This document shows, piece by piece, positions 1 through 49,342 of a DNA stretch of 49,342 bases. The stretch is from Chlorobiaceae bacterium (lineage in GTDB: Bacteria; Bacteroidota; Ignavibacteria; Ignavibacteriales; Ignavibacteriaceae): NCBI GenBank assembly GCA_013824085.1, contig PNNF01000006.1, forward strand, positions 45,001 through 94,342. Direction: 5' to 3'. Position 1 is the first letter of the stretch; each line of letters opens with the position of its first letter. The translations under genes were made by a program, and so were the position numbers. The notes under the pieces were generated by a model. The model ran no database searches. It was not told where the DNA came from and saw only the letters and a list, made by a program, of their open reading frames with translations.

Positions 1-1268
1 ATAAAATCTCCTGCCTCAATTACATAAGCTATATTATCTTCTATCAATGTCCAACTTCTCGTTTTTCCATGTATTAAATATATTTCATCTTTTGCTGTAG
101 CTCCTGTACCACCAGCATTGTTTATATAATAATTAACATCTGCCCCTTCTTTAAAATTTACATACCCCGGATTATTTACCTGCCCATAGACGTAAACCAA
201 ATTTATCTGCTCTGGTATATGTATTACATCTCCATCTCTTACTATGAAGTTACTCTCCATAGATTTGTCATCAAACAATTTTGCAAAATCAAGTGCTGCG
301 TTTGCTCTAGAAAATCTGAGTCTATTATCTATCAAAAATGTTAGTGAATCTTCATCTGTAATATTTGCCATTCGACGCATCAATAGTTCTTCAAAATTTT
401 CACTTATCATTAGCGGTACAAACGCCGAAATACCTCTTATCAGTTCAGCCCTTTTAAGATCTGCATTATCCCTAAATCCACCGGCTTTTTTTATGACCTC
501 CAATAATGTAGTGTTATTCTTAGTTATTGGTATGAAGCCAGGTTTACTAACTTCGCCATATATCAAAATTTTAAAATCTTCCCTTCTCGGTTCTGTAGCT
601 GAAAAGATAATTCTATCTCCTCGCTTCAATGAAGGATTTTCATTTATATGAAAAAATAATTTTTCTTCATTGTTTCCGTCATAACTCAAGCGACTAATAA
701 TAATAGTATCAACTCCTTCATAAGCTGGGTTTAAGCCTTGAGAAAGGAATATAACATCTTGAAGTTTATCTCCTTCAACGAATTGAATTTTACCGGGTCT
801 ATTAATTGCACCAGAAACAAAAATGAAATTGTTTTCTGGATTTAATCTAGGGAAGATAATTACGTCGTCATTTTTAAGAAATGGATTATACTTAAAATCA
901 CCGCTTATTCTAAATTTAGCTAAGTCTAATTTTTGTTCTGTTCCATCTGTACGCTTTAGAGTAATATCCCTCAAAGCAAAATCGTGTTCATATAATTCTC
1001 TATTGCGACGAAACTCTTCTGGTAATTCTTCAAGCTTTGTAATTGTGCTTGCTTGAAAATAAACTCGAGTTACATATTGATCAACTCGTTCATTTATTAA
1101 TGCTGGAAAGGAACCAGTGATAATAAAATCTCCACCAATTGTGACATTGATTGAGGGAGCACCAAGATTTGTTAAACTTAATAAATTGTTTTTTTCTTTT
1201 TCATCTTGTCCCAGTACCAAAATATTTGCGAAGCAGATAAAAAAAATACACTTGATAATTGTTTTCAT
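1..1268 (-). CDS. SLBB-domain polysaccharide export protein, partial (C-terminus beyond window edge)
   Basis: The frame runs open from an ATG at 1268 to the window edge, about 422 codons with no stop. It starts with a signal peptide (MKTIIKCIFFICFANILVLG). I see three SLBB-like repeats, each with a short beta-strand followed by a G-x-[VI]-x-x-P-G-type core: around residue 150 (FVSGAINRPGKI), 237 (IYGEVSKPGF) and 361 (VYGQVNNPGYVNF). Proteins of this type form the periplasmic or outer-membrane part of capsule and exopolysaccharide exporters (Wza/BexD group). It lies 10 bases downstream of rfbB on the same strand, which fits a surface-polysaccharide operon. A clear N-terminal Poly_export domain is not obvious, so the exact subfamily is uncertain. 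Confidence 0.8.
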   Translation of the reverse strand, partial: MKTIIKCIFFICFANILVLGQDEKEKNNLLSLTNLGAPSINVTIGGDFIITGSFPALINERVDQYVTRVYFQASTITKLEELPEEFRRNRELYEHDFALRDITLKRTDGTEQKLDLAKFRISGDFKYNPFLKNDDVIIFPRLNPENNFIFVSGAINRPGKIQFVEGDKLQDVIFLSQGLNPAYEGVDTIIISRLSYDGNNEEKLFFHINENPSLKRGDRIIFSATEPRREDFKILIYGEVSKPGFIPITKNNTTLLEVIKKAGGFRDNADLKRAELIRGISAFVPLMISENFEELLMRRMANITDEDSLTFLIDNRLRFSRANAALDFAKLFDDKSMESNFIVRDGDVIHIPEQINLVYVYGQVNNPGYVNFKEGADVNYYINNAGGTGATAKDEIYLIHGKTRSWTLIEDNIAYVIEAGDF

Positions 1269-1278
1269 ATTTCCTCAG

Positions 1279-2298
1279 TTAAATTAATCTTTCACCATAT
1301 TGAACATTAAAATAATTCCTATACTCACCAGTGATAATTCGATTCCACCAAGCTTGATTTTTCAGATACCACTCAACAGTCATTGCAATTGCGTTCTCAA
1401 ATGAGTTTAGTGGCGCCCAACCGATTTCATTGCTTATCTTGGAGGAATCAATCGCATATCTTCTATCGTGCCCTGGACGGTCTTTTACATATTGAATTAA
1501 TTCTTCTGATTTGTTCAACAACTTTAATATCATTTTAATAATTTCAATATTTGGCATCTCGCTACTTGCACCAATATTATAAACTTCTCCAAACTTTCCT
1601 TTTTCCAATACTAACTCTATCGCTCGATTATGATCATCAACATAAATCCAATCTCTTACGTTTAATCCATCACCATAGACGGGAAGTTTTTTATCATTCA
1701 AAGAATTGATAATCATCAGCGGTATCAATTTTTCAGGAAACTGAAATGGTCCATAATTATTCGAACATCTTGTAACTAATATTGGCATTCCAAATGTATG
1801 ATAGAATGAAAGAGCCATCATATCTGCTGAAGCTTTGGATGCTGAGTAGGGGCTATTTGGAGAAATTGGTGTGCTCTCAGTGAACAATCCAGTCGTTCCT
1901 AAACTTCCATACACTTCATCAGTTGAGACTTGCAGAAATTTTTCGATTCCATATTTTTTTGCAACTTCGAGAAGTACGTTTGTTCCCATCACATTCGTTT
2001 GATAAAAAATTGCAGACCCAAGTATGCTTCTATCCACATGTGATTCGGCAGCAAAATTAATTACATAATCAAATTTATATTTTTGGAAAAGATATTCAAC
2101 CAGTTCGAAATTATTTATATCTCCTTTAACAAAAGTGTAATTCGATTTTTTATCTGACTCTTTTAAGTTTTCAAGATTACCAGCATAAGTAAGTTTGTCC
2201 AGATTTATAATCTGCCAATCATCTCTATTTGTTAAAATTTGATTAATGAAGTTTGAGCCAATAAATCCAGCTCCACCAGTGATTAAAATGTTTTTCAC
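1279..2298 (-). CDS. rfbB: dTDP-glucose 4,6-dehydratase
   Basis: This short-chain dehydrogenase-fold enzyme converts dTDP-glucose to dTDP-4-keto-6-deoxyglucose, the entry step to dTDP-rhamnose and other deoxysugars. Its 339 residues match the family length. The NAD-binding motif TGGAGFIGS is at 7-15. The catalytic STDE lies at 125-128, with Asp127-Glu128 typical of the dehydratase. The YxxxK pair is Tyr151/Lys155, and a substrate-binding RCSNNYGPFQFPEKLIP segment follows. The start is GTG, with an AAAGGG-like ribosome site upstream. The gene follows a probable outer-membrane protein gene by 12 bases and precedes the SLBB export gene by 10 bases, so the three are probably co-transcribed. The rhamnose partners rfbA, rfbC and rfbD are not in the window. 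Confidence 0.95.
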   Translation of the reverse strand: MKNILITGGAGFIGSNFINQILTNRDDWQIINLDKLTYAGNLENLKESDKKSNYTFVKGDINNFELVEYLFQKYKFDYVINFAAESHVDRSILGSAIFYQTNVMGTNVLLEVAKKYGIEKFLQVSTDEVYGSLGTTGLFTESTPISPNSPYSASKASADMMALSFYHTFGMPILVTRCSNNYGPFQFPEKLIPLMIINSLNDKKLPVYGDGLNVRDWIYVDDHNRAIELVLEKGKFGEVYNIGASSEMPNIEIIKMILKLLNKSEELIQYVKDRPGHDRRYAIDSSKISNEIGWAPLNSFENAIAMTVEWYLKNQAWWNRIITGEYRNYFNVQYGERLI

Positions 2299-2310
2299 GA
2301 CAGCCCTTTT

Positions 2311-3039
2311 TTAATATGAGAAAAATCCAATAAAAACACCTGATTGAATAAAGAATGAATCACCAGCAGCATTATCAGGAACACCATTTACAATTAAATT
2401 TTTTTCTACTTGCCATTCATTGCCAAAATTAAATGAATACCCCGCTCCTATTCTCATCGAGACAAATCGATAAATATTATAATCGATGTTTATGGTTGGA
2501 GAGAGTAGAATGAAATTATTTTTTATTACACGACTAAAATTTTGGGTTGAGCTGAGTGGATCTGAAATTTCCCTCCAAATTCCATCCCACGAAAATTCGC
2601 CTTTATTCCGACTTAACTCTAATTGTTGTCCTCCCCATCCGAGTATCATTCCAAATGACAAAGCGAATGAACGAATTAATGGGAAGGTATATTCTGCAGT
2701 GATGCCAGCAAAGTTTTGCGAATATTTTGCAACATTATTAAATCCATTTACAACCTTTGACTCTTTGTTAGAGCCACCAAAACCCATTCCTCCTAAGCGA
2801 AGATTAGGCACAAATCCAACATAAATAAATCCAGCTCCACCTGAAGAAAAAAATCCTGATGAAGAAAATTCATCGGTACCAAAATTTTTTAGCTGTGGAT
2901 TTATAAAATCAAAATTTCGTATCACCCAGACTGGTGTGTATCCAACACCAAATCCAAATGGAGAATCGAAATAAGTTTTTTCTTGCGAAAAATTATTTAT
3001 AGAAATAAAAAAAAGGAGCAAAATTATTTTTGATCGCAT
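2311..3039 (-). CDS. probable outer-membrane beta-barrel protein, unknown function
   Basis: A 242-residue protein with a signal peptide (residues 1 to about 19, ending NNFSQ). It then alternates glycine- and aromatic-rich stretches with an aromatic end (FIGFFSY), the pattern of a small outer-membrane beta-barrel. I do not recognise a family. It sits directly upstream of rfbB and the SLBB export gene, so a role at the cell surface is plausible but only inferred. The ATG at 3039 gives a full signal peptide. A -7-like TAAGTTTG lies about 52 bases upstream. Confidence 0.6.
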   Translation of the reverse strand: MRSKIILLLFFISINNFSQEKTYFDSPFGFGVGYTPVWVIRNFDFINPQLKNFGTDEFSSSGFFSSGGAGFIYVGFVPNLRLGGMGFGGSNKESKVVNGFNNVAKYSQNFAGITAEYTFPLIRSFALSFGMILGWGGQQLELSRNKGEFSWDGIWREISDPLSSTQNFSRVIKNNFILLSPTINIDYNIYRFVSMRIGAGYSFNFGNEWQVEKNLIVNGVPDNAAGDSFFIQSGVFIGFFSY

Positions 3040-3523
3040 ATCGATATTAATTATTATTTAGTTTCATAAAGTCAAATCATTTAATTATTTCAAACTTAAA
3101 AATATAAATTTTTTACTCTCATTTCAACTTACTTTATTTTAAATAAATTAATCTGGGGAAAAATATTAACAAAGAAAGAAGAACAAACTTGAAGTAATTT
3201 CCAATATTAGAAAATTTCATGCTGTGAAGATAAAATAATTTTTCGCTTGTTATGAAATATTTTTTTTCATTGAATATGAGATGCTTAATACTAAAAGAAA
3301 AAAGCAGACTCTCTGGGATTTTTTTAAAAGGATTCAGAGTCAATAATTAAAACAGATTAAGAAATCATTCTAACTACTCAAATATTCTAACCTTTAATCA
3401 TAATGCCGTTTTACGGTAATTGTGACTCAATTTAATATTGGAGATATCATAATTCATTAAGTGAAAAAAAATAGATATTTTTTACAAATCATTATTTCCA
3501 CAGTCGTAAAACTTACCTATTCC
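3040..3523. other. 484-base stretch without a convincing gene
   Basis: This very AT-rich interval lies between the MBOAT gene and the outer-membrane protein gene. It holds one minus-strand frame of 69 codons (3134-3343, TTG start, no ribosome site) whose end is hydrophobic. I recognise no family in it and do not call it. A tiny palindrome, CCGT-TTT-ACGG, sits near 3404. The only regulatory candidate is TAAGTTTG on the minus strand at 3091-3098. Confidence 0.6.
3091..3098 (-). promoter_or_regulatory. possible -7 element (TAAGTTTG) for the outer-membrane protein/rfbB genes
   Basis: Reading on the minus strand, TAAGTTTG matches the Bacteroidota -7 consensus TAnnTTTG and lies 52 bases before the ATG at 3039. 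No TTTG is found about 19 bases upstream, so only half of the promoter is supported. Confidence 0.35.
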
Positions 3524-5023
3524 CTAAAATTGAAAATAGATAAATGGTTGCATGTCAGCTGATTTTACTTGGATAACTAACCAAATCATTCCAGCTAAAA
3601 TTAACGCTTGAAGTATCATTGGTGTTTTTATCAAAATGTTCTCAGTTATAACTTCCCACGACTTTGGCAAAAAATGTGTTCCAAAACCAATTATCAATAA
3701 CAAAACTATTTCGTCATATGCAACTACAAATTGTCTAAAAACTTCAGCATTATAAAAATTTAAAATCTGATGAAACATATTCATCGTATATTCAAGCGAA
3801 GGTGATCTAAATAAAACCGCAGTAAAACAGAGTAAATGAAATGTAAAAAGTACCTGAATAACTCTGAAGAATTTATATTTGCTGACTCCCAATTTGCTCC
3901 AAAGATTTTGTCTAAACTTTTGAGTGGTCAAACCAATTATTAAATAAATACTGTGCAACAAACCAAAAATAATAAATGTCCAATTGGGACCATGCCATAA
4001 CCCGACAATAAAAAATGTTACAAGAATCGCAAGAGAAGTTCCCGCCATTCTCATATTTCTGAACTTAATTTGCAGCGGCTTGAAAACAAAATCTAATAAC
4101 CAAGTCGATAAAGACAAATGCCATCTTCTCCAATAATCCGAAACACTGTTGGCTCTGAAGGGCTTGTTAAAATTGTCCATCAATTTATAACCGAACAATA
4201 GAGCAACTCCCATCGCCATATCTGTGTAACCCGAAAAATCACAATACGCTTGAAGTGCGAAGGCATACATCGCTAAATGATTTTCAACACCAGTATATCT
4301 CAAAGGAAAATCAAAAACTCGATCAGTAAAATTTAATGCTAAGTAATCTGCGATTACAAATTTTTTAAATAGTCCGCACAATATTAAAAACAAAGCTCGT
4401 CCAACATCTTCGCTTAGAACAATTCTTTCAGTAGCAATTTGCGGAAGTATATTTGAGGCTCTGTCTATTGGTCCCATTTGAGTATTTGCAAAGAAGCAGA
4501 CGAAAAGTGTAAAGTCTCTCAAGCTATCGGTTGGCTCAAGCATCTCAAGATAAATTTCAATTACATAGCTCATCGCCTTGAAAGTAAAAAATGAAATTCC
4601 AATTGGCAAAAAGATATTTAGTGGATCAAATTGCCCAACATTCAGATCAGTCAATATTTGCAGTATGAAATTCGTGTACTTGAAGTAACCCAATATTCCA
4701 AGATTAAGAGCAATCGTTACAACAAAGATTAATGTTTTTATCGATTGCGTTTTTGCATTGAAGATAAACTTGCCCGAATAAAAATTAAAAAGTGACGAAG
4801 CAAGAAGGATGAAAAAAAATAATCCCGAAGATTTATAATAAAAAAAGATAGAGAAGAGAATTAATAAATATATTCTTGCTGCTCTACTTTTTGCAAAGAG
4901 ACGATAAAAAACTAAGACGAAGAAGAAACTGAAAAGAAATAAACTAGAGCCAAACAAAAGTGGATCTCCAGGTACATACTCAAAAAGTCCCCAAAATTTT
5001 TGCCAGTCAATCGGAAAAAACAT
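3524..5023 (-). CDS. MBOAT-family membrane-bound O-acyltransferase (DltB/AlgI-like)
   Basis: A 499-residue polytopic membrane protein with about ten or more hydrophobic segments. It carries the MBOAT landmarks: DFSGYTDMAMG (262-272), SDYWRRWHLSLSTWL (295-309) and GLWHGPNWTF (341-350), whose His344 is the expected catalytic histidine. Enzymes of this family (AlgI, DltB, PatA) move an acyl group across the membrane onto a polysaccharide or teichoic acid. An acyl carrier protein and two SGNH proteins lie just upstream on the same strand, which is why I favour a DltB-like partner of that carrier. The start is well set: GGAG lies about 8 bases before ATG 5023. A terminator-like hairpin at 5053-5083 separates it from the acyl carrier gene. 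The acyl donor and acceptor cannot be read from the sequence. Confidence 0.88.
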   Translation of the reverse strand: MFFPIDWQKFWGLFEYVPGDPLLFGSSLFLFSFFFVLVFYRLFAKSRAARIYLLILFSIFFYYKSSGLFFFILLASSLFNFYSGKFIFNAKTQSIKTLIFVVTIALNLGILGYFKYTNFILQILTDLNVGQFDPLNIFLPIGISFFTFKAMSYVIEIYLEMLEPTDSLRDFTLFVCFFANTQMGPIDRASNILPQIATERIVLSEDVGRALFLILCGLFKKFVIADYLALNFTDRVFDFPLRYTGVENHLAMYAFALQAYCDFSGYTDMAMGVALLFGYKLMDNFNKPFRANSVSDYWRRWHLSLSTWLLDFVFKPLQIKFRNMRMAGTSLAILVTFFIVGLWHGPNWTFIIFGLLHSIYLIIGLTTQKFRQNLWSKLGVSKYKFFRVIQVLFTFHLLCFTAVLFRSPSLEYTMNMFHQILNFYNAEVFRQFVVAYDEIVLLLIIGFGTHFLPKSWEVITENILIKTPMILQALILAGMIWLVIQVKSADMQPFIYFQF

Positions 5024-5052
5024 TTATCTACTCCAGATAATTTTAACAAAAA

Positions 5053-5083
5053 AAAAGGAACGAAAAATAATTTCATTCCTTTT
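5053..5083 (-). terminator. intrinsic terminator after the acyl carrier protein gene
   Basis: A 13-base stem (5053-5065 with 5071-5083, one G-U wobble) and a 5-base loop are followed on the minus strand by a run of T (5048-5056 partly shared with the stem). It lies 25 bases past the acyl carrier stop and 30 bases before the MBOAT start, so MBOAT expression should depend on read-through or its own promoter. Confidence 0.7.
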
Positions 5084-5107
5084 AAAAAATCTTATAGGTT
5101 CAAAATA

Positions 5108-5341
5108 TCAATTTACAATTTTAGAATCAATTAGTTTTTGTAAATCGCCAATGTTTTTAGCTTTTAGAATTTCAATTCCTTTAAATTTAATTCCAAAATC
5201 TTTTTCTACAGCAAGAATAATATTGATATGATTTAGTGAATCCCAGCCCGGCACTTGGCTAGCAACAGTTTCATCCTTAATATCAAAATCACTTAAGTTT
5301 AATTGTTCTAAAATTACTTTTTTCAATTTATCAGAAATCAT
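5108..5341 (-). CDS. acyl carrier protein (dedicated, DltC-like)
   Basis: A 77-residue acidic four-helix carrier. The phosphopantetheine attachment motif is WDSLNHI at 33-39, with Ser35 as the attachment residue. The housekeeping fatty-acid ACP usually has a DSLDTVE-like motif and is encoded beside fabF; here the motif is DSLNHI and the neighbours are an MBOAT enzyme and SGNH proteins. That context points to a dedicated carrier handing an acyl or amino-acyl group to the membrane acyltransferase, as DltC does for DltB. No adenylating enzyme (DltA-like) is present in the window, so what loads it is unknown. Confidence 0.88.
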   Translation of the reverse strand: MISDKLKKVILEQLNLSDFDIKDETVASQVPGWDSLNHINIILAVEKDFGIKFKGIEILKAKNIGDLQKLIDSKIVN

Positions 5342-5360
5342 TTTATTAACCCATTACTAT

Positions 5361-6806
5361 TTATTTATAATTGTTGTAAGCATTCATCAGAGTTTGATAA
5401 ACAATTTGAGCCATTCTTTTTGAACCTTCATAATTAAGATGTCCATAATCTTTGGCAGCTAAATTTGCGTTAACCCATTGAGTCATAGAATTCATTCCGC
5501 CCATTGCATCAAATTTATTCCAGTAAGCGACGCCTGTTTGTTCTGCAACTTTTTTCTGAATCTCCATCAATCGCAAAGCATTCGGATCAGTAATAAATCT
5601 TGTTCCTCTCTTAATCGCTTTGTCACCAACGCCAACAATCAAAATACTTGTTTGTGGAAATGCTTCTTTCAAATCATTAATCACTTTAGTTTTTTGATTT
5701 TCATACCAAGTCCAATTAATATTTCCTTGCGCCAACATGTTAGCACCAAATGTAAGTATAATTAATTTATAATCCATTAAACGATTAAACTGTTTTAATG
5801 TGGCAGGCGAAAAATCTCTAAAAGATATTCCAGTATTTCCTCGCCAAGGGAAGTTATCAATATAAACTCCATTGCCTCCATCCAAATTTACACCAAAGAA
5901 TTGAGCTTGATTTGCTTGAGTGGCAGTAATTCTTAAATTTCTCATCTCTTGATTAGTAGCAAGAACTAATTCTTTCACATCAGCGCCAGCCACTAAATTA
6001 GCGGTCTGATCAGCTCCATTGTTCACTGAATATTTTATTTGTGATGCACGAGCATTTGTATAAAAAAGTCTTGCGTTGTTGAATGATCTCGAATTTGCAT
6101 ATGCTGTTCCAGCTTCATATCTAACCCAACTATTATTTGAATTTGGAATTGCAGTAAAGCCATTAAAATTTAATGTAACTCCTTGTGCTCCTCCAGTCAA
6201 AACTGACACGGTTCTCCAATCATTTGAAAAACTATGTTTGGATGAAACTCGAAAAGTAATATCTTGCGAAGTGATTGACATCCAACCAACACCATTGCCG
6301 CCAAATTGACTTTGAAACATTTGTCGAAGATCAGCAGTAACCAAATCTCCTTCATTTCCAGAATCGCTGAAGTCTGCAATTCTAACTTTTCTATTTTTCG
6401 ATTGCTTAAGTGCATCAAAGAAATATTTCATGTTATCGACGTTCCCTGTTATCGGCACATTTGAATTTCCAATTTGTGAGCTGCTCGTTGGCCTACTCGT
6501 AACAAAACCATCTTTGTTTTTTTCGTACCAAGCTGAAAGTAAATTCATATCAAGTTTAGAAAATAATTGCGCATTGTTTAGTTGTATTTCCTCAGTGAGC
6601 TCAAACTCTTTTGAGGGCTTACTTTCTTTATTCATAAAGTCTTGATAGAAAAGTGAATCGGGTTTGATATCCATAAAAAGATCAACGGGCTTAATTTGAT
6701 ATCCAAAAATTTTAGTTTCTTCGGGAAGATTAGAAATGCCCATTAAAAAAATTATCGCAAAACCGATTACCATAAAAGCTCTACTTTTTTCATCATTAAT
6801 TTTCAT
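5361..6806 (-). CDS. membrane-anchored SGNH/GDSL-like hydrolase or acyltransferase
   Basis: A 481-residue protein with one N-terminal membrane anchor (about residues 10-25) and the rest presumably periplasmic. The SGNH blocks are recognisable: block I FSDSGNEGD (146-154) with Ser149 as nucleophile, block III FGAN (353-356), and block V DYGH (453-456) with Asp453/His456. Block I is slightly unusual, with Ser147 where Gly is normal (GDS). Between blocks I and III lies a beta-rich insert (about 180-320). Such proteins commonly work with MBOAT enzymes in O-acetylation or in Dlt-type systems (AlgJ/X, PatB, DltD roles). It is followed 19 bases later by the acyl carrier gene, and AAAGG supports the ATG at 6806. 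A substrate cannot be named. Confidence 0.75.
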   Translation of the reverse strand: MKINDEKSRAFMVIGFAIIFLMGISNLPEETKIFGYQIKPVDLFMDIKPDSLFYQDFMNKESKPSKEFELTEEIQLNNAQLFSKLDMNLLSAWYEKNKDGFVTSRPTSSSQIGNSNVPITGNVDNMKYFFDALKQSKNRKVRIADFSDSGNEGDLVTADLRQMFQSQFGGNGVGWMSITSQDITFRVSSKHSFSNDWRTVSVLTGGAQGVTLNFNGFTAIPNSNNSWVRYEAGTAYANSRSFNNARLFYTNARASQIKYSVNNGADQTANLVAGADVKELVLATNQEMRNLRITATQANQAQFFGVNLDGGNGVYIDNFPWRGNTGISFRDFSPATLKQFNRLMDYKLIILTFGANMLAQGNINWTWYENQKTKVINDLKEAFPQTSILIVGVGDKAIKRGTRFITDPNALRLMEIQKKVAEQTGVAYWNKFDAMGGMNSMTQWVNANLAAKDYGHLNYEGSKRMAQIVYQTLMNAYNNYK

Positions 6807-6876
6807 TGTTGTACCTTTGTTATAAAATTATTTACGCTTAAAAAATAATAATCTGAAATTTTCTATAAAAAAATAT

Positions 6877-7551
6877 TTATTTATAATGACCTAAAATTAA
6901 TAATAATTTATCAAGTTCATTAGCCCAAATTTTATAGCCTCTCCCATTTATATGTCCCCAAGAATTGGTTAGTTCCAATTTGAATGAACCATTCCTCGAC
7001 ATCATCGGAGTAAGATTTAAAAAAGGAATCTTATTTTTTTTACAATATTCTTCGACTACTAAATTTAATATATCAATTTCTTTATTTCGATCTTCAGCTT
7101 GCGGCCAAGAATGGATTACATGAAACGTCGATTGAACTACGACAGAAATATTTCTCTTTTTAATCAACTCTATTAATTGAACATAATTTTGAAAAATTTT
7201 TTCAACGGGAATCCAACTATAAACATCATTCAATCCGCCATTAATTATGACTACTTTTGGTTCAAGATTAAACACAAAATTTAGTCTTGCAATGTATCCT
7301 TCGATAACATCACTAACTACTCCACGAGATACAACATTTTTTCTTCCAAGAAGTTCCCCCCAATCTGCACCTTTTATATTTGAGTCACCTAACAAAACAA
7401 TATCGGCTTGTTTGGTTCTGTAAACTTCAAATAAACTAAGCTCTTGAATATAATTTGGGTTATCTCTAAAAGTAGTTGAATCAATACTATTAGCAAATGA
7501 GACTGAGTAACCAAAAGTTAGAAAATTTAATATTAAAAATATAATTATCAT
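6877..7551 (-). CDS. secreted SGNH-hydrolase-fold protein with altered block V
   Basis: About 224 residues with an N-terminal signal peptide. Numbered from the GTG at 7554, block I is LLGDSNIKG with Ser58, block II includes the conserved Gly at 79-86, block III is GGLND (106-110) and block V is NSWGHINGRGY with His201. The usual Asp three residues before the histidine is Ser198 here, so the catalytic triad may be incomplete or use another acid. The start could be GTG 7554 or ATG 7551; I give the ATG. It is the first gene of the SGNH-SGNH-ACP run that leads to the MBOAT gene. I infer a role in trimming or transferring acyl groups on a surface polymer. Confidence 0.68.
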   Translation of the reverse strand: MIIIFLILNFLTFGYSVSFANSIDSTTFRDNPNYIQELSLFEVYRTKQADIVLLGDSNIKGADWGELLGRKNVVSRGVVSDVIEGYIARLNFVFNLEPKVVIINGGLNDVYSWIPVEKIFQNYVQLIELIKKRNISVVVQSTFHVIHSWPQAEDRNKEIDILNLVVEEYCKKNKIPFLNLTPMMSRNGSFKLELTNSWGHINGRGYKIWANELDKLLLILGHYK

Positions 7552-7676
7552 CACTTAAAAATTTATATTAAAATAGACACACATTTTTTTCGAATTGAAA
7601 TACAGAAGTTTAATTTAGAAAAAAAAATGTTAACAGAAAATTAAATTTTTCAAAAAAAAATTTTAGACAAAAAAAT

Positions 7677-7704
7677 ATCTCTGCTGAAAATAATCAACAG
7701 AGAT
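7677..7704 (-). terminator. intrinsic terminator after pfk
   Basis: On the minus strand ATCTCTGTTG (7704-7695) pairs with CAGCAGAGAT (7686-7677), a 10-base stem with one wobble pair and an 8-base loop. It is followed by A and a run of seven T. It lies about 22 bases past the pfk stop. Confidence 0.78.
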
Positions 7705-7726
7705 ACAAATATTTTCATAAAAAAAA

Positions 7727-9100
7727 TTATCTCGGAAGCATTTCCTCGTCAATATTATACTCATCTAATTCTTGAGCAATGCGATGGGCTTTATTACTTT
7801 CAGTAGCAGAAAACATTAGATTTTTATCTTTCATCGTTTTATAAATCATATCATTTTCAATCAAGTAATAGAATTGATTTCTAAATTCATCCAATGACAG
7901 TTTACATGTTGCAGCAAATTTTGCTAACTCGTGTGGATCTTCAAAGTCAGCTTGACTCAATCTTAACATATATCTGCGAGCGATGTAGAAATATTCTGAA
8001 GCAGGATCAACCATTCTTACTTTTGTTTTATTCGTAACGGGATCGAGAATATCTTTAAAAAAAAGAGGAACAAAATGTCCGTTCTGAATAGAAACCATCG
8101 CACTGTTACCACCATTCAGAATGAATTGTGCAGCAGAAAAACCTAAGTCTCTTGTATATTCCATATCGAATGGAATTGGATCGGCGCAACGTAATTCATA
8201 ACCGATATTTTTTGCGACGATAGTAATTTTAAGTCCAAAATCTTTTAATCTTTCTTGAACATGATATTTTAGAATTTCTCCAAAATTAATTTCAGCAATT
8301 CTGATATTGTCGTGCGCGTCTCTTTCAACGCTTATCAAAGCCTCAAGATCCTTTGAATCTAAATGCTCAACAAGTCCTTCAGCAATAATTGCAACGCCAT
8401 CGCTCTTGCCATAACTAAGTCTCTTAATTATTGCTCCAACAAAAATGTCAACGATGTGTTTTAGTTTTATTGTTTTATTAGGAAACTCTTCGGGGATAAC
8501 ACTCATTGTAGCACCAGCAGCTTTTCCGATACCAAGTGCTAAGTGTCCGGCTTTGCGTCCCATCGTAACAACAAAATACCATCGTGAAGTTGTTTGAGCA
8601 TCAACCATTAAACTCTTAACAATTTCTACTCCTAAATGTCTAGCTGTCTGAAAACCAAATGTTGGAATTCCATGTGGTAAGTCAAGATCGTTGTCAATAG
8701 TCTTAGGAACGTGAACAACTCTAATTCTGCCCGCAGCCATTTCTTCAACTTTCATTGCGCTGTAAGCAGTATCGTCACCACCAATAGTAATAAGTTTATC
8801 AACGTTTAATCTTAATAATGATGTAACTGTGTTCTCTAAATATTTTTTATCTTTAGTTGGATTCGCTCTTGATATTCCAATGAACGATCCACCTCTAAAG
8901 TGAATTCTACTGACGTTGTGAATATTTAATTCTTTTGTATGAGCGATATCGCCTTCCATAATCCATTGAAAACCATCTTTAATACCAATCACTTCGATGC
9001 CTTCAACAGCGGCTCTAATTGTTGCAGCTCCTATTACACTATTAATTCCAGGTGCTGGACCTCCGCCAACTAATATCGCTAATCTTTTAGGTGCAATCAT
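7727..9100 (-). CDS. pfp: phosphofructokinase, pyrophosphate-type active site
   Basis: A phosphofructokinase-family enzyme phosphorylating fructose 6-phosphate. Numbered from the longer TTG frame (9112), the substrate loop is GGGPAPGINS (16-25), the donor loop is GGDD (111-114), the catalytic loop is PKTIDND (136-142) with Asp140, and MGRKAGH is at 184-190. In ATP enzymes the donor loop reads GGDGS and the catalytic loop PGTIDND; the second Asp (114) and Lys137 seen here are the known marks of pyrophosphate dependence. I therefore call it PPi-type (diphosphate:fructose-6-phosphate phosphotransferase), by motif only. The ATG at 9100 is preferred because GGAG lies 6 bases upstream; the TTG at 9112 overlaps that ribosome site. 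Length is then 457 residues. A terminator follows. Confidence 0.85.
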   Translation of the reverse strand: MIAPKRLAILVGGGPAPGINSVIGAATIRAAVEGIEVIGIKDGFQWIMEGDIAHTKELNIHNVSRIHFRGGSFIGISRANPTKDKKYLENTVTSLLRLNVDKLITIGGDDTAYSAMKVEEMAAGRIRVVHVPKTIDNDLDLPHGIPTFGFQTARHLGVEIVKSLMVDAQTTSRWYFVVTMGRKAGHLALGIGKAAGATMSVIPEEFPNKTIKLKHIVDIFVGAIIKRLSYGKSDGVAIIAEGLVEHLDSKDLEALISVERDAHDNIRIAEINFGEILKYHVQERLKDFGLKITIVAKNIGYELRCADPIPFDMEYTRDLGFSAAQFILNGGNSAMVSIQNGHFVPLFFKDILDPVTNKTKVRMVDPASEYFYIARRYMLRLSQADFEDPHELAKFAATCKLSLDEFRNQFYYLIENDMIYKTMKDKNLMFSATESNKAHRIAQELDEYNIDEEMLPR

Positions 9101-9210
9101 TTGTTTCTCCAAAAAATTTTCTTTCTTTTATAATTTATAAAACCTTTAGTCATAACATTCATAACAGAATCAATTCAGTTTATAATATCGACCAAATAAA
9201 TTTTCAAAAA

Positions 9211-11394
9211 TTAATTTAATAATTTTAATTTAGCAAAACGTAACATTAATTGTTTAACATTATTTCCTTCAAACGATACGGTTGCTTTTTGATTTTCTCC
9301 AGTTCCAAATATCTGAATAACTTTTCCGAGACCGAATTTCTCGTGCATTACTCTTGTCCCAACTTTTATATTTTTCTGAAGATCGTCAAAACCTTCGAAG
9401 TCAACTTTTTCAAAATATTCGTAATAAATTTCTTTTTTCGATTTTCTACTTGTTGTTTTTCCAAGCCCGTTTGAAGGCTCAGCAAACATATCGGGATTAA
9501 TCTCATCAATAAATCGTGATCTACTTTGATAAGCAACTTCGCCAAATCGATATCTTGACTTAGCGTGTGACAAATAAACTTTTTCTTTAGCTCGTGTAAT
9601 TGAGACGTAGAATAATCTTCTCTCTTCTTCCAAGTGCGATCCAGTGCTGAATCTATTTGCAAGCGGAAAAATATCTTCTTCACATCCAGATACAAAAACT
9701 ACAGGAAACTCAAGCCCTTTTGCACTATGAATTGTCATCATACTTACATAATTTTTTGTATCATCTTTTAAGTCTAAATCAGTTACAAGAGAAATTTCTT
9801 GCAAGTAATCTTCAACTTTTGCATTTGGAAATTGAGTATTATAATCTGTTATTCCCGAAACTAATTCTTGAATGTTCTCAAGTCTGCCAAGTGCTTCCAA
9901 ATTATTTTCTTCTTTAAATAATTTTACTAACTCAAGTTCATCAACTAACGAACGAGTTAATTCACTTACAGATAATTTATCTTTGAGTCCAATATATTTT
10001 TCGATTAAAATTCTGAAATGTTTTACATTTTTTTGAATTCTTTCTTTAATATCAATCACTTCAAAAACTCTACTCATCGTATCATACAAGGATATTTCAT
10101 GTCTTCTTGCGAATCCTAACATTCTTTTTATAGTAGTCATTCCAATTCCTCTTTGAGGAAAATTCATGATTCTAAGTAAGCTTTCTTCATCGTTTGGATT
10201 TGAAATAATTCTCAAGTAACAGATTAAATCTTTTACTTCTTTTCTTTTATAAAATTCAACGCCACCAACAATCATGAATGGAATTTTTTCTTTGCGAAAC
10301 ACATCTTCAAGAGTTCGTGATTGTGCATTGGTTCTATAAAGAATTGTGAAATCTTTTAATTGTCTTTTAGATTCTTTAATTTCTTCTCTAATGAAACGAG
10401 CCAATTTATATGCTTCATCTTTTTCATCAGTACATTTTATGAGAGTGAGTAATTCTCCCTCTTCATTATCAGTCCACAAAGTTTTTGCGATCTGATCTTT
10501 ATTATTTTTTATAACGCAATCAGCAGCAGCAAGAATTGATTTAGTAGATCGATAATTTTGTTCGAGTCTAAATATTTTTGTTTTTGAAAAATCTTTTGAG
10601 AAGTTTAACATATTCGTCAAATCAGCACCACGCCAGCTGTAGATGCTCTGGGCATCATCACCTACGACACATATTTTATTCTCTTTTGGAATTAATACTT
10701 TTAATAATTCATACTGAACTTTGTTGGTATCTTGAAACTCATCAACAAGAATAAAAGAAAATCTCTTTTTATATTTTTGTAAAATTTTCGGATTTTTTTC
10801 AAACAACTCAAGTGGTTTCAAAAGCAAATCTTCAAAGTCCATCGAATTATTTTCAACTAATCTTTTCTGATACTCAACATAAATTTTATGAACTTGTTCA
10901 TCATAAAATGAAGTTATCATTTTTTGTTTGAATTGTTTTGGAAGTATCAATTGATTTTTCAAGAAACTTATTCTATGTCGAACAGTTGCAGGATTCAATG
11001 TATCAGTTGCAATATTTAATTCTGAAATAATATTTGAAACTAACGAGACTGAATCTTCAGCGTCATAGATAGAAAAATTATTGCTAAAATTTAATTCTGT
11101 CGCATCAATCCTTAACATTTTTGCAAATATTGAGTGAAAGGTTCCCATCCAAAGTTGATCAGCTTTTGCTCCAATTAATTCTTTGATTCGTTCCTTCATC
11201 TCCTTTGCAGCCTTATTTGTAAAGGTTAATGCAAGTATAGAGCCAGGGTCGTAGCCATTTTCAATGAGATTAGCAATCTTAAATGTAAGAACTCTAGTTT
11301 TTCCTGAACCTGCGCCTGCCACAATAATTGATGGACCAGCATCGTATTCAACAGCTTTTCTTTGTTCTGTATTTAGTGATTTTAAGTTGAGCAT
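9211..11394 (-). CDS. UvrD/PcrA/Rep-family ATP-dependent DNA helicase
   Basis: A 727-residue superfamily 1A 3'-5' helicase of the UvrD/PcrA type, acting in DNA repair and removal of stalled proteins. It has the Q-motif start (LNTEQRKAV), Walker A AGAGSGKT (26-33), motif Ia (LTFTNKAAKEM), Walker B VDEFQDTN (217-224), motif III GDDAQSIYSWRGA (245-257), motif IV QNYRS, motif V (MTIHSAKGLEF) and motif VI (VSITRAKEKVYLS). The C-terminal tail (VGTRVMHEKFGLGKVIQIFG) matches the PcrA-type C-terminal domain. The start ATG 11394 follows AAGG and a good Bacteroidota-type promoter. pfk is 98 bases downstream and may be co-transcribed. I leave the symbol blank because uvrD and pcrA cannot be separated here. 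Confidence 0.93.
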   Translation of the reverse strand: MLNLKSLNTEQRKAVEYDAGPSIIVAGAGSGKTRVLTFKIANLIENGYDPGSILALTFTNKAAKEMKERIKELIGAKADQLWMGTFHSIFAKMLRIDATELNFSNNFSIYDAEDSVSLVSNIISELNIATDTLNPATVRHRISFLKNQLILPKQFKQKMITSFYDEQVHKIYVEYQKRLVENNSMDFEDLLLKPLELFEKNPKILQKYKKRFSFILVDEFQDTNKVQYELLKVLIPKENKICVVGDDAQSIYSWRGADLTNMLNFSKDFSKTKIFRLEQNYRSTKSILAAADCVIKNNKDQIAKTLWTDNEEGELLTLIKCTDEKDEAYKLARFIREEIKESKRQLKDFTILYRTNAQSRTLEDVFRKEKIPFMIVGGVEFYKRKEVKDLICYLRIISNPNDEESLLRIMNFPQRGIGMTTIKRMLGFARRHEISLYDTMSRVFEVIDIKERIQKNVKHFRILIEKYIGLKDKLSVSELTRSLVDELELVKLFKEENNLEALGRLENIQELVSGITDYNTQFPNAKVEDYLQEISLVTDLDLKDDTKNYVSMMTIHSAKGLEFPVVFVSGCEEDIFPLANRFSTGSHLEEERRLFYVSITRAKEKVYLSHAKSRYRFGEVAYQSRSRFIDEINPDMFAEPSNGLGKTTSRKSKKEIYYEYFEKVDFEGFDDLQKNIKVGTRVMHEKFGLGKVIQIFGTGENQKATVSFEGNNVKQLMLRFAKLKLLN

Positions 11395-11416
11395 AAAACC
11401 TTAATTTTTTGATTTG

Positions 11417-11447
11417 CAAATATAAGGAAGATTGCTCGGAGTTTAAA
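11417..11447 (-). promoter_or_regulatory. Bacteroidota-type promoter of the helicase gene
   Basis: On the minus strand TATATTTG (11424-11417) is a full match to TAnnTTTG. A TTTA (11447-11444, consensus TTTG) lies exactly 19 bases upstream. Transcription would start about 7 bases further on, giving a leader of about 15-20 bases to the ATG at 11394. Confidence 0.6.
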
Positions 11448-11515
11448 GGGAAGAATTAGAGAAGTGAATTAATTTATTTTATTAGGGTGAAGATGCAAAA
11501 GATTTTATTAAAAAG

Positions 11516-11545
11516 CAAGAAGCCCGATTTTTTTCGGGCTTCTTG
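11516..11545 (-). terminator. strong intrinsic terminator of the hsp20-dnaK-hsp20 operon
   Basis: A perfect 12-base stem, 11516-11527 (CAAGAAGCCCGA on the plus strand) with 11534-11545, and a 6-base loop. On the minus strand it is followed by CTTTTTAATAAAATC. It begins about 8 bases after the stop of the second hsp20 gene. Confidence 0.9.
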
Positions 11546-11552
11546 TTAAAGT

Positions 11553-11948
11553 TTAGTTAATGTCAATGACTCTGGGCTTTATTCTTTCGTGCTTGGGAAG
11601 ATTAATAATCAACTGTCCATTTTCATACTTTGCAGAAATTTTATTTTCATCAATACTGTTTGATAGCCGTAATTTTCTGTAATAATTTCCAATAATGGTT
11701 TCATTTAATACAAAAGTTTTCTTAACAAGCTCATCAATATTTACTTTACCCATAATAATCAATGCTCTGTCTTCAAATTTAATTCTGATATTTTCTCTTG
11801 CTACACCGGGCATATTTGCTACCAACACGAAATCATTTTCAGTTTCAATTATATCAACTAAAGGAGCAAATGAAACTTCTTTTTCAAAAGAGTTTTCCCA
11901 GTTCCCTTTTTGTTCATCAACTTTCATCATTAAACTATTTGCGTTCAT
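11553..11948 (-). CDS. small heat-shock protein, Hsp20/alpha-crystallin family (second copy)
   Basis: A 131-residue protein with an alpha-crystallin domain. Visible marks are the conserved strand VANMPGVARENIRIKFEDRALIIMG (split here by residues 43-67, roughly) and the C-terminal KISAKYENGQLIINLPK strand, the position of the family's A-x-x-x-n-G-v-L motif. Small Hsp20 proteins bind unfolding proteins without ATP and hand them to DnaK, whose gene is 17 bases upstream. AAGGA sits before the ATG at 11948. It is the last gene of the operon and is followed directly by a strong terminator. It is diverged from the first copy at 13949-14383, so the two probably form different oligomers or hetero-oligomers. 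Confidence 0.9.
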   Translation of the reverse strand: MNANSLMMKVDEQKGNWENSFEKEVSFAPLVDIIETENDFVLVANMPGVARENIRIKFEDRALIIMGKVNIDELVKKTFVLNETIIGNYYRKLRLSNSIDENKISAKYENGQLIINLPKHERIKPRVIDIN

Positions 11949-11965
11949 TTATTTATCCTTTCTTT

Positions 11966-13897
11966 TTATTTTTTATTGTCATCCATTACTTCAAAAGAAG
12001 CATCTTGAACTTCTTTTTCATTTCCTTTTTCTTGCTCAGGATTGTTTGGAGGAGTTTGATTTGGATCAAAACCTGCTCCACCCGGCTGTTGCTGAGATGC
12101 TTGTGAATAAAGGCTTGAAGCTACTTCATTCCATACTTTGTTGACTGAATCAATGCCTGCTTTAATAGCTACGTTATTGTTTGAAGCTACTGCATCTTCA
12201 AGATTTTTAATTTCTGTTTCTAAACGAGATTTAGCATCTGCTGGAATTTTTTCTTTAAGTTCATCAATCTGTTTTTTAGTTTGGAAAATTAAACTGTCAG
12301 CTGAATTTTTAAGTTCAATCGTTTCTTTCTTTAATTTATCTTCAGCAGCATGTTCAGTTGCATCTTTTTTCATTTTTTCTACTTCATCTTTTGAGAGACC
12401 GCTTGACGAAGTGATACGAATACTTTGCTCTTTGTTAGTTGCTTTATCTTTCGCAGAGACGTGCAACATTCCATTAGCATCGATGTCAAACGCAACTTCA
12501 ACTTGAGGCACTCCTCTTGGTGATGGCGGAATTCCATCTAAATGAAATCTTCCGAGTGTTCTGTTATCTGCTGCCATTGGTCGCTCGCCTTGAATCACGT
12601 TTATCTCAACCGATGGCTGATTGTCACTCGCAGTAGAAAAGACTTCACTCTTTCTTGTTGGAATTGTTGTGTTAGCAGGAATCATTACTGTCATTACACC
12701 ACCAAGAGTTTCAATTCCTAATGAGAGCGGAGTTACATCGAGCAATAAAACATCTTTTACTTCGCCGGTTAAAACTGCGCCTTGAATTGCTGCGCCAATT
12801 GCAACTACTTCATCTGGATTAACTCCACGATGTGGTTCTTTTTGGAAAAGACTTTTTACGACTTCTTGAACTTTTGGAATTCTTGTTGAACCACCAACTA
12901 AAATAACTTCATTAATTTGTGATGGAGTTACACCTGCATCTTTAATAGCTTTTTCGCATGGAATTTTTGTTCTTTCAATCAGATCATCTACGAGCTGTTC
13001 AAATTTTGCACGACTCAAATTAATGTTCATATGTTTCGGACCATCTTGAGTAGCAGTAATAAAAGGCAAATTCACATCTGTTTGTGTTGATGAAGAGAGT
13101 TCGATTTTCGCTTTTTCAGAAGCTTCTTTTAATCTTTGTAAAGCCATTGCATCTTTTCTTAAATCAACGCCTTCTTGTTTCTGAAATTCATCGGCAAGAA
13201 AATCAATAATTCTTTGATCAAAATCATCTCCACCCAAATGAGTATCGCCGTTAGTCGATTTAACTTCAAACACACCTTCACCAATTTGGAGAATTGAAAT
13301 GTCAAAAGTTCCACCACCAAGATCATAAACCGCAACGAGTTGTTCTTTATGTTTTTTATCGAGTCCATAAGCAAGAGCCGCTGCAGTTGGTTCATTTATA
13401 ATTCTTCTAACTTTTAAGCCCGCAATTTCACCCGCATCTTTTGTAGCTTGTCTTTGTGCATCATTAAAATATGCAGGAACAGTAATCACAGCTTCAGTTA
13501 CTTCGTGTCCCAAATAATCTTCAGCAGTCTTTTTCATTTTTTGTAGAGTCATTGCAGAAATTTCTGGCGGCGAATAAATTCTGTCACCACTTTTTACTCT
13601 TGCAGACCGATTGTCACCCGCAACAACTTCGTAAGGAACTTTTTTCATTTCGTCAGTAACTTCATCAACTAATCTTCCCATAAATCTTTTTATTGAAAAG
13701 ATTGTGTTCTTTGGATTTGTGATTGCTTGTCTCTTTGCTGGTTGCCCAACTAATCTTTCACCTGACTTTGCAAATGCGACAACTGATGGAGTTGTTCTAG
13801 CGCCTTCCGAATTAGGAATTACTACTGGATCGTTACCTTCCATTACAGCAACGCAAGAGTTGGTTGTTCCTAAATCGATTCCAATTATTTTGTTCAT
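11966..13897 (-). CDS. dnaK: chaperone DnaK (Hsp70)
   Basis: A 643-residue Hsp70. It opens with [18 protein letters not shown], the phosphate-1 loop of the ATPase domain. It continues with the Hsp70 signature [14 protein letters not shown], the adenosine loop [11 protein letters not shown], the hydrophobic linker [12 protein letters not shown] and the substrate-binding domain with GERPMA. The tail is Gln/Pro/Gly-rich and ends in an EVMDDNKK variant of the EEVD-like terminus. It folds and protects proteins with DnaJ and GrpE, neither of which is encoded nearby. AGGAG lies 8 bases before the ATG at 13897. Being sandwiched between two hsp20 genes suggests a stress-dedicated copy, possibly in addition to a housekeeping dnaK elsewhere; that is inference. 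Confidence 0.98.
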
Positions 13898-13948
13898 TTA
13901 TTTCTCCTTTAAATTTAGACGACAGATCGCTCTGTAGTCCAATAATAA

Positions 13949-14383
13949 TTAATTAATTTCGATACTTTTTTGTTTAGAATTTTCCTGTTGAAATTTATCA
14001 AGTTGAATTCTCAATATCCCATTTTCAAACTTCGCAGAAACTTTCTCCGAGTTCACACCTTTAGGAAGAGTAAAAGATCTTTTGAACGAGCCAAATAATC
14101 TTTCTGACATAAAATAGGATTTCTCTTTTTTCTCTTCTTCTTTCTTCTTCTCACCTTCAATTGTTAAGATGTTGTCTTGCACGGTGATCTTTAAATCTTT
14201 CTTATCAACTCCAGGAATTTCAGCTTCTATCGTTAGAACATTTTTGTCCTCAGTTATATCAATCCTTGGATTTAATAGAAGATTATTTTCACTCTCTTGT
14301 CCAGCAAAATCATCAAAAATTCTTCTTATATTACCGCTGAACATATTGAGATCTTTTAATGGTTCAAAATTTATAAGTGTCAT
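13949..14383 (-). CDS. small heat-shock protein, Hsp20/alpha-crystallin family (first copy)
   Basis: A 144-residue Hsp20 and the first gene of the hsp20-dnaK-hsp20 operon. The alpha-crystallin domain spans about residues 40-135: PRIDITEDKNVLTIEAEIPG at 39-58 is its start, then KKDLKITVQDNILTIEGEKK, and VSAKFENGILRIQLDK is the closing conserved strand. A charged loop of Lys/Glu repeats (KKKEEEKKEK) sits between strands. AGGAG lies 7 bases before the ATG. The 5' leader deduced from the sigma-54-type promoter is only about 23 bases, so an RNA thermometer of the usual size would not fit. Confidence 0.92.
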   Translation of the reverse strand: MTLINFEPLKDLNMFSGNIRRIFDDFAGQESENNLLLNPRIDITEDKNVLTIEAEIPGVDKKDLKITVQDNILTIEGEKKKEEEKKEKSYFMSERLFGSFKRSFTLPKGVNSEKVSAKFENGILRIQLDKFQQENSKQKSIEIN

Positions 14384-14416
14384 TTGCTAACTCCTTTTAT
14401 TTTTTATGTAATAAAT

Positions 14417-14433
14417 AACAATTAGCGTGCCAG
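14417..14433 (-). promoter_or_regulatory. sigma-54 (-24/-12) promoter of the hsp20-dnaK-hsp20 operon
   Basis: On the minus strand CTGGCACGCTAATTGTT matches the RpoN consensus YTGGCACGNNNNTTGCW at every fixed position except one (GT for GC at -12), with the exact GG-N10 spacing. The predicted start is near 14406, leaving a leader of about 23 bases to the AGGAG and ATG at 14383. I see no TAnnTTTG alternative in this interval on this strand. An activator gene is not in the window. Confidence 0.72.
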
Positions 14434-14550
14434 CTCATTTATTTCGATTTTTAGCTGTTTCTAATTATTTGTATGACAAGAATTATTACATTTTGGCAAT
14501 TGATGGTTATATTATGGCAAATAATCTGACAATTTTTCAGTGATAGGAAC

Positions 14551-15336
14551 ATGGAAGATAAAAAATTTAATATAGAAATATTTGATATAAAACTCGACAC
14601 ACAATTTATTGGAAGAAATTTCTATTACTACGATGAATTAGATTCGACTAATTCTTTTTTGATGGATAAAAAATTTGGTGCGAAAGAAAATGGCTGCGTA
14701 GTATTAGCTGAATTTCAAACGAGCGGTCGAGGAAGATTAGAGCGAACATGGGAAAGTCAAAAAAATCTGAATTTAACTTTTTCAATTTTGTTTACTGAAC
14801 TTGAGATGATTGAAAATTCCCTGAGCATTTTAAATCTTGCTACATCATTAGTTGTGGCTCAATCAATCGAAAATTTATTCCAACTTAAAACTGATTTGAA
14901 ATGGCCGAACGACATTTTAATAAAAGAAAAAAAAGTTGCAGGAATTTTACTTGAGTCATCTTCATCTGGTTCAAAGCTAAATAAATTAATTATTGGAATT
15001 GGACTGAATGTTAATCAAAGTAAATTTCTTGGGGAGTATAAAATTCCTCCGACTTCCATAAGGATAGAGTCCCGATCTATTATCGAACGTGAAAGAGTTC
15101 TTGCAGAAATACTTAACAATCATGAAGCGATGATTTATAAATTAGTCGATAACCCAAGCTCGATGCTAAATGATTGGAAAAATAAATGTAGTATGCTTGG
15201 AGAAAAAATTTGCATAGAACAGAATGGAAAATTAATCTACGGTGTTTTTGAAGATATTGATGAAGAGGGATATCTACTTTTGAGAACAAAAAAGAAAATT
15301 GAAAAAATTAATTTTGGAGACGTCTCTGTGATATGA
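14551..15336 (+). CDS. birA: biotin--[acetyl-CoA-carboxylase] ligase
   Basis: A 261-residue biotin protein ligase without the N-terminal DNA-binding helix-turn-helix, so an enzyme and not a repressor. Biotin/AMP-binding marks are STNSFLMD, the QTSGRGRLERTW loop (GRGR is the adenylate-binding loop) and LKWPNDILIKEKKVAGILLE. A C-terminal SH3-like part closes the protein (GVFEDIDEEGYLLL). It attaches biotin to the carrier subunit of acetyl-CoA carboxylase, whose accD subunit is encoded 1.6 kb away on the other strand. It overlaps coaX by 4 bases, so the two are translationally coupled. It is divergent from the hsp20 operon. Confidence 0.93.
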   Translation: MEDKKFNIEIFDIKLDTQFIGRNFYYYDELDSTNSFLMDKKFGAKENGCVVLAEFQTSGRGRLERTWESQKNLNLTFSILFTELEMIENSLSILNLATSLVVAQSIENLFQLKTDLKWPNDILIKEKKVAGILLESSSSGSKLNKLIIGIGLNVNQSKFLGEYKIPPTSIRIESRSIIERERVLAEILNNHEAMIYKLVDNPSSMLNDWKNKCSMLGEKICIEQNGKLIYGVFEDIDEEGYLLLRTKKKIEKINFGDVSVI

Positions 15337-16094
15337 TGATTGCTGTCGATATTGGCAATTCTACTTTCAAGTTCGGTTTTATTAAAGATGGTGAATTCAC
15401 TGATAAGAAAGTGATAACAAAATTAAGTTATAGTGACTTAGCGTTTTTAAAAAAAATTGACCACGAAGCAATTTACATCGCATCTGTAGTTCCAAAAAGG
15501 ACGATCGAATTAACTGATATTTTGGTCAATGATTTTCAAATTATTCCTAAACTAATAACTACTAATTCCAAATTCAGTTTTTCCATTGAATATAAAAATA
15601 TTAATTCACTCGGTGTAGATAGGATGTGCGGAATTGAAGGAGCATTGTTTTATCTAAATAATTTAGGAGTGGAAAATAATTTTAGTATTGTTACAATTGA
15701 TGTTGGAACTGCTGTAACTATAAATTACTTAAATGATGAAAATAAATTTAGTGGCGGAATTATTTCGCCCGGTCCTTATACGATGGTCAAATCACTCAGA
15801 TCTGGAACTGCTCAACTTCCTTTCGTGAAACTGGATAATTATGTTAGTATCTTAGGTCACGATACTCATAGTTCAATTGCAAGTGGAGTAATAAATTCAG
15901 TTGTTGGATTAATCGAAAGGGTCGATAAATATTTTCAGGGAAGAAAAATTAAAAACATAAAATATTTTTTAACAGGAGGGAACGCATTAGCAATTAAAGA
16001 GCATCTAAGTCTGGATTTTACACATATACCCCACTTAAATTTTTTAGGAATTTATTCTGTTTATCTGAATGAGAAACAATTAAACGGTGATTAA
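15333..16094 (+). CDS. coaX: type III pantothenate kinase
   Basis: A 253-residue enzyme of the ASKHA fold that phosphorylates pantothenate, the first step from pantothenate to CoA. It shows DIGNSTFKFGF (phosphate-1 loop), GVDRMCGIEGAL (the GxDR motif of type III kinases), IDVGTAVTINYL and FSGGIISPG. It overlaps birA by 4 bases. Its 3' end overlaps the 3' end of panC, on the other strand, by 15 bases. PanC makes pantothenate and CoaX uses it, so two consecutive steps are encoded tail to tail. Confidence 0.95.
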   Translation: MMIAVDIGNSTFKFGFIKDGEFTDKKVITKLSYSDLAFLKKIDHEAIYIASVVPKRTIELTDILVNDFQIIPKLITTNSKFSFSIEYKNINSLGVDRMCGIEGALFYLNNLGVENNFSIVTIDVGTAVTINYLNDENKFSGGIISPGPYTMVKSLRSGTAQLPFVKLDNYVSILGHDTHSSIASGVINSVVGLIERVDKYFQGRKIKNIKYFLTGGNALAIKEHLSLDFTHIPHLNFLGIYSVYLNEKQLNGD

Positions 16095-16931
16095 CAAATT
16101 GTCGATAAGTCTTGTAGCACCAATCTTACAAGCAATTAGAATAAAATATTTTTTCCCTTCAATTAATTTTTCAACTACTTCAAAAGTATCTGCGTCAACA
16201 ATCGACAAGTAATCCAAATTTGCTGAATCAATATTTGTAATCAGTTGTTTTGATTCTTCAATAATTTTTTTTACATCACGCTCCCCATTCTCAACCATTC
16301 CTTTTGCAAAAATTAATGTTCGATTAAGTTGAGTTGCATCGGCTCTTTCAGAACCGCTTAAATAAACGTTGCGAGAGCTCATTGCAAGTCCATCAGCTTC
16401 TCTAACAATTGGACAAACAACAATCTTTAAATCCATTTTCAAATCACTCACCATCTGTTTTATTACAGCAGCTTGTTGAGCATCCTTCTGACCAAAAAAA
16501 GCGTAGTGCGGTTTAACAGCATTAAATAAGATCGCAACCACTGTTGTAACACCTTTGAAATGAGTCTGTCTAATTTCTCCTTCAAGAAGAGATGTTATTT
16601 TTTCTACTTCAACATAAGTTTGAAAATTTTTCGGATAAATTTCTTCAGCATCAGGAAAAAATAAAATATCGCATCCATTCTTTTCAAGTAGTTCTTGATC
16701 GCGTTGAATGTTTCTCGGATATTTACTTAAATCTTCGGTTGGAGAAAATTGAGTTGGATTAACAAAAATCGAGACGATAGAAACATCCGCTTTCTCTTTT
16801 GAATATTTTAGGAGTGAAAGATGTCCATCGTGCAAGTAACCCATTGTAGGAACGAAGCCGATAATTTTTTTTTGCAGTCTATAATTTTCAACTAAAGTTT
16901 GAATTTCCTGAATGGTAGAAATGATTCTGAT
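16080..16931 (-). CDS. panC: pantothenate synthetase with a non-canonical ATC start
   Basis: PanC joins pantoate and beta-alanine using ATP. Visible marks are PTMGYLHDGHLSLL (nucleotide and pantoate site, HxxH), FVNPTQF, FGQKDAQQAAVIKQM and the SSRN loop. The first in-frame ATG (16844) is the Met of PTMG, which would remove the conserved Pro-Thr and about 29 residues. The frame is open upstream to a TAG at 16949 and reads IRIISTIQEIQTLVENY before the motif, clearly PanC-like. There is no ATG, GTG or TTG in that stretch. An ATC at 16931, 5 bases after GAGG, puts the motif Met at residue 30, as in E. coli PanC, and gives 283 residues, the normal length. Only the start codon is in doubt. Confidence 0.9.
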   Translation of the reverse strand: MRIISTIQEIQTLVENYRLQKKIIGFVPTMGYLHDGHLSLLKYSKEKADVSIVSIFVNPTQFSPTEDLSKYPRNIQRDQELLEKNGCDILFFPDAEEIYPKNFQTYVEVEKITSLLEGEIRQTHFKGVTTVVAILFNAVKPHYAFFGQKDAQQAAVIKQMVSDLKMDLKIVVCPIVREADGLAMSSRNVYLSGSERADATQLNRTLIFAKGMVENGERDVKKIIEESKQLITNIDSANLDYLSIVDADTFEVVEKLIEGKKYFILIACKIGATRLIDNLLITV

Positions 16932-16938
16932 GTAAACC

Positions 16939-17778
16939 TCAACTGACTAAATTAATAAAAGTGGAAATAAAATTTTTCATCTCTTTGCGAGCAACTACTT
17001 TGTCGAGGAAGCCATGTTCCAGAACAAATTCAGAAGTTTGAAAACCTTCAGGTAAATTTTTACCAATTGTTTGTTTAATAACTCGTGGACCCGCAAAACC
17101 AATTAACGCTTTTGGTTCACCAATGTTAATATCACCGAGCATTGCGAAGCTTGCTGTAGTTCCGCCCGTAGTTGGATCGGTTAGAATTGAAATGTAAGGA
17201 ATTTTTTCTTCAGCGAGTAATGTAAGTTTCACTGATGTTTTAGCGAGTTGCATCAATGACAATGCACCTTCCATCATTCTTGCTCCACCACTTGCAGAAA
17301 TAATTATTAATGGAATTTTATGTTTAAGAGATTTGTCAATCAATCTTGAAATTTTTTCACCAACAACAGAGCCCATACTTCCGCCAATGAAACTAAAATC
17401 CATACATCCGAAAGCTACTTCAATTCCGTTAATTTTGCCAACGCCGGTTTTAATCGCATCATTCAATTGAGTTTTTTTTATCGTTTCATCAATTCGTTGC
17501 GAATATTTTTTTGAATCGATAAAAAGTAAAGGATCACCTGAACGAATTTTTTTATTTATTTCTGTGAAAGAATTTTCATCGAGCAAAAGTTTAATATATT
17601 CTTGGCTTCCGATTCTGAAATGATGTTCACATTTTACGCAACTCCAAAAATTATTTTCGAGTTGTTTTTTATGTAATATTTCACTACAGCTCGGACATTT
17701 TTCCCAAAGTCCATCAGGTAAATCTGATTTTTCGGAATTAGGATGAATATTTTGTTTTGAACGTTTGAACCAAGCCAT
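16939..17778 (-). CDS. accD: acetyl-CoA carboxylase carboxyltransferase subunit beta
   Basis: The beta subunit of the carboxyltransferase that moves the carboxyl group from biotin to acetyl-CoA, the committed step of fatty-acid synthesis. The four-Cys zinc finger is CPSC...CVKC (Cys28, 31, 47, 50). The crotonase-fold core shows GCMDFSFIGGSMGSVVGEK, ISASGGARMMEGALSLMQ and LTDPTTGGTTASFAMLGD. At 279 residues it is full length. The stop TGA shares bases with the GAGG ribosome site of panC, so the two are tightly linked. The DUF1573 gene ends 2 bases upstream. Confidence 0.97.
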   Translation of the reverse strand: MAWFKRSKQNIHPNSEKSDLPDGLWEKCPSCSEILHKKQLENNFWSCVKCEHHFRIGSQEYIKLLLDENSFTEINKKIRSGDPLLFIDSKKYSQRIDETIKKTQLNDAIKTGVGKINGIEVAFGCMDFSFIGGSMGSVVGEKISRLIDKSLKHKIPLIIISASGGARMMEGALSLMQLAKTSVKLTLLAEEKIPYISILTDPTTGGTTASFAMLGDINIGEPKALIGFAGPRVIKQTIGKNLPEGFQTSEFVLEHGFLDKVVARKEMKNFISTFINLVS

Positions 17779-17780
17779 AG

Positions 17781-18506
17781 TTAGTTCTCTCTCTTCAGTA
17801 CTTCAACAAAAATTGTTAATACTTTTATCGGTTCTTTGGGATCATTTGATGAGACGGAAATATTTCTACTCATTTTTCCAAGGCGTCCTTTAGAATCGAA
17901 AATTACTTTTAATTTTCCAGTTTCACCTTTTTGCAAAATCTTTTTCGATACTTCTGAAACTGTGCAACCACAAGTTGTTTTAACGTCTTTAATTTCTAAT
18001 GTCTTGTCTCCAGTATTTTCATAAGCGAAAAAATTTTCGACAACATCACCTTCTCTGATTTTTCCTAAGTCAAGTTGCATTTTAGGGAAAGTTAATTCAG
18101 CTTCAGTTGGTGCGGGTTTTTCAATTTGAACTGAAGGATCAACCACTTCGCCTTTTAATGTCAGTCTAAACATTGGTGTCTCTTTGTCATTTGAAGCAAT
18201 AGTGATGTATCTAAGCTGTGCGCCAATTCTACCAACTGAGTTAAACTCGGCTTTTAATTTTGTTGACTCTCCCGGAGCGAGATTTCTTTTTTCTGGTTCA
18301 GCAACTGTGCATCCACAAGAAGTCATGATGCGTTGAAGGATAAGCGTATCTTGTCCAATGTTTGCAATTATGAAGTAACGATTGATGACCTCACCTTGTT
18401 TAATTGTACCGAAATCTTGGGTGGAATTCATCGAATGAATTTTCGGTCCTACGACTTGAGTAAATGATAAAGTTGTCAGTAATAAAATAATAGAGAGAAG
18501 TTTCAT
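17781..18506 (-). CDS. secreted protein with two DUF1573 domains
   Basis: A 241-residue protein with a signal peptide (residues 1-17 or so). Two DUF1573 repeats follow, each an Ig-like strand set with the signature TSCGCTVAEPEKRNLAPGES (about 63-82) or TTCGCTVSEVSKK. The conserved paired cysteines (SCGCT and TCGCT) suggest periplasmic disulfides or metal binding. DUF1573 proteins are very common in Bacteroidota and usually have no known function. It overlaps tsaB by 4 bases (ATGA) and is followed 2 bases later by accD. The operon position gives no clear clue to its role. Confidence 0.82.
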   Translation of the reverse strand: MKLLSIILLLTTLSFTQVVGPKIHSMNSTQDFGTIKQGEVINRYFIIANIGQDTLILQRIMTSCGCTVAEPEKRNLAPGESTKLKAEFNSVGRIGAQLRYITIASNDKETPMFRLTLKGEVVDPSVQIEKPAPTEAELTFPKMQLDLGKIREGDVVENFFAYENTGDKTLEIKDVKTTCGCTVSEVSKKILQKGETGKLKVIFDSKGRLGKMSRNISVSSNDPKEPIKVLTIFVEVLKREN

Positions 18507-19189
18507 TTTTTTTCTTTGCTCCTAATTATAAATTCTTTTAAGTAATTTGGTTCAATAAAATCGATTTCGTTTACTAAGTTTTTCGCACCACGTTCTGCGC
18601 TCCATTTTGCCACGAAGAAAGAAGATGGAGCAAAATATTTTTTTCTACTTTTGTAATCATAATCAAATTCTGCAAATAATTCATCACCTTCCAAATGTTC
18701 CAACAGATTCTGTTTATTTATGATATCGATTTCTTTTACGACTACATAATTGTCAGCTAATTTTTTGAATTTTTGAAAATAAATTTCTTCATTATTTACT
18801 TTAGTTGCAACGGCAAAATGATCTCCGTCTTTTTTGAACGAAGCGATTTGTAATGCCGCCGCTTCAAAAGTTGGTACCATTGAAACTTGCAACGAATTTG
18901 CAAATGCAATCGATTTTACAGCCGATAATCCTATTCTTAAACCCGTAAAACTTCCAGGTCCTTCTGAAAAAGCTAAGTATGATAGGTCTCGCAATTCGGT
19001 ATCACAATTTTTTAAAACATTATCTATCAGACTTAAAATAATTTTTGAATGCGAATATTTATTAAGATGATTCACTTCAGAATATTTTTCATCATTAAAA
19101 TAGAGACACACACTACAAATTTTGTTTGATGTTTCTATTGCAAGTATTGGTTTATTATTGTCAGCCATTATTCTTACATTTATTTTCAT
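18503..19189 (-). CDS. tsaB: tRNA threonylcarbamoyladenosine biosynthesis protein TsaB
   Basis: A 228-residue ASKHA-fold protein, the inactive TsaD partner needed to form the t6A37 base in tRNAs reading ANN codons. Marks are ILAIETSNKICSVCLYFND near the start and SEGPGSFTGLRIGLSAVKSIAF, the diagnostic TsaB loop. The start could be ATG 19189 or ATG 19168 (MADNNKP); neither has a strong ribosome site. tsaE, its pathway partner, ends about 60 bases upstream, and the DUF1573 gene overlaps its end. Confidence 0.92.
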   Translation of the reverse strand: MKINVRIMADNNKPILAIETSNKICSVCLYFNDEKYSEVNHLNKYSHSKIILSLIDNVLKNCDTELRDLSYLAFSEGPGSFTGLRIGLSAVKSIAFANSLQVSMVPTFEAAALQIASFKKDGDHFAVATKVNNEEIYFQKFKKLADNYVVVKEIDIINKQNLLEHLEGDELFAEFDYDYKSRKKYFAPSSFFVAKWSAERGAKNLVNEIDFIEPNYLKEFIIRSKEKK

Positions 19190-19250
19190 AACACTTCAAA
19201 ATGAAGTTAATAAAATTATTCTCTTCAACAATAATTAATTTTAAAATAAT

Positions 19251-19679
19251 TCATTTAAGATTATCAATTGAAATTTCTCTCGAGTTGTCATCATTCAATT
19301 TTATCGTAACAAGAAATCTTTTTTTGGGAAGTAGCTCTTCAAAAAGTTCTGCCCATTCAATAAAGATAATAGCGTCAGAGTCATTGAGATAATCTTCAAA
19401 TCCAATATCAATAATTTCGAGATTTTTTTTAATTCGATAAAAATCGAAGTGATAAATTTTTTTTTGGAAATTATATTCATTCACTATAGCAAATGTAGGG
19501 CTACTTACAGAATCATAACCTAACGAGGAACAAATTTTTTTCACAAAAAAAGTTTTTCCAGCACCTAACGATCCATTCAAGCAGACAAGGTCTGACGGAG
19601 CTAATATTTTTGAAAAGTCCGCAGCAATTTTTTCTGTTTCACTTTCAGAAAAAATAATTTTGCGAAAAGGAAATTCCAT
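19251..19679 (-). CDS. tsaE: tRNA threonylcarbamoyladenosine biosynthesis ATPase TsaE
   Basis: A 142-residue P-loop ATPase that drives the TsaB-TsaD complex in t6A formation. Walker A is GSLGAGKTFFVKK (36-48), followed by the family's SSPTFAIVNEY and HFDFYR segments and a C-terminal EWAE. Its ATG overlaps the porX stop by one base (TAATG), so translation is probably coupled to porX. It precedes tsaB. Confidence 0.95.
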   Translation of the reverse strand: MEFPFRKIIFSESETEKIAADFSKILAPSDLVCLNGSLGAGKTFFVKKICSSLGYDSVSSPTFAIVNEYNFQKKIYHFDFYRIKKNLEIIDIGFEDYLNDSDAIIFIEWAELFEELLPKKRFLVTIKLNDDNSREISIDNLK

Positions 19680-21241
19680 TACCTCGGTTCCATTGTAATT
19701 ACAGGTAGAATTATTTCTTCCATAGAAATTCCACCATGCTGAAATGTATCTTTGTAATAAGTGAGATATTTATTGTAATCAGTTGGATAGACAAAATAAT
19801 AATCTTCTTTAGCTATGATGTAATTAATTACAACAGATCTTTTCGGTAATTTATATTCAGATGGATCTTTAATAAAAATTGCATGCTTCTCATCGACTTT
19901 TAAATTCCGTCCATACTTAAATCTCAAGTTAGTAGAAGTTTCTTTATCGCCTAAAACTTTTGCACCACGCATACATCTAACGCTGCCGTGATCAGTGGTG
20001 ATAACTACGCGAGCATTTTTTAATGATGCGATTGTCTTGAATGTTGCGAGCAAAGATGAATGAGCAAACCAACTGTTTGTTAAAGAACGATAAGCGGTTT
20101 CATCAGGAGCAATCTCTTTTAGCAATTCTGAATCAGAGCGACCGTGAGCAATCATATCAAGGAAATTAACAACTACAGCAGTCAAATTATTATTCTGATA
20201 TGAGTGAATATTTTGTTCGAAATTTCTACCAACATCGGGGTCAATAATCTTAATATATTTTAAATCATTTTTCATTTTAACACGTCTTCTATCGAGATAA
20301 AGTTTCAGAAGATCTTTTTCATATTTATTCATGCTTCTTTCATCTTCATCATTTCCTTGCCAAAGGTCAGGATAATATTTTTCAATTTCATTCGGATACA
20401 AACCAGAGAAGAGAGAATTTCTTGCATATGCTGTAGCAGTTGGTAGTATTGAGAAATAATAATCTTTTGAAATTTTAAAATCATCGATCAATAATTTTTC
20501 CATCATTAACCATTGGTCAAGCCGCAAACAATCCAACACGAAAAAAAATGTAGTTACCTCAGAATTTTTTACGAGAGGCAAAATATATTTATCAAGAATA
20601 TCGATTGAAAGAGTTGGCTTATCAGCTTTTCCATTCACCCATTTTACATAATTTTTTTCGATGTACTTTGAAAATTCTTTATTGCATTCTCTTTTTTGTT
20701 CAGCGAGTGTAAGCTTAAGATTAGTGTCTGGATTATAACTAAGCTCAATATCCCAATTTGCAAGTTTTAAATATATTTCAGTCCAATCTTCAAAGTTCAA
20801 ACTATCTTGTAATAAAAAAGAGATCTGATTAAAATCTTGTAAATAATCTTTAGCTGCAGCTTGATTAGAAATTTTTTTTCCTTCAAGAATTTTTTTACAG
20901 ACTAAAAATATTTGGGATGGATTTACCGGCTTAGTGAGATAATCAGTAATTTTATCTCCTATGGCTTCTTCCATCAAAGATTCGGCTTCATTCTTCGTAA
21001 CCATAACGACAGGAATGTTGGGATTGATTTCTTGAATTTTACTTAATGTCTCAAGTCCACCAGTTCCGGGCATCATCTCATCGAGGAAAATTAGATCTAT
21101 TTCATTTTCTGTAACAGTATCAATTGCATCATCGCTATTAGTAACAGTTAAAACGTCATAACCTTTTTCAGTTAGAAAAATAACATGCGAGCGTAGGAGT
21201 TCAATTTCATCGTCAACCCAGAGAATTTTTTTCTTCTTCAT
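19679..21241 (-). CDS. porX: response regulator with PglZ domain (PorX)
   Basis: A 520-residue two-domain regulator. The receiver domain (1 to about 120) has VDDE (10-13), the phospho-acceptor Asp in FLDEMMPG and the switch Lys in YLTKPVN. After a linker of about 80 residues comes a PglZ domain of the alkaline-phosphatase superfamily, with CLRLDQW (nucleophile region), DMIAHGRSD and TTDHGS metal-binding motifs. This is the PorX layout. In Bacteroidota PorX answers PorY and controls type IX secretion genes, and its PglZ domain has been shown to be a nucleotide-oligonucleotide phosphodiesterase. A PorY kinase is not next to it here. AAGGATTAGG lies before the ATG. It heads the porX-tsaE-tsaB-DUF1573-accD-panC run. 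Confidence 0.92.
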   Translation of the reverse strand: MKKKKILWVDDEIELLRSHVIFLTEKGYDVLTVTNSDDAIDTVTENEIDLIFLDEMMPGTGGLETLSKIQEINPNIPVVMVTKNEAESLMEEAIGDKITDYLTKPVNPSQIFLVCKKILEGKKISNQAAAKDYLQDFNQISFLLQDSLNFEDWTEIYLKLANWDIELSYNPDTNLKLTLAEQKRECNKEFSKYIEKNYVKWVNGKADKPTLSIDILDKYILPLVKNSEVTTFFFVLDCLRLDQWLMMEKLLIDDFKISKDYYFSILPTATAYARNSLFSGLYPNEIEKYYPDLWQGNDEDERSMNKYEKDLLKLYLDRRRVKMKNDLKYIKIIDPDVGRNFEQNIHSYQNNNLTAVVVNFLDMIAHGRSDSELLKEIAPDETAYRSLTNSWFAHSSLLATFKTIASLKNARVVITTDHGSVRCMRGAKVLGDKETSTNLRFKYGRNLKVDEKHAIFIKDPSEYKLPKRSVVINYIIAKEDYYFVYPTDYNKYLTYYKDTFQHGGISMEEIILPVITMEPR

Positions 21242-21271
21242 TTATTTCCTAATCCTTTATTTTTTACCTAA

Positions 21272-21279
21272 CAAACTTA
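21272..21279 (-). promoter_or_regulatory. -7 element (TAAGTTTG) upstream of porX
   Basis: TAAGTTTG on the minus strand matches TAnnTTTG and lies 31 bases before the porX ATG, leaving a leader of about 24 bases. The -33 position is only a weak match (CATT). Confidence 0.42.
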
Positions 21280-21351
21280 AAGAGAAATATTTTTTATAAA
21301 TGGTAAAAATTTTAGACTGCCTTAAATCAAGTTTCATTCTGTTTTGGGACA

Positions 21352-22107
21352 TTAGGGACAGCAATTGATTTCTGTTGATTCAATTTTATGTTGGTGATTC
21401 GTGCCGTTAGTATCCTGAATTATTTCATGATTTATTTCAGTAGAAAATTTTGGACTGATAAGCGGAATGCCAAGATTCAGACCTCTAAGAATAAATAGCA
21501 GAGCAACTATGAAAGAAAAAATTGGAAGTATTTTTCTGACAGAAATTTGAAAATTTTTCTTTGTGAAAGATGGAGCGAGTGAAAAAATGAACATCGCAGG
21601 AATAGTTCCTAAACCGAACATAAACATAAATAGAGCACTGTTCAAAACGCTACCAACAGCTATTGCACCCGCTATTCCAATATAGACAAAGCCACAAGGT
21701 AAAAAACCATTTACTACACCAATAAAAAAAAGTGAAGTATTAGAACTGCTTTGAAATAATTTTTTCAATTTCTCTTTTATAAAATTTCCAAACAAATTGG
21801 AAAAGAGCGAAGCAATTTTAGTTTTATAATTTATTGGAAGAAACAGATAAATTAATATTGAGACCCCAAAAAATATTGATGCGACTTGTTGAAATCCAAA
21901 TATTTTTATTCCACTTCCGAGCAGACCAAATACAACTCCAAACATCGCATAAGTTAAAGTGCGTCCAAGATTATATAAAATTCTGCCAATGATTAACTCT
22001 GAATTTGAGTTAGAATTTTTTGGTAATGCTAATGCGATAGGTCCACACATCCCGATACAATGTAAGCTGCCTGTGAGACCAATTAAAAAGCCCGCAAAAA
22101 TTTCCAT
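21352..22107 (-). CDS. SafE/TauE-like membrane protein of the cbb3 cluster (COG2836 type)
   Basis: A 251-residue integral membrane protein with about six helices. It has the family start FLIGLTGSLHCIGMCGPIAL (the GSxHCxGMCGP metal-binding-like motif) and NGFLPCGFVYIGIAGA (a second Pro-Cys). These proteins sit in cbb3 gene clusters, and I infer a role in copper delivery or oxidase assembly rather than sulfite export. The C-terminus ends in a His/Cys tail (HKIESTEINCCP). Its ATG abuts the ccoH stop with no gap. It is the last gene of the operon. Confidence 0.8.
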   Translation of the reverse strand: MEIFAGFLIGLTGSLHCIGMCGPIALALPKNSNSNSELIIGRILYNLGRTLTYAMFGVVFGLLGSGIKIFGFQQVASIFFGVSILIYLFLPINYKTKIASLFSNLFGNFIKEKLKKLFQSSSNTSLFFIGVVNGFLPCGFVYIGIAGAIAVGSVLNSALFMFMFGLGTIPAMFIFSLAPSFTKKNFQISVRKILPIFSFIVALLFILRGLNLGIPLISPKFSTEINHEIIQDTNGTNHQHKIESTEINCCP

Positions 22108-22557
22108 CTAATTGATAAAAATTGTTTTTGAATCAGAAAATAGTTTTGCTTCGGATTTCCATTGAATATTTATTTTCCAAAGCCCACGAATAAATTTGTC
22201 TGCAGAAATTTCTTGAATGCCATACTCATTAGGAATTAAGCTTAGTCGAAAATCTTTTTTAGAATCAGAAGGACGATAGAAATAAATTTCTCCCTCAATA
22301 TTTTTGCCTACAAATTCTTGTGGAATCTGAATTTTAACAAATGAATTTACAACATCAATTTTTATCTGTTCAGTGAGTGCTTGTGAATTTCTTTGTTTCT
22401 GCAGTTCAGCTTCGTGCAACAAATCTTTTTCATAATAATCTTGTGTTACTAATTCAACGTTCTGATTGAATGCGAAATAAATTATTATGAAATTAAAAAT
22501 TAAAAAAAGTATAATAAAAAGAGTTATACCTTTTCCCCAACCGAATTTATTTTTCAT
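22108..22557 (-). CDS. ccoH: cbb3 oxidase assembly protein FixH/CcoH-like
   Basis: About 149 residues with a single N-terminal membrane helix (WGKGITLFIILFLIFNFIII) and a periplasmic beta domain. The motif YYEKDLLHEAELQKQ follows the helix; FixH proteins have this YYxxxL start. CcoH is needed to assemble the cbb3 oxidase, alongside CcoI. The longest frame opens with a TTG at 22572, but the ATG at 22557 is the likely start: it overlaps the end of ccoG by 11 bases and sits after GGAAAG. SafE follows directly. Confidence 0.85.
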   Translation of the reverse strand: MKNKFGWGKGITLFIILFLIFNFIIIYFAFNQNVELVTQDYYEKDLLHEAELQKQRNSQALTEQIKIDVVNSFVKIQIPQEFVGKNIEGEIYFYRPSDSKKDFRLSLIPNEYGIQEISADKFIRGLWKINIQWKSEAKLFSDSKTIFIN

Positions 22558-23956
22558 TCTTTCCACTTCCAATTTTTGATAAAAATGCTGTCTTTACTGT
22601 TTTAACTTCTTTGCCACCAATGATGATTCCAATCTCGATTGGTGTATTGACTTTAGTGATTTGAGACTTGTTAAATATAATCATAAATCTACCTTCAAAT
22701 TTTTCTTGTTCATCTAAATTCAAATCATCACCAATAATATTCAGCTCGCCTTCAATATTCTTCAGTGTCAATTTAACTTGAACACTATCGAACGTATTGT
22801 TAACAATATTTACATTGTATAGATTGCTGATTCTATCGTTTGGTTGATCTTGATAGAGCATTCCCGGAATTCTTAAAATTTTTATATCAACATCAGTTCT
22901 AATCGTTAATAAATAGCCAAAGATGGCGAGTAACAAAGTCAAAATCAAAGTATAAATTGCAATTCGAGTAGTGAACTTGAAGCGTATTTTATCCTGAATA
23001 TTTTTTAAGGAAGCATATCGAATCAATCCACGAGAGAAACCCACTTTGTCCATAACCTCATCGCAAGCATCTATACAAGCCGTGCAATTGATGCACTCGA
23101 GTTGAATTCCATTTTTTATATCGATTCCAGTTGGACAGACATCATAACAAAGACCACACTCAATGCAATCTCCCGAAGTTCTAATTTCATCTTTCTTAAT
23201 TTTTCCACGTGGCTCTCCTCTTACATAATCGTAAGCAACTACAATCGAATTTTGATCAAGCAAAACTCCTTGCAATCTTCCGTAAGGACAAACAATGGTG
23301 CAAGCTTGTTCTCTGAAGCGAGCAAAAACTGCATAAAAAATAAGCGAAAAAAAAACTACTCCGAGGAAAGCTGAAAAATTTAGATTCGGTGATTGTGTAA
23401 CAACGAGTAGCGTTTCATCTATCCCAATTAGGTAAGCCATTAATAAATTACCAATTAGGAATGAGAGTGTTAAGAAGATAAGATGTTTAGAAAATTTTTT
23501 GACGAACTTTTCGCCATTCATTTTTTGAGCATCAAGTGCACGCTGTTTTGAAGCATCTCCTTCTATCCAATACTCGATTTTGCGAAATACCATCTCCATA
23601 AAAATTGTTTGCGGACAAATCCATCCACAAAAAATTCTTCCATAGACTGCAGTAAAAAGAATAACAAAAACAATTAGTGCGATAAATCCTAAGACGAAAA
23701 TAAAAAAATCGTGCGGACCAAAAACTAAACCGAATAAAATAAATTTTCTTTCAAAAAAATTGAAGAGGAAAAAACTATTTCCGTTTACTTTTATGAATGG
23801 AGTAATGAATAATATTGCGAGTAAAATTATTGCAACAACAATTCTTGCTCTATGAAATCTGCCCTTTGGTTTTTTAGGATAAACCCAAAGCCGATTTCCT
23901 TCTTCACTTACTGTCGATATTTTATCTCTGAAAGAATTTTCATTCTCGTTATTCAA
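22547..23956 (-). CDS. ccoG: cbb3 oxidase accessory ferredoxin-like protein CcoG/FixG
   Basis: A 469-residue membrane-bound iron-sulfur protein. It has a cluster-binding CGWICPQ (110-116) and an ICPYGRLQG-type motif (VCPYGRLQG), then two [4Fe-4S] ferredoxin-like motifs, CIECGLCYDVCP and CINCTACIDAC, and a C-terminal Ig-like domain. CcoG is thought to reduce copper(II) for delivery to the oxidase. The start is TTG 23956: GGAG lies 8 bases before it and there is no ATG in the next 50 codons. ccoP is just upstream. Confidence 0.93.
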   Translation of the reverse strand: MNNENENSFRDKISTVSEEGNRLWVYPKKPKGRFHRARIVVAIILLAILFITPFIKVNGNSFFLFNFFERKFILFGLVFGPHDFFIFVLGFIALIVFVILFTAVYGRIFCGWICPQTIFMEMVFRKIEYWIEGDASKQRALDAQKMNGEKFVKKFSKHLIFLTLSFLIGNLLMAYLIGIDETLLVVTQSPNLNFSAFLGVVFFSLIFYAVFARFREQACTIVCPYGRLQGVLLDQNSIVVAYDYVRGEPRGKIKKDEIRTSGDCIECGLCYDVCPTGIDIKNGIQLECINCTACIDACDEVMDKVGFSRGLIRYASLKNIQDKIRFKFTTRIAIYTLILTLLLAIFGYLLTIRTDVDIKILRIPGMLYQDQPNDRISNLYNVNIVNNTFDSVQVKLTLKNIEGELNIIGDDLNLDEQEKFEGRFMIIFNKSQITKVNTPIEIGIIIGGKEVKTVKTAFLSKIGSGKNEK

Positions 23957-23982
23957 AACTTAACTCCAAAAATCATTCATCA

Positions 23983-24846
23983 CTAAAGCTTCACATTTAG
24001 CGTATCAGTTTTCACAACAAATTTTTCACCTTGCGGTGCTTTTGCATTTGGCGGATTTGTTCCTGCAATACTTAGAACAAAGCTACTAACTTCTTGAATT
24101 TCACTCGCAGATAATTGTTGCTTCCAGCTTGTCATTCCTTTTTCAGGAACGCCATTTGTAATAACTCTGAAGACATTTTTTATATCGCCACCGTGAATCC
24201 AATACTCGTCAGTTAAGTTTGGACCAACAGTTCCTTCACCTGCTCTGCCATGACAAGCAGCACAATTTTTCAAATAATTTTCTTTACCAAGTGAAAGTGC
24301 AACTGCGTCAGATAATTTAGTAACATTGGTTTCATCAATCATTATTCTGCCAGCGAAATATTCTGCTTTCTGAATTGCAGCTAATTCCATCTCCATCGCA
24401 TACTCTTCTGAACTTGAAGGACCATTGAAGACGTGATAATAGCCAAAGTAGAAAAAGCTCCAAATTATTGTGATATAAAAAAGATACTTCCACCAAGGCG
24501 GTAAATTATTATCAAGCTCAGAGATTCCATCATATTGATGCTTCATCAAAATTTCTTCTTCTTTATCTACTGGTTTCGCATCACCGAGCTTGACGAGAGC
24601 CCATCTCCAATAGTATTTGAAGTTGATTGAACCTTCACCTTCTTTTTTATGCTCCATTATCAAAAAGAGAAATAGAGATACGACCACTATAAGAAAGAGA
24701 ACGAGGAAAGCGCTCTCAGAATATTTATTGAGATCGAAAGTTTCTGCTGCAGAAGTGAAATTTGTAAAAGCAAAAACAAAAACTAGAATCAAAAATAGAT
24801 TTGATTTAAAATTTTTAAATAAAGATTTTATATTTCTTAAAATCAT
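23983..24846 (-). CDS. ccoP: cbb3-type cytochrome oxidase subunit III, single-haem
   Basis: A 287-residue subunit with a cleavable or first helix (15-32), a second helix (46-64) and a third helix (120-139). The soluble c-type domain has a single CAACH at 195-199. Methionine in GMTSW is the likely second haem ligand. Classical CcoP has two haem c sites; one is usual in Bacteroidota. It brings electrons to CcoO. The motif HQYDGISELDNNLPPWW (103-119) is the known CcoP signature before the helix. GAGGAG lies before the ATG and overlaps the ccoQ stop. Confidence 0.93.
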   Translation of the reverse strand: MILRNIKSLFKNFKSNLFLILVFVFAFTNFTSAAETFDLNKYSESAFLVLFLIVVVSLFLFLIMEHKKEGEGSINFKYYWRWALVKLGDAKPVDKEEEILMKHQYDGISELDNNLPPWWKYLFYITIIWSFFYFGYYHVFNGPSSSEEYAMEMELAAIQKAEYFAGRIMIDETNVTKLSDAVALSLGKENYLKNCAACHGRAGEGTVGPNLTDEYWIHGGDIKNVFRVITNGVPEKGMTSWKQQLSASEIQEVSSFVLSIAGTNPPNAKAPQGEKFVVKTDTLNVKL

Positions 24847-24855
24847 TTTGTCTCC

Positions 24856-25035
24856 TCAAATTTTATTTTTATGTGAGTCTTCTTCAAGTGGAAGATTACT
24901 CATCTTTTCTAAATGATTTTTATCGAGTCTTAAAGCTTTTATTAAAACTCCAATATAGATAGTGAAGAAAATAAAAAATCCAGCTATTGCCAAAAATTCT
25001 ATTCCTTCAATATTTCCTAAAATGTTTCTTATCAT
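24856..25035 (-). CDS. ccoQ: small cbb3 oxidase subunit CcoQ
   Basis: A 59-residue frame that is easily missed: MIRNILGNIEGIEF, then one membrane helix (FLAIAGFFIFFTIYIGVLI), then a charged tail with KALRLDKNH. Its size, single helix, charged end and place between ccoNO and ccoP are those of CcoQ, which stabilises the complex. The TGA stop forms part of the ribosome site of ccoP. Confidence 0.8.
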   Translation of the reverse strand: MIRNILGNIEGIEFLAIAGFFIFFTIYIGVLIKALRLDKNHLEKMSNLPLEEDSHKNKI

Positions 25036-25049
25036 TGTTTACCAAATTT

Positions 25050-27167
25050 TTATTGTTGTCTAACTTTAATATCAGTTCCTAATCTTTGTAAATAAGCGAT
25101 TAGTGCAATCAGCTCTTTATCACTATCTGCAGGAACTCCAGCGTTAATTAAATCTTGTGCAATTGCTTCTGCTTGTTTTCTTAAATCGTCGTTAGCTATT
25201 TTTTCATATCCTTCGGGATAAGGAACACCAACAGCGCGGAGTGCATTTATCTTCGCCTCAGTTGTGGAGATATTTAAAACATCCTCAGCTAACCAAGGAT
25301 ACGCAGGCATTAATGAGCCCGGCGAGGTTGATGTAGGATCAATCATATGCAAATAGTGCCAGAGGTTCGGATATTTTCCGCCGATACGTTGTAAGTCTGG
25401 ACCTGTTCTTTTGGAGCCCCACAAAAATGGATGATCATAAACATATTCTCCCGCTTTTGAATATTCTCCATAGCGTTCAGTTTCAGATCTAAATGGTCTA
25501 ATCATTTGTGAGTGACAAGTGTTGCAACCTTCTCGAATGTAAATATCTCTTCCATGAATTTCGAGAGGAGTGTAAGGTCTAACGGAAGCGATTGTAGGAA
25601 TGTTACTCTTGATTAAAAATGTTGGAACGATTTCAATAATGCCACCAATTAAGACCGCAATTGTAGTTAGAATAGTAAATTGAATCGGACGACTTTCTAA
25701 CCAACGATGTTTTTTTGCTTTATTGAATTGATCAGGTTTTCTTTCCAATGCAGGTGCTTGAACTTCTTCATCATTCAAGAACGAGCCTTGTTTAGCGGTC
25801 TTAAATAAATTATACATCATAACAATAACACCAGTTAGATATAAGACTCCGCCGATAGATCTTATAACATACATTGGCACAATCTGAAGAACTGTTTCAA
25901 GGAAATTTGGATATTGCAAAAGTCCATCAGCAGTAAATTCTTTCCACATTAATGTTTGAACCAAAGCAGCCCAATACATTGAAGCGACATAAAAAACTAT
26001 ACCAAGAAATCCGATCCAGAAATGGAAGTTCGCCAATTTTTTTGAATAGAGTTGCGTGTGCCAAAGTTTAGGAACAATCCAATAGAGAACTGCAAAAGTT
26101 AAAAATCCATTCCAACCAAGTGCACCAACGTGTGCGTGCGCTATAATCCAATCAGTAAAGTGCATCAACGCATTTACATCTTTTAGAGAAAGGACTGGAC
26201 CTTCAAACGTTGCCATTCCGTAAGCTGTAATTGCAACTACAAAAAATTTCAGAACTACATCTTCACGAACTTTATCCCAAGCGCCACGCAGAGTGAGAAG
26301 CCCATTTATCATACCTCCCCAAGATGGAGCAATTAACATAATTGAAAAGACAGTTCCCAAAGATTGAACCCAATCAGGAATTGCAGTATAAAGTAGATGA
26401 TGAGGACCTGCCCAGATGTAAATAAAAATCAATGCCCAAAAATGGATAATCGAAAGTCGATAAGAATAAACGGGACGATTAGCAGCTTTTGGTAAGAAGT
26501 AATACATCATTCCTAAATATGGAGTTGTTAGGAAGAATGCTACTGCGTTGTGACCATACCACCATTGAACAAGAGCATCTTGGACACCCGCATAAACAGG
26601 ATAACTTTTAAATAACGAAACTGGAACTGCAATTGAGTTTACAATATGAAGTATTGCTACGGTTACAACTGTTGCGATGTAAAACCAGATTGCAACATAC
26701 ATATGTTTTTCGCGTCGCTTAATAATTGTTCCGAACATATTCCAACCAAAAATAACCCAAACAACTGCAACAAGAATATCGATTGGCCATTCAAGCTCTG
26801 CATATTCTTTGCCTGTAGTCATTCCAGAAATAAAAGTTACAGCTGCCAAAACAATAATAAGTTGCCAGCCCCAGAAATGTAATTTACTCAATACATCATT
26901 ATACATTCGCGCTTTACATAATCTTTGTAGCGAATAATAAATTCCCATGAAAATTCCATTACCAACAAAAGCAAATATTACGGCGTTTGTGTGCAATGGT
27001 CTTAGTCTTCCATAGGTAGTGTAAGGCAAGCCTAAATTAAGTGCAGGAATGTAGAGTTGAAGAGCGATGATTATCCCAACCAGCATTCCAACCGCACCCC
27101 AAATTGCAGTGGCAATTGTAAAATATTTTACAATCTTATTATCGTAACTGAAAGTATCCATCTGCAT
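25050..27167 (-). CDS. ccoNO: cbb3-type cytochrome oxidase, fused catalytic subunit CcoN-CcoO
   Basis: A 705-residue fusion. Residues 1 to about 460 are CcoN, a 12-helix haem-copper oxidase. The low-spin haem His59 is in RPLHTNAVIF, the CuB ligands are His206 (YGHNAVAF) and His256-His257 (GPHHLLY), and the haem ligands are His344/His346 (HAHVGALGWNG). Residues about 490-705 are CcoO, a membrane-anchored cytochrome c with CNTCH at 548-552 and a GSLMPAYPWL methionine. It reduces oxygen with high affinity and pumps protons. CcoN-CcoO fusion is typical of Bacteroidota-Chlorobiota. GGAG precedes the ATG at 27167. The linker (about 460-490) is charged. Confidence 0.97.
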   Translation of the reverse strand: MQMDTFSYDNKIVKYFTIATAIWGAVGMLVGIIIALQLYIPALNLGLPYTTYGRLRPLHTNAVIFAFVGNGIFMGIYYSLQRLCKARMYNDVLSKLHFWGWQLIIVLAAVTFISGMTTGKEYAELEWPIDILVAVVWVIFGWNMFGTIIKRREKHMYVAIWFYIATVVTVAILHIVNSIAVPVSLFKSYPVYAGVQDALVQWWYGHNAVAFFLTTPYLGMMYYFLPKAANRPVYSYRLSIIHFWALIFIYIWAGPHHLLYTAIPDWVQSLGTVFSIMLIAPSWGGMINGLLTLRGAWDKVREDVVLKFFVVAITAYGMATFEGPVLSLKDVNALMHFTDWIIAHAHVGALGWNGFLTFAVLYWIVPKLWHTQLYSKKLANFHFWIGFLGIVFYVASMYWAALVQTLMWKEFTADGLLQYPNFLETVLQIVPMYVIRSIGGVLYLTGVIVMMYNLFKTAKQGSFLNDEEVQAPALERKPDQFNKAKKHRWLESRPIQFTILTTIAVLIGGIIEIVPTFLIKSNIPTIASVRPYTPLEIHGRDIYIREGCNTCHSQMIRPFRSETERYGEYSKAGEYVYDHPFLWGSKRTGPDLQRIGGKYPNLWHYLHMIDPTSTSPGSLMPAYPWLAEDVLNISTTEAKINALRAVGVPYPEGYEKIANDDLRKQAEAIAQDLINAGVPADSDKELIALIAYLQRLGTDIKVRQQ

Positions 27168-27212
27168 TTATTTTACTCCAATTATTTTTTATATAATATT
27201 TATTTATTAAAA

Positions 27213-27401
27213 TCAATCATTGTGTTTTTCGTTCACTTTTTTTTCGGGAGCTTTGTCTGGTTTTATATCGTCAAATAGAATTCTTACAGATGGAGTATAT
27301 TTATCTTCCAACTGTCCAGATTTAACGCTCCACAAAAATGCAATTAAAAATCCAATTGCGAGCATCAAACTAAATCCGATTAAAACTACAATTACACTCA
27401 A
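27213..27401 (-). CDS. ccoS: cbb3 oxidase assembly protein CcoS
   Basis: A 62-residue protein with one helix (VVLIGFSLMLAIGFLIAFLW) followed by SGQLEDKYTPSVRILFDD, the CcoS signature of a DDxxxP-like stretch. CcoS is needed for cofactor insertion into the oxidase. The start is TTG 27401, overlapping the ccoI stop by 4 bases (TTGA), with AAGGAC about 7 bases upstream. Confidence 0.88.
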   Translation of the reverse strand: MSVIVVLIGFSLMLAIGFLIAFLWSVKSGQLEDKYTPSVRILFDDIKPDKAPEKKVNEKHND

Positions 27402-29848
27402 TTTAAAAGTCCTTTTATCTTTGCAAAAACTGTTGTAGATAAAGACGCAAATGCAATTACAGTAACTGAGCTTATAGGCATTATTATTGCAGCAAAAAGA
27501 GGTGATAGTTCTCCTTGCACTGCAACATAAAGTCCAACGACATTATAAAGAAACGAAATAATAAAACTTGTGATAATTAATTTAACTGATATCTTCGAGA
27601 AGTCTAAGAGCTTGTTGAGATTATATAACGATTTTGCTTCAAGGATTGCATCACTTGCAGGCGAAAAATTAGAAATTTCTTCCGAGATTGAAATACCAAC
27701 ATCACTTTGTTTTAATGCTCCTGAATCGTTTAGTCCATCTCCAATCATTAAAACTTTTTTGTTCTGTAATTTTATTTTTTTTATGAACTCGAGTTTATCA
27801 AACGGAGTTTGATTAAACATCAACTCAGATTTATCACCAAATATTTTTTTGAGATTTTCATACTCACTTTTATTGTCGCCCGACAGAAGATAAAGTTGAT
27901 ATTTTTTTGACAAATCATTAATTAAATCATTTATACCTTTGCGATAATAATTGTTTAATTTGAAATATCCTTTTTGAATTCCGTTAATCGATAAATAAAC
28001 TTTTATTTCGTTCAGATTTATCTCTTTGCTTGAGTCATCATTCTTAACTTTGTTTACTATGCTCGAACCATTACTTGAATTCACAAAATCAATTGAACCA
28101 ATTTTTACATGCGAATCAAAAATATTTCCTGAGATTCCCAAGCCTGCAATTTCAGAATAATCTTCTACGTTAAAATTAGAATTTAAATTTAAGTAATTAA
28201 AAATTTTCTTACTCAATGGATGTGTCGAATTTTTTACTAATGATGAGGCAATTTTTTTTTCATCTTCTTTTAATTCCTCACCGATGAACTCAATGAACGA
28301 TTTATCAATTTCTGTTATTGTTCCAGTTTTATCAAAAACTATTGTATCAATTTTTGCAAGACTTTCAATCGTCAAAGTATTTTTTACAAACAAAGAATTG
28401 CGTCCTAAAATTCGCATCGCATTGCTCAATGTAAATGGAGTTGACATTGCAAGGGCGCAGGGACACGCAATAATCAAGACTGCAGTAAAGACTGGGACTG
28501 CTTTTGCAGGATTTACAAAAAGCCAGTAGATGGATGCAGCAAAAGCAATGAACAAAATAATTATTGTAAAATATTTACTGATGTGATTAACAAGCGAAAC
28601 TAATTGTCTATCTACATTATCTTTAAAAATTGAATTGTTCCAAAGTTGAGATAAATAACTTTGCGAAACTTCTTTGGTAATTTCTAATTCAATTATACTT
28701 CCCACTTGTCTGCCACCAGCGTAAACAATTTCACCTAATTTTTTATGAACGGGAATTGCTTCTCCTGTTACGAAACTGTAATCGATATTAGCATCACCAG
28801 TGAGTAAAAAAGAATCGGCGGGAATTAACTCATTATTCCTGACAACAATCTTATCGCCAATGTTAAGATTTGCCAACGGAATATTTTTTTCGATGTTATT
28901 TTTTTTTGTTGTTACAGAAATCGGGAAATATGATTTATAATTTCTTTCAAAGTTTAATACTTCATAACTTTTATTTAAGAAGAGTCTGCCGATGAGCAAC
29001 AAGAATATTAAGCCCGCAAATGAATCCATGTAGCCGGGATTGTAATGATAAAAAATATCATAGACACTTCTAAAAAATAGAGCGACAATCCCAAGCGAAA
29101 GTGGAACGTCCAAATTTATTACTCTACTTTTTAATCCATAATAAGCTGACTTTAGAAAATCTGAACTACAATAAAAAAAGACGGGAAGCGAAAGAAAAAA
29201 AATAATGAAACTGAAGAATTTTTTCAACTCTATACTTGAGTCATCAATTGCTAAATACTCAGGAAAAGTGAGTAGCATTATATTACCGAAAGCAAAGCCT
29301 GCAATTCCAATTTTAGAATAGAGTGTTTTGTTTTGTGATGCTTGGAATTTTTTATCAGCATCATCTAATTTTAATTTTGGTTCATATCCAATTGATGCTA
29401 AAGTTTCGACAACTTTTCTTAGAGTAATTGAATTATTCAGGAAAGTTACTGTTAGATTTTTTTGCAAATAATTTACTTGCGATCTCACAATTGAAGAATT
29501 AATTTTAAATAAATTTTCGAGCAGCCAAATACAAGAGCTACAATGCATCGAAGGAATGAAGAAGGTGATTTTGGATATTTGTGAATCCTTAAAATCAATT
29601 AATTGGGACTGAAGTTTTTCATCTTCTAAAAATTCAAATTTATTTTTTGCAAATATTCCACTCTGTTTTATTCCGGGTTTTTCATTTAGCGAATAATAAT
29701 CACAAAGATTTTTTTCGTTCAGAATTTCGTAAACAAGTTTACAACCTTCACAACAGAAATATTTTTCTTCAATCGATATCGATAAGTGTTCACAGTCATC
29801 GCCACAGTGATAACATTGCGTAATTACTTGAGTAACAGTTTCCTGCAT
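27398..29848 (-). CDS. ccoI: copper-transporting P-type ATPase CcoI/FixI
   Basis: An 816-residue P1B ATPase that exports copper for cbb3 oxidase assembly. An N-terminal cysteine-rich part (CYHCGDDCEH and FCCEGC, residues 12-36) is followed by a heavy-metal domain (MHCSSC, 101-106). Membrane helices follow, then TGEAIP (361-366), the copper-channel CPC at 462-464, the phosphorylation site DKTGT (506-510), THPLS, and GDGLNDS. The CcoI-type N-terminus and the place at the head of the cco run set it apart from copper-efflux CopA. There is no strong ribosome site before the ATG. It is the first gene of the cbb3 operon, 214 bases after the PAS kinase. Confidence 0.94.
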   Translation of the reverse strand: MQETVTQVITQCYHCGDDCEHLSISIEEKYFCCEGCKLVYEILNEKNLCDYYSLNEKPGIKQSGIFAKNKFEFLEDEKLQSQLIDFKDSQISKITFFIPSMHCSSCIWLLENLFKINSSIVRSQVNYLQKNLTVTFLNNSITLRKVVETLASIGYEPKLKLDDADKKFQASQNKTLYSKIGIAGFAFGNIMLLTFPEYLAIDDSSIELKKFFSFIIFFLSLPVFFYCSSDFLKSAYYGLKSRVINLDVPLSLGIVALFFRSVYDIFYHYNPGYMDSFAGLIFLLLIGRLFLNKSYEVLNFERNYKSYFPISVTTKKNNIEKNIPLANLNIGDKIVVRNNELIPADSFLLTGDANIDYSFVTGEAIPVHKKLGEIVYAGGRQVGSIIELEITKEVSQSYLSQLWNNSIFKDNVDRQLVSLVNHISKYFTIIILFIAFAASIYWLFVNPAKAVPVFTAVLIIACPCALAMSTPFTLSNAMRILGRNSLFVKNTLTIESLAKIDTIVFDKTGTITEIDKSFIEFIGEELKEDEKKIASSLVKNSTHPLSKKIFNYLNLNSNFNVEDYSEIAGLGISGNIFDSHVKIGSIDFVNSSNGSSIVNKVKNDDSSKEINLNEIKVYLSINGIQKGYFKLNNYYRKGINDLINDLSKKYQLYLLSGDNKSEYENLKKIFGDKSELMFNQTPFDKLEFIKKIKLQNKKVLMIGDGLNDSGALKQSDVGISISEEISNFSPASDAILEAKSLYNLNKLLDFSKISVKLIITSFIISFLYNVVGLYVAVQGELSPLFAAIIMPISSVTVIAFASLSTTVFAKIKGLLN

Positions 29849-30062
29849 TAATTTTTTTTATAAATTTAAGAATGAATTTTATGTTGAAGCAAACAATTTA
29901 TTTTTTCATTTTTCTTCTTCAACAAGATAATAAAAGTATTTTAATTAATATAAGCGAAGGGATTTTTTTGTTCTTTCGAGGAGCTATAATTAATCTAAAA
30001 TCTTAAAGATATTTTGGAACTTATAGAAGCGCGGTAATAGAAATTGTAACTAAAAATTTACT

Positions 30063-31592
30063 TCAAGTTGACTTTATTTTCGGAACAGAAAAATAAAATT
30101 TAGAGCCAATTCCTTCTTCACTTTCTGCCCAAAGTTTTCCACCATTCAACTCAATCATCTCTTTTGACAAAATCAAACCAAGCCCGTTTCCCTCTTCTTG
30201 GTTTGTTCCAAGTGATCTTATTTTGGAGCCAACTTTGAACAATTCTGAGAGAATTTCTTTCCCCATTCCAACGCCATTATCCTCAATTTGTATTGTAATA
30301 AATTTCTCATCTACGAAGGAATTTATGATTACTCTCCCACCAATATTTGTGAATTTGATTGCGTTTGAAATTAAATTTTGAACGATTGAAAAAATCATAT
30401 TCTTATCAGTTGTGATTATATTTTTTCCTTCAATGTTATTAATCAATGTTATTCTTTTATTGGTTGCATTTAGTTCAAGAAGTTCAATAACAATTTTAAT
30501 CGTTTCAGTTAAATCTACTTCTTCAATAGTAAAATCAGCCGAGCCACTTTGTAGCTTAGACCACTGTAAAAGATTTTCAAGCAGCTGAAATATTTTTTTC
30601 GCAGATGTATAAATATTATTAGAAAATTTTTCTATTTCGTCAGATTCTAATTCTTTTATTTCATTTGCAAGTAAATAAGAAAAACCGAGTAACGAATCAA
30701 ATGGGCTTCTTAAATCGTGAGCGAGAATTGCGAAGAATTTATCGCGCCTTTGCACAATATCTTCTAATTCTTTAGTGTATAATTTTAGTTTCTCTTGTGA
30801 AGTTTTTCTTTCATTTATATTATCAAGAATTGCGACAAATCTTACCACTTTACCTTTACTACTTCTAATCGGATATACTACCAACTCTTCCCAATAATAT
30901 TCCTTCGATTTTGTTCTATTAATTACTTCACCTTTCCAAACATCTCCAGAAGTAACAGTTGTTATTATCTCTTTATATTTTTTCAAACCAATTTTATCAG
31001 ATTTTAAGAATCGTGCTCGCTTACCAACAACTTCCTCTTTTTTATAACCTGTAGTCGCTGAAAAAATATGATTCACATATTCGATAATACCATCAACATT
31101 CATAATGATGACTGAGTTTGGGCTATTAGAAACTACCATCGATAATAGACGCACTTGCTCTTCCAACTCTTTTCGTTCGGACACATCGCGTAATGTTACA
31201 ACAAAATATTTCGAATTCCCTACTCCATTAAGCAGCCCAACATTTATATCCATAAAACAAATTTTTCCATCACTTCGCAAAAATTCTTGTGCTTCTATGT
31301 TTGCACCATAGACATTCAGATTCTCGAGAACATGTTCGATGTGATTTTTTTGTTCCTTTGGGAAGAGTGATGAAAAATGTTTCTCGATTAGTTCTTCTCT
31401 GTCGAACCCTAATACATCTTTGATTCTTTTATTAACATTTTTTATGATGCCAGATTCAGCTAAAATCAACAACTTCACATCAAATGAATCATGAAAAATT
31501 TGCTTATAAGTATTGAGTGAAGTTTGAAGATTTTTTTTTTCAGCTTCAAGTTGGGTTATTTTATTCGTTAATTTTTCTATTTCATTCTGCAT
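30063..31592 (-). CDS. soluble PAS-PAS sensor histidine kinase
   Basis: About 509 residues without membrane helices. Numbered from the TTG at 31601, an N-terminal coiled coil (about 5-35) leads to two PAS domains (about 36-140 and 155-262), the second with the GxxxEVVGK and FLKSDK features of PAS-PAC units. HisKA follows with HDLRSP, phospho-acceptor His295, then HATPase_c with the N box (QNLISNAIKFT) and glycine boxes (DNGVGMG, GNGLGL). PAS domains often sense oxygen, redox or small molecules, but I see no haem-binding residue pattern that would settle it. No response regulator is adjacent. The start is TTG 31601 or ATG 31592; neither has a good ribosome site. Confidence 0.88.
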   Translation of the reverse strand: MQNEIEKLTNKITQLEAEKKNLQTSLNTYKQIFHDSFDVKLLILAESGIIKNVNKRIKDVLGFDREELIEKHFSSLFPKEQKNHIEHVLENLNVYGANIEAQEFLRSDGKICFMDINVGLLNGVGNSKYFVVTLRDVSERKELEEQVRLLSMVVSNSPNSVIIMNVDGIIEYVNHIFSATTGYKKEEVVGKRARFLKSDKIGLKKYKEIITTVTSGDVWKGEVINRTKSKEYYWEELVVYPIRSSKGKVVRFVAILDNINERKTSQEKLKLYTKELEDIVQRRDKFFAILAHDLRSPFDSLLGFSYLLANEIKELESDEIEKFSNNIYTSAKKIFQLLENLLQWSKLQSGSADFTIEEVDLTETIKIVIELLELNATNKRITLINNIEGKNIITTDKNMIFSIVQNLISNAIKFTNIGGRVIINSFVDEKFITIQIEDNGVGMGKEILSELFKVGSKIRSLGTNQEEGNGLGLILSKEMIELNGGKLWAESEEGIGSKFYFSVPKIKST

Positions 31593-31653
31593 TTTATTCA
31601 ATCAAATTATTTGGAACATTCCATCCTCATGTTCGAGTAATTCGTTATTTAGT

Positions 31654-33015
31654 TTAATCCTCATGTAAAGATAATTCAATTCTGAAACAAGTTCCTGGAT
31701 TTGAAACATCGTTATGAATTGGACTAATAACAGATATTTTCCCATTATGTTTTTCTATAATGTTCTTCACTAAAGCTAGCCCAAAACCACTCCCTTCAAC
31801 ATTATGGTTTCTACTCCTGAAAAATTCTTCAAATATTTTTTCGGTTTCATTTCTCTTAATGCCGATTCCGCTATCCGATACTTTTATTTCAATTTCGTTT
31901 CTTATCAATGTTAGACTAATTTCGATAGTTCCATTTTCAGGAGTAAATTTTAAGGCGTTAGAAATTAAGTTAGAGAAAGCCAATTTTAAGAGAGTTAAAT
32001 CACCGAACACAATTAATTTTTGTTTAGTTGATTTGAATTTAATATTTATATTTTTTTTCTCAGCAATTTCTTTGTAAGAAATTAATAATTCAGAAAAAAG
32101 AATATTCAAATCTACTTCACTTTTTTGCATATCTGTTTCAAGCTTTACTTTTGCAATATGTAAAATGCTGTTTATTAAACTTATTGCCTCTGTTAGTCGA
32201 TGTTGAGTTTTATCAAGAATTTTTTGTGTAACATCATCCACGCTCACAGATATTTTGCTGAGTATCAATCCGATTAGTGACGATGCAGCTGCAATTGGGG
32301 TTTTCAATTCGTGAACAACTCCCATGATATATTTTTGTTTCGATGCTTCTGCATTTTTTATCTCATCGAGAGCTAATTTTAATTTTTTTTCTCTTGCGTA
32401 AAGTTCACTTGAAATTTTCTTTACTAAAAAAATTGTTATCGCTACAGTAGCAGTAAAAGTAGCAAGATGGATGAATAAATTTTTTGCTTGATTATAAATA
32501 ACATTATTATTCAACCCAATAATTTCTTGATGTGGAATAATTAAATAATATTCTAAAACCGAAAGAAAAATGAATGAAAAAACAAAAACTAGAGTCATTG
32601 GAATAATTATCAAACTTGGGAGAATTATACTTCCGATTATTACATGGAAAATAAAAAAGAATAGAAGCGGCGACTCAACTCCACCCGTAAAATAAATTAA
32701 TGAACTGAGACAAAATAGATCACTAATAATTTGGAATGATGAGAGGAGTAACGGATTATTTTTTTTAACTGAAAAATTTATTAATCGATAGAGATAAATA
32801 TTGTAGCTTAATACAATTACTATAATGATAATGATTGCAATAAACTGTAAAGAACTTAACTCAACGATACCTGATAATTTAATTGTCCCCAACAAAACAA
32901 ATAGAAACACAACGGCTAAGAATCTTAAATTCACGAACCATTTATTAAACTCAATTATTGATTTCCAATAATCATCATACTCAAGAACAGAGCGTGTTGT
33001 AAAATTAAAATTCAC
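31654..33015 (-). CDS. membrane histidine kinase, RegB/PrrB-like
   Basis: A 453-residue kinase. Residues 27-200 hold about six membrane helices with YFTGGVESPLLFFFIFHV (108-125) between them. In RegB/PrrB the same place carries GGxxNPF, the ubiquinone-sensing heptapeptide, followed by an HV-x-LP helix; here it is GGVESPL (111-117), so similar in place but changed at Asn and Phe. A coiled linker leads to HisKA (VVHELKTPI, His235) and HATPase_c (NLISNALKFT; GSGFGLALVK). I infer a redox- or quinone-responding sensor near the oxidase and hydrogenases. Its partner regulator is not beside it. The start is GTG 33015. It ends about 50 bases before the PAS kinase. Confidence 0.8.
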   Translation of the reverse strand: MNFNFTTRSVLEYDDYWKSIIEFNKWFVNLRFLAVVFLFVLLGTIKLSGIVELSSLQFIAIIIIIVIVLSYNIYLYRLINFSVKKNNPLLLSSFQIISDLFCLSSLIYFTGGVESPLLFFFIFHVIIGSIILPSLIIIPMTLVFVFSFIFLSVLEYYLIIPHQEIIGLNNNVIYNQAKNLFIHLATFTATVAITIFLVKKISSELYAREKKLKLALDEIKNAEASKQKYIMGVVHELKTPIAAASSLIGLILSKISVSVDDVTQKILDKTQHRLTEAISLINSILHIAKVKLETDMQKSEVDLNILFSELLISYKEIAEKKNINIKFKSTKQKLIVFGDLTLLKLAFSNLISNALKFTPENGTIEISLTLIRNEIEIKVSDSGIGIKRNETEKIFEEFFRSRNHNVEGSGFGLALVKNIIEKHNGKISVISPIHNDVSNPGTCFRIELSLHED

Positions 33016-33323
33016 TTCTATTATTTATCTGTTATTATTTGTTTTGCTAAATTTATTTGTTCACAAAAGTTTTATCAATTGTTGCACATAAAACAAAGTA
33101 AGTATTAAGCCAATGAACATTGTTCTAATCATCTTTTCAAAAATAGATTCCTAATCAAAAAATATTTATTAACAATAAAATTATTTTTTGCGCTTAATAA
33201 AGTCGTTCATCAACAGTAAAATTTGAGACTTCTGAATTGTCACTTGAGCAATCACTCTGAGTCGAGACAATTCATTTAGCCCAACATTAGGAAAAAAATA
33301 ATTCAGAAGTCTCAATAAATTAT
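33016..33323. other. 308-base intergenic stretch holding a palindromic repeat
   Basis: No gene is seen here. It lies between the last hydrogenase gene and the RegB-like kinase gene, both on the minus strand. The main content is the inverted repeat described at 33223-33315. The rest is AT-rich, with no TAnnTTTG on the minus strand that I can support as the kinase promoter. Confidence 0.7.
33223..33315. repeat. REP-like palindromic element with nested alternative hairpin
   Basis: A perfect 16-base inverted repeat: TTGAGACTTCTGAATT at 33223-33238 and its complement AATTCAGAAGTCTCAA at 33300-33315, 61 bases apart. Inside, GAATTGTC (33234-33241) pairs with GACAATTC (33266-33273), sharing five bases with the outer arm, so the two foldings exclude each other. 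The middle (CTCTGAGTCGAG) resembles the core of common intergenic REP-like repeats, a resemblance I recall and have not checked. It begins 9 bases after the hydA stop and may end the hydrogenase transcript or protect its 3' end. Confidence 0.62.
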
Positions 33324-35237
33324 TTAAGCAATATATTTTCCTCTTTTTGTGTAGGTAGTGTGCAAAAGTTTATGAGCTTTATGTCCACAAGGACCATCAG
33401 TAAAATACTCCTCATAAATTTTTACCACGTTCGGATTTTCGTGCGACTTTCGGAGCGGTAATCCTTCATCTTCTGCATAAATTGCTTTTGCTCTTGCTTT
33501 TCGGATTTCAAGATTTGTTGGAATTGGTTGTCCTCCGCCACCAAGACATCCGCCAGTACAAGCCATGAACTCAATGAAATGGCACTCACTAAATTTTCCA
33601 CCATTACGAATATCGTTCATCACTTTTTTCGCATTGGCAGTTCCGTGAGTAACAGCAACTTTTAGTGTAACACCTTTTAGCCAATCCCAATTAGGGACTA
33701 GATGTTGTAATATTTTTGGCACAGGACCAACTTTTGAAATTGGAAGTTCAGCATATTTTACTTCTTCAAATCCTCTAACTGGAAGCACATTCATGTTATC
33801 AAAAATGCTTTCGATTTTTTCGCCTGTAACAATTTCAACAACTGTTCTTAGCGCAGCTTCCATCACTCCACCAGTCGCACCAAAAATTAATCCTGCACCT
33901 GAAGCTTCACCAAATGGATCATCAAAGTTTGACTTTGGCATTTCGGGTAATTTTATTCCCGCTTCTTTAATCATCTTTCCTAATTCACGAGTTGTTAAAC
34001 CATAATCAACATCTTTAAATCCGGAGTCATACATTTCAGGACGATTGCATTCAAATTTTTTAGCTGAACATGGCATAAGAGCAACAGTAACAATATCCTT
34101 CGGATCAATTCCCGCTTTTTGTGCATAATATGTTTTTATAACAGCACCAAACATTTGTTGAGGCGATTTTGCGCTGCTCAAATATCCGATATACTCAGGA
34201 TAAAAATGTTCAAGATATTTTACCCAACCCGGTGAGCAAGATGTAAATTGAGGCAGATAAACAGGTTCTTTTGTTACCAATGCTTTGTAGAGTCTTTGAA
34301 TTAATTCAGTTCCCTCTTCCATAATCGTTAAATCTGCAGTAAAGTTTGTATCAAAAACTTTATCGAATCCGATTCGCTTCAATGCTGTATTTAATTCTAA
34401 TGTTAGAGAATGTCCAGCTGGTAAACCAAATACTTCCCCGATTGCAGCTCTGGGCGAAGGTGCAGTTTGAATCACTACATGCTTTTTAGGATCATCAATA
34501 GAATTCCAAATTTCATCAGATGGATCATTTGCTCTTAATGCACTTGTTGGACATCGATTAATACATTGTCCGCATTTGATACAAATAACTTCCGACAATG
34601 GTTTGTCTAAAAATGTTCCGATGTAAGTTTCTGCACCGCGATTAATACTTTCCAGTACTCCAACTTCCTGCATATCAATACAAGTTCTTACGCACCTCTT
34701 GCACAAAACACATTTGTTCATATCACGAACAACTGAGTAAGAAGAATTATCAATTTCATATTTTGGTTTTTGAATATGACCAAAAGAAAATTCGTCAACT
34801 CCATATTCTTTTGCGAGAGTTTGTAATTCGCAATTTTCATTTCTGAAACAAGTATAACATTCGCCATAATGTTCACTCAAGAGTAAATCAATTACGTGTC
34901 TTCTTGCTTTTCTAACTTTAGGTGAAGTAGTGAAAATTTTTATTGCTGAAGTAATTGGAAACGCACAAGAAGCTTGAAGAGTTTTAAATCCTTCTACTTC
35001 AACAACGCAAACTCTACAAACTCCAGCAACACAAAGATCAGGATGATGGCATAAAGTCGGAATGTGGACTAAGTTTTGATGACACGCTTCAAGTATTGTT
35101 GTACCAAAAGGAACGCTTACACTTTTTTCATTTATTTGAATTGTTAAACTTCCACCAATCTTTGATGGGTCTTGTGGTTTTTCAATAACTTGACCAGTTT
35201 GACTTACTGGAGCTCTACCTGAATTTTTAGTTCCCAT
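33324..35237 (-). CDS. [FeFe]-hydrogenase catalytic subunit, second copy, with Ser in motif L1
   Basis: A 637-residue HydA/HndD-type subunit. After a 30-residue extension come a [2Fe-2S] domain (Cys63, 74, 77, 91), a His-Cys3 domain (His123, Cys127, 130, 136), two [4Fe-4S] motifs (Cys176/179/182/186 and 219/222/225/229) and the H-cluster domain. Motif L1 is TSCSPGW (332-338), L2 is MPCSAKKFE (388-396), L3 is MACTGGCLGGGGQP (558-571) with Cys560/564. In the first copy L1 is TSCCPGW. Here Ser335 takes the place of the second Cys, which by C. pasteurianum numbering (Cys300) binds the cubane of the H-cluster. I recall Ser variants in other HydA sequences, so this need not mean inactivity. AGGAGG precedes the ATG. 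It overlaps the NuoF-like gene by 11 bases. Confidence 0.93.
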   Translation of the reverse strand: MGTKNSGRAPVSQTGQVIEKPQDPSKIGGSLTIQINEKSVSVPFGTTILEACHQNLVHIPTLCHHPDLCVAGVCRVCVVEVEGFKTLQASCAFPITSAIKIFTTSPKVRKARRHVIDLLLSEHYGECYTCFRNENCELQTLAKEYGVDEFSFGHIQKPKYEIDNSSYSVVRDMNKCVLCKRCVRTCIDMQEVGVLESINRGAETYIGTFLDKPLSEVICIKCGQCINRCPTSALRANDPSDEIWNSIDDPKKHVVIQTAPSPRAAIGEVFGLPAGHSLTLELNTALKRIGFDKVFDTNFTADLTIMEEGTELIQRLYKALVTKEPVYLPQFTSCSPGWVKYLEHFYPEYIGYLSSAKSPQQMFGAVIKTYYAQKAGIDPKDIVTVALMPCSAKKFECNRPEMYDSGFKDVDYGLTTRELGKMIKEAGIKLPEMPKSNFDDPFGEASGAGLIFGATGGVMEAALRTVVEIVTGEKIESIFDNMNVLPVRGFEEVKYAELPISKVGPVPKILQHLVPNWDWLKGVTLKVAVTHGTANAKKVMNDIRNGGKFSECHFIEFMACTGGCLGGGGQPIPTNLEIRKARAKAIYAEDEGLPLRKSHENPNVVKIYEEYFTDGPCGHKAHKLLHTTYTKRGKYIA

Positions 35238-36435
35238 TTTTACCTCCTCTTACGCCATTAAAAATTTCTTCAGAAAAATTTTCTAATATTGAGATGAATG
35301 CATTAGAACTTGATTGTCCTAATCCACACTTAGATGCAACTTGCATAGTCTTTCCTAAATCTTTGAGTTTGCTGATATAAGAAAATTTGTAATCTCCATT
35401 TTCTATCATCTCTACTCCTTCCAAAAGCTTCATGTTTCCTGCTCTGCAAGGTGTGCACTGACCGCAAGATTCCTCAACAAAAAATTCCATAAAGTTTTTT
35501 AAAACGTGCAACATATTTCTTGATTCATTAAAGATCATTATTGAACCACCTGTTGCAGCATCTTCAAAAGAGAGTTTTCTTTTAAATTGTGATTTCGGAA
35601 TACAGATTCCACTTGCTCCACCAACTTGTATTGCTTTAGTATTTTGAGCACCAACAATTTTTAGTAATTCTTCTAAAGAAGTTCCAAAAGGTAATTCATA
35701 AACTCCGGGTGATTCACAATCGCCTGAAACAGAGAACAACTTTGACCCAGATGACTTATCAGTTCCTAATTTTTTAAACCACTCGCCACCTTTGGTTACG
35801 ATGTGAGCAATTGAAGCAAGAGTTTCAACATTATTTACTACTGTTGGTTTTCCCAAGAAGCCACTGTTCACGGGATATGGAGGTCTGTTTCGTGCTTCAC
35901 CGCGATTTCCTTCAAGCGATTCTATCAATGCAGTTTCTTCTCCACAAATGTAAGCTCCAGAACCAAGTTTTATTTGAATGTCGAAAGAGAAATTTGTGTT
36001 TCCTAAAATATTATTTCCGAGCAAATTATCTTTTCTCATTTGATCGAGATAATCTAAAAGTGATTTTAACATATATTCATATTCGCCACGAAGATAAACG
36101 ATTCCTATTGTTGCACCAATCGTGAAGCCACCAACAATCATAGCATCAAAGACAAGCTCAGGATATTCAAGCAGAAGAACTCTATCTTTAAATGTTCCGG
36201 GCTCACCTTCATCAGCGTTGCAGATAAGATATTTTGCATCTGATTTTGAAGCAGCAGCGAGCATCCATTTTGTAGCTGTGGGGAATCCGGCTCCGCCTCT
36301 TCCTTTTAAGCCCGAAGTTTTTATTTCAAATAGAATATCTTCGCGTGACATTTTAGAAAGAATTCTAACTGCGTCGCCACGAGTATAATCTGAAAATAAA
36401 ACAGCACCTTCTCTTTTTGATTTTATTTTTTCCAT
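35227..36435 (-). CDS. NuoF-like hydrogenase flavoprotein, short form
   Basis: A 402-residue FMN- and NAD(H)-binding subunit. The FMN/NADH loop is GRGGAGFPTATKW (45-57), then NADEGEPGTFKDR (73-85), an SLBB-like part, and the N3-type [4Fe-4S] motif ESCGQCTPCRAG with Cys324, 327, 330 and Cys370. It lacks the N-terminal thioredoxin-like [2Fe-2S] domain and the C-terminal double ferredoxin domain of the first copy. This is close to the size of complex I NuoF. With the NuoE-like gene 7 bases upstream and hydA downstream (11-base overlap) it forms a second trimeric hydrogenase. It may bind NAD(H) and pass electrons to HydA; whether it bifurcates cannot be told. Confidence 0.92.
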   Translation of the reverse strand: MEKIKSKREGAVLFSDYTRGDAVRILSKMSREDILFEIKTSGLKGRGGAGFPTATKWMLAAASKSDAKYLICNADEGEPGTFKDRVLLLEYPELVFDAMIVGGFTIGATIGIVYLRGEYEYMLKSLLDYLDQMRKDNLLGNNILGNTNFSFDIQIKLGSGAYICGEETALIESLEGNRGEARNRPPYPVNSGFLGKPTVVNNVETLASIAHIVTKGGEWFKKLGTDKSSGSKLFSVSGDCESPGVYELPFGTSLEELLKIVGAQNTKAIQVGGASGICIPKSQFKRKLSFEDAATGGSIMIFNESRNMLHVLKNFMEFFVEESCGQCTPCRAGNMKLLEGVEMIENGDYKFSYISKLKDLGKTMQVASKCGLGQSSSNAFISILENFSEEIFNGVRGGKNGN

Positions 36436-36442
36436 TATTGCC

Positions 36443-36916
36443 TCACTTCAATTCGCTTAATATTTGGACAGCTTTTTCAGCAGTCATTTTGGGAAAAACT
36501 TTTTCATTCACGAGTAACGCAGGTCCTTGATCACAAAGCCCTAAACAGCTCACATACTCGAGAGAAACTTTTTTATCTTTAGTAGTTTCACCGAATGAAA
36601 TTCCTAATTCTCTTTCGATTGCATTTGAAACAGATTCTTTATTTTGCATTTCGCAAGAGATTGTTTTACAAAGACGAATAATATTTCGTCCTTTTGCTTG
36701 AGTATTTAGGAATGAGTAAAATGTAACTAAGCTGTAAACTTCTACGGGATGAATATCCAAAAATCGGGCAACTTCTTGCTGAGCAAAATCTGAGATATGT
36801 TTGTACTTTCGTTGGATATCTTGGAGTATTGGAAGAAGAGACGATCGAGAAGTTCCATGCAAATTCACAAGTTGTTCTATCTCTTCAGTTAAAGAATTTT
36901 TTTCTAGGACAAGCAT
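36443..36916 (-). CDS. NuoE-like [2Fe-2S] hydrogenase subunit, second copy
   Basis: A 157-residue thioredoxin-fold protein of the complex I 24 kDa family. A helical start (QDIQRKYKHI) leads to the cluster ligands: Cys in LCKTISCEM (two Cys, four residues between) and in CLGLCDQGP. That is the C-x4-C...C-x3-C pattern of NuoE/HndA. It gives the trimer its peripheral [2Fe-2S] cluster next to the flavin. A ribosome site AGAGGA precedes the ATG. The receiver gene lies 15 bases upstream and the NuoF-like gene 7 bases downstream. Confidence 0.92.
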   Translation of the reverse strand: MLVLEKNSLTEEIEQLVNLHGTSRSSLLPILQDIQRKYKHISDFAQQEVARFLDIHPVEVYSLVTFYSFLNTQAKGRNIIRLCKTISCEMQNKESVSNAIERELGISFGETTKDKKVSLEYVSCLGLCDQGPALLVNEKVFPKMTAEKAVQILSELK

Positions 36917-36931
36917 TGTGGAATCCTCTCT

Positions 36932-37300
36932 TTACTTATTTAATAATAGATTAACTTTTTCAATTAATTGATCTGGAGAAATTGGTTTTTCGACAAAGTC
37001 ATTTACTGGAACCATGTCGTTTGCACCAAACTCAAAACCAATTGTTTTAGAAACTGAAGTGTACATCAGAATTGGAACATTATTTTTTTCTCGCCTAAGT
37101 TTTTGCGCAAGGAAAAATCCATCATCTGGTTCATCCATCATCACATCGAGAATTACAAGATCAGGGTTTTTCTCCTTGATAAGTTGATAACCAGCATTTG
37201 GGTTGTTCGCACTAAGTACACTAAATCCTCTCGATTGAAGAATTAAAGTACTCGCTTCTACTATGTCAACATCATCATCAATAATTACTATTAGTGGCAT
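36932..37300 (-). CDS. single-domain response regulator (receiver only)
   Basis: A 122-residue CheY-like receiver without an output domain. The acidic pocket is IDDD (7-10), the phospho-acceptor is Asp52 (VILDVMM), and Thr/Ser of YTSVS and Lys of VEKPIS complete the site. Such proteins pass phosphate between kinases or act by binding a partner. It lies between the hybrid kinase and the second set of hydrogenase genes, in the same operon. Its partner is probably one of the two kinases upstream. Confidence 0.9.
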   Translation of the reverse strand: MPLIVIIDDDVDIVEASTLILQSRGFSVLSANNPNAGYQLIKEKNPDLVILDVMMDEPDDGFFLAQKLRREKNNVPILMYTSVSKTIGFEFGANDMVPVNDFVEKPISPDQLIEKVNLLLNK

Positions 37301-37337
37301 TGTTACTTCTTTCTTAACTGTTTATGTTAAATATGAA

Positions 37338-38813
37338 TTAATTTACTACTGGCAACCTAATAATGAACACGCTTCCCTTCCCAAATTCACTTTCAACTTC
37401 AATTTTTCCCGCATAAGATTCTACAATTCTTTTCACAATCGATAACCCCAATCCTGTACCTTGAATGCCTCTTGTTTTTTCATTCTTGGCGCGGAAAAAT
37501 TCTTGAAACAATCTCTCCTTATCTTCTTCCTTAAGCCCTATTCCTGTATCTGAAACTTTAACCACAAAATAATTTTCATCAATTGAAATGTTAATCCCAA
37601 TTTTCCCCTTCTCTCTATTGTATTTTATTGCGTTGCTCAGAATATTTGTGAAGACCCGATTCATTTCGCTCGAGTCAGCATTTAATTTTATTTCTGAAAT
37701 TTCCGAGCTAAACTCAACTTGAATATTTTTCTTTTTTATTTCTAAATCTAAAAACTCAATTGTTGTTTTGATTAGTTTAACTAATTCGATTTCTTTAAAT
37801 TCTCTCTTCTTCTCTTTTACTTCAAGTCTTGATAAATCAAGGAGATCGTTCACTAACTCAACAAGTCCACTCAATCGAATTGCAGATCGTTCCAGATATT
37901 CGGCTTCTTTTTCGGCGGGGATATTTACATTTTCATCGAGAATAATTTTCAGATAACCAATTACAGCAGCAATCGGAGTTTTTAATTCGTGAGCTACCAT
38001 TGAAATAAATTGTGATTTAATTATTTCAATTTTTTTGTACTGAGTAATGTCGCGAATAACAATTACAACTCCAGAATATTTTCCATCTTGAAAAGGAATC
38101 GGGGAACACGCTGCCTCTACATACAAACCATTGTTATTTATTATTTCAATTTGGTTAATAAGAGATTGATTCGGGTCATTATCTTTTTCGAGTTGATTTA
38201 TCATTCCAACAATTTGGTTTGGAATTTTATGCAAAATATATTCACCAATTTTTAGTGAATTAATATTTAAATTTTTCAAACAACTATTATTGAAATAAAC
38301 TATTTCTCCTTTGCTATTGACAACTAAAAGTCCATCAGCAATCGATTTAATAATTGTATTGAGGCGTCCCTTTTCATAAGCTAATTCAAGGAGTCGCTCT
38401 TCTCTCTCTTTTTTTAATTTTTCTGATTCAAGAATTAATCTTCGCTGTTGACAAGCTTTGTCGATTTGGTATAATAATTCTTCAGGCGTGAATGGTTTTG
38501 GGATGTAGCTGAAAGCACCCAAACGAGTGGCTTCTATTGCTGTATCATAGCTTGCAAACGCTGTTGCCATAATGCAAACAGTATTTGGAAAAATTAATTT
38601 TATTTGTCGAAGAACTTCGATACCATCGTAATCAGGTAATCTTAAGTCCAAAATACAAATGTCATATTCATTCGTAGTTCCAAGCTGAATTCCTTCTGTC
38701 CCTCTTTCAGCAAGCTCAATCTGAAAACCTTCTAATTCGAGTAAGCGTTTGATACCCTCTCGGAGACCTTTTTCATCCTCGACAATTAATATTTTCGTTT
38801 TACCATTAGTCAC
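37338..38813 (-). CDS. receiver-PAS-histidine kinase
   Basis: A 491-residue soluble signalling protein with an N-terminal receiver (IVEDE, phospho-acceptor Asp56 in LDLRLP, PKPFTP near 106). A helical linker leads to a PAS domain (about 150-255), then HisKA with AHELKTPIAAVIGYL (phospho-acceptor His275) and HATPase_c (NILSNAIKYN; GTGLGLSIVK). The layout suggests that phosphorylation of the receiver, by the upstream hydrogenase-like kinase, gates its own kinase activity. It contains no AAA+ domain, so it is not a sigma-54 activator. The start is GTG 38813; no better codon lies nearby. It is in the hydrogenase operon. Confidence 0.92.
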   Translation of the reverse strand: MTNGKTKILIVEDEKGLREGIKRLLELEGFQIELAERGTEGIQLGTTNEYDICILDLRLPDYDGIEVLRQIKLIFPNTVCIMATAFASYDTAIEATRLGAFSYIPKPFTPEELLYQIDKACQQRRLILESEKLKKEREERLLELAYEKGRLNTIIKSIADGLLVVNSKGEIVYFNNSCLKNLNINSLKIGEYILHKIPNQIVGMINQLEKDNDPNQSLINQIEIINNNGLYVEAACSPIPFQDGKYSGVVIVIRDITQYKKIEIIKSQFISMVAHELKTPIAAVIGYLKIILDENVNIPAEKEAEYLERSAIRLSGLVELVNDLLDLSRLEVKEKKREFKEIELVKLIKTTIEFLDLEIKKKNIQVEFSSEISEIKLNADSSEMNRVFTNILSNAIKYNREKGKIGINISIDENYFVVKVSDTGIGLKEEDKERLFQEFFRAKNEKTRGIQGTGLGLSIVKRIVESYAGKIEVESEFGKGSVFIIRLPVVN

Positions 38814-38880
38814 AATTAGTTATATCTTTTTGACTATGAAAATTATTATAAATTACTTGAACAAAATAGAGAACAAAAAG

Positions 38881-39300
38881 TTATTTATTACTCTCGAAAA
38901 ATATTTCCAACTTGGAAATTAATTCTTCAACTACTATCGGCTTATTAATAATTCCATCAACTTTAACCCACTCTCTCTCTTCGCTCGAGGAGGTATCAAA
39001 CTTATATCCTGTGTCGTAAGTAGCCGAAGTTAACAACAAGACAGGAATTTTTTTGCCGTAATCTGTTTTTTTAATTTTATGCGCAAGAACAAACCCTGAA
39101 TCTTTATGCTCCATCATTAAATCTAAGACAACTGCATCAGGTCTTTCTCTAACAAATACTTCCCAACCTTCTTTTCCGGTTTCTGCAGTAATTATTTCAA
39201 TTCCTCTAATCTCCATTAATATTTTTAGCTGTTCGAGAAGATCTATATCATCATCGACGAAAAGAATTTTTTTGACTTTATCCTTAACTGACATACTCAT
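38881..39300 (-). CDS. single-domain response regulator (receiver only)
   Basis: A 139-residue receiver with FVDDD (14-18), phospho-acceptor Asp60 in VVLDLMM, and Thr and Lys residues of the switch (LLTSAT; NKPIVV). A short insert (DTSSSEERE) precedes the last helix. No DNA-binding part is present. The gene starts 17 bases inside the end of the hydrogenase-like kinase gene, so translation is coupled and the kinase is its probable partner. AAGGAA lies 4 bases before the ATG. Confidence 0.9.
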   Translation of the reverse strand: MSMSVKDKVKKILFVDDDIDLLEQLKILMEIRGIEIITAETGKEGWEVFVRERPDAVVLDLMMEHKDSGFVLAHKIKKTDYGKKIPVLLLTSATYDTGYKFDTSSSEEREWVKVDGIINKPIVVEELISKLEIFFESNK

Positions 39301-41293
39301 TTTCCTTAATTGACATAATTGTATTCTGATTAATAATTTTTGGCAGAGTGATAGTAATCATTGTGCCCATATTTATTTTGCTTTCAATTTTTATATCGCC
39401 TTTGTGCATCTTAATAATTCCATAAATTATTGCCAAACCTAAGCCCGTCCCTTTACCAAATTTTTTAGTTGTAAAAAATGGGGTAAAGATTTTTTTCATA
39501 TTCTCTTCTGGAATTCCGCAACCTGTATCAGTGACATCAACAATAATATTTTTTTCGTTTGAGTGAATTTTAATTGTAATATTTTTTTGAACTGATTCTT
39601 CACAAGCTTCTCTTGCATTGTTGATTAAGTTCAGGAAGACTTGTTTTAGTTGGTCATAGTCAGCTTCAATTTTTTCATCGACTAACTCATCAAATATTTC
39701 AATTTTTACCTCATTAAAACTTGGGTTGATAGAACAAGATCTAACTATGTTTGAAATTAGATCGATAATATTTACTCTCGAAATTTTTAATCTTCCTTGT
39801 CTTGCAAAATTTAAAAGATTAGAAACAATATTTTTACATCGATTTGCTTCTTCAATGATCATATCAAAATCGGCTAAATTATTTCTTCCAGTTTTTTGAC
39901 TCTCTTTTTTCAGCATCGAAGAATACAACATTATCGTTCCGAGTGGATTATTAATTTCGTGCGCCACTCCTGCTGCAAGCTGACCGATAGACGCAAGCTT
40001 TTCTGCATTGTCAAGTTGCTCTTGAGTCTCTTTCAACTCTTCTAAAGCTAACTGAAGTTTTTCTATCAAAAATGGTAAGCACATCTCTTCTTCAGCTATA
40101 TTTTTCGCTATTGCAATCGCATATTCACGACAAGTAAAATATCCGCAAGCTCCACAATTAAGTTCATCTTGCTTTGTTAATTTGTTCGTTCGGTTCAAAA
40201 TTTCTCGAATCTGAATTTCCGAAGGCATTTTTTTTCGCTGATTCTTTATCGGAAATTTTCTCGACAGATCAATATCTCGACTATTGTATATATTACTCTT
40301 CCAAACATTTTTATCGACGAGATGAATTTTATCATTTATATAATTGATTACTTTTTCTCGTTTGGAATAATAATTTAATTCACTTCCAACTGCAGGTCCA
40401 CTAATACATCCTTCACAAAATAAAATATCAATAAATTTTGCATTAATTTTTTTATTCAGAATTTCGTTAATAATTTCTTCAACTTTATTTTTTCCTTCAA
40501 CTATAATCACATTTTTGTTGAGAACATCAGATGAGATTGCAGCTGTTTTTAATAGCCCACCAGCTAAAGGATAAGATTTTCCTTCATAAGCAAACGGAGG
40601 ATCTAATTCAGATTCTTCTAACTTATCAAAATTAATTTTCAGTCTTTCAAAAATTTCTTTGAGTTCAACAAAAGTTATGACTGCATCAATTGCTCCTCTT
40701 ACTTCTTCATCTTGGAATTCCATTTTCTTAGCAGCACAAGGACCAATAAAAACAACCTGAATTTCTTTTTCAGAATTTAGTTTGAGATACTTTCCCATTG
40801 CAATCATTGGTGAAACGATTGGTGCAAGATTCTCTGTAAGCTCTCCGAAATATTTTTGAATGTAACTATAAACAGCAGGACAAGGAGAGCTAATAATAGT
40901 TTTTCCTTTGGACTCCTCAAACAATTTTTCATAAACTGGATTAATGAGATCTGCGCCAAATGCAGTTTCGCACACTTTATTGAAACCAATTTTTCTAAGT
41001 GCAGTCGGAATTTTTGAACTCAGTTCTGGAAATGCTGCAGCAATTGAAGGAGCAACAATAGCAACTACATTATTTTTGGGAATCAACTCATACAAAATTT
41101 CATCGATGTTACTCTGAATCTGCTTTGCATTTTGTGAACAGACTTTTACACAATGTCCACAACTTATACATCTGTCGGTTTCAATAACAGCTTGTCCTTT
41201 CAATACTCGAATTGCTTTAGCAGGACATTCCCTGATACAAGAGTAGCAGATCTTGCATTTGAAAGCAATTGTCGAAACAATACCGTTATTCAT
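39284..41293 (-). CDS. [FeFe]-hydrogenase-like sensor histidine kinase
   Basis: A 669-residue fusion. Two ferredoxin motifs (Cys13/16/19/23 and Cys42/45/48/52) come first. A hydrogenase-like domain (about 70-325) keeps the four cubane cysteines: SSPCP (Cys138; L1), GPCAAKKME (Cys186; L2) and CEGCISGP (Cys293/296; shortened L3). Next is a Cys4 iron-sulfur domain (Cys380, 383, 388, 405; [10 protein letters not shown]), a coiled linker, HisKA (AHEINNP, His445) and HATPase_c ([21 protein letters not shown]). The proton-relay Cys of L1 is Pro137 here. I infer an H2 or redox sensor related to the group C/D sensory hydrogenases, though lacking the PAS domain usual there. It lies 30 bases after hydA and overlaps a receiver gene. 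Confidence 0.9.
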
Positions 41294-41323
41294 TTCATTA
41301 CTATTTAGTCTAAAAAATATTTT

Positions 41324-43057
41324 TTATTTTTTCTTCTTCAACTGTTCCTTTCGATCGTAGTATTCAGTATGAAGAAGTTCGTGTGCGAGGTGTCCGTTTG
41401 GCTCACCAAGAAACTCTTTGTATAATTTGTTAATAGATTTATTTTCGTGAGATCTTCTTGTTTTACTATTTTCATCAAGTGTATAAAGAGCTTCAATCCG
41501 CTTCCTTATTTTTTCTGGTTTATGATGGATTGGTTGTCCTCCACCATTAATACAGCCACCCGGACAAGCCATCACTTCAATTAAATGATACTTCGATTCC
41601 CCTTTTTCAATTTGATCAAAAATTTTCGCGATGTGTCCAATTCCATTTACGACTGCGACATTTACTTCCAAATCGTTAATTTTTATCGATGCTTCTTTGA
41701 TACCTTCTTTACCACGAATTTCTTTCATCTCGAGATTTTCTAAATTGCTTCCCGTTAATTTGAAATATGCAGTTCTCAAAGCAGCTTCAATCACTCCACC
41801 AGAAGTTCCGAATAATGCCGCTGCGCCTGTTGATTCTCCCAACGGATCATCAAATTTATCTTCAGGTAAATCACCAAATTCAATTCCACTTACTTTGAAT
41901 AATCTTACCAATTCTCTTGATGTCAAAACTGCATCAACATCTTGATTAAAATTATTTGAAAGTTCAGGTCTGTGAGATTCAAATTTTTTGACAGTGCACG
42001 GCATAATTGAAACTACGAAAATATCTTTGGGATCTATTCCCATCTTCTTTGCATAATATGATTTAAGAATTGCGCCTTCCATTTCGTGAGGTGATTTGCA
42101 AGAAGAAACATGACCGAGTAAATTCGGTTTTGTTTGCTCAATATATTTAACCCAACCCGGACAGCAACTTGTGAACATTGGTAAAGTTTTATTTTCTGAC
42201 ACTCTGCTAATTAATTCAGTAGCTTCTTCAATTATTGTTAAATCTGCACCAAAGTTTGTATCGAATACTTTTTTAAATCCTATTCTTCTTAAGGCAGTAA
42301 CTAATTGTCCCGTCACATTTGAGCCAAGTGGTAAATTATATTCTTCCCCAATGGTTGCTCTAATTGCAGGTGCAACTTGAACGATAGTATATTTTTTCTT
42401 ATTGTTCAATGCGTTTGTTACTTCTTTCATTGAACTTTTTTCGCGAAGAGCGGCAGTTGGACAAACGAGAATACATTGACCACAAAGGATACAATCACTT
42501 ATGCTTAGTCCTTTATTAAATGGAGTTGTAACCGATGTTTGAAATCCTCTATTTGTAAAATCTATTGCACCAATTTTTTGAATCTCTTCACACACTCTTA
42601 CACATCTACCACAAAGAATACATTTTGCAGGATCTCTTTCCATAGAAGAACTTGAAATATCGATTGCATGTTTTTTACTTTCACCAGCAAAGCGATGTTC
42701 ACGAATACCATAAATTCCTGCAAATGTTTGAAGTTCACAATTCCCATTTCTAACACAAATTAAACAGTCTTGAGGATGATTTTCTACAAGCAATTCTATA
42801 ATTGTTTTTCTTGAAGTTCTAACTCTAGCAGAATTAGTGTCAACAACCATTCCATCAGCAACTGGATAAGCGCAAGCAGGAATAAGGGCTTTCGATCCTT
42901 CAACATCAACAGAACAGAGACGACATGCACCTGAAGGTAATAAATCTTTTATGTGACACAAAGTTGGAATTGAGATTCCGACAGATTTCGCAGCGTCGAG
43001 AATTGTCATTCCATTTTCAGCTTTTACTTTTATATTATTTATAGTTAATTCAATCAT
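41324..43057 (-). CDS. [FeFe]-hydrogenase catalytic subunit, first copy (HndD/HydA type)
   Basis: A 577-residue subunit with complete ligands. The N-terminal [2Fe-2S] domain has Cys34, 45, 48 and 62. The His-Cys3 domain has His94 with Cys98, 101 and 107. Two [4Fe-4S] motifs follow (Cys146/149/152/156 and 189/192/195/199). The H-cluster domain has L1 TSCCPGW (296-302), L2 MPCTVKKFE (352-360) and L3 MACPGGCINGGGQP (496-509). It should reversibly reduce protons. With the NuoF- and NuoE-like genes just upstream it forms a trimer like the NAD(P)-linked or electron-bifurcating HydABC/Hnd enzymes. GGAG precedes the ATG, 13 bases after the NuoF-like stop. Confidence 0.96.
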   Translation of the reverse strand: MIELTINNIKVKAENGMTILDAAKSVGISIPTLCHIKDLLPSGACRLCSVDVEGSKALIPACAYPVADGMVVDTNSARVRTSRKTIIELLVENHPQDCLICVRNGNCELQTFAGIYGIREHRFAGESKKHAIDISSSSMERDPAKCILCGRCVRVCEEIQKIGAIDFTNRGFQTSVTTPFNKGLSISDCILCGQCILVCPTAALREKSSMKEVTNALNNKKKYTIVQVAPAIRATIGEEYNLPLGSNVTGQLVTALRRIGFKKVFDTNFGADLTIIEEATELISRVSENKTLPMFTSCCPGWVKYIEQTKPNLLGHVSSCKSPHEMEGAILKSYYAKKMGIDPKDIFVVSIMPCTVKKFESHRPELSNNFNQDVDAVLTSRELVRLFKVSGIEFGDLPEDKFDDPLGESTGAAALFGTSGGVIEAALRTAYFKLTGSNLENLEMKEIRGKEGIKEASIKINDLEVNVAVVNGIGHIAKIFDQIEKGESKYHLIEVMACPGGCINGGGQPIHHKPEKIRKRIEALYTLDENSKTRRSHENKSINKLYKEFLGEPNGHLAHELLHTEYYDRKEQLKKKK

Positions 43058-43070
43058 TTAAATCTCCAAA

Positions 43071-45056
43071 TTAATTAACATTAATTGCTTTAAATCTGCA
43101 GGCTTCAACACACATTCCACACTTGATACACTTTTCTTCAATTACATAATGTGCTTTTCCTTTTTCACCAACAATCGCTTCTGATGAACATTTCCTAATG
43201 CAGATTCCGCAACCTGTACACAAACTATTATCTACTGTAAAAGTTAAGAGTGGCTTACAAACACCTGATGAACAGTGGCGTTCATAAAGATGCTCTTCAT
43301 ACTCTTCTCTAAAATATTGTAATCCTGAGAGAACGGGATTTGGAGCAGACTGACCTAATCCACAAAGTGAAGTATCTTGAATTACTTTAGCTAATCTGTT
43401 TAAATAAATTATTCCTTTGAATCTTTGTAGTTCTTCAATTTCATTTTCTTGTGATTTATAACTCTGCGGGATTCTTTCAACTATTTCAAGCATCCGTTTA
43501 GTGCCTTCGCGACAAGGAACACATTTGCCACAAGATTCACTTTGAATAAAAGTCAAAAAGAATTTTGCAACATCTACGATGCAAGTATCTTCATCCATAA
43601 CAACGAAGCCACCAGAGCCCATCATTGCACCAACCGCTTTGAGCGATTCATAATCAACTGGAGTGTCGATAACAGATTCAGGTAAACAGCCACCCGAAGG
43701 TCCACCAATTTGAACTGCTTTAAATTTTTTGCGATGAGGAATTCCACCACCGATATTAAATACAACATCATACAAAGTCATTCCCATCGGAACTTCAACC
43801 AAGCCAGTGTTTTCAATCTTTCCGCTAAGTGCAAAAACTTTTGTTCCTTTAGAAGTATTAGTTCCAATGCTTGAAAACCAATTGCTGCCTCTTACAATTA
43901 TTGCAGAGATGTTAGCAAAAGTTTCAACGTTGTTAATGATTGTTGGCTTTCCAAATAAACCTGAAACAACTGGGAACGGCGGTCTTGGTCTTGGCATTCC
44001 TCGCTTGCCTTCTATCGAAGCAATTAAAGCAGTCTCTTCGCCACAAACAAAAGCACCAGCACCTTTTTTAATTTTTAAATTTAGATTAAACCCACTGCCT
44101 AAAATATTTTGTCCGAGTAATCCGTATTCTTTACAAAGCTTAATTGCGTTGTCTAATCTTTCAATTGCAAGTGGATACTCAGCACGACAATAGATGTATC
44201 CTTCGTTAGCGCCAATTGCGTAAGCAGAGATTATCATTCCTTCAATAACTTTGAATGGATCACTCTCCAATATTGATCGATCCATAAACGCACCCGGGTC
44301 GCCTTCATCAGCGTTACAAATCACATATTTTTTTTCTGATTTTTGTTTGTGTGCGAACTCCCATTTTTTTCCAGTAGGAAATCCCGCTCCACCTCTGCCT
44401 CTTAATCCACTATCCAAAATTTCTTGAACTACATCTTTTGGACTCATCAATGTTAATATTTTATCGAATGCTCTAAATCCACCTCTTGCAATGTATGAAT
44501 CAATTGAGATAGGATCTACAATTCCACAATTATCCAAAACCAATTTCATTTGATGTTTGAAGAAAGGAATATTTTTTAGTGCGGGAATTTCGGCGTTTCC
44601 TTTTCCATGAGAGCCGAGTAATTTTTCACTAAAAATTTCTTTATCGACAATTGTTTTTTTAATAAACTTTGAGACGAGCTTAGGAGTGATTTCGTAATAA
44701 GAAATTCTTTCGCCATCAGGAAGTTTCACATCGACAATAACTTCTTTAGCACAAAATCCGATGCAACCCGTAGCTTCAATTTGGGCAGCGATATTTAATT
44801 TTTCTAATTCAAGTTTAATCTCTTCAGCAACTTTTTTTGCACCTGATGCTAATCCGCAAGTTCCCATTCCAATCCAAATTATTGGAACATTATGAGATTC
44901 ATAATTCAATTTACTGTTGAGAGATTTTATTTTTGTTTTACATTCTTCATCAGTGTGACAGAGAGGTCCGTCGATACAACATCTAACAAACATGCTGCAA
45001 GGATTAGTAACACTGTGCCAGCATTCAGTACAACATGCGTCAAGAAATTTATTCAT
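43071..45056 (-). CDS. NuoF-like hydrogenase flavoprotein, long form (HydB/HndC type)
   Basis: A 661-residue protein. The cysteine-rich start (CCTECWHSVTNPC, then CCIDGPLC, residues 8-33) may bind metal. A thioredoxin-like [2Fe-2S] domain follows (TCGLASG, ATGCIGFC; Cys67, 98, 102). The FMN/NAD(P)H core has GRGGAGFPTGKKW (220-232), NADEGDPGAFMDR (248-260) and ESCGKCVPCREG (507-518) with Cys565. Two ferredoxin motifs close the protein (Cys613/616/619/623 and Cys643/646/649/653). This matches the HydB/HndC architecture. The second copy at 35227 lacks both end domains. The gene overlaps the NuoE-like gene by 4 bases. The extra clusters are those linked to electron bifurcation in the Thermotoga-type enzyme, which I treat as inference here. 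Confidence 0.95.
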   Translation of the reverse strand: MNKFLDACCTECWHSVTNPCSMFVRCCIDGPLCHTDEECKTKIKSLNSKLNYESHNVPIIWIGMGTCGLASGAKKVAEEIKLELEKLNIAAQIEATGCIGFCAKEVIVDVKLPDGERISYYEITPKLVSKFIKKTIVDKEIFSEKLLGSHGKGNAEIPALKNIPFFKHQMKLVLDNCGIVDPISIDSYIARGGFRAFDKILTLMSPKDVVQEILDSGLRGRGGAGFPTGKKWEFAHKQKSEKKYVICNADEGDPGAFMDRSILESDPFKVIEGMIISAYAIGANEGYIYCRAEYPLAIERLDNAIKLCKEYGLLGQNILGSGFNLNLKIKKGAGAFVCGEETALIASIEGKRGMPRPRPPFPVVSGLFGKPTIINNVETFANISAIIVRGSNWFSSIGTNTSKGTKVFALSGKIENTGLVEVPMGMTLYDVVFNIGGGIPHRKKFKAVQIGGPSGGCLPESVIDTPVDYESLKAVGAMMGSGGFVVMDEDTCIVDVAKFFLTFIQSESCGKCVPCREGTKRMLEIVERIPQSYKSQENEIEELQRFKGIIYLNRLAKVIQDTSLCGLGQSAPNPVLSGLQYFREEYEEHLYERHCSSGVCKPLLTFTVDNSLCTGCGICIRKCSSEAIVGEKGKAHYVIEEKCIKCGMCVEACRFKAINVN

Positions 45057-45556
45057 AATACAACCTCTTGCTTTTGATTTGCAGCTTCATCTTTAGATTC
45101 AACTTTTGGCTTTCCCTGATATTTTTTAATTATTGATGGAATATCTTTTACTCCAATTCTACCATAATATTCTTCATTTACAGTTATAACAGGTGCAATA
45201 GAACAAGCTCCGATGCAATTAACTAATTCTAAAGTAAATTTTTTATCGCGCGTTGTTTGTCCAGCTTTAATTTTAAGTGAATCCTCAAGAGCAAATAACA
45301 GGTTTGCAGAATTTTTTACGTGACAAGCAGTTCCTCTACAAACTTTAATAACATTTGCTCCAAGCGGAGTCATTCGGAACATATTGTAAAAAGTAGCAAC
45401 ACCATAAATTCTGGCTACTGAAGAGCCAACAAATTCAGCTACTTCGTTTATTGCATCTTCGGGTAAATAGCCATAAACATCTTGCACTTCTTGTAATAGT
45501 GGAATCAGAGCACTTTTATCATTTTTGTTATAACGAAGAAAAATCTCATTATGCAT
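45053..45556 (-). CDS. NuoE-like [2Fe-2S] hydrogenase subunit, first copy (HydC/HndA type)
   Basis: A 167-residue subunit of the 24 kDa family. Ligands are CRGTACHV (C-x4-C) and CIGACSIAP (C-x3-C). A helical start (LLQEVQDVYGYLPEDAI) is typical. It opens the ten-gene hydrogenase operon and overlaps the NuoF-like gene by 4 bases. AAAAGGA lies before the ATG at 45556. A sigma-54-like -24/-12 element lies 34-50 bases upstream and a long inverted repeat about 110 bases upstream. It diverges from htrA. Confidence 0.94.
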   Translation of the reverse strand: MHNEIFLRYNKNDKSALIPLLQEVQDVYGYLPEDAINEVAEFVGSSVARIYGVATFYNMFRMTPLGANVIKVCRGTACHVKNSANLLFALEDSLKIKAGQTTRDKKFTLELVNCIGACSIAPVITVNEEYYGRIGVKDIPSIIKKYQGKPKVESKDEAANQKQEVVL

Positions 45557-45589
45557 TTTATCGTCCTTTTATAGATTTTTGTTAAAATT

Positions 45590-45606
45590 ATCAAATAAAA
45601 TGCCAA
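45590..45606 (-). promoter_or_regulatory. possible sigma-54-type promoter of the hydrogenase operon
   Basis: On the minus strand TTGGCATTTTATTTGAT resembles YTGGCACGNNNNTTGCW: TTGGCA and TTG-T are kept with exact GG-N10 spacing, but the -12 GC is GA. The implied start gives a leader of about 23 bases, as for the hsp20 operon. It is weaker than that site and could be chance in AT-rich DNA. Confidence 0.38.
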
Positions 45607-45664
45607 GAAAATCGAAATTAATAATTGAGTTTAACTACCTTAAAACTAGTTTTTTACTATTATG

Positions 45665-45719
45665 AATTTTCATTTCTCATATTTGGAAGTGATTTTTCTT
45701 TAATGAGAAATGGAAAATT
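45665..45719. promoter_or_regulatory. 16-base-pair inverted repeat upstream of the hydrogenase operon
   Basis: The left arm AATTTTCATTTCTCAT (45665-45680) pairs with ATGAGAAATG-AAAATT (45703-45719, one extra G at 45713). The centre is 22 bases. It lies about 60-115 bases upstream of the sigma-54-like element, the distance expected of an activator-binding site. It could equally be a bidirectional terminator arm, but neither strand has a long T run next to it. Confidence 0.45.
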
Positions 45720-46016
45720 TCTCCGTTTTCTTAATAATTTGAATTAATTTCCCTTGATTTACGAAAAAATGTGCACCATTGTAAAAAGAACTTTGTGAGA
45801 CTTTGTGACCAAGTGAGTTTAGTGTTTTTTGAATTTTCTTTCCGAAGATTTGCGTCAAAAACTAAGTGAAACAATTGTTTAAGTTTGTAACTTTATTTTA
45901 AAAACATTTCAACTGGATGATATGAATTGACTCAACACTTTATTCGGAAAAATTTGGAACTAATTTTTATCCACAAAACTTTTAGTATTTTAGTAAACAA
46001 AAACTAGAAAATAACA

Positions 46017-47186
46017 ATGAACAAAAAAATAATATTCATAACAATTTTTATTACGGTAGCTGCAATAATAATTTTCTCCGTAACAAACTCAGATGAGAAT
46101 AAAATTTACACAGAATCAACTCCAGCTACGATTCAATCGAATCTATTAAATAACGACAGAATTACAAATCAAAGAAGAAATATAGTAACAGAAACTGTTG
46201 CGAAAGTTAGTCCCGCAGTTGTAAGTATAAACGTTACAGAGATTCGTCAAGTCAACAATCCATTTTTCTCACCATTTTTTGATGATCCATTTTTCAGACA
46301 ATTCTTCGGAGATCAATCCTATAAACAAAGAGTGCAAGGACTTGGTAGCGGATTTATTATTTCAGATGATGGTTACATAATCACTAACGATCACGTTGCT
46401 GGCAATGCAACAGAAGTAATCGTAACAGTAACAAGTGGAAAACATTACAACGCAAAAATTATCGGCACAGATCCCGTTTCAGATATTTGCTTAATTAAAA
46501 TTGATGAATCATCTCTTCCCTTTATAACACTTGGAAATTCAGATGATATAATTATTGGTGAATGGGTTATTGCTCTTGGAAATCCGTTTGGACTTTTCGA
46601 TATAAATGATAAGCCCACTGTAACTGTTGGAGTTATCTCAGGCACAGGATTAAATCTCGAGCCCGTGAATAATCGTTTTTACTTAAATATGATTCAAACA
46701 GACGCAGCAATAAATGGCGGAAATAGCGGCGGACCATTAGTGAATAGTATTGGCGAAGTAATTGGAATGAACACATTAATTTTCACTGGCGGCGGTGGCT
46801 CGCAAGGAAGCATTGGACTTGGCTTTGCAATTCCAGTCAATAAAATCAAGCGTATAGTCGATGAATTAAAAAAATATGGAAAGATAGAGAGAGATTTTTA
46901 TACGGGGCTGAGTGTTCAAAATATTGATCAAACAATTGCAAATTATTTTAAGCTCGAAAATACAAAAGGAGTAATTATCACAAGAGTTGAAAAAAATTCG
47001 CCAGCTGATGATGCAGGATTAAAACAAAGCGATGTGATTTTGAGAGTCAATAATTACCGCATCAATAATGAACAAATTCTACTTGGTACTCTTCATGAAT
47101 TTAGAACGGGACAAAGTGTTGAGTTAACAATACTTCGCGACAACAATGAGAAAAAAATAAAAATGAAATTAGAGAAAAGAAAATGA
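46017..47186 (+). CDS. periplasmic serine protease, HtrA/DegP family
   Basis: A 389-residue trypsin-like protease with one N-terminal anchor or signal (residues 4-20). The catalytic triad is His126 (TNDHV), Asp156 (DPVSDICLIKI) and Ser237 (GGNSGGPL). A Phe/Pro-rich LA-loop-like segment (82-98) precedes the protease domain. One C-terminal PDZ domain is at about 290-385; DegP itself has two, so this is a DegS-like layout. It degrades misfolded envelope proteins. Its stop overlaps the purB start by 4 bases. Confidence 0.93.
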   Translation: MNKKIIFITIFITVAAIIIFSVTNSDENKIYTESTPATIQSNLLNNDRITNQRRNIVTETVAKVSPAVVSINVTEIRQVNNPFFSPFFDDPFFRQFFGDQSYKQRVQGLGSGFIISDDGYIITNDHVAGNATEVIVTVTSGKHYNAKIIGTDPVSDICLIKIDESSLPFITLGNSDDIIIGEWVIALGNPFGLFDINDKPTVTVGVISGTGLNLEPVNNRFYLNMIQTDAAINGGNSGGPLVNSIGEVIGMNTLIFTGGGGSQGSIGLGFAIPVNKIKRIVDELKKYGKIERDFYTGLSVQNIDQTIANYFKLENTKGVIITRVEKNSPADDAGLKQSDVILRVNNYRINNEQILLGTLHEFRTGQSVELTILRDNNEKKIKMKLEKRK

Positions 47187-48481
47187 TTGAACGTTATACA
47201 CTTCCCGAAATGGGAAATATTTGGAACGACGAGTTTAAGTATTCTGCTTGGTTGAAGATTGAGATACTTGCTTGCGAAGCACGTGCAGAGATGGGAGATA
47301 TTCCTTTTGCTGATGTTGAAGCGATTAAACAAAAGGCAAAATTTGATGTAAAAAAAATTAATGAGATTGAAGAGACTACTCAACACGATGTGATTGCGTT
47401 CTTAACGAATGTTGCTGAATACGTTGGTGCTGAATCACGACACATTCATTACGGTATGACTTCTTCCGACATACTTGATACAACTTTATCATATCAAATG
47501 AAAATTGCGGGAGAACTTCTGCTGCAATCTTTGGAAAAATTAAAAGATGAATTAAAACAGAAAGCACTTGAACATAAATATTCTTTATGCGTTGGCAGAA
47601 CACACGGAATTCACGCTGAGCCAACAACGATGGGGCTGAAGTTTGCATTGTGGTATGAAGAGACAAAACGAAATATTGAAAGATTGGCTGCTGCTAATCA
47701 AAGAATTAGTGTTGGAAAAATTTCCGGTGCGGTTGGAACTTTTGAACATTTGTCACCTAAAGTTGAAGAATATGTTTGTAAAAATTTAGGCCTAACTCCT
47801 GATCCTGTTTCAACTCAGATAATTCAACGAGATCGACATGCAGAGTATTTATCCGTGTTAGCAATAGTGGGAGCGACATTGGAAAAAATTGCTACCGAGA
47901 TTCGACACTTACAAAAAACTGAAGTTCTTGAAGCAGAAGAATTTTTTGGCAAAGGACAAAAAGGATCTTCAGCAATGCCGCATAAAAGAAATCCAATTAC
48001 TTGCGAAAGAATTGCGGGCTTAGCAAGAGTGTTAAGAGGCAACTCAACCGCGGCTTTGGAAAATGTTGCACTTTGGCATGAGCGAGATATTACGCACTCA
48101 TCTGTTGAAAGAGTGATAATTCCAGATTCAACAATCTTGTTACATTATATGCTTTCAAAAACAATTTCGTTGATAAAAAATTTACTTCTCTATCCCGAAA
48201 ACATGAAGAAAAATTTGGAACTAACTCGAGGCTTAGTTTTTTCTCAAACTGTTTTATTAAAAATTACTCAAGCAGGAGTGTCAAGAGAAGCCGCTTATAG
48301 CATAGTCCAAACCGCTGCTATGGAAGTTTGGAAAGATCAGAATAAAAATCTAAAAACGGAATTATTAAACTCAACTGAATTATTAAAATATTTGTCAAAA
48401 GATGAAATAGAAAAAATCTTTGACTACCAAAATATGCTAACGAATGTAAATTTTATTTTTGACCGAACAATAAATGAGTAA
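47183..48481 (+). CDS. purB: adenylosuccinate lyase
   Basis: A 432-residue enzyme of the fumarase/aspartase superfamily acting twice in purine synthesis: release of fumarate from SAICAR and from adenylosuccinate. Signature GSSAMPHKRNP is at 261-271, with the catalytic serine in its loop. His141 in GRTHGIHAEPTT is the general-acid region, and HYGMTSSD (89-96) binds substrate. It overlaps htrA by 4 bases and precedes the peroxiredoxin by 7 bases. Confidence 0.97.
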   Translation: MIERYTLPEMGNIWNDEFKYSAWLKIEILACEARAEMGDIPFADVEAIKQKAKFDVKKINEIEETTQHDVIAFLTNVAEYVGAESRHIHYGMTSSDILDTTLSYQMKIAGELLLQSLEKLKDELKQKALEHKYSLCVGRTHGIHAEPTTMGLKFALWYEETKRNIERLAAANQRISVGKISGAVGTFEHLSPKVEEYVCKNLGLTPDPVSTQIIQRDRHAEYLSVLAIVGATLEKIATEIRHLQKTEVLEAEEFFGKGQKGSSAMPHKRNPITCERIAGLARVLRGNSTAALENVALWHERDITHSSVERVIIPDSTILLHYMLSKTISLIKNLLLYPENMKKNLELTRGLVFSQTVLLKITQAGVSREAAYSIVQTAAMEVWKDQNKNLKTELLNSTELLKYLSKDEIEKIFDYQNMLTNVNFIFDRTINE

Positions 48482-48488
48482 CAATTAA

Positions 48489-49001
48489 ATGAAAGTATTT
48501 ATGAAATTTTTTCTAATGTTTTTTATCATTTTTTCTTTCAACATTTTTTCCCAAGAGTTATCTAAAGGAATGAAAGCCCCTGATTTTACGCTTCAAGATG
48601 AGAATGGAAAAAAAGTTACGTTATCAAAAGTTTATAAAAAATCTCCTGTCGTTATTTTTTTCTATCCAAGAGCAATGACTTCCGGTTGCACAAAACAAGC
48701 TTGCGGAATAAGAGATAATTTTAGCGAGTTCGAGAAAAATAATATTAGAGTTTTTGGAATCAGCACTGATTCGACAAATAAATTAAAAGAGTTTGTTAAA
48801 AAAGAAAACTTAAATTTTCCTCTTCTTTCGGATGTAGATAAAAAAGTATCTGAAAATTATGGAGTACTTCGTGAAAGTGGAATGGCTAAGCGAGTAACTT
48901 TTATAATCGATAAAAAAGGAATTGTAAGCGAGATTATTGAAGTCAAGGATATTGATAATCATGCAGAATTAGTTTTGAGATTAGCAAAAGAACTAAAATA
49001 A
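48489..49001 (+). CDS. secreted peroxiredoxin, BCP/PrxQ type
   Basis: A 170-residue thiol peroxidase. The peroxidatic site is PRAMTSGCTKQACG (60-73), with Cys67 as peroxidatic residue, Cys72 as resolving residue five positions on (the alpha-helical PrxQ type) and Thr64 in the usual Pro-Thr-Cys-like triad position. An N-terminal signal (residues 1-21, ending NIFSQ) is unusual for BCP, which is usually cytoplasmic, so this one probably works in the periplasm. It may protect envelope proteins with htrA upstream. It lies 7 bases after purB. Confidence 0.93.
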   Translation: MKVFMKFFLMFFIIFSFNIFSQELSKGMKAPDFTLQDENGKKVTLSKVYKKSPVVIFFYPRAMTSGCTKQACGIRDNFSEFEKNNIRVFGISTDSTNKLKEFVKKENLNFPLLSDVDKKVSENYGVLRESGMAKRVTFIIDKKGIVSEIIEVKDIDNHAELVLRLAKELK

Positions 49002-49008
49002 TTTCTAC

Positions 49009-49039
49009 TTTGTCATTAGCAAAAAGTTGAGTAAATTTG
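49009..49039 (+). promoter_or_regulatory. Bacteroidota-type promoter of the tRNA-Leu gene
   Basis: TTTG (49009-49012), a 19-base spacer, then TAAATTTG (49032-49039): a full match to TTTG-N19-TAnnTTTG. The expected start is near 49046, about 29 bases before the tRNA. Confidence 0.8.
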
Positions 49040-49074
49040 CGTTCGATAATTTTTATCGCTTGTTCTTTTTATTA

Positions 49075-49160
49075 GCCGGAGTGGCGGAATTGGCAGACGC
49101 GCTGGACTCAAAATCCAGTGAGGCTTACACCTCGTACCGGTTCGACTCCGGTCTTCGGTA
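49075..49160 (+). tRNA. tRNA-Leu (anticodon CAA)
   Basis: An 86-base class II tRNA. The acceptor stem GCCGGAG (49075-49081) pairs with CTTCGGT (49153-49159), with two wobble pairs, and A at 49160 is the discriminator. The anticodon stem CTGGA/TCCAG encloses the loop CTCAAAA, giving CAA (reads UUG). A long variable arm has GAGG/CCTC. The T arm is ACCGG-TTCGACT-CCGGT. CCA is not encoded. A run of nine T (49173-49181) follows. Confidence 0.96.
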
Positions 49161-49185
49161 CTAATAATAAAATTTTTTTTTCAAT

Positions 49186-49342
49186 CAGTGCGGAATTGGC
49201 AGATAAACTGGACATTCAAAATCCAAGTTTACCTACCTGAGTTTATAATGGTAGGTGAGGCTTACACCTCGTAACGGTTTACCTAACAGAGTCCTCGATG
49301 GTAGGTTCGACTTCGGTTTACCTAACAGAGCTTGCGATTGGA
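49186..49342 (+). pseudogene. decayed tRNA-Leu copy interrupted by hairpin insertions (runs to window edge)
   Basis: Starting 25 bases after the intact tRNA-Leu, the sequence follows it closely: GCGGAATTGGCAGA, CTGGAC, CAAAATCCA, the whole GTGAGGCTTACACCTCGTA arm, and TTCGACT. The 5' acceptor strand is gone and the anticodon loop has two extra bases. Three related units break it: 49226-49254 at the end of the anticodon stem, 49278-49305 before the T loop and 49317 onward after it, the last cut by the window edge. Confidence 0.75.
49227..49342 (+). repeat. three ~28-base palindromic units (TTTACCTA...TAGG) inside the tRNA-like sequence
   Basis: Unit 1 forms ACCTACC/GGTAGGT (49231-49237 with 49250-49256). 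Unit 2 forms ACCTA/TAGGT (49281-49285 with 49302-49306). Unit 3 begins identically to unit 2: CGGTTTACCTAACAGAG occurs at 49275-49291 and 49314-49330. Units 2 and 3 each follow a CGG, the two strands of the former T stem. Confidence 0.72.

Follow-up and report, generated by a model that had tools for sequence, protein, structure and literature searches.

A second tRNA-Leu(CAA) copy interrupted by small related units in an Ignavibacteriaceae draft genome: candidate debris of a tRNA-homing GIY-YIG cassette

An intact tRNA-Leu(CAA) gene of a Chlorobiaceae bacterium (GTDB family Ignavibacteriaceae) is followed by a second copy into which small related units are set, and we asked how such a copy could arise. 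The window, meaning the whole stretch of 49,342 nucleotides analysed here, ends where contig C6 of this 75-contig draft ends. The intact gene was placed by ARAGORN at 49075-49161 on the plus strand and is the sole tRNA of the window; the Rfam scan of the window also lists that tRNA only (RF00005, 54.2 bits) and no group I intron. After a gap of 24-28 bases, the second copy occupies 49190-49316, and three of its stem ends are interrupted by related units of ~28 bases. It corresponds to tRNA positions 10-78, up to the T stem, with 63 of 69 bases identical when two inserts are allowed. The alignment score was 34 as compared with a maximum of 10.0 in 59 shuffled regions, supporting the preliminary description, in which a second tRNA-Leu(CAA) copy had been recognised behind the intact gene. 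A part of the tRNA is duplicated at this locus, but not as an exact tRNA end.

The surplus copy lies on the plus strand throughout. Its first part runs from the D arm to the anticodon arm (49190-49227), the 5' acceptor strand being missing or degenerate, and is followed by hairpin unit 1 (u1; 49228-49255), which lies between the anticodon stem and the variable arm. The variable arm and the 5' side of the T stem (49256-49277; 96% identity over 25) are separated by unit 2 (u2; 49278-49305), at the border of T stem and T loop, from the T loop and the 3' side of the T stem (49306-49316). Unit 3 (u3; 49317-49342) is placed between the T stem and the 3' acceptor strand and runs into the contig end, so that the window does end inside the third unit, as had been stated. 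The tRNA parts flanking the units had been called nearly unchanged; this holds for the 63 of 69 identical bases, but the D arm is altered from GACGCG to GATAAA, and a 5' acceptor strand was not recognisable in the second copy. As a result of the D-arm change, TAAA, standing in place of CGCG, is complementary to the first bases of u1, TTTA, and pairing of the two would lengthen the anticodon stem. The lengthened anticodon arm covers 49204-49231 on the plus strand (direct reading included) and has one extra A in its 3' arm.

The three units are related, as claimed earlier. Compared without gaps, u1 and u2 agree at 21 of 28 positions and u2 and u3 at 20 of 26, and the best other placement in the window gave 19/28 for u1 and 18/28 for u2. 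Two of the units indeed share 17 identical bases, CGGTTTACCTAACAGAG, at 49275-49291 and 49314-49330. Their description as palindromic is convincing only for u1, which by itself forms a clear hairpin (16 of 300 dinucleotide shuffles fold as well); u2 and the cut u3 are weak hairpins when taken singly (133/300 and 227/300, respectively). The fold of the whole region 49075-49342, to which attention had also been drawn, was ordinary (z -1.30). Furthermore, a self-standing miniature element dispersed in this genome found no support, since no further copies above chance were detected. A tolerant search of the genome with TTTACCTAACAGAG (up to 2 mismatches) gave 24 matches as against 53 for the reversed control, and there was no excess in the window either (up to 3 mismatches; 7 matches versus 5.3 by chance). 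The general hairpin form TTTACCNAAC..GNTNGGT was no commoner than its reversed control, and the exact 14-mer that opens the unit is found in the genome only at u2 and u3. When the last 183 bases were searched against the own genome, no other contig shared this end, and the remaining matches besides the C6 tRNA had E values of at least 0.009. Three exact-pattern scans of viral contigs, with the unit or the lengthened anticodon arm, were without a match, and a viral origin was dropped.

Relatives were searched with the window tail, and degenerate tRNA-Leu copies beside an intact tRNA-Leu(CAA) were found in G027, G033 and G008. The sample of tRNA-Leu(CAA) loci consisted of 60 regions from the family search (80 genomes, among the matches listed), these three, and the window. 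ARAGORN reported tRNA-Leu(CAA) in 62 of the 64 regions, and the 60 of standard length were scanned within 900 bases for extra pieces. Extra tRNA-Leu pieces were present at 15 of the 60 scanned loci, in nine genera with the own genome included, in a sample that G027, G033 and G008 had entered because they matched the window tail. A 16th locus with extra pieces, in G016, was set aside, its duplication spanning a run of N. Two copies in G027 are near-complete and carry one insert each after the anticodon stem, and this insert, TTTACCAAAC..TTGGTTGG, resembles u1 of the window. The single-contig genome G019 has nine units of ~77 bases, in each of which the 5' part of the tRNA carries a palindrome within its D loop. 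In G527, G489 and G336, which belong to another family of the class, copies with inserts come after the intact tRNA-Leu(CAA), numbering six, two and two, respectively (by eye); tRNA position 10 is where their longest matches begin (five rows), just as for the window copy. The earlier idea of a tRNA copy turned into an array is borne out by the nine units of G019, the six copies of G527 (by eye), and three units at a tRNA-Gly locus of the own genome described below. Matches in G026, G005, G012 and G041 were rejected, as by eye they look like chance matches in coding genes.

A small GIY-YIG ORF was found close by at 7 of 62 tRNA-Leu(CAA) loci; such nuclease genes, which accompany remnants of this sort elsewhere, are absent from the preliminary description. 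At the window locus, none was seen in the 181 bases between the tRNA and the contig end. Two layouts were observed. The 5'-type has the order tRNA 5' part, GIY-YIG ORF, intact tRNA, and is represented by Leu(CAA) in G014 and G441, Ser(TGA) in G025 (three units of 323 bases) and Arg(CCT) in G019 (three units of ~350 bases). The 3'-type has the order intact tRNA, GIY-YIG ORF, tRNA 3' part, and is represented by Leu(CAA) in G437, G458 and G459, where the ORF lies between the intact tRNA and the spare, and in G019 by Leu(CAG) (five units of 450 bases) and Ser(TGA) (three of 306 bases). In several cases the anticodon arm forms the boundary of the tRNA piece, and the spare of G437, whose ORF matched PF01541 with an E value of 4.8e-14, is nearly whole. 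Outside the family, a GIY-YIG ORF follows the tRNA-Leu(CAA) copies in G336 and G527 (by eye); in G489 a nuclease match lies 115 bp from the intact tRNA, and no ORF was noticed after the copies.

Closeness between these nucleases and tRNA genes extends beyond tRNA-Leu(CAA). A family search with one GIY-YIG ORF from beside a tRNA-Leu gave matches in 63 of 80 genomes, some of them in tandem at exact spacing, and matches were obtained in 53 of 119 genomes drawn from the class. With the best match per genome taken for this single query, itself found beside tRNA-Leu, so that the samples favour its near relatives, a tRNA lay within 300 bp at 23 of 30 family loci (same strand in 23/23) and at 22 of the 30 class loci examined (same strand in 22/22). 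The control gave 0 of 18, being small and made of unrelated loci of the own genome, which are of another kind. The loci without a tRNA within 300 bp (7/30 in the family and 8/30 in the class) were in some cases, not all, at contig ends. In G019, the best 14 of 16 nuclease matches form five clusters, each directly beside a same-strand tRNA (by eye). In G001, the best 8 of 15 matches also form five clusters, of which two lie no more than 300 bp from a tRNA, another is ~1.6 kb off, and the remaining two have none near (likewise by eye).

We then compared the phylogeny of the nucleases with tRNA isotype and with host genus. The tree took in 57 of the 68 loci offered, those with a same-strand tRNA within 300 bp. 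Isotype changed 15 times over the 57 domains, as compared with a shuffled mean of 29.6 and a minimum of 24 (0 of 1000 shuffles as low), whereas host genus changed 46 times on the same tree as compared with 46.4 in shuffles (516 of 1000 as low), indicating that the tree tends to go with the isotype of the tRNA and not with the genus of the host. The clustering is imperfect: 15 changes stand against the least possible 10 for 11 labels, and the Leu and Ser nucleases are each scattered over several places in the tree. Homing to particular tRNA genes, with a shift from one to another now and then, would be expected to give a tree of this kind.

The surroundings of the other tRNA genes of the own genome (36 found in 28 stretches) were also surveyed. 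The tRNA-Asn(GTT) locus, on the minus strand at C61:3900-6400, reads 5' remnant, tRNA-Asn, GIY-YIG ORF, 3' remnant and a truncated second ORF. The GIY-YIG ORF matched PF01541 with an E value of 8e-17; the first nuclease query had given no match in the own genome at E 1e-6. The 5' remnant carries the palindrome ATCCCGATGAATCGGGAT, and the 3' remnant, which the alignment step did not list, carries TCCCGAAGGCTTTCGGGA (by eye). At the tRNA-Gly(GCC) locus (C2:24200-26900), three tandem 84-base units lie upstream of the gene, each a tRNA 5' part followed by a hairpin, and a scan of this stretch with the GIY-YIG profile gave no ORF. In total, such debris was found at 3 of the 37 tRNA genes of the genome (Leu(CAA), Asn and Gly). 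In addition, 5 of the 37 are within 200 bp of a contig end, on C6, C21, C25, C50 and C71 (expected 0.4, P 6e-5), which is weak evidence for hidden arrays, because at least two of the five cases are tRNA clusters cut by the end.

To describe the inserts themselves, intact tRNAs were aligned to their own surroundings, which yielded 97 remnant rows, 77 of them distinct. An insert of 14-90 bases, in many cases palindromic, was present in 58 of the 77 distinct remnants and none in the other 19. No tRNA base was skipped at any of the 66 listed inserts, a result that leans on the method, since the aligner penalises lost bases, and only clean inserts were kept for the site count. There are exceptions to clean insertion: a palindrome replaces tRNA bases in some remnants (G030, and tRNA-Asn and tRNA-Gly of the own genome). 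Most inserts have a single possible position, and this, together with the lack of skipped bases in 66 of 66, argues against duplicated target bases of the kind sought for a MITE, with bases shared by insert and flank being ambiguous in this test. The clean inserts amount to 25 distinct events of tRNA type and position in Leu, Ser, Arg, Glu, Gly and Val tRNAs; their sites are the D, anticodon and T loops and the stem ends, and a few lie inside stems. Open positions received 21 of the 25 under the most favourable placement (expected 54%, P 0.0015), but 18 of the 25 under the least favourable (P 0.054), so that the strict count is only suggestive of a preference. Precise insertion at tRNA loops and junctions, which had been proposed from the window alone, recurs in the remnants of relatives. 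CGG, put forward earlier as a possible target, is unsupported because the insert sites across tRNAs share a position in the tRNA fold and have no common trinucleotide (by eye). The 20-base palindrome CCTGCCTGCCGGCAGGCAGG and its variants are scattered in G001, G019 and G014, several of them apparently inside the loop of another palindrome (by eye), and at G001:C1:660300-661700 there is a tandem array of 121-base units with a nested palindrome in each and no tRNA reported by ARAGORN.

Taking these observations together, we consider it fairly likely that the second copy in the window was left behind by a selfish element living on tRNA genes, namely a tRNA-homing GIY-YIG cassette. The GIY-YIG nuclease of such a cassette, small, free-standing and specialised for a single tRNA type, would take the tRNA gene as its target and break it in or near the anticodon loop; the incoming cassette would then supply a replacement half, or a whole tRNA, which restores one intact gene and leaves the original piece over as a spare. 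A replacement half brought by the cassette would be the natural reading of the duplicated-half layout, which was itself observed in relatives and at the tRNA-Asn locus of the own genome; the window locus shows the spare alone. Subsequently, recombination would multiply spares and cassettes in tandem, and the spares would gain short palindromes, presumably by insertion, which would mostly occupy loops or the ends of stems and would as a rule leave all tRNA bases in place. For Leu(CAA) of the window, one spare with three units of a local family would be what is visible, and the cassette may lie beyond the contig end or may have been lost. By analogy with relatives, we would expect a similar structure beyond the end of contig C6. 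The weak hairpins of u2 and u3 and the strict site count advise caution as to whether the hairpins matter to the element or are passengers that it tolerates.

The best-surviving alternative, which we nevertheless regard as unlikely, is that the tRNA was plainly duplicated in tandem, that the copies neutrally gained small dispersed palindromes resembling REP sequences, and that the GIY-YIG genes are bystanders. One palindrome family of the remnants, CCTGNCTGCCGNCAGGCAGG, fits such a history, as it occurs in 12 of 16 genomes with 0 reversed-control matches in all 16, and some of its copies have no tRNA nearby. Copies are scattered through G001 and G014, 15 of the 18 distinct sites listed for G019 are inside tRNA debris, and the family was not found in the own genome. 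ARAGORN detected no tRNA in 20 regions with this palindrome from G001, G019 and G014; note that these had been picked away from tRNA arrays, so that the result shows only that the palindrome also occurs elsewhere. Spares without a GIY-YIG match in the tRNA-Leu(CAA) region examined, seen in G027, G033, G019, G457, G030, G020 and G443, are likewise in line with plain duplication. However, the closeness of nucleases to tRNA genes and the isotype tendency of their phylogeny speak against bystanders, the unit family of the window is not dispersed, and inserts favour open positions, for which the strict count is only suggestive.

It is less probable still that the copy is the scar of an attachment site, left after a prophage or an integrative and conjugative element with a tyrosine integrase had used tRNA-Leu(CAA) as attB and the duplicated part had decayed. 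tRNA genes are common targets of integration (PMC9897764, in the text accessible to us), and G436 and G430 have exact 63- and 62-base duplications of the tRNA-Leu(CAA) 3' part, separated from the intact gene by 5.4 and 2.0 kb, respectively. These duplications are, however, ungapped, free of inserts and limited to the 3' part, whereas the window copy, like those in G027, G336, G489 and G527, covers everything from the D stem to the T stem. Moreover, a scan of 10 window proteins, picked out of the 58 ORFs listed, found no integrase on a sequence that ends with the contig.

We also considered whether the copy with its hairpins could function as a structured RNA, such as a decoy that occupies an anticodon nuclease or a processing enzyme, and judge this very improbable. 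In its favour, the D-arm change from GACGCG to GATAAA with an insert opening in TTTA is also present in G027, G033, G437 and two copies of G028, the D-arm change with a lengthened anticodon stem recurs in G027, G033, G437, G028 and the own genome (G000), and the insert arms read ACCA..TGGT or ACCT..AGGT, a paired change (direct reading). A phylum-wide pattern search for the altered D arm (395 genomes, up to 2 mismatches) gave a match only in the own genome, from a draw without G027, G033, G008 and G437 and with G028, whose copy differs at more positions. Against a functional RNA, a 5' acceptor strand cannot be recognised in the window copy, whose region folds in an ordinary manner, the extent and content of the copies vary widely, and palindromes are able to keep pairing without selection on an RNA. 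An assembly artefact at the contig end is hardly credible, since, although the copy lies within the last 157 bases of the contig and an excess of the tRNA genes of this draft is near contig ends, similar structures exist in single-contig genomes (G019 and G025) and inside contigs of several genera.

The proposed tRNA-homing cassette can be compared with several known systems. SegB of phages T4 and T6 is a free-standing, intron-less GIY-YIG homing endonuclease often near tRNA genes (PMC13096335; PMC2988022, as far as their available text goes), and it drives tandem amplification of a segment with tRNA-Tyr and segB, with no favoured isotype according to its authors (PMC13096335, available in part). 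The family of the nuclease, its location near tRNA genes and the tandem amplification are thus alike. In contrast to the phage-borne SegB without a favoured isotype, the present nucleases are small proteins of bacterial chromosomes with an isotype-following tendency, and tRNA halves with inserted hairpins are not reported for SegB in the accessible parts of PMC13096335 and PMC2988022. Mobile ORFs of fungal mitochondria duplicate the end of a gene, as in atp6 of Allomyces and in atp6, atp9, cox2 and nad3 of Glomus, the atp9 ORF of Glomus being GIY-YIG; here, too, an endonuclease ORF in a gene brings a replacement end and the native end is left behind (PMC3630166, in the portion available). Whereas these ORFs target mitochondrial protein genes, the present case concerns bacterial tRNA genes, with 5' and 3' layouts and tandem arrays. 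On this comparison, the present case appears to resemble SegB and the fungal gene-end-duplicating ORFs combined, on bacterial tRNA genes and with hairpins added.

REP sequences or palindromic units and the hairpin elements of mitochondria are short palindromes, some of them dispersed, in non-coding DNA or RNA genes (PMC3733652; PMC2800124; PMC2884548, each in its accessible part). The window unit differs from them, as it was found in a single tRNA copy of the own genome, with no copy above chance elsewhere. The very small mobile repeats of cyanobacteria are another kind of small palindromic repeat, and group I introns in tRNA genes habitually occupy the anticodon loop. Such introns are parasites of tRNA genes, and some have a homing endonuclease (PMC3984707, from the text available). 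In the present case, by contrast, the tRNA gene appears to be restored by duplication and not by splicing. A literature search, made mostly outside subscription journals, retrieved no paper whose title or opening abstract lines report tRNA halves carrying hairpins together with GIY-YIG cassettes on bacterial chromosomes, and the accessible part of a review of the GIY-YIG superfamily (PMC1564403) contained no such link to tRNAs.

A broader and distinctly more speculative possibility, which we rate as doubtful, is that bacterial chromosomes hold a large family of isotype-specific GIY-YIG homing cassettes, and that hairpins, placed in the loops of stranded pieces by a loop-recognising mechanism, block both nuclease recognition and tRNA folding and leave only the restored tRNA functional. 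Should tRNA-homing cassettes of the kind proposed here exist, tiny homing nucleases that break a gene and return it repaired would be a third type of guest at tRNA genes, beside integrases and introns. They would account for surplus tRNA pieces beside tRNA genes and perhaps for contig breaks at tRNA genes in drafts of this kind. The remnants would also provide a many-times-repeated natural test of where short palindromes insert, a question unsettled for REP-like repeats, and the nucleases associated with Leu, Ser, Arg and Cys tRNAs would form a panel for studying how GIY-YIG specificity evolves.

Elsewhere in the window, adjoining genes at 41324-45556 encode the large subunit of an iron-only hydrogenase, a Nuo51-type flavoprotein and a 2Fe-2S thioredoxin-like protein, and a second 2Fe-2S thioredoxin-like gene is located at 36443-36916.
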